Origin: Pelagibacteraceae bacterium AG-325-J17
Lineage (GTDB): Bacteria; Pseudomonadota; Alphaproteobacteria; Pelagibacterales; Pelagibacteraceae
Length of the DNA: 64,000 nucleotides
Direction of reading: 5' to 3'
Assembly: GCA_003282825.1 (NCBI GenBank)
Contig: QBYM01000001.1
Span: 56,567-120,566 of the forward strand
Shown: piece by piece, positions 1 through 64,000 of the stretch
Layout of the letters: the number at the start of each line of letters is the position of its first letter
Numbering within the stretch: position 1 is the stretch's first letter
The notes under the pieces: generated by a model
Seen by the model: the letters and a program-made list of their open reading frames with translations, nothing else
Told to the model about the DNA's origin: nothing
Database searches by the model: none
Made by a program: the position numbers and the translations under genes

Positions 1-819
1 CTTAGTGAAAATTTTATAAGAAACACTGTTAAGCTTGCACTTAATGAAGATTTATTTCCATCAGGAGATATAACCTCTAATCTTGTTGAAAATAATAAAA
101 TAGTAAAAGTAAAATTAATATCAAATCAAGATGCTATTATTGGTGGTCTTTTATTTGCAAAGCATGCTTTTTCTTTAGTTGATAAAAAAATTAAATTCTT
201 AATCAAAAAAAAAGATGGTTCTTTTGTAAAGAAAAAATCATTAATTGCTACAATACAAGGAAAAGCCCAAAATATACTAATTGCAGAGAGAGTTGCTTTA
301 AATTATTTGTCTCATATTTCAGGAATTGCAACTAAAACAAACCAGTTTATTAAATTGGCTGGTAAAAAATGTAAAATTTGTTGTACACGTAAAACAATTC
401 CAAATTTAAGAGTAATTCAAAAATATGCTGTAAAATTGGGTGGAGGAACTAATCATAGATTTAATTTAAGTGATGAGTATTTGATTAAAGACAATCATAT
501 AGCTTCTTCAAATATAAAAAGATTGGTCTCTTTAGCTATTAAAAATAAAAGAGGAAAAAAAATTACAGTTGAAGTTGACAATTTAAAACAACTTAAACAA
601 ATAATAGGACTTAAATTTAATACTGTTTTATTTGACAATATGAATATTAAAAATTTAAAAGCAGGTGTTAAAATTGCAAAGAAATATTATGAAACTGAAG
701 CTTCTGGAAATATAAAACTCAAAACTGTCAAAACAGTTGCTGCAACTGGGGTGAGTAGAATTTCAGTTGGAAGTATCACTCATAGTGCTCCAGCTATCGA
801 TTTTAAATTAGAAATTTAG
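1..819 (+). CDS. nadC: Nicotinate-nucleotide pyrophosphorylase (carboxylating), 5'-truncated by window edge
   Basis: Frame 1 is open from base 1 (LSENFIRNTVKLALNEDLFPSGDITSNL...) and continues into the listed ORF; RKTIPNLRVIQKYAVKLGGGTNHRFNLSDEYLIKDNH and EASGNI are typical of NadC. Confidence 0.95.
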   Translation, partial: LSENFIRNTVKLALNEDLFPSGDITSNLVENNKIVKVKLISNQDAIIGGLLFAKHAFSLVDKKIKFLIKKKDGSFVKKKSLIATIQGKAQNILIAERVALNYLSHISGIATKTNQFIKLAGKKCKICCTRKTIPNLRVIQKYAVKLGGGTNHRFNLSDEYLIKDNHIASSNIKRLVSLAIKNKRGKKITVEVDNLKQLKQIIGLKFNTVLFDNMNIKNLKAGVKIAKKYYETEASGNIKLKTVKTVAATGVSRISVGSITHSAPAIDFKLEI

Positions 820-1187
820 TTTACAAATTTTGAAAGATCAGGTTTAAAGTAGTTAGGACCTTTCATAACTTTTCCTGACTCATTATAGATTGGCTTTCCA
901 TTTTCATCCAATTTACTCATATTAGAGTTTTGAACCTCCTCAAAACACTTGTCTAAATCAATACCAAATGCATGCCCTGCTCCATAAGTAACATACAAGA
1001 TATCTGTAAGTGCATCAGCTACCTCTAGTAAATCATTATTTTTCATAGCCTCAGTAAGCTCATCAAGTTCCTCTTTAATTAGGTCAATCCTAAGTTTATT
1101 GATTTTATCTGTACTAAATGCGGGTTTATCCTTTACCTCTTGACCAAAAGTTTTCATGAAAGCTCCAACCTTACTAAAATTTGACAT
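816..1187 (-). CDS. MazG-like / phosphoribosyl-ATP pyrophosphohydrolase-like NTP pyrophosphatase
   Basis: ORF with all-alpha NTP-PPase motif EELDELTEAMKNNDLLEVADALTDILYVTYGAG. Confidence 0.75.
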   Translation of the reverse strand: MSNFSKVGAFMKTFGQEVKDKPAFSTDKINKLRIDLIKEELDELTEAMKNNDLLEVADALTDILYVTYGAGHAFGIDLDKCFEEVQNSNMSKLDENGKPIYNESGKVMKGPNYFKPDLSKFVN

Positions 1188-1253
1188 ATTGCTCCTGTAA
1201 GTTTTATATAATTAATGTATATTTATAATAATTTATTAATTACTTGTTAATCA

Positions 1254-2642
1254 ATGAAATTAAGAAAAGAATTCGATAGCATTGGCTCAATAAATGTTCC
1301 TGGTGATAAATATTGGGGTGCTTCAACACAAAGATCAAAAAAATATTTTGATATTGGTGAATTTTTAGTAAGACCAGTTTTAATCAAATCAATAGCTATT
1401 ATTAAAAAAGCTGCTGCAATAGTTCATGGTAAAGAAAAACAAATCTTGCCACAAATTTCAAAAGCTATCATAAAAGCATCTAATGAAGTTATATCTGGTA
1501 AGTTAGATGAACATTTTCCTCTAAAAGTTTGGCAAACAGGATCTGGTACTCAAACAAATATGAATGTAAATGAAGTCATAGCAAACAGAGCAATTGAAAT
1601 TTTAGGGGGTAAAAAGGGTTCCAAAAAACCTGTACACCCTAATGATCATGTCAATAAATCTCAATCTACCAATGATGTTTTTCCTACTGCAATGCATATT
1701 GCTATCGCAATGGAAACTAAAAATAAACTATTACCTTCTTTGGAGTTATTGAATAAAGAATTAAAAAAAAAAGTTTCTAAGTTCAAAAATATAATTAAAG
1801 TAGGTAGAACTCACTTACAAGATGCAACGCCATTGTCTTTAGGACAAGAATTTTCAGGATACCAATCTCAGATAGAGGATTGTATTAGCAGAATAAAAAA
1901 TGCTTTGAATGAAATTTACTCATTAGCTCAAGGTGGCACTGCAGTTGGAACTGGAATTAATAGCAAAAAAGGTTTTGATAAAAAAATTATCAATGAAATA
2001 AAAAAGATTACCAAACTACCTTTTAAACCAACTAAAAATAAATTTGCATCTTTAGCAGCCCACGATGAAATAGTAAACTTTTCTGGTACTTTGAATACCA
2101 CAGCAGTTAGTTTAATGAAAATTGCAAACGATATTAGATTTTTAGGATCTGGTCCTAGAGCTGGATATGGTGAAATTATTTTGCCCGCCAATGAACCTGG
2201 TTCTTCAATAATGCCTGGTAAAATTAATCCAACACAATCAGAAGCAGTAACAATGGTATGTGTTAAAGTTATAGGGAATCATAATGGGATTACGATAGCA
2301 GGTTCTCATGGTCACTTTGAATTGAATGTTTTTAAGCCTTTAATTGCTCACAATATTTTACAATCAATTGATCTACTTGCTGACAGCACTAATAATTTTT
2401 CATTGTATTGTGTAAAAGGAATAAGGGCTGATAAAATTAAAATTAAAAAATTTTTAGATAATTCATTAATGCTTGTTACAGCCCTAGCACCTCATATTGG
2501 CTACGATAATGCTGCAAAGATTGCTAAATCAGCTTTAAAAAAAGGAACTACTTTAAAAGAGGAGGCTTTAAAAACTAACTTAATTAACAAAAAAGATTTC
2601 GAGAGAATTGTAGATCCTAAAAAAATGATTTACCCAAAATAA
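1254..2642 (+). CDS. fumC: Class II fumarate hydratase
   Basis: Motifs [38 protein letters not shown] and signature [13 protein letters not shown]. Confidence 0.96.
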
Positions 2643-4114
2643 GCTAAAAAAATATTATTAACAAAACTCTTAAAGGTAATTTTATTAAAAACTTTTTCAT
2701 CACTTGAATTGAAATTCATTATAAATCTCTCTAATTTATTGTTTGATTTATTATTAATCTTAAAATTATCAAATGAAACCTCTCTATCAATTATGTTATA
2801 ATTGAAATCAAATTCTATTTTTTCTAATTTTTTTCTTAAATCTTTATTAATTTGAAAATGTCTAAAGAAATTATCTTTTTCCTTGATAGTAATTAGCATT
2901 CTACCATTTAAATTAATTGAGTCTTCATCATAATCTATTAAACCTTCAAGTAATGAAAGACTTATGCTTTCTTTCCATTTAATATTTGACTCAGAAAAAG
3001 TTAAATCGCCTTCCTCAATTTTCAATTTTAAAACTAAATCTGTGAAACGATCAAAATCAACTATTTTTTTAATATTAATATTTATTTCAGCATTTAAATT
3101 TTCATTACTAATTATTTGAGTTTTGATAATATCATTTAATAGAGAATTATTGATCAAATCTGAAAGCTTTAAGTTTTGATAATTTAAATTTGAGACCATA
3201 TAAAATGGTTTAAATTCAATATTCCCATTATAAGTTCTATTCGAGTCCTCTAAAGAAAAATCTAATGAATTTTTTTTAAGCTTATAATTTATAAGGTTAT
3301 TTCTATTTTTAAAATTTATTTTTAAAAATCCAATCTTATTTTCTTTTCTATAATTAACTTGATTTTCAATTTTCAACCTTAATTTATTTAAAACTAATGT
3401 TGTAAATGAGGTTTGATTTAATTTATCATTTTTAATTGTTATTTTGTATGGGATATTAAAAATCTTATTTTTTGATGAATAAACATTTTTTAGATTATTA
3501 AAGTCAAAATAGAATTTACTGTTATCTATTTGATTTATTAACAAAACCTCTTCATCTTTATCTAAAAAAAAAATACTACTATTTTTAATGATAAGTTTTT
3601 GTCTACTTGGCTCAGCTTCTAAAATATTTTTAAAAAAGTTTAAATCTGATTTTTGAATATTAAATTCTAGTTTATTAAAAATTAAATCTTTCATTTGAAT
3701 TTGATCAAACTTAAAAAAATTTTTAAACCCTATAAAAATTTTTAAATTATCTGCAAGTGCTATTTTTTTTTTGTCATTAAATATAGATAAATCTTTTGCT
3801 ACAAAATGTGGCTTTGGAAATAAGCTATAATTAATTTTATCATTAAATTCTATTCTAATTTGATATTTTAAAAAAACTTGATTCTTTATTTCTTTTTGAA
3901 TTAAATCTTTATTGTATGCTGTTGGAACTAAAAAGTAAGCAAGAGTCAAAAAAATAATTCCTGTAAATACGAAAATAACTCTATTATCACTGGTGAATTG
4001 AAATTTTTTAGGATTCGAGATGAATGATCTCAGCTTGTTAAAATAGCTTTCTATTAAATTATTTATAGATAAGATTTGTTTTCCAATTTTTTTAAATGAT
4101 AAATTTTTTCCCAT
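2630..4114 (-). CDS. AsmA-like membrane-anchored protein
   Basis: N-terminal TM segment followed by a beta-rich repeat region; '[20 protein letters not shown]' resembles the AsmA N-terminal region. Confidence 0.55.
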
Positions 4115-4148
4115 AAAAATTGGAACAAGTTATAATTAAAAATTAAAA

Positions 4149-6182
4149 ATGTTAAACTCTGAATATATTAAAAATCTAAATAAAGCCCAAAAAGAGGCGG
4201 TTATGCACCTTGATGGGCCTCTATTAATAGTGGCAGGAGCAGGTTCAGGAAAAACTAAAGTCCTAACTACGAGAATAGCTAACATTATAAAAGGGGGGAA
4301 AGCATATCCTAATCAAATTTTAGCGGTTACTTTCACAAATAAAGCGGCAAAAGAAATGCAATTAAGAGTGAGTAAAATTCTTGGCTCTGCTGCTACAGGA
4401 TTATCCTGGTTAGGAACTTTTCATTCTATATGTGCCAAACTTTTAAGAAAACATGCTCCAGCAGTAAATCTTAATTCAAATTTCACAATTATTGATACTG
4501 ATGATCAAACCAGATTAATTAAAAATATTTGTAAGGCAGAAAACATTGATATTAAACAGTTGGCTCCAAGATATATTTTAACAATAATTGATAGATGGAA
4601 AAATAAAGGTTTCTATCCAGATGAGGTGATAATTAATCAAAATGATATATATGAAAAAACTGTGTTACCAATATATAAAATTTATCAACAAAAACTTACT
4701 GACCTAAATTCTTGTGATTTTGGAGATTTGATTTTACATGCTGTAAAGATTTTAGAAAAAAATTTAGATATTAGAGAAATTTATTCTAAAAATTTCAAAT
4801 ATATTTTAGTTGACGAATATCAGGATACAAACTTTATTCAGAGTAAGTGGTTGAAATTACTCTCAGATAAAAATAAAAATATTTGTTGTGTTGGAGACGA
4901 TGATCAGTCTATTTACAGTTGGAGAGGTGCAGAAATAAAAAATTTCTTAGAATTTGATCAAGTTTATGAAAATACAAAAGTAATTAGACTTGAAGAAAAC
5001 TATCGATCTACTGAAAATATTTTATCTGTTGCATCAGATCTAATATCAAATAATCAAAATAGAGTTGGTAAAACCCTTAAAACCACAATGGAAGAAGGAG
5101 AATTAGTCAAATTAAATTGTTTTAAAAATGGAAAAGATGAAGCAATTGGTATTTCTGATGAAATCGAAAAGTTAAAAAAAAAATACACATATAATAATAT
5201 TACGATCCTTGTAAGAGCAATATTTCAAACACGAGAATTCGAAGAAAGATTTTTGAAAATTGGTTTGCCTTATAGAATTTTGGGAGGTACAAAATTTTAT
5301 GAAAGAGCAGAAATCAAAGACTGTGTAGCTTATTTGAGATTAATATATCAAGACAAGGATGATTTAGCTTTTGAAAGAATTGTGAATAACCCAAAACGTT
5401 CAATTGGAGAAAGTTCTCTTAAAAGTATTCATGAATATTCTAAAAAGTATAAAATTTGTTTGGAAAGTTCGTCTAAGAAAATGATACAAGAAAATCTAAT
5501 CAAACCTAAAGCAAAAATTGGTTTATCTTCATTTTTAGAATTAATTTTAAAATGGAGAAATGATTTTAAAATAAAAAAAATAAGTCATGTTAAGTTACTT
5601 CAATTGGTCCTAGATGAATCTGGTTATTCTGCAATGTTAAAAAATAAAAAAGATATTGAAAATGAAAATAGACTTGAAAATATTAAAGAGCTTTTAAGTG
5701 CGATGAAAGAATTTGATAATTTAGAGAGTTTTTTAGAGCATGTCTCTTTAGCTACTTCGGTTGATCAAGAATGGGAGGGAGAAAAGATTAACATGATGAC
5801 AATGCACGCAGCAAAAGGTTTGGAATTTGAAGTTGTTTTTTTACCGGGTTGGGAGGAAGGTCTATTTCCCCATCAAAAATCTATTGAAGAAAAAGGTCAA
5901 AGTGGCCTTGAGGAAGAAAGAAGATTGGCATATGTCGGACTGACAAGAGCTAAAAAAAAAGCAATTATATCGTTTTCTATGAATAGATTTTATCAAGGTG
6001 ATTGGATTGATAGTATGGCTTCAAGATTCATTGATGAACTACCGGAAAAATATTTAGAAAAAAATTCATTTTTTGACGAAGAAAAAGAGGAATTAGAAGA
6101 ATTTGAATTTAATCAAGATTTTGATAATGACGATAACATCAAAAGTCCAGGATGGATAAGATATCAAAAGCGAATTAAATGA
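4149..6182 (+). CDS. uvrD: UvrD/PcrA-family ATP-dependent DNA helicase
   Basis: LNKAQKEAV, GAGSGKTKVLTTRI (Walker A), VDEYQDTN, DDDQSIYSWRGA, TMHAAKGLEFEVVFLPGWEEGLFPH, EERRLAYVGLTRAKK. Confidence 0.95.
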   Translation: MLNSEYIKNLNKAQKEAVMHLDGPLLIVAGAGSGKTKVLTTRIANIIKGGKAYPNQILAVTFTNKAAKEMQLRVSKILGSAATGLSWLGTFHSICAKLLRKHAPAVNLNSNFTIIDTDDQTRLIKNICKAENIDIKQLAPRYILTIIDRWKNKGFYPDEVIINQNDIYEKTVLPIYKIYQQKLTDLNSCDFGDLILHAVKILEKNLDIREIYSKNFKYILVDEYQDTNFIQSKWLKLLSDKNKNICCVGDDDQSIYSWRGAEIKNFLEFDQVYENTKVIRLEENYRSTENILSVASDLISNNQNRVGKTLKTTMEEGELVKLNCFKNGKDEAIGISDEIEKLKKKYTYNNITILVRAIFQTREFEERFLKIGLPYRILGGTKFYERAEIKDCVAYLRLIYQDKDDLAFERIVNNPKRSIGESSLKSIHEYSKKYKICLESSSKKMIQENLIKPKAKIGLSSFLELILKWRNDFKIKKISHVKLLQLVLDESGYSAMLKNKKDIENENRLENIKELLSAMKEFDNLESFLEHVSLATSVDQEWEGEKINMMTMHAAKGLEFEVVFLPGWEEGLFPHQKSIEEKGQSGLEEERRLAYVGLTRAKKKAIISFSMNRFYQGDWIDSMASRFIDELPEKYLEKNSFFDEEKEELEEFEFNQDFDNDDNIKSPGWIRYQKRIK

Positions 6183-7879
6183 TAAAAAAAAGAATTCAAA
6201 AATTAGTTAATAAATTTGATAAACATAAAATCGACGGCTACGTAATTCCTAAAAATGATGAGTTTTTTTCTGAATATTCAAGAAATGATAGATTAAAAAC
6301 GATATCAAATTTTACTGGTTCGGCAGGTTATTCAGTTATCTTAAAAGATAAATATTATTTATTTGTTGATGGAAGATATACGATTCAAGCTGATAAAGAG
6401 TCTGGTAAAATTTTTAAGATAGTAAGTTACGATAAAATTGTAAATTGCAGTTTATTTAAAAATCTTACTTTGGGAGTTGATCCAAAAATATTTACCTCAC
6501 AACAAATTAAGAGATTTTTTAGTAAACACAATAAGATTAAGATTATTAATGAGAATTTAATTGATCAAGTATATAAAGAAAAGTCTTTTTTTCATAAACC
6601 TTTCTTTTCAATCGAAGATAATATAGTTGGAGAAAGCTATGAAGCAAAGCTTTTAAAAATCAAAGAATATCTTAATAAAAATAATTCAGATTTAATGTTA
6701 ATAACTGCTCCTGAGAATGTTGCATGGTTGTTGAACATCCGAGGATTTGATAATCCCAATAGTCCAATACCAAACTGCCATTTATTGATAGATAAAAAGA
6801 ATAATCCGTATTTAATTTGTGAAGAAAAGAAGGCCAAAAAGATAATTTTAGAAAAAAAAATTAGAAAAAAACAAGTTATAGAATTTAAAAATTTTGAAAA
6901 ACTTATCAAAGATCTCAAGGGAAATAAGATAATTATTGATTATAAAACTTGTTCATTATTCTTTGAGAATATTTTAAAAAAAAAGTTTAAGATTTTAAAA
7001 AAAGAAGATCCTATTTATTTATTAAAATCAATTAAAAGCAATAAAGAGATAAAAAATATGATTTCTTGCCATGTAATCGATGGTGCTGCATTAACCAAGT
7101 TTCTTTATTGGATCAAAATAAAAAATAAGAAAAAAATTACTGAATATGAAGCTCAAAAAAAATTAGAATATTTTAGAAAAAAAAATAAAAAATATTTATA
7201 TCCAAGTTTCAATACTATTGCTGGGACTGGATCCAATGGTGCTATTGTTCATTATAGAGCAACAAAAAATAATTCTCAGAATATAAAAAAAAGTGACATT
7301 TTTTTGTGTGACTCTGGTGGGCAATATAAATATGGAACTACTGATGTCACTAGGACAATTTGTTTTTCAAAACCAAAAAAAAGAATAAAAAATATTTTTA
7401 CCAGAGTTTTGAAAGGCCATATTGCAGTTTTTCAGTCTGATCTGACTAAATATAAAACTGGTAAAGATATTGACATACGAGCAAGAAAATTTTTAAAAAA
7501 AATTAATTTAGATTATGCTCATGGAACGGGACACGGTGTTGGTTTCTTTTTGAATGTTCATGAAGGACCACAATCAATCTCTAAATTTAATAAAATAAAT
7601 ATTCAGGAAGGTATGATTTTAAGTAATGAACCAGGCTTTTATAAAAAAAATGATTTTGGAATTAGAATTGAAAATCTAGTTTATGTAAAAAAAATTCAAA
7701 ATAAGCTTTTTTTTGAAAATTTAACTTTAGCTCCAATTGATAAAGATTTAATTGATCATAACCTGTTGACTAAAAATGAAAAAAATTATTTATTTAAGTA
7801 TAATTTAGAAGTCTATTCTAAACTATATAATTACCTTAATATTAATGAAAAACGGTGGCTAGCTAGTTTTATTAATTAA
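6179..7879 (+). CDS. pepP: Xaa-Pro aminopeptidase (M24B)
   Basis: Creatinase/aminopeptidase motifs HYRAT, DSGGQYKYGTTDVTRT, HGTGHGVGFFLNVHEGPQ, SNEPGFY; ATGA overlap with the uvrD stop. Confidence 0.9.
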   Translation: MIKKRIQKLVNKFDKHKIDGYVIPKNDEFFSEYSRNDRLKTISNFTGSAGYSVILKDKYYLFVDGRYTIQADKESGKIFKIVSYDKIVNCSLFKNLTLGVDPKIFTSQQIKRFFSKHNKIKIINENLIDQVYKEKSFFHKPFFSIEDNIVGESYEAKLLKIKEYLNKNNSDLMLITAPENVAWLLNIRGFDNPNSPIPNCHLLIDKKNNPYLICEEKKAKKIILEKKIRKKQVIEFKNFEKLIKDLKGNKIIIDYKTCSLFFENILKKKFKILKKEDPIYLLKSIKSNKEIKNMISCHVIDGAALTKFLYWIKIKNKKKITEYEAQKKLEYFRKKNKKYLYPSFNTIAGTGSNGAIVHYRATKNNSQNIKKSDIFLCDSGGQYKYGTTDVTRTICFSKPKKRIKNIFTRVLKGHIAVFQSDLTKYKTGKDIDIRARKFLKKINLDYAHGTGHGVGFFLNVHEGPQSISKFNKINIQEGMILSNEPGFYKKNDFGIRIENLVYVKKIQNKLFFENLTLAPIDKDLIDHNLLTKNEKNYLFKYNLEVYSKLYNYLNINEKRWLASFIN

Positions 7880-9886
7880 TCTAAGCCATTCAGATTGGTT
7901 TATAATTTTTATATTCAATTCTCTAGCAACTTCAATTTTTCTATTTGTAGGTTTTTCTCCTATAATTAAATAATCAAGTTTTTTTGATACATTACTAATT
8001 ATTGAACCAGAATTTTTTTCAATTAAAGATTTAGCCTCAGCCCTACTTATACCGTTTAGTTTACCAGTTAACATAAATGTTTTGTTACTTAAAACTCCAC
8101 CCTTTTTATTCTCAATAGCCTTTTTAATATTTAAAATTTTTTGAAGATTATTTATTATATTCAAATTGGTTTTATTTTTATAAAAATTTTTAATGGAATT
8201 AATTTGTGTTTCTCCTATTCCATCAATATTTAGTAGATCATCAAATTTATTATCTTTAGAAAGATTAACAAAACTTTCTGGTAACTTTAGTGTTTTAGCT
8301 ATCAATTTTGCATTCTCAAAACCTATGTGTCTTATACCAAGTGAATAAATAAATCTTTCAAATGAAATATTTTTTTTATCATCTATTGCGTATTTAAGAT
8401 TTAAAACTGATTGTTTGCCCCAACCATCTAATGACTCTATTTTTTTATAATTTAGATTAAATATATCCTGTGGAAGTCTTACTAATTTTAAATCCCAAAA
8501 GTTTTCAACTATTTTTTTACCAAAACCGTCAATATTAAAACCTTCCTTCGAGACAAAATGTTTTAGTCTTTCCTTAGCCATTCTATCACATTCAAACCCT
8601 CTATCAGGACATCTTCTTACTGCATCAAATTTTTTAGTTATTTTGTTGTATTCTTTTATTGTTTCATAACCACATGGACACTTTTTTGGAAAGATAAACT
8701 TTTTAGACTCCTTTTTCCTTTTTTTTACATCTACTGAAACAACATGAGGAATCACATCACCAGCTCTTTCTACGACAACAGTATCGTTTACTCTAATATC
8801 TTTTCTTATTATTTCATCCTCATTATGGAGAGTAGCATTTGAAACAACTACCCCACCAATATTTATTGGGTTTATTTTTGCTACAGGAGTTAAGGCACCT
8901 GTTCTTCCAACCTGAATATCTATGTTAAGTATTTTGGAAACACCCTTATTAGCAGAAAATTTATGTGCTATAGCCCATCGAGGAGAATTTGCTACATTTC
9001 CTAAACGTTTTTGTAAATTAAAATCGTTAATTTTGTAAACAATCCCGTCAATATCAAAATCAATTTGATTTCTTTTTTTTTCGATTTCATAATAATTATT
9101 CATTAAATTTTGAACACCTTTTAAAGTTTTATTAAAAGGATTTGTTTTAAATCCCCACTCTGTTAGCTTTTGTAAATATTCATTTTGTTTTTTGGTTTTC
9201 ATTCCTTTTTCATAGCCAAATGTGTAAGCAATAAATTTAAGGGGAATTTTCTTAGTATCATGAGGATTTTTTTGTCTTAAAGACCCTGATGCAGCATTTC
9301 TAGGATTGGCAAACTTATCTTTTATTTTTTCAAAATCTTTATTGCCAATAAAAACCTCTCCTCGTACATCAATGTCAGTTGGAAAATCTTTAATAAAAAT
9401 TTCTTTAGGTATATCATTTATTGTTTTTAAATTTTGAGTGATATCTTCTCCTTCTTTCCCATCACCTCTAGACAGACCCATTACAAATTTTCCTTTTTTA
9501 TAAGTCAATGATGCTGAAATTCCATCTATCTTTGGTTCTGCGCTATATTCGATTTTAAACGAACTATCCTTATCCAAAAAATTAATTATCTTTTTTTCAA
9601 AATTTATTAAATCTTCCTCAGAGAATGCATTTGACAGGGAAAGCATTGAAACTTTATGAAGAACTTTTTTAAAAGTTTTTGAAGGCCTATAACCAACTTT
9701 TTTTGAGGGAGACTCTTTGCTTTTTAAAAAATCATATTTTTTTTCTAGTGAAATAATCTCAAATTTTATCTTATCATATTCTTGATCCTCAACAAGAGGC
9801 TTGCTTAATTCATAATAATTTCTGTCAAGTTTAATTAGATCTTTAATTTTCTTTTGGTACTCTTTCTTAATTTTTATTTTGTCCAT
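7859..9886 (-). CDS. ligA: NAD+-dependent DNA ligase
   Basis: Adenylation motif EPKIDGISASLTY, GDGKEGEDITQN, NPRNAASGSLRQ, Zn-finger CPCGYET...CPDRGFEC, HhH and C-terminal BRCT. Confidence 0.97.
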   Translation of the reverse strand: MDKIKIKKEYQKKIKDLIKLDRNYYELSKPLVEDQEYDKIKFEIISLEKKYDFLKSKESPSKKVGYRPSKTFKKVLHKVSMLSLSNAFSEEDLINFEKKIINFLDKDSSFKIEYSAEPKIDGISASLTYKKGKFVMGLSRGDGKEGEDITQNLKTINDIPKEIFIKDFPTDIDVRGEVFIGNKDFEKIKDKFANPRNAASGSLRQKNPHDTKKIPLKFIAYTFGYEKGMKTKKQNEYLQKLTEWGFKTNPFNKTLKGVQNLMNNYYEIEKKRNQIDFDIDGIVYKINDFNLQKRLGNVANSPRWAIAHKFSANKGVSKILNIDIQVGRTGALTPVAKINPINIGGVVVSNATLHNEDEIIRKDIRVNDTVVVERAGDVIPHVVSVDVKKRKKESKKFIFPKKCPCGYETIKEYNKITKKFDAVRRCPDRGFECDRMAKERLKHFVSKEGFNIDGFGKKIVENFWDLKLVRLPQDIFNLNYKKIESLDGWGKQSVLNLKYAIDDKKNISFERFIYSLGIRHIGFENAKLIAKTLKLPESFVNLSKDNKFDDLLNIDGIGETQINSIKNFYKNKTNLNIINNLQKILNIKKAIENKKGGVLSNKTFMLTGKLNGISRAEAKSLIEKNSGSIISNVSKKLDYLIIGEKPTNRKIEVARELNIKIINQSEWLRLINKTS

Positions 9887-9887
9887 C

Positions 9888-10736
9888 TCAATTGATAAGA
9901 GATTTAAATTTTTTTATAAAACTATTGCTCTTTTTTTTATAAGTTTTAAATCTCTCCTTTTTTTTTATCTCATAGTTTTTATTAAATAAACTATAAGAAT
10001 TTTCATACCATTTTGATGATTGATAATTATAGCCTAATAATTGAGCATATTTTTCAGCTTCATCAACTAAACCAAGGGTATAATGCACTTCAACTAATCT
10101 GTGTAATGCTTCTTCTGCGTAAATAGTTGTGTCATATTCATCAGTAATTTTTCTAAATCTATTTATAGCTGGTATCCATTTTTTTTTGTCAAAATAGTAT
10201 CTAGCTATGTACATTTCCTTTGCAGCAAGAATATCGTTTATTAAGTCTATTTTAAATTCTGCATCTATAGCATATTCGGTATTAGGGTAATTTTTAATAA
10301 CTATTTGAAAATTTTTTTTTGCTTTAATTATTGCTTGTAAATCTTTTTTTTCATCAACAATTTGTTCGTAATAACAAACTGAAAGTAAATAATAAGCATA
10401 ACCTAAATCTTTATGTAATGGATACACTTTTATAAACCTTTCTAGCTCTGCAATTGAGTCTCCATAATAATCTTGAGTGTAATATGAATATGCTGCCATC
10501 AAAGCAGCTTTAGGCGCCCATTTACTTTGTGGAAATAATATTTCAGCTTCATTAAATTTTTTTGCTGCATATAAAACATCACCATCGTCTAAAGCTTCTA
10601 ATCCACCCTGATAAGCTTCAAGCACTTGTAAATCTAAACTTTTTTCATTGATTGTAGATTCTTGAATATTTTTTTTTGAGCAAGAATTGCCAAAAACAAG
10701 AAGTATTAAAAGTAAAAAAATCTTAAGTTTAATCAT
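9888..10736 (-). CDS. bamD: Outer membrane assembly lipoprotein BamD
   Basis: Lipoprotein signal LLILLVFGNSCSKK and TPR-like region YQGGLEALDDGDVLYAAKKFNEAEILFPQSKWAPKAALMAAYSYY; position next to lpxC. Confidence 0.92.
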   Translation of the reverse strand: MIKLKIFLLLILLVFGNSCSKKNIQESTINEKSLDLQVLEAYQGGLEALDDGDVLYAAKKFNEAEILFPQSKWAPKAALMAAYSYYTQDYYGDSIAELERFIKVYPLHKDLGYAYYLLSVCYYEQIVDEKKDLQAIIKAKKNFQIVIKNYPNTEYAIDAEFKIDLINDILAAKEMYIARYYFDKKKWIPAINRFRKITDEYDTTIYAEEALHRLVEVHYTLGLVDEAEKYAQLLGYNYQSSKWYENSYSLFNKNYEIKKKERFKTYKKKSNSFIKKFKSLIN

Positions 10737-10783
10737 ATTTGTTTTATATAGATTTAACTTACAATTTAAAAGATCTATATAAC

Positions 10784-11704
10784 CTATGCAATCGATCTTA
10801 ATAAACTTTTATTTATTATAGTGTGTGGAAGATTTCTTTCTTGAATTTCAATGATTGAAAAATTTTCTTTATTTTGGAATACCTTTTTCAATAATTGATT
10901 GGTTAAATAATGGCCACCCTGAGAACAATTTACACTAGCTACAATTCTATAGCCACTGGTGTAAAGATCACCAATACAATCAAGTATTTTATGATTAACA
11001 AATTCTTTGGAATTTCTAAGTTTTTCTTTGTTTAATATTTCAGAACCTTTTACTACAACTGCATTATCTAGGCTTCCACCTTTTGCCAGTCCATTTTTTT
11101 TAATTTTTTCTATATCTTCATATAAACAAAAAGTTCTAGAGTTAAAAATGTCATTCAAATCATCCTCATAAACATTAACTTTGTTTTTTTGATTTCCTAT
11201 TACAGGATTATCATATTTTAATTGAAAATTTATATCTAAACTTAACTTAGAGGGTTCAATAGATATTGATCTTTCACCCTCATTGAATGAAATCTTTTTT
11301 TTAATTTTTATAATCTTAATTGGGACTTCACTTTGTTTTAATCCACTAATGATTAACTTTTCAATAAATTCTTTTGCTGAACCATCTAAAATGGGAACTT
11401 CTTCATTATCAATTTCAATTAAAGCATTGTCTATTCCCAATCCAAATAATGCACCCATTAAATGTTCTATCGTAGAAACTCTAACTCCAAAATCATTAGA
11501 TATTGTGGTATTAAGTGAGGTATTGGTGACATTTGCAAAACTTGGAAATATTAGATTATTATTTTTTAAATCAACTCTTTTAAATACAATTCCACTGTTA
11601 GGTTCCGAAGGATTGATGGAAATATTAACAATTTGGCCACTATGAAGACCTATTCCTGTAAATTTTACAGGATCGTTAATTGTTTTTTGGTTTAATAAAG
11701 TCAC
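10784..11704 (-). CDS. lpxC: UDP-3-O-acyl-N-acetylglucosamine deacetylase
   Basis: QKTINDPVKFTGIGLHSGQ, STIEHLMGALFGLGIDNALIEIDNEEVPILDGSA, HKILDCIGDL. Confidence 0.97.
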   Translation of the reverse strand: MTLLNQKTINDPVKFTGIGLHSGQIVNISINPSEPNSGIVFKRVDLKNNNLIFPSFANVTNTSLNTTISNDFGVRVSTIEHLMGALFGLGIDNALIEIDNEEVPILDGSAKEFIEKLIISGLKQSEVPIKIIKIKKKISFNEGERSISIEPSKLSLDINFQLKYDNPVIGNQKNKVNVYEDDLNDIFNSRTFCLYEDIEKIKKNGLAKGGSLDNAVVVKGSEILNKEKLRNSKEFVNHKILDCIGDLYTSGYRIVASVNCSQGGHYLTNQLLKKVFQNKENFSIIEIQERNLPHTIINKSLLRSIA

Positions 11705-11767
11705 ATCGCACTTTTAAGCCTGAAGATCAAAAAACTGAAAACAACAAATATTACTGTAAAATACAGA

Positions 11768-12472
11768 TTAACTAAAAAGGTTAAAAAATTTTTCAAAAAA
11801 ACCCTTACTTTTTAGGGTTTTATTGACTAATGATATCTCATTTTTGTTATAACCTGAAATTATTCTGCTTGCAGTTGTATAAATATTTGGATTTTGTTGA
11901 TCTTGAAACTGTTTAATATACTCAGCATTTAATATTTGATTTACTAAAATGTGATACCTTTTTAGAATTGACTCATAATTTTCAATCAAATTTTTGGATA
12001 AACATATAAATTTAATGTCTAAAGAAAAGTTATTACACTTTAAATTTTCAGGTAAAAAAGAATAGTCTTTACCATCAATTTGATAATTTTCTATTAACAT
12101 ATGAATGATTTTTTTATCCTTAAAACTAAATTGACACAAATTTTTTAAAACATTTAATGGATTTATTAAGTTTTCTTGAGATATAAAATTACCATTGTGA
12201 GCTTTTTTAATTGAAATTGCGATTGGAAAAAATTCTCTATTATCTAAAATTATGTATGTATCTTTAACAAAATTTTTTAAATTTTTTTCTATTTTTAAGA
12301 TATTTTGTGCAAGAAATTCATCCAATATTTTTAATTTAGAGTCTTCATTATCATCATTCAATAATTTTTCTTCTTTAAAAATAACTTCAAATGTTTTTTT
12401 TTTAATAACACAAATTACTAATTTTTTTTTTTCTATAAATAAATAGGTCTCAAATTTTAGTGCCTCATTCAT
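11768..12472 (-). CDS. Short FtsA-like protein (apparently domain 1A remnant + 1C/SHS2-like region + C-terminal amphipathic segment)
   Basis: Located in the ftsA slot directly downstream of ftsQ. 'KKIIHMLIENYQIDGKDYSFLPENLKCNNFSLDIKFICLSKNLIENYESILKRYHILVNQIL' resembles the FtsA region (...ilH.lp.eY.vDg...i.dP.gm.g..Lev..hivt....nl.k.i...gl.v..lv...); C-terminus 'KGFFEKFFNLFS' resembles a membrane-targeting amphipathic helix. Only 234 aa. Confidence 0.65.
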   Translation of the reverse strand: MNEALKFETYLFIEKKKLVICVIKKKTFEVIFKEEKLLNDDNEDSKLKILDEFLAQNILKIEKNLKNFVKDTYIILDNREFFPIAISIKKAHNGNFISQENLINPLNVLKNLCQFSFKDKKIIHMLIENYQIDGKDYSFLPENLKCNNFSLDIKFICLSKNLIENYESILKRYHILVNQILNAEYIKQFQDQQNPNIYTTASRIISGYNKNEISLVNKTLKSKGFFEKFFNLFS

Positions 12473-13133
12473 AAGTAATTACCTGATTTTGAGGTCGAAC
12501 ATCAATAGATTTAATATTATCAAATTGCTTTTCATTTAATAAATTTAAAGATAATTCTAGAGACTTTTCTATATTTTCAATTGGTAATTTAATTAAGACT
12601 CCTGAAGATGTTTCTATATCCCATCTACCAGAAGGAAAAAAAAATAAATTTTCAATATCTTTGTAATCTAAATTTGAATTATCAATTATTCTTTTTAAAG
12701 ATAAGAATTTATCAATATTTGGGTCACCAAAAATATATGGCAAATCTTTTAATTTACCTTCTGCCTCAATTAGTTTTCCATTTGATCCAACATAAAAGCT
12801 TTTTCCTCTTTTGCTTAAATGTGCCAATAACTTAGTTTCAGTTATCTTAATTTCTAAAGAGGAAGGATATCTTTTTGAAATTACATATTTCTCAATCAAA
12901 TTATTTGAATTTAATAATTTTGTAACTTTTAGTTTATCTAGATGAAATAATGTACCCATTTTAAATAAATCTAAACTTTTTTGAAATTCTTTATTTTCAA
13001 TTGCTAACCCTTCAATTTTAATTTTTTCGATATTTGGAAATTTTAATTGAGCTAAATTCTTATTATTCAATGATCCAAAAATTATAAATAAAAAAAAATA
13101 TACTAAAATTTTTTTACTTATTTGTTGAGGCAT
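12465..13133 (-). CDS. ftsQ: Cell division protein FtsQ
   Basis: POTRA-like 'FPNIEKIKIEGLAIENKEFQKSL', 'KRYPSSLEIKITETKLLAHLSKRGKSFYVGSNGKLIE', synteny with ddl and murB. Confidence 0.88.
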   Translation of the reverse strand: MPQQISKKILVYFFLFIIFGSLNNKNLAQLKFPNIEKIKIEGLAIENKEFQKSLDLFKMGTLFHLDKLKVTKLLNSNNLIEKYVISKRYPSSLEIKITETKLLAHLSKRGKSFYVGSNGKLIEAEGKLKDLPYIFGDPNIDKFLSLKRIIDNSNLDYKDIENLFFFPSGRWDIETSSGVLIKLPIENIEKSLELSLNLLNEKQFDNIKSIDVRPQNQVITYE

Positions 13134-14028
13134 CTTTTAAAATTAATCTTATGAGCTTAATAAAACTTATACCATGAAATGCAGCTATTTCAGGAACTAA
13201 AGATAGACTAGTCATTCCTGGCTGAGTATTTATTTCAAGAAGATAAAATCTACCTTTGTAAAATTTAAAATCAGAGCGAGTTACACCTCTACATCCCATT
13301 AATTTGTGAGCTTTAAGAGCTAAGTCCATAAGTTTATCAAAATCTTTTTTACTTAATTCTACTGGAATAATATGTTTTGTTTTTGCTTTTGAGTTATATT
13401 TGGCTTGGTAATCATAAAACTTTCTTTTTGGTTGTAATTCAATTGCTCCTAGTTTTTTGCTACCAATTATAGCTGCCTGAATTTCACGTCCTGGAATAAA
13501 TTGTTCTATCATTATTTTTTTATAATCTTTTAATAATTTAATTTTTTTTAAAACATCATTTTTTGAACAAATAAATACATTTACACTAGATCCCTCATTA
13601 ATTGGCTTAATTACTACAGGAAACTTTAATCTTTGATTAATCAATTTAATCAAGTCTTTATTAGATTTATCAAAACAATATGAAAAATATTTTGGGGTTA
13701 ATATTCTATTTTTAATAAATATTTTTTTGGATAACACCTTGTCCATAGCTAAAGATGATGAAATTATACCTGAGTGTGTGTATGGAATTTCTGTAGTTTC
13801 TAAAATAGTTTGAATATATCCATCTTCACCAAACTGACCATGCAATGCATTAAAAATAATATTTGGCTTAAATAATTTAATTACATCAAATAATCGATAA
13901 TCTGGTTCTGAAATTTTAACATTATAACCATTTTTAATTAGCTCTTTTGCAACCTGCTTACCAGTATCGAGACTGATTATTCTTTCTTTAGATATTCCAC
14001 CAGAGATTACTAATATTCTTTTTTTCAA
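13114..14028 (-). CDS. ddl: D-alanine--D-alanine ligase
   Basis: ATP-grasp with 'NALHGQFGEDGYIQTILE', 'YTHSGIISSSLAMDK', 'FYLLEINTQPGMTSLSLVPEIAA'. Confidence 0.96.
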   Translation of the reverse strand: MKKRILVISGGISKERIISLDTGKQVAKELIKNGYNVKISEPDYRLFDVIKLFKPNIIFNALHGQFGEDGYIQTILETTEIPYTHSGIISSSLAMDKVLSKKIFIKNRILTPKYFSYCFDKSNKDLIKLINQRLKFPVVIKPINEGSSVNVFICSKNDVLKKIKLLKDYKKIMIEQFIPGREIQAAIIGSKKLGAIELQPKRKFYDYQAKYNSKAKTKHIIPVELSKKDFDKLMDLALKAHKLMGCRGVTRSDFKFYKGRFYLLEINTQPGMTSLSLVPEIAAFHGISFIKLIRLILKDASTNK

Positions 14029-14029
14029 G

Positions 14030-14938
14030 TTATTCCAAAATTTTAATTTCTTTTTCTAAACTAATTCCAGTCTTTTCTAAAACGTTTTTAGCAACAAAAT
14101 CTATTAATTTTTTCATGTCTTCAAATTTTGCATCTCCTTTATTTACAAAAAAATTACAATGTTTTTTAGAAATACATGCATCACCAAAACTTTTATCTAA
14201 AGGGACTGACTCTTTAATAAGTTCCCAAACTTTTTTTTGAGTTTGTGATGTTGGGTTTTTAAAAGTACTACCACTAGTTTTTATTTTTGTTGGTTGGTTT
14301 TTTTCTTTTTCTAATTTTAATTTATCAGTATTTTCTTTAATTTTTGCATAATCATCTTTGACACCTTTAAAAGAAGCACTTAAAAAAATTAAGTCATCAG
14401 ATAAATTGCTTTTTCTGTATTCAAACTTAATATCTTTGGATGGTATTGAAATTACTTTTCCAGATTTATCAATTGCTTGAATTGATAACAATATATCTTT
14501 AAACTCTTTTCCAAAACAACCAGCGTTCATCCTTATTCCTCCACCAATTGTTCCAGGAATACAAGATAAAAATTCAAAACCAGTCAGGTCATTTTTCATT
14601 GCAAAATCTGAAAGAGATTTATCTAAAACTGCACTTCCAGCTATTATTGTATTTTCACCTAATAGAGAAATATTATTAAAATTTTTACTTAATTTTATTA
14701 CTACTCCATCAAACAATTCATCTTTTATTAATGTATTCGAGCCTGCACCTAGTACAAAAATTTTTTCTTTTTTATTTAATTTTTTTAAAAGATTTACTAA
14801 CTCTTTTAAATTATCTGCTTTATAAAAAACCTTTGTTTTTCCCCCAATATTAAACCAATTTTTTTTTTTAAGGTCATGTTCGTATCTTACATTTGCACCA
14901 AATTCTTTTAATATATTTTTTAATTCAGAAATTTGCAT
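14030..14938 (-). CDS. murB: UDP-N-acetylmuramate dehydrogenase
   Basis: NIGGKTKVFYKADN, GAGSNTLI, GFEFLSCIPGTIGGGIRMNAGCFGKEF, GSTFKNP. Start set to MQISEL (ATG overlapping the murC stop as TAATG); the ORF track extends to 14968. Confidence 0.95.
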   Translation of the reverse strand: MQISELKNILKEFGANVRYEHDLKKKNWFNIGGKTKVFYKADNLKELVNLLKKLNKKEKIFVLGAGSNTLIKDELFDGVVIKLSKNFNNISLLGENTIIAGSAVLDKSLSDFAMKNDLTGFEFLSCIPGTIGGGIRMNAGCFGKEFKDILLSIQAIDKSGKVISIPSKDIKFEYRKSNLSDDLIFLSASFKGVKDDYAKIKENTDKLKLEKEKNQPTKIKTSGSTFKNPTSQTQKKVWELIKESVPLDKSFGDACISKKHCNFFVNKGDAKFEDMKKLIDFVAKNVLEKTGISLEKEIKILE

Positions 14939-16332
14939 TACATTAACTCTGGCAGTTTCCTCATCCAATTAGAAATAGATCCAGCACCCATTCCAATTAC
15001 AATTTTTTTACCATACATATTTTTTTTTAAAAATTTTGCTAGTTGAACATTATCTTTAACTAAAAAAAGTTTTACTTTTGAATTTTTAATAAGCTGTTTT
15101 GCAAAATTTAAATAATTAAATCCTAATCTTATTTTCTCTCCAGCAGCATAAATTGGACATAGAATAACTGTATTGGCATCCTTAAAAGCAAAAGAAAATT
15201 CATTCTTTAAATCTTTTAATCTTGAAATTCTATGTGGTTGGAATACACAAATTTTATCATATCCCTCATAGACTTTATTAACTCCTTCTAATACAACTTT
15301 AATCTCAGTTGGATGATGTGCATAATCATCAAAAAAATCTACTCCATTATAAGTAAAAATTTTATTAAATCTTCTTTGTACTCCCTTAAATTTTAGTAAT
15401 CCCTTTTTTATATCAGAAACTGATATTCCAACAGTAATAGCAACCGCTGCTGCTGCAACAGAATTTCTAATATTATGAATCCCCAATAAAGGAATTCTAA
15501 TTTTTTTAACTATAATTTTTTTTTTATTTGGAAGATTTACTTGCAAATCAAACTCTGAAAATTTCATACTTCGCTTAATATTTTTAATCAAAAAATTTGA
15601 TTTTGAATTCACACCATAGGTATAAAAATTTTTACCTTTCAATCTTTTTACAAGTTCATTATTAATTTTATCATCAATACAAATAAACGATTTTCCAAAT
15701 GAAGGTACCTTTTCAATAAATTCTATAAAATATTTTTTTAAGTCTTCCATAGATTTATAAAAATCCATATGTTCCCTATCTATATTTGTAATGATGGAAT
15801 AAGTTGGTGGAATATGAATGAAGCTTCCATCAGACTCATCTGCTTCTAGAATTGACCAATCACTTTTACCCAATTTTGCAGTATTCTTAATTGAATTTAT
15901 TACACCTCCATTAATAATAGTTGGATCTATCTTTGTTGTTTGAAAAATTGATGTAATTAATGAGGTTGTAGTTGTTTTCCCGTGTGAACCAACTACAACT
16001 ATATTTTTCATTAGGGATACAATATGTGCCAACATTTTGCCCCTTTTAATTATTGGTAAATTTTTTCTTTTTGCTTCAATAATTTCTGGATTATTTTTTT
16101 TTATAGCTGAAGATACTACAACTATTGTTGCATCTTTAAGATTTTGTTTTTTCTGCCCTATAAAAATTTTAATTTTTTCTTTTTTAAGTCTTTCAACATT
16201 TTTATTTAAACTCAAGTCACTTCCTTGAACTTTAAAACCCTTACCTTTCATAATCAAAGAAAGTCCACTCATCCCTATTCCACCGATTCCAACAAAATGT
16301 ATTATCTCAGTTTTTGCTATTTCAATTTTCAT
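14938..16332 (-). CDS. murC: UDP-N-acetylmuramate--L-alanine ligase
   Basis: IHFVGIGGIGMSGLSLIMKGKGFKVQGSD, GSHGKTTTTSL, DDYAHHPTEI, FQPHRISRL. Confidence 0.97.
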   Translation of the reverse strand: MKIEIAKTEIIHFVGIGGIGMSGLSLIMKGKGFKVQGSDLSLNKNVERLKKEKIKIFIGQKKQNLKDATIVVVSSAIKKNNPEIIEAKRKNLPIIKRGKMLAHIVSLMKNIVVVGSHGKTTTTSLITSIFQTTKIDPTIINGGVINSIKNTAKLGKSDWSILEADESDGSFIHIPPTYSIITNIDREHMDFYKSMEDLKKYFIEFIEKVPSFGKSFICIDDKINNELVKRLKGKNFYTYGVNSKSNFLIKNIKRSMKFSEFDLQVNLPNKKKIIVKKIRIPLLGIHNIRNSVAAAAVAITVGISVSDIKKGLLKFKGVQRRFNKIFTYNGVDFFDDYAHHPTEIKVVLEGVNKVYEGYDKICVFQPHRISRLKDLKNEFSFAFKDANTVILCPIYAAGEKIRLGFNYLNFAKQLIKNSKVKLFLVKDNVQLAKFLKKNMYGKKIVIGMGAGSISNWMRKLPELM

Positions 16333-17386
16333 TTATAATTTTCAATATTTTTTGATTAACATTAATCCAAGTATTTTGATAATTTAATTTCTTTAAATTT
16401 TCCTTTTTTTTTAAGTAATCAATTTTATCAGTTAAAATCTCACTCAAAAGATGCTCAATTTTTTTCTCAAAATTAGTTTGTTCAATTAACCAGCAACAAT
16501 CATTTTCTTTATAAAAATTAGCATTTTCTAATTGATGATTGTCTTTTGAAGTTGGCAATGGGACAGCTATAAAAGGAATGTTGATAACTGATAGCTCTGC
16601 CAGAGTTGATGCGCCCGATCTAGTTATACAAAGATCTGCATCTTTAATAATATTTTCAAAATTATTTTCAAAATTAAAAATTTTATTTTCAATGTTATTT
16701 TTTGAATAAAAATCCTTTAAGTACGAAACATTTTCTTTATTAGTCTGCTGAATAATCTTAATTGGTTTTTTATTTGATATATTAACAATTGAATTCTTAA
16801 GATTCATATTAAAAATACTGGCACTTTGACTTCCACCTACTATCAATATTGTAAATTTATCTTTGATGCTACCTGATGATTTTAATTTATAAATATTCTC
16901 TCTTACTAAAGGATTTATTATAACCATCTTATTTAAAAAATTTTCGGGAAAATTTAAAATTTTTTTATTATAGCAAAAAATTTTTTTACAAGAACTTAAA
17001 AAATATTTATTTGCACGTCCTAATACTTGATTGGGTTCTAATAAAAAAATTTCTAATTTAAGTATCTTTCCTGCTAAAATAAGTGGTAAAGACATATATC
17101 CACCAGTAGATAAAATTTTCTCTATTTTTTTATTTTTTAATAGAAATAATGATTTTAAGGTTAAGATAATTATCTTAATTATATTGTAGGGTAAAAGAAA
17201 AATATTATCTAATCTTGGAGTGTTAATAATTTTGCATTTATAAAATTCGTCATTTAAATATCTTAATCCTCTTTTATCAGTTGATATAATTACATTTGCT
17301 TCTTTTGATAAATGTTCATTAAGAATTAAAGCTGGTATGACATGACCTCCAGAACCTCCAGTAGTAATTAAGAAATTTTTTTTCAT
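16322..17386 (-). CDS. murG: UDP-GlcNAc:undecaprenyl-PP-MurNAc-pentapeptide GlcNAc transferase
   Basis: TTGGSGGHVIPALIL, STGGYMSLPLILAGKI, LEPNQVLGRANK, ITRSGASTLAELSVINIPFIAVPLPTSKDNHQLENA. Confidence 0.96.
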   Translation of the reverse strand: MKKNFLITTGGSGGHVIPALILNEHLSKEANVIISTDKRGLRYLNDEFYKCKIINTPRLDNIFLLPYNIIKIIILTLKSLFLLKNKKIEKILSTGGYMSLPLILAGKILKLEIFLLEPNQVLGRANKYFLSSCKKIFCYNKKILNFPENFLNKMVIINPLVRENIYKLKSSGSIKDKFTILIVGGSQSASIFNMNLKNSIVNISNKKPIKIIQQTNKENVSYLKDFYSKNNIENKIFNFENNFENIIKDADLCITRSGASTLAELSVINIPFIAVPLPTSKDNHQLENANFYKENDCCWLIEQTNFEKKIEHLLSEILTDKIDYLKKKENLKKLNYQNTWINVNQKILKIINEN

Positions 17387-17387
17387 T

Positions 17388-18512
17388 TTAATTAATTTTT
17401 CTTTTTGTCAAATTTAAGATTATACCTGATAAAATTGAGATACTTATAATAGAAGAACCACCGTAACTAATAAAAGGTAGAGTCATACCAGTTGTTGGAA
17501 ATAGTCTTATATTAACTCCAATATGTATCATCGCTTGCATCAAAATAAGACTTATACAACCTACTAAAATTAATTTTATTTTTTCCTCATTTTCAAAATA
17601 AACTTTTTTAAATACTGAATAGATAAATATTAAAAACAATAGTAAAATTAGTATTATAGCAATAACACCAAACTCTTCAGAAATAACAGAAATAATATAA
17701 TCAGTGTGAGCCTCAGGAACCCTATTTTTTAATGTTCCTTCTCCAATTCCTTTTCCAAAAAAACCCCCACTTGTAATTGAGTCTATGGCTTTATCAGATT
17801 GAAAATTATGTGTTCCTGTCTCTGAGTTAAAGAAAGATACCAATCTATTTTTAATGTATTCAAACTTTGGAACAAAAAAAACTAAATATGAAAATACAAA
17901 TATTAAAAGTAAAAATAAAATTAATAAAAAAACAATACTTATACCTGAGGTAAAAATTAAAATTGACCAGCTAAAAAAAACTAAAAGAGTCTGTCCTATG
18001 TCAGGCTGAACAGCAAGCAATAGGGCTACTAACAACGTGATTAAAAAAGTAAAAAAGTATTTTAAGTAAATATTAGTATATTTTTCACTACTCAAAATTA
18101 AACTTATAAAAATTATCAAAAAAGGCTTTACAAGTTCAATTGGTTGAAATCTAGGTAAAAAATATAAATCAATCCACCTTTTAGATCCCTTAACTTCAAC
18201 ACCTATAACTGGGACTAAAATCAGTGAAATTAATGAGATGATAAAAATTATGCTAGAAAATTTTAAAAGTTTTTCTTGTTTAATTGAAGAAAGAAAAAAA
18301 ATTGTGATGATGCCTAATAAAATAAAAATTAAATGTTTAAAAAAAAATGAATAATCATTAGTGTCTAGTTTATCTGATACTACCAATGAGGTAGATGCTA
18401 ATGAAAAAAACAATCCAATAAAAAATAATAAAAGAATTAAAGAAAATATGAATTTATCAATATTTTTCCACCAATCATAATATAAATTGTATAAAAAATT
18501 ATTATTTTCCAT
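17388..18512 (-). CDS. ftsW: SEDS-family glycosyltransferase FtsW
   Basis: Polytopic membrane protein with PRFQPIELVKPFLI, AVQPDIGQTLLV, PEAHTDYIISVISEEFG, PTTGMTLPFISYGGSSI. Confidence 0.95.
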   Translation of the reverse strand: MENNNFLYNLYYDWWKNIDKFIFSLILLLFFIGLFFSLASTSLVVSDKLDTNDYSFFFKHLIFILLGIITIFFLSSIKQEKLLKFSSIIFIISLISLILVPVIGVEVKGSKRWIDLYFLPRFQPIELVKPFLIIFISLILSSEKYTNIYLKYFFTFLITLLVALLLAVQPDIGQTLLVFFSWSILIFTSGISIVFLLILFLLLIFVFSYLVFFVPKFEYIKNRLVSFFNSETGTHNFQSDKAIDSITSGGFFGKGIGEGTLKNRVPEAHTDYIISVISEEFGVIAIILILLLFLIFIYSVFKKVYFENEEKIKLILVGCISLILMQAMIHIGVNIRLFPTTGMTLPFISYGGSSIISISILSGIILNLTKRKIN

Positions 18513-19797
18513 TGAAATATTTTTTAACTAATTGATTAAAATAGAGCCCTCTGTCCTCAAAATTTTTAAAACTATCAAACGAAGCTGCACAAGGACTAAA
18601 TAGTATTGTACTGTGAGCTTGTTTTTCCTTCTTAACTAAATATGAAATATTTTTTAGAGCATCTTTTAATTCACTAAAGTTTTTTGATTTTAATTTATTT
18701 TTAAGCTGTTTATTAAAAAAGTTTTTGTTTTTTCCGTATATGAACGCTCTTACATTATTCAATTCTTTTTTTTTCAAATTAAATTTATCACCTTTTTTAT
18801 TAATTCCACCTAATAACCATAAGATATTAGAATTTGCTTTCAAAATACTAAGAGTAGAAGAAAAACTAGTTGATTTTGAGTCATTAATAATTTTCAAACC
18901 ATTTTTTTTTAAAATAGTTTGTTGACGATATTTCAAACCCTTAAAATTTTGAATAGTTTTTAAAAACAAATTATTTTTAAGCTTAAATTTTTTTACTATT
19001 TCAATCACAAATGATAGATTTTCTTTATTCGCATCAGTGGCAAAATAATTATTTTTAATTTTTTTAAAAAAATGATTACTGTGACTTGTATCAACTTTAA
19101 TAATTTTACTTTTAAATTTATTTAATCTTAAATTTTTATTAATTAGCTCATCATTTTTTTTTACAAAAGCAAAACTTTTTTTATCTTGAAATTTAAGAAG
19201 TTTAAATTTTGCATCTACATAACTTTTCAAATTTTTATGTCTTTCAAGGTGATCTGGGCTTATATTCAAAATAATCGCGTACTTTGAATTAAATATTTTG
19301 CTATAATCTAATTGATAAGAAGATGCCTCAATTACAAAAATTGTTTCTTTTTTTATTTTTCTTTCATTTAATATCGGATTACCAATGTTCCCAACAAGCC
19401 TCACATCTTTTTTTTGATCCAATAAAACGTCATGTAAAATTTTAGCTGTTGTTGATTTTCCATTTGTTCCTGTAACGGTGATACTCTTATTTTTATAAAA
19501 TGAGTAAAACACATCTAAATCAGTAAAAATTTTTGAATTATTTTTTTTTAAAAATTTTGATAATTTACAATTAGAAATATTAATACCTGGACTGATAATG
19601 ATTATATCTACTTCTATTTTTGTTATTTCACTTAGATTAATAAATTTTTGATTAAATGATTTGTTTATTTTTAAATTATCATCAAATAAATATATTTGAG
19701 CTAAGTCCTTTAAAAATTTAAAAGATGAAATTCCACTCTTACCAAGGCCATAAATTAATATTTTTTTTTCTAAAAAAATATTTCGAGCTATTTTCAT
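18502..19797 (-). CDS. murD: UDP-N-acetylmuramoylalanine--D-glutamate ligase
   Basis: ILIYGLGKSGISSF, ISPGI, VTGTNGKSTTAKI, LNISPDHLERHKN, INDSKSTSFSSTLSIL, LLGGINKKGDKF. Confidence 0.95.
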   Translation of the reverse strand: MKIARNIFLEKKILIYGLGKSGISSFKFLKDLAQIYLFDDNLKINKSFNQKFINLSEITKIEVDIIIISPGINISNCKLSKFLKKNNSKIFTDLDVFYSFYKNKSITVTGTNGKSTTAKILHDVLLDQKKDVRLVGNIGNPILNERKIKKETIFVIEASSYQLDYSKIFNSKYAIILNISPDHLERHKNLKSYVDAKFKLLKFQDKKSFAFVKKNDELINKNLRLNKFKSKIIKVDTSHSNHFFKKIKNNYFATDANKENLSFVIEIVKKFKLKNNLFLKTIQNFKGLKYRQQTILKKNGLKIINDSKSTSFSSTLSILKANSNILWLLGGINKKGDKFNLKKKELNNVRAFIYGKNKNFFNKQLKNKLKSKNFSELKDALKNISYLVKKEKQAHSTILFSPCAASFDSFKNFEDRGLYFNQLVKKYFNGK

Positions 19798-20882
19798 TAT
19801 CTTAATTTAAGTGTAGCTAAGCCTACCATTGCCAAAATTATCGAAATAATCCAAAATCTGATTACAACAGTTGACTCTGGCCAGCCTTTCTTTTCAAAAT
19901 GATGGTGTATTGGGGCCATTTTAAAAATTCTTTTTCCAGTAAGTTTGAATGAAATTACTTGAACCATCACTGAAACTGCCTCTAAAACAAATAGACCTCC
20001 AGTAATTGCTAAAACAATTTCATGTTTAGTAATTATCCCCACTGCACCTAAAGATCCTCCTAGAGATAATGAGCCAGTGTCACCCATAAAAATTTTGGCA
20101 GGTGGAGCATTGAACCACAAAAAACCTAAACAGGAACCTATTATCGCTCCACAAAAAATTGAAATTTCACCTGTTCCTTTAATATAAGGAATATTTAAAT
20201 AGTCTGAAAATACTATGTTACCAGTTACGTAACTAATAAAAGCAAAACAAGCTGCAACTAGTATTACTGGTACTGTGGCTAGACCATCCAAACCATCGGT
20301 AAGATTAACAGCGTTTGATGATCCAATAATTACAAATACTGAAAAAGGAACAAAGAACCATCCAAGGTTTATGATTAAATCTTTAAAAAATGGAAAATAT
20401 AAATTCGTTACATCTTGATAGTCAACAAATTGTAGATAAAAAATAACTCCTATAATTGCTAATATTATTTGTAAAACAATTTTTAATTTCGATGAGATAC
20501 CTGAAGAGTTAGTAAATTTAATCTTTTTGTAATCATCATAGGCACCTAATAATCCAAAAGAGATTGCAATATATATACAAAATAAAATGTTAATATTAGA
20601 TAAATCTGCCCAACATAAAACTGATACAAGTAATCCTAATAAGATGATTACCCCCCCCATTGTTGGAGTACCAATTTTTTTTATAATATGATCTTCTGGT
20701 CCATCATCACGGATTGGGTTATAAATTTTTTGATTAGAAGAAAATTTTATAAATGGACCTCCAATTATTAAAACTATTAACAAAGATGTAAAAACCGACA
20801 AACCAGTTCGAAATGTTAAATACTTAAAAACATTTAAAAATCCAAATGTATCTACAAAATTTAATAAAAATTGGTAAAGCAT
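19797..20882 (-). CDS. mraY: Phospho-N-acetylmuramoyl-pentapeptide transferase
   Basis: IGTPTMGGVIILLG, GAYDDYKKI, SSNAVNLTDGLDGLA, FMGDTGSLSLGGSLG, APIHHHFEKKGWPESTVVIRFWI. Confidence 0.97.
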   Translation of the reverse strand: MLYQFLLNFVDTFGFLNVFKYLTFRTGLSVFTSLLIVLIIGGPFIKFSSNQKIYNPIRDDGPEDHIIKKIGTPTMGGVIILLGLLVSVLCWADLSNINILFCIYIAISFGLLGAYDDYKKIKFTNSSGISSKLKIVLQIILAIIGVIFYLQFVDYQDVTNLYFPFFKDLIINLGWFFVPFSVFVIIGSSNAVNLTDGLDGLATVPVILVAACFAFISYVTGNIVFSDYLNIPYIKGTGEISIFCGAIIGSCLGFLWFNAPPAKIFMGDTGSLSLGGSLGAVGIITKHEIVLAITGGLFVLEAVSVMVQVISFKLTGKRIFKMAPIHHHFEKKGWPESTVVIRFWIISIILAMVGLATLKLR

Positions 20883-23722
20883 TAATTCAGACCCTTTAAA
20901 TCTTTCACTATTCTATTGAAACCTGTTGCATTTGAGGCTTTGATCATCAAATAATCATTATTATTTAATTCATCTCTTATCAAATTAATAATTTGTGATT
21001 TATTTTGCAAAATTCTACCTTTTTTAGATTTTGTAAGTTGATTAAATATAGATGACACCTTGGTTCCTTTAACAAAAACTTTATCTACCTTAGTTTGATT
21101 AATTATAGGTATAATAGATTGATGAAGTTTTTTTGAGTGATTTCCTAGTTCCAACATATCACCGAGCAAAAGGTATTTTTTTGATTTTTTTGTGTTAATT
21201 TTATCATAATTAAGTATTGCAGATTTTAATGATAATGGATTTGAATTGTAACTTTCATCTATTAAATTAATATTTTTGCCATCAACTTTAATTTTAGAAA
21301 AGTCTCCTCTTCCATTAGGTACTTCAAAATTTAAAAAAATATTTTTATTCAATTCAAAGATATTTATATTAATATTAATAACAGCTATTGCAGCTAAAAT
21401 ATTATATACATTATTTTGAAAATCATTTGAAATTAAAAAATATTTTTTTAAATTATTTATCTTAATGTAAATTTCAAAATTATCATTTTTTTTCACACAA
21501 TTTAATAATTTAACATCAGATGAAGGATTTTTAATTCCAAAAGAAATTATTTTAAGATTATTTTTAAAAGCTTTTTTTTTATGTAGTTTAAAAAATTTAT
21601 CATCTGCATTTAAAATAACAATACCACCAGATTTAGTATTATTAATAATTTCAGATTTGGCTAAAGCAATTTGTTTTATATTTTTAAAATTTTTTGCGTG
21701 TGCGTAGTTTACGTTAGTTATAACGCTAACATCTGGTTGTATGATTTTTGTGAGATAGTCAATTTCACCTTTTTTATCCATTCCAACTTCTAAAACACCA
21801 AAATTATCTTTACTAGTTAAATTAAAAAGACTTAAGGGGACTCCATATTTATTGTTATATGATTTAGGAGAGATGCTTACTTTTGAAATTTTTTTCAATG
21901 TGTTGCCCAATAATTCTTTCAATGTAGTTTTGCCACAACTCCCTGTTATAGCAATTATTTTAGCATCTATGTTTTTTCTAAAAATTTTAGAGATATCTGT
22001 CAAAAATTTTAGAGAATCTTTTACTTTAATTTGTTTAGATTTGTTTAAACTATTTTGAAATCGATTTACAATAGCTAAGGACGCCCTATTTTTAAATGAT
22101 TGTTTTACAAATTTATTTCCATCATTTTTTTCACCTTTTATTGCAAAAAAAATATCATCTTTTTTCACTTCGTTTGAATTAATTTTTGCTTGCTTAATAG
22201 ATAATGATGAAGAAACTCTTTTATTACCTGAAATCTCTTTAATTATATTTAACTTTAAATTATCAGATAAACTTAGGTTTTTAATTTTAATTGCTTTAAG
22301 AATAATTTTTTTATCTGAAAAATAAATTTTTCGCTTACCTATATCCTGAATTTTTTCATGCCCCTTACCAGCAACTAATAAAATTTCTCCAGTATTCAAA
22401 TTTTTTGTTGCTTCAAATATTGCTTTCGCTCTATTAGAAATCTCAATTATTTTTTTTCTCTTAATTCCTTTTTTAATATCTCTTCTAATTTTATCTGGGT
22501 TCTCAAATCTAGGATTATCATCAGTAAGATAAATTTTATCAGAGAAATCAGATGCAATTTTACCCATTTTTGATCTTTTATTTTGATCTCTATTTCCACC
22601 ACAACCAAATAATAAACAGAGCTTTTTATCTGGAAATTGTTCTCTAAGGTTTAAAAGGCAAGTTTTTAAGGCCTCTGGAGTATGTGCATAATCAAGAATT
22701 ATTTTTGATTTGTTTTTAATTTTACCAATCTTTTCAAATCTACCCTCTACTGGTTTAATTTTTTTAACAATATCTAAAATTTTTTTTAAATTAATAATTT
22801 TTTTAGCAGCAAATATTGCCATTAATATATTCTTTAATTGAATTTTCCCTATCAAGTTGAGACTTATCTCTTTTATGGAGTTGTTATATTTGATCTTTAG
22901 TAATTGAATTTCACCCTTAAAACTATGAGACAAAATTCTGAAATCATTTTTTTTATCATTCAATGTAATTATTTTTAATTTTTTTTGTTTTGCAATTTTA
23001 TTAATTTTTTTAAATTCAGGTATTTTATCATCTGTTATTATATTCCCCTTTTTTTTGATAAGATTTCTAAATAGGTAAAGTTTTGCATTAAGATAATCAT
23101 TTAAATTTTTGTGATAATCTAAATGGTCTTGAGATAAATTTGTAAATATTCCAGAATTAAACCTTAAACCATCAAGTCTATTCTGTTTTAAGCCATGACT
23201 TGAAGCCTCCATAATAACATTGTCTATTCTTTGATGTTTAAGTTTTTTTAATAACTCACCTAATTGAATTGGATCGATTGTAGTATTAGATAAATCTAAA
23301 TTTAAACTATTGGACTTAACCCCCAAAGTTCCAATTGAGGCAACTCTTTTATTATTTAATTTTAAAATTTGATAATAAAAATCTGCAATAGATGATTTCC
23401 CGTTTGTTCCTGTAACGGCAATTAAATTTTTTGGTATTCTATTGAAAATTTTAAATGAAACTTCAGATAATAATTTTCTAATATTTCTTGTATAAATAAA
23501 CAAAATCCCATTTTGAAATTCTTTAACTTTTTTTTCAGTAACAATAATTCTTGAGCCTTTTTTAATCGCAATAGAGATAAAATTGTTTCCATCAATTTTA
23601 TTACCTTTGATAGCAAAAAAAATATTATTTTTTTTTAATTTAGAACTATTAAAGGATATTCCTGAAAAAAAGATATTTCCAAATTTTTTATTAATATTAG
23701 GGATGTAATCTTTCAGTAACAT
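20882..23722 (-). CDS. murEF: Fused MurE-MurF: UDP-MurNAc-tripeptide ligase (N-terminal) and UDP-MurNAc-tripeptide--D-Ala-D-Ala ligase (C-terminal)
   Basis: Single 946-aa ORF with two Mur-ligase P-loops: VTGTNGKSSIADFYYQIL and ITGSCGKTTLKELLGNTL. MurE part: MEASSHGLKQNRLDGL, DDNPRFENP (meso-DAP-type DNPR motif), GKGHEKIQ. MurF part: EVGMDKKGEIDYLTKIIQPDVSVITNVNYAH, DESYNSNPLSLKSAI, LLLGDMLELG. Gene symbol is descriptive. Confidence 0.93.
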   Translation of the reverse strand: MLLKDYIPNINKKFGNIFFSGISFNSSKLKKNNIFFAIKGNKIDGNNFISIAIKKGSRIIVTEKKVKEFQNGILFIYTRNIRKLLSEVSFKIFNRIPKNLIAVTGTNGKSSIADFYYQILKLNNKRVASIGTLGVKSNSLNLDLSNTTIDPIQLGELLKKLKHQRIDNVIMEASSHGLKQNRLDGLRFNSGIFTNLSQDHLDYHKNLNDYLNAKLYLFRNLIKKKGNIITDDKIPEFKKINKIAKQKKLKIITLNDKKNDFRILSHSFKGEIQLLKIKYNNSIKEISLNLIGKIQLKNILMAIFAAKKIINLKKILDIVKKIKPVEGRFEKIGKIKNKSKIILDYAHTPEALKTCLLNLREQFPDKKLCLLFGCGGNRDQNKRSKMGKIASDFSDKIYLTDDNPRFENPDKIRRDIKKGIKRKKIIEISNRAKAIFEATKNLNTGEILLVAGKGHEKIQDIGKRKIYFSDKKIILKAIKIKNLSLSDNLKLNIIKEISGNKRVSSSLSIKQAKINSNEVKKDDIFFAIKGEKNDGNKFVKQSFKNRASLAIVNRFQNSLNKSKQIKVKDSLKFLTDISKIFRKNIDAKIIAITGSCGKTTLKELLGNTLKKISKVSISPKSYNNKYGVPLSLFNLTSKDNFGVLEVGMDKKGEIDYLTKIIQPDVSVITNVNYAHAKNFKNIKQIALAKSEIINNTKSGGIVILNADDKFFKLHKKKAFKNNLKIISFGIKNPSSDVKLLNCVKKNDNFEIYIKINNLKKYFLISNDFQNNVYNILAAIAVINININIFELNKNIFLNFEVPNGRGDFSKIKVDGKNINLIDESYNSNPLSLKSAILNYDKINTKKSKKYLLLGDMLELGNHSKKLHQSIIPIINQTKVDKVFVKGTKVSSIFNQLTKSKKGRILQNKSQIINLIRDELNNNDYLMIKASNATGFNRIVKDLKGLN

Positions 23723-23724
23723 TT

Positions 23725-25413
23725 TTAATTAATTTCACTGTATTTTGTGGCTAAAATAGGCCCAATTTTTTCAACTATTTGACCTGTTGTTTCTACTGTG
23801 GTCCATCCAGCAGTATTATATGGAGTACCTTTGTATTTTATATTGGACCCATCTCTATAATGATAAACATAATCTTGATTAGTCTTTGGCTCATCTAGCA
23901 TGACTGCTAAAACAAATTTTGGACTAGATGTGGGAAATACCGAAATAAAAGAATTTATCTTTTTTTTAGAATAACCTCCCGTTATACTTTTTTGTGCTGT
24001 TCCTGTTTTTCCACCAATTTCATATCCATTAACGTTGGCTAAAGAAGCTGTCCCCTCTTTAGTGTTAACAATTTTTCTTAAAATAGGTAAAATTTTTTCT
24101 GACACTTCTTGGTCTAAAATTTTTTCTTTTTTTTCTTTTTGAGATTTTTTAATTATAGTAGGACTTATTTGATACCCTCCATTCACAATAATCGCATAGG
24201 CTTTTGCTAGCTGTAACAAAGTTGTGGTAATTCCATGCCCAAAAGAAGCAGTAGCCAGAGGACATTTGCCCCAATTGAATTTAATTGGTTTTCCAACTTC
24301 CTCAATATCAAAGTTTATCTTTTCCAAAATTCCAATTTTGGATAAGAATAATCTGAACTTTTCCTCACCAATTTGCTGACCAATTCTAACTGAACCTATA
24401 TTTCCTGATCTAATAAGAATTTGTTCTGCAGTCAAATCTGGTGGTATTTTATCGTCATACTCTCTAATAGGAAATCCTGCACAAGTTAATGATTTTGGTA
24501 AATCACTATATTCTGTTTCAGGTTCAATAATTTTTTCATCCAAAGCTGCTGCTAAAGTAAAGGTTTTGAAAACGGATCCAAATTCATAAACTCCTTTAGT
24601 TGCTCTATTTATTAAATTTATATCAGAAATAGTTTCTCTTTTATTTGGATCAAAATCTGGCAAAGACACTAAAGATAAAATTTCACCGTTATTAACATTC
24701 ATTAAAATCGCAGCACTACCTTTAGTTTGAAAAATCTGATTAAATTTTAAAAGCTCATCTCTAATTAAAAATTGTATGTCTTTATCAACTGTTAGTTTTA
24801 TTGGTTCTTGAAGATTTTTTAGTTCGTTATCTAATGACTTTTCAAGACCTGATATACCGTTGTTATCATTATCAATTTGACCAATAATATGACTAAATAA
24901 ATTTTTTTCAGGATATATTCTAGTCAACTTTTCTTCAGGCTGAATAGACTTATCGCCTAATTTCATTATTTTTTCATAATTTTCATCAGAAATAATTTTT
25001 TCAAGATAGAAAAATTTTTTATTTATCAAGTTAGATTCAATTTTTTTGTAATCTTTATTGGGAAAAATATACTTTAAATTAATTATTAATTTTTTTTTAT
25101 CAATAACTTTTTGTGTGCTTATGCCTATATCAACAGAACTTACAGTCTTACTTAAAAATTTTCCGTTTCTATCAAGAATATCTGCCCTGTAAAGATTATT
25201 CATTGGATTATTTATATTTTCATTTATCTCATTTTTTGATTTTCTGGATCCCAAATGAATTAGATGAATTGAGTAAATAAAGAAAATAATAAAAAAAATA
25301 AAAAAAATAAATGATACCCTATTAAAAGATAAATCTAAATTTGACTTACTTTTTTTATACGAAAAATCATCTTTATGATCCTCTAAAATGATTTTGGAAT
25401 TTCTATTATTCAT
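23725..25413 (-). CDS. ftsI: Division-specific transpeptidase (PBP3)
   Basis: PBP motifs GSVFKTFTLAAAL (SxxK), RSGNIGSVRI (SxN), GGKTGTAQKS (KTG); N-terminal TM. Confidence 0.95.
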   Translation of the reverse strand: MNNRNSKIILEDHKDDFSYKKSKSNLDLSFNRVSFIFFIFFIIFFIYSIHLIHLGSRKSKNEINENINNPMNNLYRADILDRNGKFLSKTVSSVDIGISTQKVIDKKKLIINLKYIFPNKDYKKIESNLINKKFFYLEKIISDENYEKIMKLGDKSIQPEEKLTRIYPEKNLFSHIIGQIDNDNNGISGLEKSLDNELKNLQEPIKLTVDKDIQFLIRDELLKFNQIFQTKGSAAILMNVNNGEILSLVSLPDFDPNKRETISDINLINRATKGVYEFGSVFKTFTLAAALDEKIIEPETEYSDLPKSLTCAGFPIREYDDKIPPDLTAEQILIRSGNIGSVRIGQQIGEEKFRLFLSKIGILEKINFDIEEVGKPIKFNWGKCPLATASFGHGITTTLLQLAKAYAIIVNGGYQISPTIIKKSQKEKKEKILDQEVSEKILPILRKIVNTKEGTASLANVNGYEIGGKTGTAQKSITGGYSKKKINSFISVFPTSSPKFVLAVMLDEPKTNQDYVYHYRDGSNIKYKGTPYNTAGWTTVETTGQIVEKIGPILATKYSEIN

Positions 25414-25711
25414 TACCTAATATTAGATTATTTATTTGAAGCTGTTTTGTGCTTTGATCTATTATCTTAATTTCATTTATGTCTTTTTTAACTAATTCAT
25501 CATCAAAGTATAAATTTTGAAATTCAAGTAATTTTTCTGTTGAACTTAAAAATTCAAATTCTAACTTAATATTTTCAAAATCCTTTTTTAGTGCCCTAAT
25601 ATTCTCCTTTATTGTAAAAATCTCATCATCAGTTCTTTTTGTTGAATTTTTTACAAGTGCTGTAGATAAGATTAAAAATACTATTAAAAAAATGACTGAA
25701 AATTTCTTCAT
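25406..25711 (-). CDS. ftsL: FtsL-like bitopic cell division protein
   Basis: 101 aa, N-terminal TM plus coiled coil, between rsmH and ftsI. Confidence 0.7.
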
Positions 25712-26718
25712 AGCTTGTTTCCAAAATTTTCTATCTCTATTAAATGCTCAAATTTCTCTAAAATATCTGTTTTGAAATTATAAAAATCATCTTTTTTAAC
25801 AATATATCTAAGTTTCGCTGATCTTGATGGCAAATTTTCTTTCAGTTCTTTTTTAGAGGGAGTCCTGGGTTTTTTTTCCAACATTCGAAATAACGTGTCA
25901 GACTCCTCAATTTTAGGAACATATCTTGATATACTTTTTTTCTCTGACAAACTTTTAAAGAAATATTTAACTATTTTATCCTCCAGTGAATGAAAAGTAA
26001 CAACTGCTAAAATACCATCTTTTTTTAAAACTTTTGCTGCAGCTATTAATCCATAGATAAGTTCTGTAATCTCTTTATTAACAAAGATTCTTAATGCTTG
26101 AAAAACTTTTGTAGCACTATGGATCTTAAAATTTTTTTTCTTTTTAGTCTTTTCGATTATTTCTACTAAACTTTTTGTATCAATTTTATTTTTATTTCTT
26201 TGTTTAACAATACTGCTAGCTATTTTTTTTGCGTACTTTTCTTCCCCAAAAAATTTAAATATTTTCTCAAGATCTTTTGCATCTAGTCTATTAATTGCCT
26301 CTTTTGCTGAAAAATCATTTATCCCCATTTGCATATTTAGGTCTCCTAATGAATGAAATGATAACCCTTTTTTTGGATCTTTAATTTGTGTGGTTGAGTA
26401 ACCTAAATCAAAAACTATTCCCCTTACATTCGTATTTTTAATTTTTAAATCATCTAATTGACTAAATTTCTTATTTTTAAAAATAAATCTATCTTGAAAC
26501 TCTTTTGAAATTTTATCTGCTTTTTTTTTACTTTCTAGATCTCTGTCTAAAGCAATGACTTGAGTATTTTGATAACTTAAAATTTTTTTTGTATAACCAC
26601 CTTGACCAAACGTGCAGTCAATAAATGTGCCACCATACTGAGGGGTAATAATGCTAATTAATTCATTTAGCAAAACCGGATAGTGTTTTACAACATCCGA
26701 TTGCATGGTGGCTTGCAT
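25708..26718 (-). CDS. rsmH: 16S rRNA (cytosine1402-N4)-methyltransferase
   Basis: [72 protein letters not shown]. Confidence 0.96.
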
Positions 26719-26736
26719 TTATTTTTTTGAAGACCA

Positions 26737-28194
26737 TTAATTTTTTTGTCTTCTTAAAAATGCTGGAATTTCAAGATCATCATCTTCTTGATCTTCTTCG
26801 GATGACCCCAGTAAATCATCTGAATTTTTTGTTTCAATATCTGAATTAAATAAATCTGGCTCATCTATATCAACACCAAATTCTTTTAAATCTCCTGAAA
26901 CTTCTTCTTTGTCTGATGAGTTTATTGCTTCTTCTGAAAAGGAAACTTCATTCTCCTCAGATGTGTTCTCAACAATATTTTCTACTTCTTGATTTTTGAG
27001 TAACTCTTCATGATACTGATTGTTAACCTCATCTATAGTTTCATTTTGATTTTCTGTGACAACTTCATTTTCAAGTTTTAAAGCATTTGCTCCATGAGTA
27101 ACTGGATTTGAATTGCTATTAGAAAATGAAAAAGATGCTGTGTGATTGTTTGAACCAAAATCAGAATATCCAGTATTACGATTTTGTATTCTATGCACCA
27201 TATTAACAACTGACTTAGATTCAGGTTGTTGATTGTCTAATGATGTAGCAACTATTGAAACTCTTATTTTACCTGCAAGAGCTTCATCAGTTATTGCACC
27301 TATAATAACTTCAGCATCAGCTTCAACTTCTGATCTAATTTTATTAACTACTTCATCAACTTCAAAAAGTTTAAGATCTTTTCCGCCAGTAATATTAACT
27401 AATAAACCTTTTGCTCCTTTAAGTGTATAATCGTCTATTAAAGGATTGCTAATTGCCATTTCAGTAGCCTGCATAGCTCTACCTTCTCCATCAGCTTCTC
27501 CTGTTCCCATCATGGCTTTACCCATTGATGCCATAACAGTTTCTACATCAGCAAAATCTAAATTAATTATTCCAGGTCTAACCATTAAGTCAGTTACACT
27601 TTGAACTCCATGCATCAAAACATTATTTGAAAGATTAAAAGACTCCTCAAATGTGGTTTGTTCATTTGCTATTTTAAATAAATTTTGATTTGGTATCACA
27701 ATTATTGTATCTACATGCTTTCTTAATTCCTCAAGACCAATTTGAGCTCTTCTCATTCTTGAAGGCCCTTCGTATAAGAAAGGAAGTGTAACTACACCTA
27801 CAGTAAGTATATTTAATTCTTTTGCTGCTCTAGCAATAACATGCGCTGCACCAGTTCCAGTTCCACCACCCATTCCTGCAGCGATGAAAACCATATTGGC
27901 ACCTTGCAAAATATTTACAATTTCATTTAAAGACTCATCAGCTGCAGCCTGTCCAATATCAAGCTTAGCACCTGCACCCAATCCTTTAGTTAAATTTAAA
28001 CCAATTTGAATTTTTGATTTTGCTTTACTATGCTTTAAATCTTGTGCGTCTGTATTTACAGCTATAAATTCAACTCCCTGCATTCCATTCTCAATCATCT
28101 CATTAATTGCATTTCCTCCTGCACCTCCAACTCCCATTACTAGAAGTCGTGGTTGCAACTCTTTAATCTCTGGTGCTCTTAAGTTAATTGTCAT
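26737..28194 (-). CDS. ftsZ: Cell division GTPase FtsZ
   Basis: GVGGAGGNAINEMI, GGGTGTGAA, NFADVETVM-like 'NLDFADVETVMASMGKAMMGTGEADGEGRA', conserved C-terminal peptide DDLEIPAFLRRQKN. Confidence 0.98.
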   Translation of the reverse strand: MTINLRAPEIKELQPRLLVMGVGGAGGNAINEMIENGMQGVEFIAVNTDAQDLKHSKAKSKIQIGLNLTKGLGAGAKLDIGQAAADESLNEIVNILQGANMVFIAAGMGGGTGTGAAHVIARAAKELNILTVGVVTLPFLYEGPSRMRRAQIGLEELRKHVDTIIVIPNQNLFKIANEQTTFEESFNLSNNVLMHGVQSVTDLMVRPGIINLDFADVETVMASMGKAMMGTGEADGEGRAMQATEMAISNPLIDDYTLKGAKGLLVNITGGKDLKLFEVDEVVNKIRSEVEADAEVIIGAITDEALAGKIRVSIVATSLDNQQPESKSVVNMVHRIQNRNTGYSDFGSNNHTASFSFSNSNSNPVTHGANALKLENEVVTENQNETIDEVNNQYHEELLKNQEVENIVENTSEENEVSFSEEAINSSDKEEVSGDLKEFGVDIDEPDLFNSDIETKNSDDLLGSSEEDQEDDDLEIPAFLRRQKN

Positions 28195-28195
28195 T

Positions 28196-28663
28196 TTATT
28201 CCCCCTCTTTATTGTTTAAATGTTTTTCCCATTTAAGGCTTGCTCGATTTATATTTGCTTTTTTTCTTGCACTAGCCCTAAATTTTTCAAAAGTTGTTGG
28301 TTCCCATATTTGAAAAGTTTTACCTTGACCAACAAACAACATGCTATTTTTTATTTTTGCATGTTTTAATAATTTTGTAGTGAGTGAAATTCTTCCTTCG
28401 CTATCAAATTGTAAATTTATACTTTCAGATAGTATTGATGTAGCAAAAAAATCTCTTTTTTCTTCAAAGGGATTTAGCTTATCTATTGTATTTGAAATTT
28501 TTTCTATTCTGTCTTGAGGCCACACTTCTATAGATTGATTATTAAATGATGGATAACAAATTACTCCATTGTATCCTAAATTAGATAAATAAGATCTATA
28601 GCTTGCAGGCACTGACACCCTTCCTTTTTTGTCTAATTTGTTTTCGTAGGTTGATAAAAACAT
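28196..28663 (-). CDS. mraZ: Transcriptional regulator MraZ
   Basis: MFLSTYENKLDKKGRVSVPASYR, second repeat LQFDSEGRISLTTKLLKHA. Confidence 0.95.
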   Translation of the reverse strand: MFLSTYENKLDKKGRVSVPASYRSYLSNLGYNGVICYPSFNNQSIEVWPQDRIEKISNTIDKLNPFEEKRDFFATSILSESINLQFDSEGRISLTTKLLKHAKIKNSMLFVGQGKTFQIWEPTTFEKFRASARKKANINRASLKWEKHLNNKEGE

Positions 28664-28693
28664 AAACCATAAATTCCTTTATTCCCTTACATA

Positions 28694-28736
28694 TGGGAAT
28701 ATTTGGGATATTATGGGTTTTTAATCACAGAGTCAA
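28694..28736 (-). promoter_or_regulatory. Predicted mraZ/dcw promoter with three phased MraZ-box-like repeats
   Basis: + strand TGGGAatattTGGGAtattaTGGGT: TGGG at 28694, 28704 and 28714 (10-bp period). On the minus strand TTGACT (28736-28731)-N17-TAATAT (28713-28708) forms a sigma70-like promoter overlapping the repeats. Confidence 0.65.
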
Positions 28737-28825
28737 TACTTACAATTTAGGGTTTTATTTATAAATATTGATCGAAAAAAGTGAATCAAAACGTGAACAT
28801 TGGAACTTTTATTTAAAGAAGATTT

Positions 28826-29180
28826 GCCAGATAAACTATAAGCCGGGTTCTGTCATTTAAACTTATCATTTGTCTAGGCTTAAGATCACTCTTAAGCTCA
28901 AGCAACTAACCCTGATGACTAGCCAAGGACGGCTTTTAGTTTTTCAACAGTGTCATCTCTACTTAGTCTTGCTCCCAGTGGGGTTTTCCAGCGTTCATTG
29001 TTACCAATAGAACCGGTGTGCTCTTACCACACCTTTTCACCCTTGCCATGTTATGGCGGTTTATTTTCTGTGGCACTATCCCTAGGGTTTCCCCTGCCAG
29101 GTATTACCTGGCACTGTGTCCTTGTAGAGCCCGGACTTTCCTCTTTAAACTAATTTAAAGCGACAAGTCATTTATCTGGC
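28826..29180 (-). ncRNA. rnpB: RNase P RNA
   Basis: Reverse complement begins GCCAGATAAA... with GAGGAAAGTCCGGGCTC and ends ...GACAGAACCCGGCTTATAGTTTATCTGGC; GCCAGATAAA/TTTATCTGGC termini pair as P1. Confidence 0.95.
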
Positions 29181-29224
29181 AATACTAATTTATTATGAAA
29201 TTTTAAAAATTCAAGTTTAATAAT

Positions 29225-29968
29225 TTAAGAAAGTACAAGATTTTTGCTTATTAAAAAACACTCTTTATCAACTATACCGTTTACTAAGTCTTGTCTAAAT
29301 CTTCTTTGAAACGCCTTAATTATCAACCGGTCTTTTTTTGATCTTTTTTGACTAATCTTCATATACCCTATTTTATTAAGATTTTTAGTAAAACTTTTTT
29401 CTTCTACCTTTGAGGAAAGTCTAATTTTTCTAAATTTTTTTATTTTTTTTAAATCTAAATTATGCCACCAGGCTAATCTATTTTGAGCTAGTTTACGCCA
29501 GGGAAATTTTTCACCTGGATCTTTTTTACGATCTGGCGATATATCTGAATGACCGAGAATATACTTATGGCCTATTCTATATTTTTTAATTAGATATTTC
29601 AAAAGTTTTTTCAGTGAAGTAATTTGTTTTGAAGAAAAACTTTTATATCCATAATCATGACCTGGATTCGTGATTTCGATTCCAATAGAATTTTTATTCA
29701 ATGATTTAAAATTTTTCCACCTTGATTTCCCAGCATGCCAAGCTTCATATAAATCAGGAACTAGGTTAAGCACATTGCCATTTTTTTTTATATAATAATG
29801 TGAACTTACTTTTGACTTGGGGTCCTGCAATCTTTTGATGGCAGTTGATTCTGCTTTCATTCCTGTATAATGAATTATTATAAACTTAATTCTATTTTTT
29901 GATCTTTTTGGAAAACTGAAGCTATATGAATAGCTGGTGGTCAATTTTATGCCGATTTTTGAATACAA
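29225..29968 (-). CDS. N-acetylmuramoyl-L-alanine amidase (amidase_2, AmpD/AmiD-like)
   Basis: FIIIHYTGMKAESTAIKRLQDPKSKVSSHYYIKKNGNVLNLVPDLYEAWHAGKSRW, GIEITNPGHDYGY, ILGHSDISPDRKKDPGEKFPW. Confidence 0.9.
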   Translation of the reverse strand: MYSKIGIKLTTSYSYSFSFPKRSKNRIKFIIIHYTGMKAESTAIKRLQDPKSKVSSHYYIKKNGNVLNLVPDLYEAWHAGKSRWKNFKSLNKNSIGIEITNPGHDYGYKSFSSKQITSLKKLLKYLIKKYRIGHKYILGHSDISPDRKKDPGEKFPWRKLAQNRLAWWHNLDLKKIKKFRKIRLSSKVEEKSFTKNLNKIGYMKISQKRSKKDRLIIKAFQRRFRQDLVNGIVDKECFLISKNLVLS

Positions 29969-30020
29969 TTTAAATAAATAGTTAATTTACATTAATGTTT
30001 AATATATTATAAAAGCGCTA

Positions 30021-30806
30021 ATGATCAAAAAAATACTAATAATTATTTTTACAACTTACGCGCTAACTGTAAATGTTATTGCTAGCGACGATGGAGAATT
30101 GACATTAAAAAAAAATGATCCAGCAATAATAGAAGATTGTTTCGAAAACTTTAATAGAGCAACTTTTAAATTTAACCAAGCATTAGATGGTGTAATTTTC
30201 CAACCTATAGCCTCGGTCTATAGAAAACTGCCTTCACCTGCAAAAGCAGGGGTTAGCAATTCACTTGAAAATATTTCTCATCTTATAACTATTCCAAATA
30301 ATCTTATTCAAGGAGACTTCAAACAAGCTGGTATAAATACTGGAAGATTTTTAGTAAACACAACTATTGGTGTTTTAGGACTTTTCGATGTGGCTCAGCA
30401 TTTAGGTTTAACTGGTTTTGAAAAAGAAGACTACGGTCAGTCTTTAGCTTCTTTAGGCGTTGGTCCTGGATGCTATGTTGTACTTCCAATTTTAGGGCCT
30501 AGTACTGCGAGAGATACTGTGGGATCAACTTTAAATTTTTTGGGTGGTGACCCCTGGTACAATGTAACTGTAAGAAATGACACTCAATATTTTAATGAGG
30601 CTAATTACTATTCCTCAAAAGGAGTTTCAGGAGTTGATTTCAGAGCAAAGAACTATGACTCTATAGAAAATTTAGAAAAAAATTCTTTAGATTTTTATGC
30701 TTCAGTTAAAAGTTTATATTTACAAGATAGACAGCAAAAAATACTTAATACAAAAAAGATTATTGAAACTCAAGACGATAGCGATTGGGAAGAAATCAGC
30801 CAATAA
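30021..30806 (+). CDS. mlaA: MlaA (VacJ) family lipid-asymmetry protein
   Basis: DCFENFNRATFKFNQALDGVIFQPIASVYRKLPSPAKAGVSNSLENISHLITIPNNLIQGDFKQAGINTGRFLVNTTIGVLGLFDVA, GPGCYVVLPILGPSTARDTVG. Confidence 0.93.
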   Translation: MIKKILIIIFTTYALTVNVIASDDGELTLKKNDPAIIEDCFENFNRATFKFNQALDGVIFQPIASVYRKLPSPAKAGVSNSLENISHLITIPNNLIQGDFKQAGINTGRFLVNTTIGVLGLFDVAQHLGLTGFEKEDYGQSLASLGVGPGCYVVLPILGPSTARDTVGSTLNFLGGDPWYNVTVRNDTQYFNEANYYSSKGVSGVDFRAKNYDSIENLEKNSLDFYASVKSLYLQDRQQKILNTKKIIETQDDSDWEEISQ

Positions 30807-30812
30807 TAAGCT

Positions 30813-31403
30813 ATGAAAATAAAAAGAATTGTTCTCTTAGTTTTTTTATATCTTTTAAATTGTAATTATTCATATTCTATAGAGCCTGAAATATTTGTAC
30901 AGTCAACTGTAAACAGAGCCTCAAAAATACTATCTGAAAATATTTCAAAAGAAAAAAAAATGGATGAACTAAAATTAATTGCGAAAGAAACTGTAGATAT
31001 AAGAGGTATAGGGTTTTATACTCTTGGGCCTGTAAGAAAAGTCATTAATAATGAGCAAAAAAAAAAGTATATTGTTTTATTCGAAAAATATTTTCTTAAA
31101 AGTTTTTCAAGTAGATTAGCAGAATATACAAATCCAGAAATTGATGTTCAATCTAAAGAAATATTAAGTGAAAATTATACGATTGTTAATAGCATTTTAA
31201 AGGGAACAGCTCAGCGACCAGAAGTAAAAATAGACTGGAGAATTTATACAAAAAATTCTGAAAATCCTTTAATAAGAGATTTGATTATTGAAGGTTTGAG
31301 TTTAGCAAGAACTCAAAAAGAGGAGTTTTCCTCAATATTAAACTCAAATGATAATGATATAAATGCTCTCTTTAGAACTTTAGAAGAGTTTTCTAAAAAT
31401 TAA
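30813..31403 (+). CDS. mlaC: MlaC/Ttg2D family phospholipid-binding protein
   Basis: Signal peptide, 'VDIRGIGFYTLGPVRKVINNEQKKKYIVLFEKYFLKSFSSRLAEY', 'KIDWRIYTK...IRDLIIEGLSLARTQKEEFSSIL'; adjacent to mlaA. Confidence 0.87.
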   Translation: MKIKRIVLLVFLYLLNCNYSYSIEPEIFVQSTVNRASKILSENISKEKKMDELKLIAKETVDIRGIGFYTLGPVRKVINNEQKKKYIVLFEKYFLKSFSSRLAEYTNPEIDVQSKEILSENYTIVNSILKGTAQRPEVKIDWRIYTKNSENPLIRDLIIEGLSLARTQKEEFSSILNSNDNDINALFRTLEEFSKN

Positions 31404-31414
31404 ATTAAAACATT

Positions 31415-31491
31415 TGGTGGGCCCGCCAGGACTCGAACCTGGGACCAATACATTATGAGTGTACTGCTCTAACCAACTGAGCTACAGGCCC
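31415..31491 (-). tRNA. tRNA with CAU anticodon (elongator Met or Ile2/lysidine type)
   Basis: Reverse complement GGGCCTGTAGCTCAGTTGGTTAGAGCAGTACACTCATAATGTATTGGTCCCAGGTTCGAGTCCTGGCGGGCCCACCA folds as a canonical cloverleaf, with GG in the D-loop, TTCGAGT in the T-loop and encoded CCA. The GGTC variable region resembles Ile2, but Met cannot be excluded. Confidence 0.92.
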
Positions 31492-31562
31492 TTTTTTTAA
31501 CATCTTAAAACTTTTTATAACTTTTAAAATTAAAATCTACTTATAAATTATTCTTTTATAAA

Positions 31563-31637
31563 TGGTGGGCCGTGTTGGTTACGCTCCAACTACCCCTGCA
31601 ATGTCAATGCAGTACTCTACTATTGAGCTAACGGCCC
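31563..31637 (-). tRNA. tRNA-Val(GAC) with non-canonical D- and T-loops
   Basis: Reverse complement GGGCCGT TA GCTC AATAGTA GAGT A CTGCA TTGACAT TGCAG GGGTA GTTGG AGCGTAA CCAAC ACGGCCC A CCA. Acceptor, anticodon and T stems are fully paired, the D stem has one G-U, and CCA is encoded. The D-loop lacks GG and the T-loop lacks TTC. Confidence 0.85.
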
Positions 31638-31651
31638 AAAGTTAATAAATT

Positions 31652-33478
31652 TTAACTTTCTAAGAAACTTTTTAATTGTTTTGATCTACTTGGATGTTTC
31701 AGTTTTCTAAGAGCTTTGGCTTCTATTTGTCGAATTCTTTCTCTTGTAACTGAGAATTGCAATCCAACTTCTTCTAGTGTGTGGTCTGTATTCATTCCTA
31801 CACCAAATCTCATTCTCAAAACCCTTTCTTCTCGTGGGGTTAAAGTAGATAAAATTTTGGTTGTTGCTTCACCCAAATTAGATTTAATTGCCTGTTCTAA
31901 CGGAGCAAGTGCTTTTGTATCTTCAATAAAATCTCCCAAACTACTATCTTCTTCATCACCAACTGGCTTTTCAAGTGAAACTGGCTCTTTAGAAATTTTT
32001 AATACTTTTCTTACTTTGTCTAATGGCATTCTGAGTTTTTTAGCCAATTCTTCTGGAGTGGCTTCTCTACCAAACTCACTTAAAATCAATCTTTGAGTCC
32101 TGACAATTTTATTAATTGTTTCGATCATATGAACTGGAATTCTAATTGTTCTTGCTTGATCAGCAATTGATCTTGTAATAGCTTGTCGTATCCACCAAGT
32201 TGCATAAGTAGAAAATTTGTAACCTCTTCTATACTCAAATTTATCAACTGCTTTCATAAGTCCAATATTTCCCTCTTGAATTAAATCTAAAAACTGCAAA
32301 CCTCTATTCGTATATTTTTTAGCAATAGAAATTACCAATCTTAGATTAGCTTCGACCATTTCTTTTTTTGCAATTCTGGACTCTTTTTCTCCTTTTTGAA
32401 CTCTACTGACCAACTTTTTAAAGTCAGTTACAGACATTCCTATTTTGTGACTAAATTCAATTAATCTCTCTCTTATTTCCTTAAATTGATCTTTATTTTT
32501 AGAAAAAAATTGTTTCCAAACAGGATTAGTATCTAAAAATTTTTTTAAATTTGGATTAATTTCATTTCCTATATAAAACTTTATAAATTCATTTCTAGGA
32601 ATTTTGTGATCTATAGCCAATCTTAAAAGATTTCCTTCTAACGAAATAATCTTTTTATTTTCTACATAATGCTTTTGTACTAATTCCTCTAAAACGGATG
32701 GAGATAATTGAAGAGATTTAATATTTTCTAATACTTCTTGTACAATTTTCTCGTAGCTTTTTTCTTTAGCTGACGAAAAACTTCTTAAAGATAATATGCA
32801 ATCTAGTTTTTCTTTTTGATATTTTATAAGTTTACTATAATCTTTAGTTAATAGAGCAACTGTTTTTAAAACTTTAGGTTTAATCTCTGTTTCCATAGCA
32901 GCAAGAGTAGGATTGAATTCTTCATCGGTGTCCTCTCCAGAACCATCTTCGCTAACAGTTTCACCTGCATTTTTTTGTTTTGCACTTGGACCTGTTGACT
33001 CATCCTCCATATAATTAGTGTCGATATCAATAATTTCCCTTACTAAAATTTCATCTTTTTGTAATTGCTCATTCCAATCTGAAAATTGTTGTGCTGTAAT
33101 TGGACTTTGTGAAAGCGCGATTAACATTACATCTTTTCCAGCTTCTATTCTTTTTGCTATAGCAATCTCTCCTTCTCTTGATAGTAACTCAACACCACCC
33201 ATCTCTCTCAAATACATTCTTATAGGATCGTCACTTTTCTCCATCGTCTTGCCCTCTTCTTTAGAAGAACCCTCTTTTTTTCTTAAAACTTTGAAGTCTG
33301 ATTTTTTTTCAACAAGAGCAATTTTTTCGTCTAAGATATGGATAAAAGCCTGAGATAAATTATCATCAGAGAGATTTCTTTTTCCTAAAGATTTACTTAG
33401 TTCCTCATAAGTAATGAATCCTCTATGAGTTCCTCGACCCATTAATCTAGCAAATGATTTAGTAATTATTCTTTCCAC
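31652..33478 (-). CDS. rpoD: RNA polymerase primary sigma factor RpoD (sigma70)
   Basis: [129 protein letters not shown]. Confidence 0.98.
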
Positions 33479-33545
33479 AATAATTAAATTTGAAGAGTCT
33501 TATATAATATTAAATCTATAAAAATCCATTGTTTATTTGCAAAGA

Positions 33546-35321
33546 TTAGTTGATATTTTGCTTTTTTTTTAACTCTTTTAGCTCGTTAAATGTCGCTTCA
33601 CTCAAATCTTTAGAAAACTTAGATTCTAATTCTTGAATTCTATATTCTAAATCAAAGTTATTAAGATCTCGATCAATATCCTCTAATATTTCAATAACAG
33701 CATTTTCATTTTCTGATTTATTTTTCAAAATATGTTTTATTGGTGCAAATTTATTTATTTTATCAATCAATTGAGTGTCAATATCTAAATCACTTATTGA
33801 AATTTGCTGTTCAGATCTTAACTTCATAATAATCTTTTTGAAAATTTGCTTGTTTACTTCAGTGAATAACTTAACATTTTCAATCAAATGAATATTTTCC
33901 TGCATCAACTTTAGATTTGTTATAACCAGGTAAATTAATGAAAATTCTTTTAACTCGACCCCAGTCAAAGATTGACTTTCGGCAAAATATCTTTTTGTAG
34001 ACTCTAATGATCTAGTTTTTTTGACATAAAAGTTTTTTCTATTTTGACTAGTGTGTGGAGTAAGCTCAGAAATCTTTTCTAAGAAATACTCTAAAACATA
34101 TTTTTTTATGTAATTATCTTTAATGGTATTTGCTATAGCTCTTAATCTTTTATCAAAAATTGCCATAGAAGATGGATTATTTTCAGTTTGCTTTTTATAA
34201 TGGCTAAATATGAATTGATGTATTGAGATTTTACTTTGTTTAGTAAAATCAATAAAATAATTTTTACCATTTTTATTAACGAAACTATCAGGGTCTTCTT
34301 TGTCTGGTAAAAATAAAAATGAAATTTGTTTTTCAGGTTTTAAATCTTTTATAGAATTTTCTGCTGCTCTTAAAGCTGCTTTGTAACCACTTTCATCACC
34401 ATCAAAACAAATAATTATATCATCAAAAAACTGATTTAAAGTTAGGATTTGTTTATCTGTCAAAGAAGTGCCAAGATTAGCTACAGCATTTTCAATTCCA
34501 TTTTTACTTAAGCCTACGACATCCATATAACCTTCAACTAAATAAATGTTGCTTAATTTATTTGATAACTTTCTTGCCAAATCTAAATTATATAAGTTTG
34601 AGCCTTTCTTAAAAAAAATAGTTTCAGGAGAATTAATATATTTTGCTAAATAATCTAATTGCTCAATAATTCTTCCACCTAACGCGATTGGCTGACCTGA
34701 AATATTATTTATTGGAAAAATTAATCTACCCCTAAATCTTTCAACATATTCTTTTTTTTTTTCATCTAAGTAAAATAATCCACTATCAACTAGTGTTTGT
34801 TCACTAAATTGATCTTTTAATTTATTTAAAAAATTTGGATTTTTTTTTATATAACCAATTTTAAATTTTTTAACTTCTTTTTTACCTAAAGATCTATTTT
34901 TTAAATAATCTCTTGCATTTAAACAGGCATCATTTTTTAATAACTCGTTATGATAATAATCAACATATTGACTATATATAGATAAGTATTCCTTCCACTT
35001 TTTTTCTCTTTCCTCGTCTTGTTTAGAAAACATGTAAGGCTGCATTCCTGCTAGTTGAGCTAAATGTTTTACTGCTTCACCAAATTTAAGGTTTTGAGTT
35101 TTCATTACAAAATCAAAAATATTTCCATGTTCAGATGTTGCAAAACAATGGTAAAACTCTTTTTCATCATTAACTGTGAATGAGGGTGTTTTTTCATTTT
35201 TAAATGGAGATAATCCTAAATATTCTTTACCTCTTTTTTTTAAAACAACCGATTTTGAAACAACTGTAGAAACTTTTAATCTTGTTTTAATTTCATCAAG
35301 ATATTCCTTAGGATATTTCAT
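33546..35321 (-). CDS. dnaG: DNA primase
   Basis: KKRGKEYLGLSPFKNEKTPSFTVNDEKEFYHCFA, RFRGRLIFPINNISGQPIALGGRI, YLVEGYMDVVGL, CFDGDESGYKAALRA. Confidence 0.97.
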   Translation of the reverse strand: MKYPKEYLDEIKTRLKVSTVVSKSVVLKKRGKEYLGLSPFKNEKTPSFTVNDEKEFYHCFATSEHGNIFDFVMKTQNLKFGEAVKHLAQLAGMQPYMFSKQDEEREKKWKEYLSIYSQYVDYYHNELLKNDACLNARDYLKNRSLGKKEVKKFKIGYIKKNPNFLNKLKDQFSEQTLVDSGLFYLDEKKKEYVERFRGRLIFPINNISGQPIALGGRIIEQLDYLAKYINSPETIFFKKGSNLYNLDLARKLSNKLSNIYLVEGYMDVVGLSKNGIENAVANLGTSLTDKQILTLNQFFDDIIICFDGDESGYKAALRAAENSIKDLKPEKQISFLFLPDKEDPDSFVNKNGKNYFIDFTKQSKISIHQFIFSHYKKQTENNPSSMAIFDKRLRAIANTIKDNYIKKYVLEYFLEKISELTPHTSQNRKNFYVKKTRSLESTKRYFAESQSLTGVELKEFSLIYLVITNLKLMQENIHLIENVKLFTEVNKQIFKKIIMKLRSEQQISISDLDIDTQLIDKINKFAPIKHILKNKSENENAVIEILEDIDRDLNNFDLEYRIQELESKFSKDLSEATFNELKELKKKQNIN

Positions 35322-35782
35322 CGATTATTTAATAATTCTTTAATAAGAGGACCAGCTTTAGAAAAATCAATTTCATCAGAGTATAATTTTTTTAGTTCAC
35401 CCATTACTTTACCCATATCTTTTATAGAACTTGCTCTAAGCTTAGCAATTATATCAGTGCATATTTTTCTAGTTTCTTCTTCACTTAATTGTTTGGGTAA
35501 AAATCCTGTTAAAATATCATGCTCACTTTGCTCAACCTCTAAAAGATCTTTTCTGTTATTTTTTTTGTAAATATCAATCGATTCGGCTCTTTGTTTAACC
35601 ATTTTTTTTAGAAGTTTTTTAATGTCCTCATCATCTGTTTCTTTTTTATTTGGGCCAGATCTGTTTGTTATATCTAAGTCTTTTATAGAAGACAAAATTA
35701 ACCTATAAGTTGATATTTTAGTTTTATCTTTGGCTTTTAAAGCATTTTTATATTCAGTTTCAATTGTTTCTTTTAAAGGCAT
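35318..35782 (-). CDS. yqeY: GatB/YqeY domain protein
   Basis: TYRLILSSIKDLDI, 'GPNKKETDDEDIKKLLKKMVKQRAESIDIYKKNNR...FLPKQLSEEE', IKDMGKVMGELK. Confidence 0.88.
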   Translation of the reverse strand: MPLKETIETEYKNALKAKDKTKISTYRLILSSIKDLDITNRSGPNKKETDDEDIKKLLKKMVKQRAESIDIYKKNNRKDLLEVEQSEHDILTGFLPKQLSEEETRKICTDIIAKLRASSIKDMGKVMGELKKLYSDEIDFSKAGPLIKELLNNR

Positions 35783-35908
35783 ATCTTTTTAATTTACTTC
35801 AAAGAAAAAAATCTTCAAAAGAAAAATTGTTTTTTTACAATTTTATAATACATCTCTGTTGCGATAATAAATCAATTATTGTATTAACCTTTAACTTATG
35901 AGTTGTAA

Positions 35909-37102
35909 TTGATTAAAAAAGTAAAAAAAACTCACTCAAAAAATTCTCAAATTTGTACAGGTATTTTAGTTCTTGAAAATAAGAAAATTTTTAAAGGAAT
36001 TGGGATGGGTTACCAAGGAGAAGCAACTGGAGAAGTCTGCTTTAATACCTCACTAACGGGATACCAAGAAATAATATCAGACCCATCCTATGCAGAGCAA
36101 ATTATAAACTTTACATTTCCACATATTGGCAATGTTGGAACTAACAAAGAAGATTTTGAGTCAGATAAAATTTGGACTAAAGGAGTAATTTTTAATTCAG
36201 AAATAACTTCACCATCAAACTATAGATCTTTTCAACATTTAGATGCTTGGCTTAAAAAAAATAAAATAGTTGGGATCACAGGACTGGATACTAGAAGTTT
36301 AACTAGTTATATCAGAGAGAAAGGTGCTCCAAAGGGGACTATTGCTTACTCAAAAAAAGGAAAATTTAATATTAGTAAGCTTACAAACTTAACAATAAAA
36401 TGGAGTGGATTAAAAAATTTAGATCTTGCAGAAGCTGTAACCACACCAAAGAATTATATTTGGAAAGGACTAAAAACGTGGAAAAAAGAAATAGGTTATA
36501 AAAAAAATACTAAAAATTCTTTTCACGTAGTGGCTATAGATTATGGAATCAAAAAAAATATTTTAAGATATTTTTCTGACTTTAAATGCAAAGTAACAGT
36601 AGTTTCTTGTAAGACGCCTGCTGAAAATATTTTATCTCTTAAACCTAATGGTATATTTTTATCAAATGGACCTGGGGATCCAGCTGCAACTGGAAAATAT
36701 GCAATTAAAATAATTAAAAGTCTAATTGAAAAAAAATTACCTTTATTTGGTATTTGTCTTGGTCATCAAATACTTGCACTAGCATTAGGTGGCAAAACAA
36801 AAAAAATGAAATTGGGGCATAGAGGTGCAAACCACCCAGTTAAAAATTTAATTAATGACAATGTAGAAATTACTAGTCAAAATCATGGTTTTGAAGTTGT
36901 CAAAGAAAATTTACCAAAAAATATTGAGGTCACTCATAAATCTTTATTCGATAACAGTATTGAGGGTATTAAATTAAAAAATAAACCAGTGTTTTCTGTT
37001 CAATACCATCCAGAGTCAAACCCTGGACCACAAGACAGCGTGTATTTATTTCAAGAATTTATTAACAACATGAAAAAAAATGCCAAAAAGAAAAGATCTT
37101 AA
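35909..37102 (+). CDS. carA: Carbamoyl-phosphate synthase small chain
   Basis: [83 protein letters not shown] start: an in-frame TAA immediately precedes it. Confidence 0.96.
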
Positions 37103-40100
37103 AAAAATATTAGTTGTTGGTGCGGGGCCCATTATTATTGGTCAAGCATGTGAATTTGATTATTCAGGAACCCAAGCATGTAAAGCATTAAGAGATGAGG
37201 GATACAAGGTTGTGTTAATTAATTCAAATCCAGCAACAATTATGACCGATCCAGATGTTGCTGATAAAACTTATATTGAGCCCATTACTTTAGAGGTTTT
37301 AGAAAAAATTCTCAAAAAAGAAAAACCAGATGCAATATTACCCACCATGGGAGGTCAAACTGCTCTTAATCTAGCAATTGAAGCAGAAAAAAAAGGAATT
37401 TTAAAAAGATACAAAATAGAACTTATTGGAGCAAATTCTAAAGCTATTGCTAATGCAGAGGATAGAAAGAAGTTCAGAAAAAATATGATTGATATTGGTT
37501 TAGATTTACCTAAATCTGAAATCGTTAATAACATAAACCAATCTTCCAAAGTTTTAAAAAAAATAGGGTTACCTGCAATTATTAGGCCTGCATTTACACT
37601 AGGAGGTTTAGGCGGAGGTATAGCTAAAAATAAAAAGGACTACTTAAAAATTATCAAAACTGGTTTGCACGAATCCCCTGTTAGCCAAGTTCTAGTAGAG
37701 GAATGTTTAGAGGGTTGGAAAGAATTCGAAATGGAAGTTGTAAGAGATAAAAAAGATAACTGTATAATCATCTGCTCAATTGAAAATGTTGATCCAATGG
37801 GAATACATACTGGAGACTCTGTAACTGTTGCCCCAGCACTCACTTTAACTGATAAAGAATACCAGGTAATGAGAAATGCTTCTATTGCTTGTTTAAGAAA
37901 AATTGGAGTTGAAACAGGTGGTTCAAATGTTCAATTTGCTATAAATCCTAAAAATGGTCGCATGGTGGTGATTGAAATGAACCCAAGAGTATCTAGATCA
38001 TCGGCTCTTGCATCAAAAGCAACTGGATTTCCAATCGCAAAAGTTGCAGCTAAACTTGCTGTTGGTTATACTTTGGATGAATTAAAAAATGAAATTACTA
38101 AAGTAACTCCAGCATCATTCGAGCCAAGTATAGACTATGTGGTAACTAAAATTCCAAGATTTACTTTTGAAAAATTTTCGACTTCCCCAGCAACTTTAGG
38201 TACATCAATGAAGTCTGTTGGAGAAGCAATGGCAATAGGTAGAAATTTCAAAGAGTCGCTTCAGAAAGCTTTGGTCTCTCTCGAAACTGGTTTTTCAGGA
38301 TTAGATAGAATTTTCTATTTAAATAAAAAACAAATTGAAAAAAAACTTAAAGAAAATATTCCTAATAAATTACTATTAGTTGCTGAAGCAATTAGAAAGA
38401 AAATTAATATAAAAAGAATATTTGCATTATCTAAAATTGATCCTTGGTTTTTAGAACAAATAAAAGAAATAATAGATAGTGAATTTAAAATCAAAAGCAA
38501 AGGATTACCAAAAAATTTTAATGAATTAAATAGAATAAAATCAATTGGTTTTTCTGATAAAAAATTAGCAGAATTAACAAATACCTCGGAAGATATAATA
38601 AGGCAAAAAAGAACTGCTCTTAAAATTTTACCTGTGTTCAAGAAAGTTGATACCTGTGCGGCTGAATTTAAATCCTTTACACCCTATATGTACTCAACTT
38701 ATCAAAGAAATTTTTCAATAAAGTCTGAGTGTGAAGCCGATCCATCAGCTAAGAAGAAAATTATAATATTGGGAGGAGGTCCAAATAGAATTGGACAAGG
38801 AATTGAATTTGATTATTGCTGTTGTCAGGCAAGTTTTTCTCTTAAAGATGCTGGTTTTGAAACTATAATGGTCAATTGTAATCCAGAAACAGTTTCTACT
38901 GATTATGATACCAGTGACAGATTATATTTTGAGCCCTTAAAAGAGGAGTATGTTTTTAACATAATTAAAAGAGAAAGGGAGAAAGGTAATTTAATTGGTA
39001 TTATTGCACAATTCGGTGGTCAAACTCCAATTAAACTAGCAAAATTTTTATATGAGAATAGACTTCCAATTTTAGGAACACAATATACTTCAATAGACTT
39101 AGCTGAGGATAGAGATAGATTTAGAAATCTTCTTAATAGATTAAAATTAAAACAAGCAGAAAGTGGAATTGCAAAAACTTATAAACAAGCAATCCAAATA
39201 GCAGAAAAGATTGGTCTGCCGTTGATGGTAAGACCTTCATATGTGTTAGGTGGAAGAGCTATGGAAATTGTTCATGAAAAAAGTCAACTTAAAAAATTTG
39301 TTCAAGAAGCATTTAAAGCTGCAGAGGATAACCCAATTTTAATAGACAAATTTATTGATCATGCAATGGAGGTAGATGTTGATGCAATATCTGATGGGAC
39401 ACAAGTACATGTTGCTGGTATTATGCAGCATATAGAGGAAGCTGGTATTCATTCGGGAGACTCAGCTTGCAGCTTACCTCCTGTATCAATTAAACCATAC
39501 TTGATTAAAGAAATTGAAAATCAAACTAAAAAATTAGCTTTAGCATTAAAGGTTAAAGGTTTCATGAATATTCAGTTTGCTATCAAAAAAGATGAAATTT
39601 ATGTTATCGAAGTAAACCCGAGGGCAAGTAGAACAGTACCATTTGTTTCAAAAGCAAAAGGTCTTCCTTTTGCAAAAATTGCTTCAAGAGTAATGGCTGG
39701 AGAAAAATTATCTAAGTTTAATTTAAAAGATAAATCTAATGGTATGTTTGCTGTTAAAGAGGCAGTGTTTCCATTTAATAAATTTCCTAATAGTGATTTA
39801 CTTTTGGGTCCTGAAATGAAATCAACTGGGGAAGTTATGGGGTTTGACAAAAACTTTGGAATGGCGTTTGCTAAAAGTCAAATAGCTTCAGCTAACTCTT
39901 TACCTAAGCAAGGTCTTGCTTTTATTTCTTTAAAAAATTCTCATAAAGATGAGGGAATTGGTTTGGCAAAAGAATTAATAAAACTTAAATTTTCTCTGTG
40001 TGCTACAAAGGGAACTGCAGATTATATCAGAAAACATGGTATGAGATGTAAAATTATAAATAAGGTCAGTAGTGGCTCACCTCACATAGTTGATGTTTTA

Positions 40101-40304
40101 GACTCTAAGAAAATTGCATTGGTAATAAACACTGGAGGTGGAAATAGTGAACATAGATTAAATGATGCAATAGCTCTTAGAAGAGGAACGCTTAAAAACA
40201 AAGTTCCATATTGTACTAATATGTCAACTGCACTTGCATGTTTAGAGGCTATTAAATCTCTTAAAACTAAAAAATTAGAAGTCAATTCTCTACAGGATAT
40301 TTAA
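37080..40304 (+). CDS. carB: Carbamoyl-phosphate synthase large chain
   Basis: 1074 aa; [24 protein letters not shown], two ATP-grasp halves ([27 protein letters not shown]). Confidence 0.98.
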
Positions 40305-40966
40305 GTATTTACTTTCCAATCAGTTTCGAAAGTCACATAATTTACTTGAATACATCTTCTCTCTTTAACTATTTTCTTCTTTTCCATCCCATGCCAAGTA
40401 TTTGGTCCACTAGTAAACAAATATCCATAATTATGCTTATAAGGAACTGTTTTAACTTTTTCTAATTTCTCATTATAAAAATCTGTACCTAAGTCTTCAG
40501 ACTCATTTGCATTATTTACAAAAATTAAACCAGACATTAGTTTTTCTTTGATGTCACAATGAGGCTTCAACCAAAAACCTTCTCGATCACAGATAACTTC
40601 CAACCTAACATATGAATTTGATAAATCTTTATTTATCATTTTTGAAATATTTTCATAAACCTCTTTTGATTGTAGTTCATTAATAAATTTTACTAAATGA
40701 GGAAATTGTGAAGCATTATCTTTTGTTATAAAACATCTAAATTTAATTGCCTTACCTCCAGAAGAATCTCCTTTTCTAAATTCTGCAGCACCTCCATCAA
40801 TCGCTCTTGTTCCATCATAATTTAGATTATGTTTACTGACATCTGGTATATCAGCTTTGACAATTTCTTCTATTGCAGCATCAGTAAGTGCATCGTAATA
40901 CTCATAATGTTCAAATGGAAATTCATGTTTTTTGGATTGCTTTTGAATTGAATTGATAAAAGACAT
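40301..40966 (-). CDS. Putative 2-oxoglutarate/Fe(II)-dependent oxygenase-like protein
   Basis: Double-stranded-beta-helix-like spacing: LKPHCD (HxD) ... [15 protein letters not shown] (distal H) ... RRCIQVNYV (R). Confidence 0.55.
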
Positions 40967-41910
40967 TAAGGGTTAATTTTTTGTTTAATTATTTTTGCTA
41001 CTCTATTAGTTTCATCTAGTTTTTGATAGTTCCAATTTTCCTCTTCCTCACCTAAATTTCTAATTATATTTAATTCTCTAAATAATTTCCTAAATTTTTG
41101 AAATCTTTTATCATTTTTTCTAGGTAAAATATTTGCGACATAAATAGGTTTTCCAGTTAAAGCTGCCTCTGAAATCATTGAGCTTGAGTCACAAGTTACC
41201 ACTATACTTTGAGATATTGCTAAAGCAGATAAATAAGCTTTTTTATCAATATTATCAATAATTGTATGATTTTTCCCAAAATATTTTTTAGCATAAACGA
41301 TTGAATTTTTTGGTGTTCTCATAGATGGAATGACAACAAGCTGAAAATCATTTTTTTTTATGAAATTATTTAAAAGAAAGAAAATATTTTTAATATTTTT
41401 TAAAGAATAGTCATAATACCTAGTTGGACCACCCAAAATTAAAGTACAAATTTTTCTTTGATCTTTTTTAATAAATAAATTTAAATAATCTTTATTCTTA
41501 ATTATTTCATCATTTGTAAGATAGTGAATTGCACCTTTCGTATTAATTACATTTAGACCTTTTATGGAGTCATGTTCAGGAGCAACTATAAAATCAAAAT
41601 TATTGAAATTTACTTTTGGATCTTGAATATGAATGCTAATTACTTTTTTTTTTAAACTATTTTTAAGATGAATTGAGGGAATTACACTTTTGCGTCCACA
41701 AGAAATAATCATATCAAAATCAGATTGATTAACTTTTTTGTAAACTATTTGTGAAATTGGAGTGAATTTTGGAGGAATCATTTTCCAAAAATTATTTAGT
41801 TCAACTGTGTGGTGTGTAAAATCTATGTCTAAAGCTTTTGCTAAACCCTTTACTTGGCTGATCATGCCATGCATGCCTTGAGTTAATAATATACCTTTTA
41901 ATTTGTTCAT
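40966..41910 (-). CDS. ELM1-like (DUF1022) family protein, GT-B-like fold
   Basis: QGMHGMISQVKGLAKAL, IISCGRKSVIPSIHLKN, ISIHIQDPKVNFNNFDFIVAPEHDSI, ILGGPTRYYDY, VTCDSSSMISEAALTGKPIYV. Confidence 0.72.
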   Translation of the reverse strand: MNKLKGILLTQGMHGMISQVKGLAKALDIDFTHHTVELNNFWKMIPPKFTPISQIVYKKVNQSDFDMIISCGRKSVIPSIHLKNSLKKKVISIHIQDPKVNFNNFDFIVAPEHDSIKGLNVINTKGAIHYLTNDEIIKNKDYLNLFIKKDQRKICTLILGGPTRYYDYSLKNIKNIFFLLNNFIKKNDFQLVVIPSMRTPKNSIVYAKKYFGKNHTIIDNIDKKAYLSALAISQSIVVTCDSSSMISEAALTGKPIYVANILPRKNDKRFQKFRKLFRELNIIRNLGEEEENWNYQKLDETNRVAKIIKQKINP

Positions 41911-41931
41911 TAATTACTATATAGCTTTCAT

Positions 41932-42879
41932 ATGAGTCAAAATCCAACTAAACACACAAAAGTGTTAATAATTGGATCCGGTCCAGCTGGTTACACAGCT
42001 GCAGTTTATGCAGCTCGTGCAATGTTAAACCCAATTTTGGTTTATGGATCTGAACCTGGAGGGCAATTAACAACAACTACTGATGTTGAAAATTATCCTG
42101 GGTTTGCTGATGTTATTCAAGGACCTTGGTTAATGGATCAAATGAAAGAACAAGCAAAAGCAGTTGGCACTGAGATGATAGAGGATCATATTGGATCAGT
42201 AAATTTAAAATCGACTCCATTTGAAGCAGTTGGTGATAGTGGTCAAAGATTTACCGCTGATAGTATTATTATTTCAACTGGTGCTCAGGCAAGATGGTTA
42301 AACATAAAATCAGAGCAAGAATTTAGAGGTTTTGGAGTTTCAGCATGTGCTACATGTGATGGATTTTTCTTTAAAGAGAAAGAGGTAGCAGTTGTTGGTG
42401 GTGGTAATGCTGCCGTTGAAGAAGCAATGTTTCTTACAAAGTTTGCTTCAAAGGTAAAATTAATTCACAGACGTGATAGTTTGAGAGCAGAAAAAATGCT
42501 TCAAAAAAAATTAATGGAAAATAAAAAAATTGAAATTATTTGGGATACTGTAATTGAAGACGTGATAGGTGATAAAGAGCCTAAAAATGTCAAAGGTATT
42601 AAAATAAAAAATGTAAAAACAAATAAAATCGAAGAAATTAAAGTTGACGGTTTATTTGTTGCAATTGGTCATGATCCAGCAACTTCTTTATTTAAAGATC
42701 AATTAAAAATGGATAATGAAGGATATTTAATTACCAAACCAGATTCTACAGAAACTAACGTCCCTGGAGTTTATGCTGCAGGAGATGTGAAGGACAAAAC
42801 TTTTAGACAGGCTGTAACTGCTGCAGGGATGGGATGTATGGCTGCTCTTGAGGCCGAAAAGCATCTTTCACACAAGTAA
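41932..42879 (+). CDS. trxB: Thioredoxin reductase
   Basis: IIGSGPAGYTAAVYAARA, GGQLTTTTDVENYPGF, SACATCDGFFFK, GGGNAAVEEAMFL, GVYAAGDVKDKTFRQAVTAAGMGCMAA. Confidence 0.97.
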   Translation: MSQNPTKHTKVLIIGSGPAGYTAAVYAARAMLNPILVYGSEPGGQLTTTTDVENYPGFADVIQGPWLMDQMKEQAKAVGTEMIEDHIGSVNLKSTPFEAVGDSGQRFTADSIIISTGAQARWLNIKSEQEFRGFGVSACATCDGFFFKEKEVAVVGGGNAAVEEAMFLTKFASKVKLIHRRDSLRAEKMLQKKLMENKKIEIIWDTVIEDVIGDKEPKNVKGIKIKNVKTNKIEEIKVDGLFVAIGHDPATSLFKDQLKMDNEGYLITKPDSTETNVPGVYAAGDVKDKTFRQAVTAAGMGCMAALEAEKHLSHK

Positions 42880-42880
42880 A

Positions 42881-43828
42881 GTGAAAAATAACTTACACGT
42901 CTTTTTAGGAGCAACTGTAGCTGATGCTGCAGCTAGACCATTACATTGGGTTTATAATCAGAAAAAACTGCTAACTTATATTAAGGGAAAACAAGACTTT
43001 ACTTTCTTAAAAAAAAATAAAAGTCCTTTTTACAACATTAAAACTGGCAAAGTTTCTGGTTATAATGAAGTTGGTCAAGTGATGTTCAAAACTTTGGTTG
43101 AAGGTCATCAAGATATAGAAGAAAGATTTAAAAAAAATATTACAAAAAATTTTGGTCCAGGAAGTATTTACTGGAAAAATTTAAATTTAAGAGCAAAATA
43201 CAGAAAAGTTAAAGACTGGCGAGGAATAATAAAAGGACCTTGGATCCATCAGAATATCATTGAAACTGTAAAAAATATTAAGTCTAAAAAAAAATTAACT
43301 GGGGGTAAAAAGGTAAACGAGTCTGATGGTTATTGTGCTGCTCTTCCATATTTTTTGTATGGCTATAATCTTAAAGATGTTAAAAAGATTATCTCTACAG
43401 TAACTGTTTCAAAAATAAGTCTCAAATATGCTTTAGCAAAATTTTTTCTAATAGATTTAGCACTAAAAGGTTGCAAAGATCCTATAAACGAATTTATGAA
43501 GATATTTAAAAAAAATTCATATTTTAAAAGTGTTGTTGAAGATATTAAAAAAGTTAAAAGATTAAAATCAAAACCTCACCCTCTTGTGGTTAAAAAATTA
43601 GGCATGGCTTGTAGCTATCCAGGAACATTTAATAGCTCAATTCACTCAATTATTAATTCCACAAATTATAAAGGGGCTATTTTAAAAACTATTAAAGCTG
43701 GTGGCTGTAACTGTTCTAGAGTTAATTTTATTGGAGCTTATTTTGCTGCTTTAAAAGGATTAGGTACTATCCCAAAATCTTGGATAAAAAAAACTGATTT
43801 AGCTAAAAAAATATTAGAGCAAAAATAA
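42881..43828 (+). CDS. ADP-ribosylglycohydrolase-family (J1-crystallin-like) protein
   Basis: FLGATVADAAARPLHWVYNQKKL near N-terminus and AGGCNCSRVNFIGAYFAAL near C-terminus. Start proposed as GTG at 42881; the ORF track starts at 42848 inside trxB. Confidence 0.75.
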   Translation: MKNNLHVFLGATVADAAARPLHWVYNQKKLLTYIKGKQDFTFLKKNKSPFYNIKTGKVSGYNEVGQVMFKTLVEGHQDIEERFKKNITKNFGPGSIYWKNLNLRAKYRKVKDWRGIIKGPWIHQNIIETVKNIKSKKKLTGGKKVNESDGYCAALPYFLYGYNLKDVKKIISTVTVSKISLKYALAKFFLIDLALKGCKDPINEFMKIFKKNSYFKSVVEDIKKVKRLKSKPHPLVVKKLGMACSYPGTFNSSIHSIINSTNYKGAILKTIKAGGCNCSRVNFIGAYFAALKGLGTIPKSWIKKTDLAKKILEQK

Positions 43829-43834
43829 AATTGT

Positions 43835-45022
43835 TTATTCTAAACTTTCACAAAAAGATTTAATTCTATCCATAGCTTTTTTTAAATTCTTCATTGAAGT
43901 TGCATAAGAAATTCTAAAATATCCATTTAAGCCAAATGCTGATCCCTGAACAACTGCTACATTAGATTTTTCAAGCAACTTTTGAACAAAATCAGTATCA
44001 GTTTTTAATTTTGTTTTTTTATTTAATAGACCTTTGCAGCTTGGAAAAACATAAAATGCTCCATTTGGTTTTAGGCAACTAATTCCTTTGATATTATTTA
44101 AACTTTTAACTACAAAATCTCTTCTTTGTTTAAATGCGTTAGACCTTTTCTTAATAAAATCCTGTTTTCCATTCAATGCTTCAACAGCAGCTGCTTGACT
44201 TATAGAGGAGGGGTTTGAGGTGGATTGTGATTGAATTTTACCAATCGCTTTAATTATATCTTTTGGACCTGCTGCATACCCTATTCTCCACCCTGTCATT
44301 GCATAAGATTTACTAACACCATTCATTGTTAGTGTTCTATTTTTAAGTTTTGAAAGTTGAGCTATTGTGAAAAAATTAAAATTATCATATCTAACATGTT
44401 CATAAATATCATCACTTAAGATATATACTTTTTTATTTCTAATTAGAATCTTTGCTAAATCTTGAATTTCTTTTTTTGTATATCCTGCTCCTGTCGGATT
44501 GGATGGTGAATTGAGGATTACCCATTTTGTTTTTTTCGAAATTGCTTTTTTAAGTTTTTTTGCTGTAAGTTTAAAACCCTCTTGCTCTGTACATTTAATT
44601 ATTTTTGGTTTTCCTCCAGCTAACAAAACCATATCTGGATAAGAAACCCAAAAAGGTGCTGGAATGATAACTTCATCACCTTTATTTAAAGTTGCCATAA
44701 AAGCATTGTAGAGGACTTGCTTGCCCCCAGTACCTACTGTTATTTGATCAGTTGAAAAATTAAGTTTATTTTCTCTTTTGAATTTTCTAATAACAGCTTT
44801 TTTTAATGCTGGGGTGCCATCTACAGCAGTATATTTAGTGTCTCCTTTTTTAATAGCTTTAATTGCTGCATTTTTAATATTTTCTGGAGTATCAAAATCT
44901 GGCTCTCCAGCACCAAGACCAATTACATCTTTTCCTGCTGCTCTTAATTCTCTTGCCTTTTGAGTTACAGCTATTGTAGGAGATGGTTTAATTCTCTTTA
45001 AACTGTCTGATATTATGCTCAT
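43835..45022 (-). CDS. aspC: Class I aspartate aminotransferase
   Basis: PLP motif TMNGVSKSYAMTGWRIGYAAGP, SPSNPTGAGYTKKE, GLGAGEPDFDTPENI, FRISYATS. Confidence 0.93.
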   Translation of the reverse strand: MSIISDSLKRIKPSPTIAVTQKARELRAAGKDVIGLGAGEPDFDTPENIKNAAIKAIKKGDTKYTAVDGTPALKKAVIRKFKRENKLNFSTDQITVGTGGKQVLYNAFMATLNKGDEVIIPAPFWVSYPDMVLLAGGKPKIIKCTEQEGFKLTAKKLKKAISKKTKWVILNSPSNPTGAGYTKKEIQDLAKILIRNKKVYILSDDIYEHVRYDNFNFFTIAQLSKLKNRTLTMNGVSKSYAMTGWRIGYAAGPKDIIKAIGKIQSQSTSNPSSISQAAAVEALNGKQDFIKKRSNAFKQRRDFVVKSLNNIKGISCLKPNGAFYVFPSCKGLLNKKTKLKTDTDFVQKLLEKSNVAVVQGSAFGLNGYFRISYATSMKNLKKAMDRIKSFCESLE

Positions 45023-45057
45023 TGAAATATAATTTAATTCTACTACTTTCTTAATAT

Positions 45058-47232
45058 ATGGAAAATACTTATCAAGATTTAATTACAGATATTCAGAGTA
45101 AAAATCCAAAAATCAGTGGAAAACTTGAAGGTGGAAAAAAATTTAAAATTAAATCAGATTTTAAACCCGCAGGCGATCAGCCAGAAGCTATTAAAAAATT
45201 AGTAAATGGAGCTAATAAAGAGGCATTTAATCAAGTTCTGCTTGGAGTTACTGGTTCTGGAAAAACATTTACAATGGCAAAGGTTATTGAAGCTACAAAT
45301 AGACCAGCCTTAATTTTGGCTCCTAATAAAACCCTGGCTGCTCAACTTTATGGTGAGATGAAAAATTTTTTCCCAGATAATGCAGTTGAGTATTTTGTGT
45401 CTTATTATGACTATTACACTCCAGAGGCTTATGTACCTAGATCAGATACCTACATCGAAAAAGAGGCTTCTATCAATGAACAAATAGATAGAATGAGACA
45501 TTCAGCAACAAGATCTCTCCTTGAAAGAGATGATGTTTTAATAGTTGCAAGTGTATCATGTATATATGGTTTAGGCTCAGTTGAAGCATATAGTAAAATG
45601 ACATTAACCCTTCAAAAAAATTATGAATATAATAGAGAGCAAATAATTAAATCTTTAGTAGCACTTCAATATAAACGTAATGATCAAAATTTTTATAGAG
45701 GCACATTTAGAGCTCGAGGTGAATACTTAGAAATTTTTCCATCTCATTTAGAAGATAGAGCTTGGAGATTGAGTTTATTTGGAGATAAACTTGAAAAAAT
45801 AGAGGAATTTGATCCTTTAACTGGTGATCAGGTTAGAGAGCTTAGTTTGGTTAAAGTTTATGCCAATAGCCATTACATCACTCCTAAACCAACTATTGAA
45901 CAAGCAATCATCAATATTAAAAAGGAGTTAGAAATTACTTTAAAAAAACACAAGGCTGAAAATAAATTACTTGAAGCACAAAGATTAGAGGAAAGAACTA
46001 AATTTGATCTTGAAATGATAGAGGCAACTGGATCTTGTGCTGGAATTGAAAATTATTCCAGATTTTTATCAGGAAGAAAACCAGGTGAACCACCTCCTAC
46101 TCTTTTCGAGTATTTTCCAGATAATACTTTAATTTTTGTTGACGAATGCCATGTCACAGTTCCACAATTAAACGGAATGTACAAAGGTGATAGATCAAGA
46201 AAAAGTACTTTAGCTGAATATGGATTTAGACTTCCATCTTGCATGGATAACAGACCATTAAAATTTGAAGAATGGGATTTAATGAGAACTCAAACTGTAT
46301 TCGTGTCAGCAACACCCGGACCATGGGAATTAGAGCAAACAAAAGGTAAATTTATTGATCAAGTAATTAGACCTACTGGATTAATTGATCCACCAGTTGA
46401 AATAAGACCAGCAAAAAACCAAGTGGATGATTTAATGCATGAATGTAAAAAAGTAATTGAAAATAATCACAGAGTTTTAGTAACAACGCTAACAAAAAAA
46501 ATGGCTGAGGATTTAACTGAATACCTTCATGAGAATGGAGTTAAGGTTAGATATCTGCACTCAGATATCGATACGTTAGAAAGAATAGAAATCATGAGAG
46601 ATTTACGTATGGGGGTTTTTGATGTGCTTGTTGGAATAAATTTATTAAGAGAGGGTTTAGATATACCTGAATGTGCTTTAGTAGGAATTTTAGATGCAGA
46701 TAAAGAAGGTTTTTTGAGATCAGAAACCTCTCTAATTCAAACGATCGGGAGAGCAGCAAGAAATGTTGATGGTAAAGTAATTTTGTATGCTGATAAAGAA
46801 ACTAAAAGTATTAAAAAAGCAATTCAAGAAACAGATAGAAGAAGAAAAATTCAATTAGATTATAACAAAAAATATAAAATAGATGCTAAATCAGTCAAAA
46901 AAGAAATCAGTGATATTTTAGAGAGTGTTTATGAAAAAGATTACGTTAAAATTAGCGAAGGTTCAAATGTTGGTGGAAATTTAAAAAAGCATCTTAAAGC
47001 TCTTGATAAAAAGATGAAGGAAGCCGCCTCTAATCTTGAGTTTGAAGAAGCTGCAAAAATTAGAGATGAAATTAGAAAATTAGAAAGCACAGAATTAGAA
47101 ATTACATTAAACCCTAAAATAAGACAGTATGATGTTAAAAATAAACTTTACCCAAAAGGTAGATCAACTATGGGTATGCCGGGGACTAAAGTTACAAAAA
47201 AAAGAGATAAAAAATGGAAGCACGGAAAATAA
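45058..47232 (+). CDS. uvrB: Excinuclease ABC subunit B
   Basis: [67 protein letters not shown]-terminal UVR motif. Confidence 0.98.
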
Positions 47233-47969
47233 TTATTACCGGAGGAGCGACCAGAATAGGTGCTGCAATAGCAAAAAAATTATCAGGACCAAAGATTGAA
47301 ATTGTAATTCACTATAACAAATCAAAATCCAAGGCAGAAAAGCTTAAAAAAGAGTTAAAAAAGAATGGTACCATCGTTTATTTAGTAAAAGCAGATCTAG
47401 GTAGCGAAAATGATGTGGATAAAATTATCAAATTTTCAAAATTAAAATTGAAATATTTTGACTGTTTAATAAATAATGCCTCCTTATTTGAAAACGATAA
47501 ATTAGAAAATTTTACAGTTAAAAGTTGGGATCTTCATTTAAATGCAAATCTTAAAGCACCTGCATTGCTATCTAAGGGTTTTGCAAAAAATACCAGAGGA
47601 AAAAATAATAATATAATTAACATTATTGATCAAAGAGTCTTTAAATTAACACCTTATTTTTTTTCGTACACATTAAGTAAAACAGGTCTTTTTACTCTAA
47701 CTAAAACTAGTGCAATGAGCTTAGCTCCAAAGATACGTGTCAACGGCATAGCTCCAGGTCCAACAATTAAAAATAAAAGACAAACTGAAAAACACTTCAA
47801 AAAACAGTATTTTGCTACACCATTAAAACAGCAAGTTGATGTTAACGAGATCTGTAGTGCTGTTGACTTTTTTATTAAAAACAGCTCTATTACAGGTCAG
47901 GTTTTAGCCATTGATAGTGGTCAAAGTTTAAACTGGCAAACACCAGACATTATGGGAAGTAAAGAATGA
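47214..47969 (+). CDS. Short-chain dehydrogenase, FolM/pteridine-reductase-like
   Basis: Rossmann [47 protein letters not shown] (YxxxK), APGPTIK; adjacent to folB. Confidence 0.82.
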
Positions 47970-48391
47970 AAAAAAATAATCTTAAAATAGTAAAGATAGA
48001 CAAATCAAAAAATTTATTTAATTACGAGAAAAAAATTTTAATTAATGAGCTAATTTTAAATCTTAAACTTGGCTATTATGACTTCGAAAAGGAAAAGTCC
48101 CAAAAAGTTAAATTTAGTCTTGAAATTGATTATGAGGATAAAAAACCAACAAATGATAGAGATATAAAGTCTATAGTAAACTATGGAACAATCGTTAAAT
48201 TAATAACGAAACTAGTTAAAAAGAAACATTATAATTTCTTAGAATCCCTTGCGGAGGCAGTTTTTGATGAATTATTTAAAGACAAAAGGATTGGTAAAAT
48301 ATTGTTAAAAATTGAGAAATTAGAAATTTTAAAAGACTGTTCATCAGTTGGTATTCAAATTACCAAAAAAAGAAGTCATGATAAGTTCTGA
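47966..48391 (+). CDS. folB: Dihydroneopterin aldolase (FolB-like)
   Basis: [56 protein letters not shown]. Confidence 0.82.
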
Positions 48392-50213
48392 TATTGGAAA
48401 AGAAGTAATTAAAAAAGAGCTCACACTTATTCCTAAACTCCCTGGGGTATATAGGATGCTTAATGAAAAAGGAGATATTCTCTACGTCGGTAAAGCAAAA
48501 AATTTACCAAATAGACTTAAAAGTTATATAGCTGAAAAGAATCATATTATTAGAACAGAGAGAATGTTATCTCAAACCAGGAAACTCGAGATAACAACTA
48601 CTTCAAATGAGAGTGAGGCATTACTTCTTGAAGCAAACTTAATTAAAAAACATAAACCTAAGTTTAACATTCTATTGAGAGACGATAAATCTTTTCCATT
48701 TATCTTTATTAGTAATAAAGACAAATGGCCACAAATTAAAAGACACCGTGGAAAGAAAACAGGTGAAGGTTTTTATTTTGGTCCTTTTGCATCAGCAGGA
48801 TCAGCTAATTGGACAATTAAAATGATACAGAAGATTTTCCACTTAAGAGTTTGTGATGATACAGTTTTCAAAAATAGAGAACGTCCTTGTATTTTATATC
48901 AAATTAAAAGATGCTCTGGACCTTGTGTCGGGTATATAGAGAAAGAAGAGTATAAAAAAACAGTAGATGATGCAATAGAATTTGTATCTGGCAAATCAAG
49001 AAAGATACAAAAAAGTCTTTCTGACCAGATGGAAAAAGCTAGTGAGGATTTGGACTTTGAAAAAGCAACAATTTTAAGAGATAGGATAAAATCTTTAAAT
49101 ATTATTCAATCTTCACAAAGAATTAATGAAGCTAATTTAATCGAGGCTGATGTAATTGCAGGATATAAAGAGTCTGGCAAAACTTGCATTCAAGTTTTTT
49201 TTTATAGATCAAAACAGAATTGGGGCAATCAAGCTTTTTTTCCTAAACACGATCCAGATGAAAAATTATGTAATATATTAAATTCATTTATCTCTCAATT
49301 TTATGAGAACAAGAGTGTACCATCATCAATAATTTTATCTGAGGATATTAAAGAAAAAATTTTAATAGAAAAAACTCTTTCTCAAAAAGAAAGTAAACAA
49401 ATTAATATCTCTGTTGCAAAAAAAGGATCAAAATTAAAAGTAATTAATCAAGCAATAAAAAATGCTAAAGATAGCTTAAACCGAAAACTTTATGAAAGTC
49501 AGAATAATCGAGAATTATTTGATGCTGTTGTAAGGAAGTTTAATTTAGAGATAAATATTAATCTAATTGAGGTTTATGATAACAGTCATATTCAAGGAAC
49601 CAATAGCGTAGGTGCTTTAATTGCATACGGAGACGAGGGATTTATAAAAAAAAGATACAGAAAATTTAATATAAAAAATAAAAAAAATGAACAAGATGAT
49701 TATGGAATGATGCGAGAGGTATTGAATAGACGATTTAAAAGGGCTGTCCAAGAAAAAGATAACTACTTATCTTTTCCAGATTTGGTTATTGTAGATGGTG
49801 GAAAAGGACAATATTCTGTTGCAAGAGAGACTTTAAATGAATTAGGACTACATGACATACCCATCATTGCGATAGCAAAAGGTAAATTTAGGAATAGTGG
49901 AAATGAGACCTTTTTTTATAATGGAAAAGAATTTAAATTTACCAAAAATGATCCTACCCTTTTCTTTCTTCAGCGAATTCGAGATGAGTCACATCGATTT
50001 GCAATAAGCGCTCATAGAGCTAAAAGAAAAAAAGGAATTAATAAATCTTTACTTGATCAAATAGAGGGTATTGGCTCTATTAGAAAAAGAGCTCTATTGA
50101 ACCATTTTGGCTCTGCTAGGGCAGTAGAATCTGCAAGTCTTGATGAAATAAAATCGGTTGAAGGTGTTGAGGTAAAAGTTGCAAAAAAGATATATAACTT
50201 TTTTCATGAATAA
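48378..50213 (+). CDS. uvrC: Excinuclease ABC subunit C
   Basis: GIY-YIG domain [71 protein letters not shown]. Start chosen at MISSD; the track start at 48348 is inside folB. Confidence 0.96.
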
Positions 50214-50221
50214 AAACTTGT

Positions 50222-50806
50222 ATGCTTAGAAAAATACCTAATATATTAACTATAGGTCGGATATTAATAGTCCCATTTTTTGTTTTAGCATTTTATTTGC
50301 CAGGTTTTTACGGAGATTTGACTGCTTTAATTTTGTTTATAGTTGCTTCATTTACTGATTTTTTAGATGGAATGCTAGCAAGATTGCTTGGTCAAGAATC
50401 AAAATTAGGTGAATTGTTAGATCCGATTGCAGACAAGATTATTGTAGCGACAGCTTTAATTCTTTTAGTTATGGATGGAACAATACGTCATTATGAAGTC
50501 ATAGCAGCAATAATAATTTTAACACGTGAAATTCTGATATCTGGTTTAAGAGAGTTTTTAGCCAAAGGTAAAATTAAACTTCCTGTTTCAAGTCTTGCAA
50601 AATTAAAAACAGTTTTACAAATGGTTTCTATTGCACTTTTACTTTCTGGAGAAACTGGAAATAAAATTATTAATTTTCAAGATTACAATGCACAAACAAT
50701 TGGTATAATTCTTCTATGGCTTTCGGCAGCTTTAACTCTTTTTACTGGTTACGATTATATGCGTAAAGGAATAGACCATGCAATATCAGAAGACAATAAA
50801 GATTAA
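50222..50806 (+). CDS. pgsA: CDP-diacylglycerol--glycerol-3-phosphate 3-phosphatidyltransferase
   Basis: RKIPNILTIGRILIVPFF; CDP-alcohol phosphotransferase signature DFLDGMLARLLGQESKLGELLDPIADK. Confidence 0.95.
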   Translation: MLRKIPNILTIGRILIVPFFVLAFYLPGFYGDLTALILFIVASFTDFLDGMLARLLGQESKLGELLDPIADKIIVATALILLVMDGTIRHYEVIAAIIILTREILISGLREFLAKGKIKLPVSSLAKLKTVLQMVSIALLLSGETGNKIINFQDYNAQTIGIILLWLSAALTLFTGYDYMRKGIDHAISEDNKD

Positions 50807-51687
50807 GCAGCCGTTTTTTTCTTTTTAACAACAGATTGATAACTCTCATTTAAATCTATTATCAAATCACAAACTTTAAATTGATTTTCAGCTATACATG
50901 ATACAGGTGTTACTTCTGCAGCAGTTCCTGTTAAAAAACACCCAACAAAGTTTTTAAGCTCTTCAGGTTTAATTTTTCTTTCATGAACTTTAATATTTTT
51001 TGATTTTGCAATTTCAATTACAGTTCTTCTAGTAATACCATCTAAAAATGAATCTGGAATTGGTGTATGTAATTCTCCATTTTTGTCCTTAAAAAAAACA
51101 TTTGCACCAGTTGCTTCTGCAATATTGTCCTCGTGATCTAACATTAGTGAATCTGTAAATCCTTGTTTTTCAGCTTCATGTTTAGAGAGTGTACAAATCA
51201 TATAAAGACCAGATGCTTTAGTATCCCAAGGAATTGTATTGGGTGCTGGTCTTCTCCAGCTGGATATATTTAATTTTATTCCTTCAATTTTAAGTTTGGG
51301 ATCAAAATAAGATCCCCATTCCCAAGTTGCTATAGCTACATGAATTTTAGTTTGTTGTGCAGAGATAGCCATCATCTCACTTCCTCTCCAAGCTACAGGC
51401 CTCACATAGCCATTTTCTACTTTTTGAGTTGTGATTATTTTTTTTGATGCCATATTAATTTCATTTTCACTATACGGAATTTCAAATCCCATTCTTTTTG
51501 CAGAGTAAAATAGTCTTGAAGTATGTTCTTCCAGCTTAAAAATAGATCCATCGTATACTCGCTCACCTTCAAAAACACAGCTAGCATAATGTAATCCATG
51601 GCTCAAAACATGCACTTTAACATCTGACCAATCAACCAATTCGCCATTGTACCATATTTTGCCGGATCTTTTATCGTAAGGTATCAT
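50803..51687 (-). CDS. ilvE: Branched-chain amino acid aminotransferase
   Basis: GKIWYNGELVDWSDVKVHVLSHGLHYASCVFEGERVY, WDTKASGLYMICTLSKHEAEKQGFTDSLMLD, EATGANVFF, FLTGTAAEVTPV. Confidence 0.94.
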   Translation of the reverse strand: MIPYDKRSGKIWYNGELVDWSDVKVHVLSHGLHYASCVFEGERVYDGSIFKLEEHTSRLFYSAKRMGFEIPYSENEINMASKKIITTQKVENGYVRPVAWRGSEMMAISAQQTKIHVAIATWEWGSYFDPKLKIEGIKLNISSWRRPAPNTIPWDTKASGLYMICTLSKHEAEKQGFTDSLMLDHEDNIAEATGANVFFKDKNGELHTPIPDSFLDGITRRTVIEIAKSKNIKVHERKIKPEELKNFVGCFLTGTAAEVTPVSCIAENQFKVCDLIIDLNESYQSVVKKKKTAA

Positions 51688-51758
51688 TTTATGAAATTTA
51701 AAAATTCTTACTGAAAAATATCTTTGTATCTATAATATGTCAATATAACTTACCAATA

Positions 51759-52196
51759 ATGAAACAACTTTTATATCTAAAAGATGATCAATTAAAAGAG
51801 CTAATCGAAAAGCTATTTATAAGTTATAGAGAAACTTTCTCAGACTCTAAAAAAATTCTAAATAAATACAAAATTGGTTTAGCTCACCAAAAAGTAATAC
51901 ATTTACTGTCTATGTATAAGGGTATTTCTATTTCTGAATTGCTTAAGAGACTGAAAGTAACCAAACAAAGTTTAAACAGAGTTCTTAAAGACCTAATTAA
52001 ATTAGAAATTATTTTTTTTAAAAAGGATGATCAAGATACAAGAATAAAGCATATATTTTTAAATGAAAAAGGAGAGAGGGTATTTACTGAAATTTTTGAA
52101 GTACAAAAAAAAAGGATTCACGGAGCACTTTTAAATTCTAGCTCTGAAGAAGTGGTCAATTTCGATAAAGTATTAAAAAAAATTATTAATGGATAA
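51759..52196 (+). CDS. MarR-family transcriptional regulator
   Basis: wHTH: GISISELLKRLKVTKQSLNRVLKDLIKLEIIFFKKDDQDTRIKHIFLNEKGERVF. Confidence 0.85.
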   Translation: MKQLLYLKDDQLKELIEKLFISYRETFSDSKKILNKYKIGLAHQKVIHLLSMYKGISISELLKRLKVTKQSLNRVLKDLIKLEIIFFKKDDQDTRIKHIFLNEKGERVFTEIFEVQKKRIHGALLNSSSEEVVNFDKVLKKIING

Positions 52197-52866
52197 CTTT
52201 ATAGCACATATATTAGTTGTTGATGATGATGATGGTATTAGATCATTAGTTAAAAAATATTTAAATGAAAATGATTATCTTGTTACAACTGCTAATAGCG
52301 CTGAGGATGCAAATGAAAAAGTAAATATTATAAAATTTGATTTAATAATATTAGATATCATGATGCCAGGAAAAAGTGGACTAGAGTTCATTCAAGAAAA
52401 TCAAAAAAAACTTAAAACACCTATCATATTATTAACTGCTAAAGGCCAGGCTAATGAGAGAATAGAAGGTTTAGAAGTTGGTGCAGATGATTATCTTCCA
52501 AAACCTTTTGAGCCAAAAGAACTTATTTTAAGAATTCAAAATATTATTACGAAAACTAAAATAACTGACCCAAAAAGAGTTATAGAATTTGAAAATATTA
52601 AAATTGATTTAAATAAACAATTAATTTTTAAAAAAAATGTTGAATTTAAAATTAATAATACAGAAAAAAAAATTTTAGAAAATATGATTAATAACCCTGG
52701 TAAAACATTTTCAAGAGATGATATTGGATCATTAATTGATTTAGATAAAGAAAGATCTATTGATGTAATTATAACGAGATTAAGAAAGAAAATAGAAATT
52801 GATCCAAAAAATCCAAAATTTCTGCAAACCATTAGAGGAGCTGGATATGTTTTATGGATTGAGTAA
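52189..52866 (+). CDS. OmpR/PhoB-type response regulator
   Basis: Receiver VVDDDDGIRSLVKKYL, LIILDIMMPGKSGLEF, LLTAKG, GADDYLPKPFEPKEL; DNA-binding C-terminus SRDDIGSLI...SIDVIITRLRKKIEIDPKNPKFLQTIRGAGYVL. Confidence 0.94.
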   Translation: MDNFIAHILVVDDDDGIRSLVKKYLNENDYLVTTANSAEDANEKVNIIKFDLIILDIMMPGKSGLEFIQENQKKLKTPIILLTAKGQANERIEGLEVGADDYLPKPFEPKELILRIQNIITKTKITDPKRVIEFENIKIDLNKQLIFKKNVEFKINNTEKKILENMINNPGKTFSRDDIGSLIDLDKERSIDVIITRLRKKIEIDPKNPKFLQTIRGAGYVLWIE

Positions 52867-54166
52867 TTTTTTTAAGAATATTCTTCCCAAAAGATTATTT
52901 TACCGTGCTTTATTGATTGTTGCTATCCCGATCATAGTTTTGCAATTAGTCATAACAATAGTTTTCTTTGATAGCCTTTGGATTAAAACAAATAAAGGAA
53001 TGACTAAGGCTTTAATAAATGAGGTTAAAACATTCATAGAAGTTTATAAAGATGAAATTTATAATAAAGATGAAATAACAAATCTTTTTTCAATCTATCA
53101 AGATCTGAATATAGAATATGTTGATAATGAAAAATTTGATTATGAATATGATGAAAGATGGTTTAGCCCAATAGATCGAACTCTGAGAAGAGAACTTAAA
53201 TCGAGATTTCAATCAGAAAAATTTTGGTTTGATACTACGGGATACAAAGAATTAATAGATTTAAGAATAAAATATAAATCTGGATACTTTAAATTTTTAA
53301 TTCCTAAGGATAGAGTCACAAGTTCATCTGCTAGAATTTTTGCATTATGGATTACTGTCCCAGCAATTATAATGGTTTTTATTTCTTTAATCTTTTTAAA
53401 AAACCAAACAAGACCTATCACAAATCTTGCTAAGGCTGCTGCAAAGTTTGGTAGAGGTGAAGAAGTAGAAGAGTTCAAACCATCAGGTGCATCGGAAATA
53501 CGCTTAGCAGGTTATGAGTTTGATAGAATGAGAAAAAGAATAAAAAGACACCTTAATCAACGCTCTGAGATGTTATCTGGAATTAGTCATGATTTAAGAA
53601 CACCTTTAACAAGAATGAAACTACAAATTGCCTTTATCAAAGATAAACAATTAGCAGTTAAAATGTCTGAAGATATCAACGAAATGGAAAAAATGTTAAA
53701 TGAATATCTACAATTCACAAGTTCATCAAATATTGAGAAAAATGATCAATTCAATCTAAGTGAATTAATTAATGACATTGTAGAAAAATATAATAATGAA
53801 AATATCTCAACAGATATAATGCCTCGACTTTATATTAACGGAAGAAAAAATTTAATAAGAAGGTGCATCAATAATTTATTAGATAATGCAATCAAGTATG
53901 CTGATAAAGTTCAGATCGAAATCAACAAAAGAAATAATAATTTATTCATCAAAATTGAAGATAATGGCCCAGGAATACCAGAAAGTGAATACGAGAATGT
54001 CTTTAAGCCTTTTTACAAAATTGATAAAGGTAGGGCAGATACAAAAGCAAGTGTAGGATTGGGACTATCTATAGCCTCAGATATAGTTAGATCACATGGA
54101 GGAAATATTAAATTGGATAAATCGTCGATGAATGGCTTATCAGTTAAGATTTTCTTACCTTTTTAG
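52847..54166 (+). CDS. EnvZ-like sensor histidine kinase
   Basis: TM segments, HAMP, H-box LSGISHDLRTPLTRMKLQ, N-box INNLLDNAIKYAD, G-boxes IEDNGPGIPE, VGLGLSIASDIVRSHGG. Start at MFYGLSNF inside the RR 3' end. Confidence 0.92.
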   Translation: MFYGLSNFFKNILPKRLFYRALLIVAIPIIVLQLVITIVFFDSLWIKTNKGMTKALINEVKTFIEVYKDEIYNKDEITNLFSIYQDLNIEYVDNEKFDYEYDERWFSPIDRTLRRELKSRFQSEKFWFDTTGYKELIDLRIKYKSGYFKFLIPKDRVTSSSARIFALWITVPAIIMVFISLIFLKNQTRPITNLAKAAAKFGRGEEVEEFKPSGASEIRLAGYEFDRMRKRIKRHLNQRSEMLSGISHDLRTPLTRMKLQIAFIKDKQLAVKMSEDINEMEKMLNEYLQFTSSSNIEKNDQFNLSELINDIVEKYNNENISTDIMPRLYINGRKNLIRRCINNLLDNAIKYADKVQIEINKRNNNLFIKIEDNGPGIPESEYENVFKPFYKIDKGRADTKASVGLGLSIASDIVRSHGGNIKLDKSSMNGLSVKIFLPF

Positions 54167-54395
54167 ACTTATTTTTTTTTAAACTTTTAAATTGACTGGT
54201 TTTTTTTTCTAAATTTTCTACTCTTTTCTTCAAAATTTCAAATTCATCCTTACTTGTAAGTCTCATTCTAAAAACAATTTCATCTCTCTTTGATTTTAAA
54301 ATATTCATTAATTCATTTGCCAGATCTTTAGATGATACTAAACCCTGTTCAAATAATTTAGCCAATTTATCAATAACAAATTTTGAATTTTTCAT
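54144..54395 (-). CDS. ubiK: UbiK-like accessory factor (BMFP/YqiC family)
   Basis: 83-aa helical protein: DLANELMNILKSKRDEIVFRMRLTSKDEFEILKKRVENLEKK. Confidence 0.72.
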   Translation of the reverse strand: MKNSKFVIDKLAKLFEQGLVSSKDLANELMNILKSKRDEIVFRMRLTSKDEFEILKKRVENLEKKTSQFKSLKKNKSKKVRKS

Positions 54396-54446
54396 ATATA
54401 TTTATATTAACCTATTATATTAATAGCTTACAATTATAATTCAAAA

Positions 54447-55229
54447 ATGTTCATTAATAATTTTGACCCAGTTGCAGTCCAAATTTTCTCCATTAACATC
54501 AAATGGTATTCTTTAGCTTATATTGTTGGAATATTACTGGGTTGGATTTTAAGTAAAAAAATTTTTATTTCTGATCAGAACATTAAAGAAAAATTTGATG
54601 ATTTTATTACATATATAATATTAGGTATAATTGTTGGCGGTCGTTTAGGGTATATATTTTTTTATAATTTTGGTTACTACTTGGATAACTTATTAGACAT
54701 TATTAAAATTTGGCAAGGCGGGATGTCATTTCATGGAGGTCTTATAGGAGTTATATTTGCAAGTTTTTTATTTGCCAAAAAAAATAATCAAAATATTTTC
54801 AGTTATTTAGATATTATTTCTATTGTGGCTCCGATTGGCATTTTTTTTGGAAGAATTGCAAATTTTATTAACTCTGAATTATATGGGATAGAAACAAATC
54901 TTCCGTGGGCTGTAAAATTCATCCAGATAGATGATTTATATCGGCATCCTTCTCAACTGTATGAAGCATTATTTGAAGGATTAATTTTATTAGTTATTTT
55001 ATTATATTTTAGAAAAAAAGGTTTTATGAAAATCCCAGGCCTTATCTCTGGGTTATTTCTTATTTTTTACTCAACATTTAGATTCGCAATTGAATTTTTA
55101 AGAGTCCCAGATGAACAGTTAGGATACTTATTTTTTGATTTAACGATGGGACAGTTAATAAGCATTGTATTCTTATTAATTGGTACTTATTTAGTTATAA
55201 ATAAATATGAAACTAAAAAAGAAAAATAG
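54447..55229 (+). CDS. lgt: Prolipoprotein diacylglyceryl transferase
   Basis: VGGRLGYIFFYN, GGMSFHGGLIGV, FGRIANFINSELYG, RHPSQLYEALFEG, EFLRVPDEQLGY. Confidence 0.96.
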   Translation: MFINNFDPVAVQIFSINIKWYSLAYIVGILLGWILSKKIFISDQNIKEKFDDFITYIILGIIVGGRLGYIFFYNFGYYLDNLLDIIKIWQGGMSFHGGLIGVIFASFLFAKKNNQNIFSYLDIISIVAPIGIFFGRIANFINSELYGIETNLPWAVKFIQIDDLYRHPSQLYEALFEGLILLVILLYFRKKGFMKIPGLISGLFLIFYSTFRFAIEFLRVPDEQLGYLFFDLTMGQLISIVFLLIGTYLVINKYETKKEK

Positions 55230-56253
55230 TCTTTCTATAGATAAATTTATAAATTTTTCTCTTTATGATAAAAAATTTGGTTATTATATGAAAAAAAATC
55301 CTTTCGGACAGGAAAGTGATTTTATAACTGCACCTAATATTTCAAGACTATTTTCTGAAATGATTGCAATATGGATTATAAGTTTCTGGCAAAGCTTAGG
55401 GTCTCCAAAAAAATTTAATTTAGTTGAGCTCGGAGCAGGTAATGGAGAAATGATGAAAACAATTATTGAAAGTTTTCAAAATTTTCCATTTTTTTTAAAA
55501 TCTTGTAATTTTATGATTCATGAAAAAAGTCCTACTTTAATCAATATTCAAAAAAAAAAACTGATTAAAAATAAGATTAAATGGATTCCAAATATAGACA
55601 AAATCAATAAGAACCCAAGTATATTTATTGCAAATGAATTCTTTGATGCAATGGCAATCAAACAATTTAATAAAAAAAAAAGTTTATGGTTTGAAAAATT
55701 TGTAAATTTAGAAAATCCAAAAAGACCATTTTTTTTTGAAAAAAGAGTAGATATAAAAAAAATCGAAAAGAAGATTAAATTCAAAATATCACAAAATCAA
55801 AATTTTATCGAATATTCAAAACTTGGATTAGATTACTTAAAAAATATCTCCAATATTATAAAAAAAAATACTGGTGGTTTATTGCTTATTGATTATGGAT
55901 ATACAGATAAAAAAATGAAAAATACATTACAAGCAGTGTCTAATCACAAATTTGCCAATATTTTAAGTAATATAGGAAATATTGATATCACTCATAATAT
56001 AAATTTTAATATTTTCGAAAAGTTTGTAAAACAAATGAATGGTTTGAAAACTAACTTAACATCACAGAAAGACTTTCTGACAAAGCTAGGAATAAAAGAA
56101 AGAGCAGAGATCATATCTAAAAATAAAAATTTCACTAAAAAATCAGATATATACTATCGACTTGAAAGACTTATTAACAAAAAACAAATGGGTCTTTTAT
56201 TTAAAGTAATGCTTATTAAAAACGAGAATAATAAATTTAAATTAGGTTTCTAA
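55207..56253 (+). CDS. SAM-dependent methyltransferase, MidA/NDUFAF7 family
   Basis: ESDFITAPNISRLFSEMIAIWI, LVELGAGNGEMMKTII, FIANEFFDAMAIKQF, LLIDYGY. Confidence 0.87.
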   Translation: MKLKKKNSLSIDKFINFSLYDKKFGYYMKKNPFGQESDFITAPNISRLFSEMIAIWIISFWQSLGSPKKFNLVELGAGNGEMMKTIIESFQNFPFFLKSCNFMIHEKSPTLINIQKKKLIKNKIKWIPNIDKINKNPSIFIANEFFDAMAIKQFNKKKSLWFEKFVNLENPKRPFFFEKRVDIKKIEKKIKFKISQNQNFIEYSKLGLDYLKNISNIIKKNTGGLLLIDYGYTDKKMKNTLQAVSNHKFANILSNIGNIDITHNINFNIFEKFVKQMNGLKTNLTSQKDFLTKLGIKERAEIISKNKNFTKKSDIYYRLERLINKKQMGLLFKVMLIKNENNKFKLGF

Positions 56254-56254
56254 A

Positions 56255-57013
56255 TTGATAAAATCTAAAAGATTGTTGAAACAAAAAAAAATTAGTCATG
56301 GTTTTTTTAACAAAAACGGAGGTAAATCAGAAGGTATTTATAAAAGTTTAAATTGTGGACTTGGCTCAAATGATAAAAGAAATAATGTCAAAAAAAATTT
56401 AAAAATAGTTAAAAAAAAGATTAGTAAAAAATCTAGAGATATTTTTTTACCTCATCAAATTCACAGTAATAAGATTATTTTTATTAAAAATTTCTCAAAA
56501 CTAAAAAAAAAAATTGAAGCTGATGCAATTATAACTAATCAAGAAAAATTACCTATAGGCGTTTTAACAGCAGACTGTGTTCCTATATTGCTTCATGATA
56601 GTAAAAAAAATTTTATCGCAGCAGTTCATGCTGGTTGGAAAGGAGCTTTTAAAGGTATTATAAACAAAGTAATAAGTTTTATGATAATGAAAGGAAGTGA
56701 TGCGAAGTCTATCACCGCCGCAATAGGCCCTTGTATTAAAAAAGAGAGCTACAATGTGAAAGAAGACTTTAAGAAAAAATTTATTAAAAAGGATAAAAAA
56801 AACAAAAAATTTTTTATGACTAAAAAAAAAGTTATTTATTTTGATTTACCTAATTTTGTTAAATCTCAACTAAAATCAAATAAAATTACAAATATCGATA
56901 TGATAAATATGGATACTTTTGACAAAAAAAATAATTTTTTCAGTGCAAGAAGATCTTTAAAATTAAAACATGCGGATTATGGTAGAAATATTTCAATAAT
57001 TATGATTAATTAA
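56255..57013 (+). CDS. pgeF: Laccase-domain (YfiH/PgeF) protein, purine nucleoside / peptidoglycan editing factor family
   Basis: [71 protein letters not shown] start. Confidence 0.88.
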
Positions 57014-57021
57014 ACTTTTCA

Positions 57022-57954
57022 ATGAAATTATTAACTGGAAATAGCAATAAAGTTCTCAGTAAAAATATTGCAAAATATTTGAAAACAAAACTTGTAAACT
57101 CAAGTATAAGAAAGTTTTCTGATGGGGAAATCTACGTTGAAATAAATGAAAATATTAGAGGCAACAGTATTTTTATTATTCAATCAAGTTCTTCTCCAGC
57201 AAATGATAATTTGATGGAATTGTTACTTTGTATAGATGCTCTTAAAAGATCCTCTGCAAAAAATATAACAGCAGTAATTCCATATTTTGGATATGCTAGA
57301 CAAGATAGAAAAGTTGTACCAAGAACATCTATTTCAGCAAAACTTGTTTCAAATTTAATTACTAAAGCTGGTGCTAATAGAGTGGTGACTGTTGATTTGC
57401 ATGCAGGACAAATCCAAGGATTTTTTGATATTCCTGTGGATAACCTTTTTGCAACACCAATATTTGCAAGACATGCAAGAAAAAAAATTAAAAGTAAAAG
57501 AATTGTTTGTGTTGCACCCGATGTAGGTGGAACAGAACGAGCTAGAGCACTAGGAAAACTTCTTAACGTAGGCTTGGCTATTGTTGACAAGAGAAGACCA
57601 AAGCCTGGGCAATCACAGGTGATGAATGTTATTGGAGATGTGAAAGGTCAAACTTGCATCATTGTAGATGACATAATTGACTCAGGTGGAACTATTGTGA
57701 ATGCAGCAAAAGCATTAAAAGCAAAAGGTGCTAAAGAAGTTTTTGTTTATATCACTCATGGCGTTCTTAGCGGTGATGCTGTAAGAAAAATTAAAAACTC
57801 TGTAATTAAAAATTTAGTTATTACTGATACAATTGATAATATAGAAAAAATTAAAAATGTTAAAAATATAGAAGTTTTACCAATTTCAGGGCTAATAGGT
57901 GAAGCTATTAAAAGAATATCTAACTCAACATCTGTATCAGATTTATTCAAATAA
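57022..57954 (+). CDS. prs: Ribose-phosphate pyrophosphokinase
   Basis: [82 protein letters not shown]. Confidence 0.97.
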
Positions 57955-57997
57955 TTACCTTGATTATTTATAAACATGGGTTAAAAAACTCTGTTTT

Positions 57998-58738
57998 ATG
58001 AATTCACTAGAAGCAAACATAAGGACTAACGAAACTAAAGGTCAATTAAACGCTATAAGATATAATGGTGATGTTCCAGCAATTATTTATGGAGGAAAAG
58101 GTGAAAATCAAAAAATCTATATTTCAAAAAAACTACTTAAAACTTTAATAGAAAAAGAAAATTTTTTATCTAGTATTATTACTCTAAATATTGATGGTAA
58201 GCCCCAAAATGTTTTGCCTAGAGAAGTAAAGTATCATATTTTAAGTGACGAACCTACCCATGTAGATTTTTTAAGAGTTTTACCAGGAGTAAAAATCAAA
58301 ATTGAAGTCCCAGTTAATTTTATTAATCATGAGAAATCTCCAGGATTGAAAAGAGGTGGTGTTTTAAACATTGTTAGAAGAAAGGTAGAATTAAAATGCC
58401 CAAGTGAAAAAATTCCTGAAAGTTTAACTTTAGATCTTGATGGTATTGATATTGGTGAAAGTTTTAAAATTTCGTCTGTTAAATTAGACTCTGAAGTTAC
58501 GCCGACAATCCAAGGACGAGACTTCGTTATAGCAACTTTAGCCGCTCCAACTGTTATGAAAGAGCCAGAGAAACCTGCAGAAGCTGAAGCAGCCGATGGA
58601 GAAGAAGGTGCTGAAGGAGCAGAGGCAGCAGCGGCAGCAGATGGTGATAAACCAGCAGCAGATGCAGCTAAAGGTGATAAAAAAGAAGGTGAAGAAAAAA
58701 AGCCTTCTGAAAAGAAACCTGCTGAAGAAAAAAAATAA
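57998..58738 (+). CDS. rplY: 50S ribosomal protein L25 (CTC form) with low-complexity Ala/Glu/Lys tail
   Basis: VPAIIYGGKG, HVDFLRVLPGVKIKIEVPVNFINHEKSPGLKRGGVLNIVRRKVELKCPSEKIPESLTLDLDGIDIGESFKISSV; tail EAEAADGEEGAEGAEAAAAADGDKPAADAAKGDKKEGEEKK. Confidence 0.94.
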   Translation: MNSLEANIRTNETKGQLNAIRYNGDVPAIIYGGKGENQKIYISKKLLKTLIEKENFLSSIITLNIDGKPQNVLPREVKYHILSDEPTHVDFLRVLPGVKIKIEVPVNFINHEKSPGLKRGGVLNIVRRKVELKCPSEKIPESLTLDLDGIDIGESFKISSVKLDSEVTPTIQGRDFVIATLAAPTVMKEPEKPAEAEAADGEEGAEGAEAAAAADGDKPAADAAKGDKKEGEEKKPSEKKPAEEKK

Positions 58739-58772
58739 TTAATCAAAATTGAAACTTTAATTCCATTTATTT

Positions 58773-59333
58773 ATGCTTTTATTCGTAGGATTAGGTAATC
58801 CAACACCTGACAGTGAAAACAATAGACACAATGTTGGATTCAAAATTATAGACACTATCAATAAAAAATTTAGTCTCTCAAAACAGAAACCCAAGTTCAA
58901 AGGACTTTTAACAACTGGAAATATTGGAGACAAAAAGGTTTATGCAATAAAGCCATTAACATTTATGAATAACTCTGGAGTTTGTATTAGAGAATTAATT
59001 GAGTATTTTAAAATAAATGCTGAAGACGTTATAGTATTTCATGATGATCTTGATATAGAATTTGGTAAGATTAAAGCTAAATTTGGTGGATCAAGTGCAG
59101 GCCATAATGGAATCGCTTCTATAGATAAATTCATAGGTAAAGATTATTCAAGGGTTAGAATTGGAATTGGAAAACCAAAAAATGGGATTGAAGTCGCTGA
59201 TTATGTTTTGCAAAATTTTGATGAGGATGAGTCAATTGGTATTGAAAAAATATCTAAGGATATAACAGAGTCTATTTCTATTCTTGTTGAAAAAAAATTA
59301 GATTTATTTTCAAGTGCTGTAAATAACAAATAA
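58773..59333 (+). CDS. pth: Peptidyl-tRNA hydrolase
   Basis: LFVGLGNPTPDSENNRHNVGF, KPLTFMNNSG, VFHDDLDIEFGKIKAKFGGSSAGHNGIASIDKFIG. Confidence 0.96.
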   Translation: MLLFVGLGNPTPDSENNRHNVGFKIIDTINKKFSLSKQKPKFKGLLTTGNIGDKKVYAIKPLTFMNNSGVCIRELIEYFKINAEDVIVFHDDLDIEFGKIKAKFGGSSAGHNGIASIDKFIGKDYSRVRIGIGKPKNGIEVADYVLQNFDEDESIGIEKISKDITESISILVEKKLDLFSSAVNNK

Positions 59334-60406
59334 TGAGTTTTAAATGCGGAATAGTAGGTTTACCAAATGTAGGTAAGTCTACTTTATTTAATGCATTAAC
59401 AAATTCAAGTAAAGCTCAGGCAGCAAATTTTCCATTTTGTACAATTGATCCAAATGTTGGTGTTGTGCCTGTTCCTGACCAAAGATTAAAAAAATTAGCA
59501 GAAATTTCTAAGTCAAAAAAGATTATAAATACTACAATTTCATTCGTTGATATTGCTGGATTAGTTAAAGGTGCTTCTAAAGGTGAAGGATTAGGAAATA
59601 AGTTTTTATCGCATATAAGAGAGGTTGATGCAATTATTCACATGGTAAGATGCTTTGACTCAAGTGATATCCAAAATGTTAACGAAACAGTAGATCCAGT
59701 TAGAGATCTTGAAATTATCGAGACTGAGATGATGTTGTCTGATCTGGAGTCTATTCAAAAGAGATTAGAAAAAAACAATAAAAAAAATGTTGAAGAAGAA
59801 CAATTAAAAATTCTTAATGCTGCTTTGGATTGTATTAATAAAGATCAAGATATTTCAATTTTGAATTCTCAATTTGAAAAAAAGCAACTGAGTCAAAGTG
59901 GTCTATTATCTTTAAAATCTAAAATATTTGTGTGTAATGTAGATGAAAAAAGTATTCAAAATGGAAATAATTATACCGAGGCATTTATTAATAAATTTGG
60001 TAATGAAAATACTCTAATTGTTTCTGCAGATATAGAAAATCAAATAAACGAATTAGATATTAGTGAAAAGAAAAATTACATGGAAATGATTGGTTTAAAA
60101 GAAACTGGATTGAATTTGTTAATACAAAGAGGTTATAAAATACTTGAATTAGATACCTACTTTACCTCTGGTCCTGAAGAAACCCGAGCATGGACAATTC
60201 CTAAAAACTGTACAGCTCCAAAAGCAGCATCTGAGATTCATACTGATTTTGAAAAAGGATTTATCCGAGCAGAAACAATTTCTTATGAAGACTTTGTTGC
60301 AAACAGCGGGTGGGTCAATTCAAAAACTAATGGTAAAATGAGATTAGAAGGAAAAGATTATATTGTAAAAGATGGTGATGTACTAAACTTCCGTTTCAAC
60401 ACGTGA
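59333..60406 (+). CDS. ychF: Redox-regulated ATPase YchF
   Basis: CGIVGLPNVGKSTLFNALT, FCTIDPNVGVVPVPD, DIAGLVKGASKGEGLGNKFLSHIREVDAI, TGS-type C-terminus. Confidence 0.96.
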   Translation: MSFKCGIVGLPNVGKSTLFNALTNSSKAQAANFPFCTIDPNVGVVPVPDQRLKKLAEISKSKKIINTTISFVDIAGLVKGASKGEGLGNKFLSHIREVDAIIHMVRCFDSSDIQNVNETVDPVRDLEIIETEMMLSDLESIQKRLEKNNKKNVEEEQLKILNAALDCINKDQDISILNSQFEKKQLSQSGLLSLKSKIFVCNVDEKSIQNGNNYTEAFINKFGNENTLIVSADIENQINELDISEKKNYMEMIGLKETGLNLLIQRGYKILELDTYFTSGPEETRAWTIPKNCTAPKAASEIHTDFEKGFIRAETISYEDFVANSGWVNSKTNGKMRLEGKDYIVKDGDVLNFRFNT

Positions 60407-61162
60407 CCAAATTCTTTTCATACTAAAGTAGACTAAGATAGTCAGAATAATTAAATACACTATTGCCTTGAAACCCATTTGATGTCTTGTTTCTAAATGA
60501 GGCTCTGCTGTCCACATCAAAAATGTAGTGACATCTTTGGACATTTGCTCAACTGTTGCATTAGTTCCATCAGAATATTCAATTAATCCATCAGATAGAG
60601 GGTTCGACATTTTAATTTTATTTCCATACATATATCTATTGTAATGAACGCCTTCATCTAAAGTAATGCCTACTGGTGGATCTTCATACCCTTGAAGTAA
60701 AGAATAAATATAATCTACTCCACCACCTCTAGCTTTCACTAAAACAGACATATCTGGTGGATAGGCTCCACCATTTGCTGCTTGAGCAGCTTTAACATTT
60801 TCATATGGCATTACAAATTTATCAGAAAGTTTTCCAGGTCTTGTAAACATCTCTCCATCTGAATTTGGTCCATCTGTTACATCAAAAGATGATGCAATTG
60901 CCTTAGCTTGTTGTTCAGTAAATTCAGGCCCACCTTTTTCTGCTAAATTTCTATAGCTCAGATATTTCATAGAATGACAAGATGCACATACTTCTGTGTA
61001 TACTTGATAGCCTCTTTGCAATGCTCCTCGATCAAATTTTCCAAAAAGACCTTTAAAACTCCAATCAGTTTTCAAGTATTCAACTTTTTCTGCTGCGTGA
61101 GAACTTAATGTAGTAGCTAAAAATACTATGATTAAAGATAAAATTCTTAGAAAATTTTTCAC
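60383..61162 (-). CDS. petC: Cytochrome c1
   Basis: CASCHSMKYLSYRNL heme motif, YPPDMSVLVKARGGGVDYIYSLLQGYEDPP, C-terminal TM. Confidence 0.95.
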   Translation of the reverse strand: MKNFLRILSLIIVFLATTLSSHAAEKVEYLKTDWSFKGLFGKFDRGALQRGYQVYTEVCASCHSMKYLSYRNLAEKGGPEFTEQQAKAIASSFDVTDGPNSDGEMFTRPGKLSDKFVMPYENVKAAQAANGGAYPPDMSVLVKARGGGVDYIYSLLQGYEDPPVGITLDEGVHYNRYMYGNKIKMSNPLSDGLIEYSDGTNATVEQMSKDVTTFLMWTAEPHLETRHQMGFKAIVYLIILTILVYFSMKRIWSRVETEV

Positions 61163-62425
61163 TTATTTAATTGAACTTTCTTTATTTCTTGCAGTTGCCA
61201 AATTAGCTGTACCACCAAGTATAGGCTCAGTAATACTTAAGGGAATAGGAAGAGTTTTTTCTTTTAAACCTAATACAGGAAGAATTACTAGAAAGTGTAA
61301 AAAATAATATGCTGTAGCAACTCTTGCAACTAACAAGTATAATCCTTCAGCAGGCATTGCACCGACATATCCAAGTATTAAAACGTCAGCTACTAAAATC
61401 CAGTAAAACTGTTTATATAAAGGTCTGAAGACTGCAGATCTGATTTTAGATGTATCAAGCCATGGTAAAGCTGCTAAAATTAAAATTGCTGATAACATTG
61501 CAATTACTCCCAAAAGTTTATCAGGAACTGATCTTAAAATTGCATAAAATGGTAACAGATACCATTCAGGAACAATGTGTGCAGGTGTTACTAAAGGATC
61601 AGCTTCAATATAGTTATCAGCATGACCCAAAATATTAGGTGTATAAAAAACAAAAAATGCAAAAACAATCATAAACATTAGTAATGCAAAACCATCTTTT
61701 ATGACTATATAAGGATGGAATGGAACTGTGTCCTTTGAAGGTTTTTTAACATCAATTCCTACTGGATTATTATTTCCTGGGACATGTAGTGCCCAAATAT
61801 GTAACACAACTAAACCTAAAATTAAAAAAGGAATTAAATAATGTAATGTAAAAAATCTAGTTAAGGTTGGATTATCAACTGAGTAACCTCCCCATAACCA
61901 AGTAACTATACCCTCTCCTACTAATGGAATTGCACTGAATAAATTTGTAATTACAGTTGCACCCCAAAAACTCATTTGTCCCCAAGGCAGCACGTAACCC
62001 ATGAATGCTGCAGCCATCATTAACAAGTAAATAATAATACCTATTATCCAAATTATTTCTCTAGGGGCTTTGTAAGAACCATAAAACAAAGATCTGAAAA
62101 TATGAATATAAACTGCTAAAAAAAACATTGAAGCACCATTCGCATGTATATATCTAATTAGCCAACCATAGTTAACATCTCTCATAATATGTTCTACGCT
62201 TTCAAATGCCATATCTGCGTGAGCAATATAATGCATAGCTAATGTTAAACCTGTTACGATTTGAGTTATTAAACAAAAAGTAAGAATACCACCAAATGTC
62301 CACCAATAATTCAAATTTTTAGGTGTTGGGTAATCAGTTAAATGATTTGCTAAAGTTAATAATGGAAGTCTATCATTAAACCATTTTCCAGCTTTTGATT
62401 TCGGGGTATATTCGTGATCACTCAT
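61163..62425 (-). CDS. petB: Cytochrome b of bc1 complex
   Basis: [104 protein letters not shown]. Confidence 0.97.
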
Positions 62426-62430
62426 ATAAT

Positions 62431-62940
62431 TTATCCAATTTTAATCGTATTAGCATTTACAAATTCATATTTTGGGACTTCCATATTTGTAGGTGCAGGT
62501 CCCTTTCTAATTCTACCTGATGTATCATAATGTGATCCATGACAAGGACAGAACCATCCATTATAATCTCCCTTATCATTTAAGGGTACACATCCTAAGT
62601 GCGTACAAACTCCAAGCATCACAAGCCACTCAGGGTTTTTTGCTCTGTCTTCATCTTTCTCTGGATCTTTTAAATCATCAAGTTTAACTGATCGCGCATC
62701 TGCAATTTCATCTTCAGTTCTTCTTCTTATAAAAACAGGTTTTCCTCTCCAAAGAACAGTAATAGTTTTTCCCGGTGTTAATGAACTAACATCTACTTCC
62801 GTACTAGCTAGCGCTTTCACTGAAGCATCAGGATTCATTTGATCTATCATAGGCCAAACTGTAGCACCTACTCCCACCGCTCCAACTGCGTAGGTTGCGG
62901 TAAATAAGAAATCTCTTCTATTAGTTTTTTTTTCTGACAT
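62431..62940 (-). CDS. petA: Rieske iron-sulfur subunit of bc1 complex
   Basis: N-terminal RRDFLF, CTHLGC and CPCHGSHYD cluster motifs. Confidence 0.96.
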
Positions 62941-63032
62941 TATTATTATTAGTAAATATACCCAATATTGATTTTTTCTACTTAAATATATGGTTTCATA
63001 TAATATAAAATACTAAATTTACTACTGATAGA

Positions 63033-63506
63033 ATGACACAGAAATTAATAAATGTAGGGCCTAAAATTGCATTATTTGAACCAGATATTCCTCAGAACAC
63101 TGGGGCAATAATCAGAACCTGTGCATGTCTTGGTGCAAAATTAGAGATAATTGAGCCATGTGGTTTTTTGCTAAGCGATAAGCGTTTTAAAAGAGTTGTA
63201 ATGGACTATATGGATGAGAGAGAAATTAAAATATATCAAAATTCAGATCATTTCTTTGAATCAAAAAAGAATCAAAGAGTAATATTAATGACTACTAAAG
63301 GATCCGATTCTTATACAAATTTTAAATTTGACGTGAACGATACAATTTTATTTGGAAGAGAAAGCGCTGGGGTGCCAAAAGATATTCATGGATTAGTTAC
63401 AAATAGACTAAAAATTCCAATGAAAAATGATAAACGTTCTCTAAATATTGCATCTTCAGTTGCAATTATATTGGCTGAATGTTTAAAACAAACTAAATTA
63501 ATTTAA
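63033..63506 (+). CDS. trmL: tRNA (cytidine/uridine-34 2'-O)-methyltransferase (SPOUT)
   Basis: IALFEPDIPQNTGAIIRTCACLGAKLEIIEPCGF, ILFGRESAGVPKDIHGLV, SLNIASSVAIILAE. Confidence 0.92.
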   Translation: MTQKLINVGPKIALFEPDIPQNTGAIIRTCACLGAKLEIIEPCGFLLSDKRFKRVVMDYMDEREIKIYQNSDHFFESKKNQRVILMTTKGSDSYTNFKFDVNDTILFGRESAGVPKDIHGLVTNRLKIPMKNDKRSLNIASSVAIILAECLKQTKLI

Positions 63507-64000
63507 ATGAATCTAGAAATTAAAAAAGACTTAACAAGTAATTGGTTTAAAACACTTCAAGAGTCTTTTTGTGATGACATAATCAAATTTGAAAAAAATA
63601 AAACTAAATTTAAATCAACAAATTGGAGAAGAAACACAAAAGTTGATGAAGGAGGAGGAGAATATCGAATACTGCAAGGAGGAAAAATTTTTGAAAAAGT
63701 AGGTGTAAACTTTTCCAAAGTTTACGGTAAATTTCCGAAACAATTTCAAAAAAATATACTAGGGGCAAATAAAGATCCAAGATTTTGGGCATCAGGGATT
63801 TCTGTAGTTATGCACATGAAAAATCCTTTGATCCCTGCAATGCATTTTAATACGAGATATATTTGTACTACCCAAGAGTGGTTTGGTGGAGGAATGGATG
63901 TGACTCCATCAAAAAAAGATCTTAAAGAAAAAAGAGAATTTCATAAGATTTTAAAGAATATGTGTGATCGTCACAATAAAAGCTATTATGCAAAATATAA
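63507..64000 (+). CDS. hemF: Oxygen-dependent coproporphyrinogen III oxidase, 3'-truncated by window edge
   Basis: Open frame from ATG 63507: MNLEIKKDLTSNWFKTLQESFCDDIIKFE...WRRNTKVDEGGGEYRILQGGKIFEKVGVNFSKVYG...WASGISVVMHMKNPLIPAMHFNTRYI...WFGGGMDVTP. Confidence 0.93.
   Translation, partial: MNLEIKKDLTSNWFKTLQESFCDDIIKFEKNKTKFKSTNWRRNTKVDEGGGEYRILQGGKIFEKVGVNFSKVYGKFPKQFQKNILGANKDPRFWASGISVVMHMKNPLIPAMHFNTRYICTTQEWFGGGMDVTPSKKDLKEKREFHKILKNMCDRHNKSYYAKY

Follow-up and report, generated by a model that had tools for sequence, protein, structure and literature searches.

Canonical FtsA (TIGR01174), with structures available from T. maritima (1e4f/4a2a), E. coli (7q6d), and Vibrio maritimus (7q6f/7q6i), is a protein of ~370–430 aa encoded next to ftsQ. 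Its subdomain 2B is required for FtsZ binding, and subdomain 1C for the recruitment of FtsQ and FtsN as well as for self-interaction (PMC4281207). FtsN docks in the cleft between 1A and 1C, with lateral contacts made via 1C and longitudinal contacts via 2A/2B (PMC7613929). Laboratory deletions of E. coli FtsA subdomains, including 2B, fail to bind FtsZ, and the cells filament (cited in PMC4281207). Outside of FtsA, PilM (2ych, 5eou) is an ATP-binding protein with both lobes. Its 1A-1C architecture includes a peptide cleft that accommodates a bitopic membrane protein's tail (PMC7613929). The cytoplasmic domain of GspL from type II secretion (4pht, 5tkw), which belongs to a different family and system, is an actin-like fold used as a membrane-linked adaptor.

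Compared to these proteins, the window, a stretch of 64,000 nucleotides from Pelagibacteraceae bacterium AG-325-J17, encodes a markedly reduced FtsA of 234 aa in the same ftsQ-adjacent slot. Like canonical FtsA, this short FtsA has 1A and 1C in the usual fold and order, the final helix of 1A, and an amphipathic helix at the C terminus, but it lacks 2A, 2B, and the phosphate-1, phosphate-2, and adenosine motifs. It resembles PilM in its 1A-1C architecture and peptide cleft, and unlike PilM it retains only one lobe and no ATP motifs. Loss of 2B is common to the short FtsA and the E. coli deletions, whereas the loss in SAR11 arose naturally, extends to the whole of lobe II, and is kept by selection. 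The GspL domain is of similar size, and its structures match the model of the short FtsA with target-normalized TM scores of 0.42, 0.40, and 0.34. It is not known to bind ATP and has lost other parts of the actin fold than the short FtsA. SAR11 bacteria are abundant in the ocean, and within the same genus long SAR11 FtsAs occupy the same orthologous position with the same 1A/1C and tail sequence. They are the type from which the short form directly derives but keep lobe II and intact ATP motifs, and they provide a natural control. The features of the locus are as follows.

11768–12472, minus strand: ftsA-S, the 234-aa lobe-I-only FtsA (ORF; TIGR01174 E 1.4e-4; AF2 model and Foldseek matches to FtsA; conserved orthologues)
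12465–13133, minus strand: ftsQ, upstream neighbour (PF03799 E 2e-7, PF08478 E 1.3e-6)
10784–11704, minus strand: lpxC, downstream neighbour (PF03331 E 4e-93)
26737–28194, minus strand: ftsZ, between mraZ and mraW and apart from ftsA (ORF)
26740–26772, minus strand: FtsZ C-terminal FtsA-docking peptide EIPAFLRRQKN, intact
12239–12472, minus strand: residues 1–78 of the short FtsA, first part of actin-like subdomain 1A with eroded phosphate-1 loop (alignment A1; AF2 model)
11939–12238, minus strand: residues 79–178, subdomain 1C, SHS2-like (TIGR01174 match at residues 114–184; profile A2 to 7q6d; modelled strands and helices at 82–182)
11885–11902, minus strand: excision point at about residues 191–196 (alignment A1; excised block mapped against the long FtsA L047)
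11837–11884, minus strand: residues 197–212, final helix of 1A plus the first part of the linker, matching by homology the C terminus of long FtsA (G.N..EV; alignment A1; ICESGLK kept in L264 and L265)
11771–11806, minus strand: residues 223–234, KGFFEKFFNLFS, putative C-terminal amphipathic membrane-targeting helix (conservation, model, hydrophobic moment)

The short ftsA shares 8 bases with the 3' end of ftsQ, and 63 bases separate the gene from lpxC. Named by domain matches and sequence motifs, the genes of the cluster follow the order mraZ, ftsZ, mraW, ftsL, ftsI, a fused Mur ligase pair, mraY, murD, ftsW, murG, murC, murB, ddl, ftsQ, short ftsA, lpxC, bamD, and ligA. Here, ftsZ does not directly follow ftsA but lies at the opposite end of the dcw cluster (26737–28663), ~14 kb away. 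The Mur ligase pair is a 946-aa protein (20882–23722) with two sets of Mur ligase middle and C-terminal domains and is probably a MurE-MurF fusion. The nearest named relatives of the 234-aa protein (89–91% identical) come from single-cell genomes labelled Pelagibacteraceae.

Profile searches recognize the protein only in part: TIGR01174 positions 111–181 match residues 114–184 (E 1.4e-4), scoring 21 bits where the curated cut-off is 175.85 bits, and the SHS2_FTSA score (15 bits) also falls below its cut-off (25.4 bits). Among the 40 SAR11 relatives in alignment A1 (23 short and 17 long forms), 34 match TIGR01174 at E ≤ 0.01. The AlphaFold2 model of the 234-aa protein, built with 40 homologues, reached a pLDDT of 87 and a pTM of 0.81, and each of the top 19 Foldseek matches in the PDB is an FtsA chain, led by 4a2a_A (E 5.7e-12; query-normalized TM 0.62; 188 aligned columns, target length 372 residues). 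These structural alignments span about half of each target. The long L047 from the same genus, used as a positive control, was modelled as a two-lobed FtsA that aligns over all of 1e4g (381 columns). In both model and Foldseek alignments, subdomain 1C sits in the FtsA-specific position together with 1A. Searched against PDB sequences, the long-form profile found T. maritima FtsA (1e4f, E 8.9e-17) and the short-form profile (A2) found residues 99–195 of E. coli FtsA (7q6d, E 0.0011). Furthermore, all loci share the slot between ftsQ and lpxC, and the short FtsA is nested in the tree of long FtsA. The 234-aa ORF is an FtsA orthologue by descent. Because the ATP site, the 2B dock, and the curated score all fail, it is better named a lobe-I FtsA variant than a standard member.

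In alignment A1, short and long forms are collinear from the N terminus to the end of 1C, and again over the final helix of 1A and the tail. The block absent from the short form comprises ~143 residues, corresponding to L047 residues 196–338 (PF14450 domain 2A/2B, i.e., lobe II); measured against 16 long forms, 141–162 residues are missing. Since PF14450 begins at residue 203 of L047, the missing block opens just before it, at the lobe boundary. In the intermediate forms L264 and L265, which keep ICESGLK, the junction reads SNYAKSFTKNKSFA followed by NICESGLKLMQG, with SSYVKSLNYKDQ ... DICESGLKVIKG as the L047 counterpart. The modelled elements of residues 1–78 are strands 7–13, 17–24, 30–37, and 71–76 and a helix at 43–65. 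Conservation in the short forms is equal for 1C and 1A (0.44 each; 1C is not higher), and the C-terminal tail is the most conserved block in both short and long forms. The tail is modelled as a helix at residues 225–233 and has a hydrophobic moment of 0.56 (median at the 93rd percentile within its own protein). As shuffled versions of this Phe-rich peptide attain the same moment in 7% of cases, amphipathicity alone is a weak argument; that the tail would bind the membrane is suggested mainly by homology and conservation. By sequence and structure prediction, 1A (minus its ATP loops), 1C, and the membrane helix are present in the short FtsA, and 2A and 2B are absent. These results confirm the preliminary description in placing an FtsA-like ORF directly after ftsQ and in its proposal that 2A/2B and the nucleotide-binding residues were lost while 1C and a membrane-type helix were kept. 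None of the three findings that it named as refuting came up: the fold is that of FtsA, lobe II was not found elsewhere in 23 genomes, and the length is conserved in many species. Its picture of an SHS2-like region plus tail as all that is left was too narrow, as homology to FtsA (domain 1A) extends to the N-terminal 78 residues.

At the site of the phosphate-1 loop, the 234-aa protein reads FLFIEKKKL, where long forms have xDxGSxxx. The Asp-x-Gly pair of this loop is lost in all 38 short forms first analysed and kept in all 24 long forms of the genus. L264 and L265 stand apart from these 38 and still contain the phosphate-1 Asp (IDLSS and LDLSS, respectively), as expected of less eroded forms. 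The phosphate-2 and adenosine segments lie in the deleted part (alignment A1). No actin-type motif was found in the 234-aa protein, while long FtsA of the same genus has intact DxG, GG..IT.DIS, and GxGS motifs. In two other genera of the family, full-length FtsAs (396–399 aa; L101 5983–7173 and L103 5503–6696, and also L278 ~2451–3648) likewise lack the phosphate-1, phosphate-2, and adenosine motifs; they are apparent pseudo-ATPases and may mark a second path away from ATP in SAR11.

Dozens of species carry the short form (230–246 aa), in each case between ftsQ and lpxC. In an order-wide sample, our count from the locus list gave, for this genus, 67 full short forms and 31 long ones, the long FtsAs of sister lineages measuring 363–401 aa (e.g., L047, L050, and L046). 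Long frames are also found in the remaining genera of the family with a full frame listed and in the second family of the order; FtsA frames of Alphaproteobacteria outside the order, only few of which were detected with the profile used, measure 407–452 aa. Partial open frames of 76–179 aa in other genomes proved to be contig ends. Complete loss of ftsA was likewise rejected for genomes without a match, those examined showing a missing locus, a contig end, or a divergent long FtsA. Among the long genes, L038 (5383–6531; G010) is interrupted by an in-frame stop that lies within a poly-A run at the boundary of lobes I and II.

The draft status of the window's genome (77% complete) raises the question of an assembly, frameshift, or annotation artefact. 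The short form is, however, intact in the single-contig genomes G063, G077, G095, and G123, and dozens of assemblies from single cells and metagenomes also contain it, among them relatives at 91% identity; the single-contig genomes refute this reading, to which we assign a negligible probability. A split of FtsA into two genes, with lobe II encoded elsewhere, would be in line with gene fission being common in general. Yet the window's own genome contains no second ftsA, its sole PF14450 match being MreB, and a lobe II profile found no match in 23 short-form genomes (five of them single-contig). The only signals there were two sub-significant and far shorter matches of 41 residues (best E 0.26), while all three long-form controls were recovered at 3e-35 or better. 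Unless lobe II has diverged beyond recognition, fission is rejected, and we regard it as very improbable. A remnant decaying towards loss could explain the eroded ATP loop and the frameshifted genes in the complete single-contig genome G012 (at a homopolymer run; L032 5966–6666) and in the draft G359 (L099 5998–6700), which may be either sequencing errors or recent losses. Against decay, the median dN/dS of close pairs is 0.197 for the short ftsA, similar to ftsQ (0.186) and higher than lpxC (0.068), and 0.146 for the window's ftsA and a 91.5% identical relative. Moreover, 78 of the 79 named loci with a full ORF encode 230–240 aa, in the same slot across many species. Apparent absences of ftsA, seen in eight same-genus genomes that are at least 90% complete, were traced in the examined cases either to contig ends or to a locus that is missing. 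Together, dN/dS and length rule out a pseudogene at the population level, and decay towards loss is highly unlikely. We are nearly certain of the identity of the short protein as FtsA, its domain content, and its purifying selection.

The history of the short form is less straightforward. In the ftsA tree, built from shared columns with denser sampling, all short forms fall into one clade (99/99) beside the long L047; this tree comprises 233 columns, and relaxed constraint could draw short forms together. By the neighbouring genes murC, murB, ddl, lpxC, bamD, ligA, ftsW, and murG, the short form is dispersed across several lineages, and its grouping in one clade is rejected (p-AU 4e-8 with 75 rows; 2.5e-72 with 47 rows). 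This strong conflict with the ftsA tree suggests that the short allele probably spread by recombination. L039 (1015–4371; G023) is a mosaic, with murG, murC, and murB 74–85% identical to the window and the other cluster genes mostly at 60–65%, and is a case of recombination inside the division cluster. Repeated independent excision of lobe II, which concerns the history and not the function of the protein, would account for the rejected clade and for the position of L083, whose similarity to the long sister (45.7%) exceeds that to the other short forms; on the neighbour-gene tree, four to five changes are needed. We consider this possible yet rather improbable, given the single clade next to L047, the identical junction common to all short forms, and the recombination evident in the cluster. 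One excision followed by allele exchange appears to be the simplest reading of these sequences, and a better one than several excisions. Lobe II would have been excised once from an L047-type long FtsA, the ATP loop would then have eroded, and the allele would have spread among SAR11 lineages via recombination of the division cluster.

We compared FtsZ from the window (26737–28194) and from L115–L142, using complete FtsZ ends. The C-terminal EIPAFLR is present in 17/17 short-FtsA and 11/11 long-FtsA genomes, revealing no tie between FtsA type and FtsZ tail. A P-x-L-F motif in the FtsZ linker upstream of the peptide occurs in the same 17/17 and 11/11 genomes and is a possible second docking motif. 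Since the tail is unchanged in short-form genomes, something still reads it. The FtsZ C-terminal peptide has further ligands in other bacteria. A SepF domain was found in 0/19 short-form genomes, and ZapA, present in 19/19, is not a membrane anchor. The preliminary description had proposed an FtsZ- and FtsN-interaction module. The FtsZ part does not hold for the documented site, as the FtsZ-binding subdomain 2B (PMC4281207) is deleted. Of the FtsN part, the 1A-1C cleft is kept (PMC7613929), but no FtsN was detected in SAR11, where the only SPOR proteins were RlpA-like lipoproteins with weak SPOR matches; one expected client of the short FtsA would therefore be missing.

Taken as a whole, the data are best explained by a working FtsA reduced to lobe I, a reading we hold to be probable. 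On the published contact map (PMC7613929), the short FtsA retains the recruiting and membrane parts without the ATP, filament, and FtsZ parts. Without lobe II, the ATP cleft would not close, no longitudinal actin-like filament would form through 2A/2B contacts, and the FtsZ tail would not bind at 2B. The protein would sit on the membrane, possibly dimerizing through 1C, while the 1A-1C cleft and the 1C surface would bring in downstream divisome proteins such as FtsQ, encoded by the adjacent gene, and any FtsN-like partner. Z-ring tethering, the step normally coupled by FtsA, would fall to a different protein that recognizes the FtsZ peptide, which is unchanged. With the step from anatomy to function in mind, we lean slightly towards such an ATP-free and filament-free adaptor between membrane and divisome. 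What speaks against it is that no replacement FtsZ tether was found, given the distribution of SepF and the nature of ZapA, that FtsN as a client was not detected, and that conservation in the short forms is no higher for 1C than for 1A. The short FtsA could instead bind the tail in a new way and still tether the Z-ring, holding the FtsZ peptide via a remodelled 1A/1C surface without ATP or filaments. The intact EIPAFLR in all 17 short-form genomes, the lack of SepF, and the membrane helix as the best-kept part would fit this alternative. However, the known dock 2B is gone, and E. coli FtsA without 2B fails to bind FtsZ (PMC4281207). Because long-form genomes conserve the peptide just as well, and because further ligands for it exist in other bacteria, its conservation does not point to the short FtsA, and we view continued tethering as a tentative and unlikely option.

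In E. coli, it is still debated whether the essential acts of FtsA are to bind ATP and to form filaments. We found no report of a shortened FtsA in SAR11 or Pelagibacter in the full text of open-licence PMC papers (subscription literature was outside this scope). In SAR11, a natural deletion of the entire ATP/FtsZ lobe is maintained by selection alongside same-genus relatives that keep the lobe, which makes the question testable by swaps. The broader view, which we consider about evenly balanced, is that much of SAR11 divides with an FtsA that neither binds ATP, polymerizes, nor binds FtsZ at the known site, that the conserved role of FtsA is that of a 1A-1C adaptor, and that the Z-ring is tethered by another protein reading the FtsZ tail. 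The short FtsA suggests that ATP binding and the grip on the division ring can be dispensed with, and it points towards an FtsZ tether, as yet undiscovered, in this highly abundant bacterial group.
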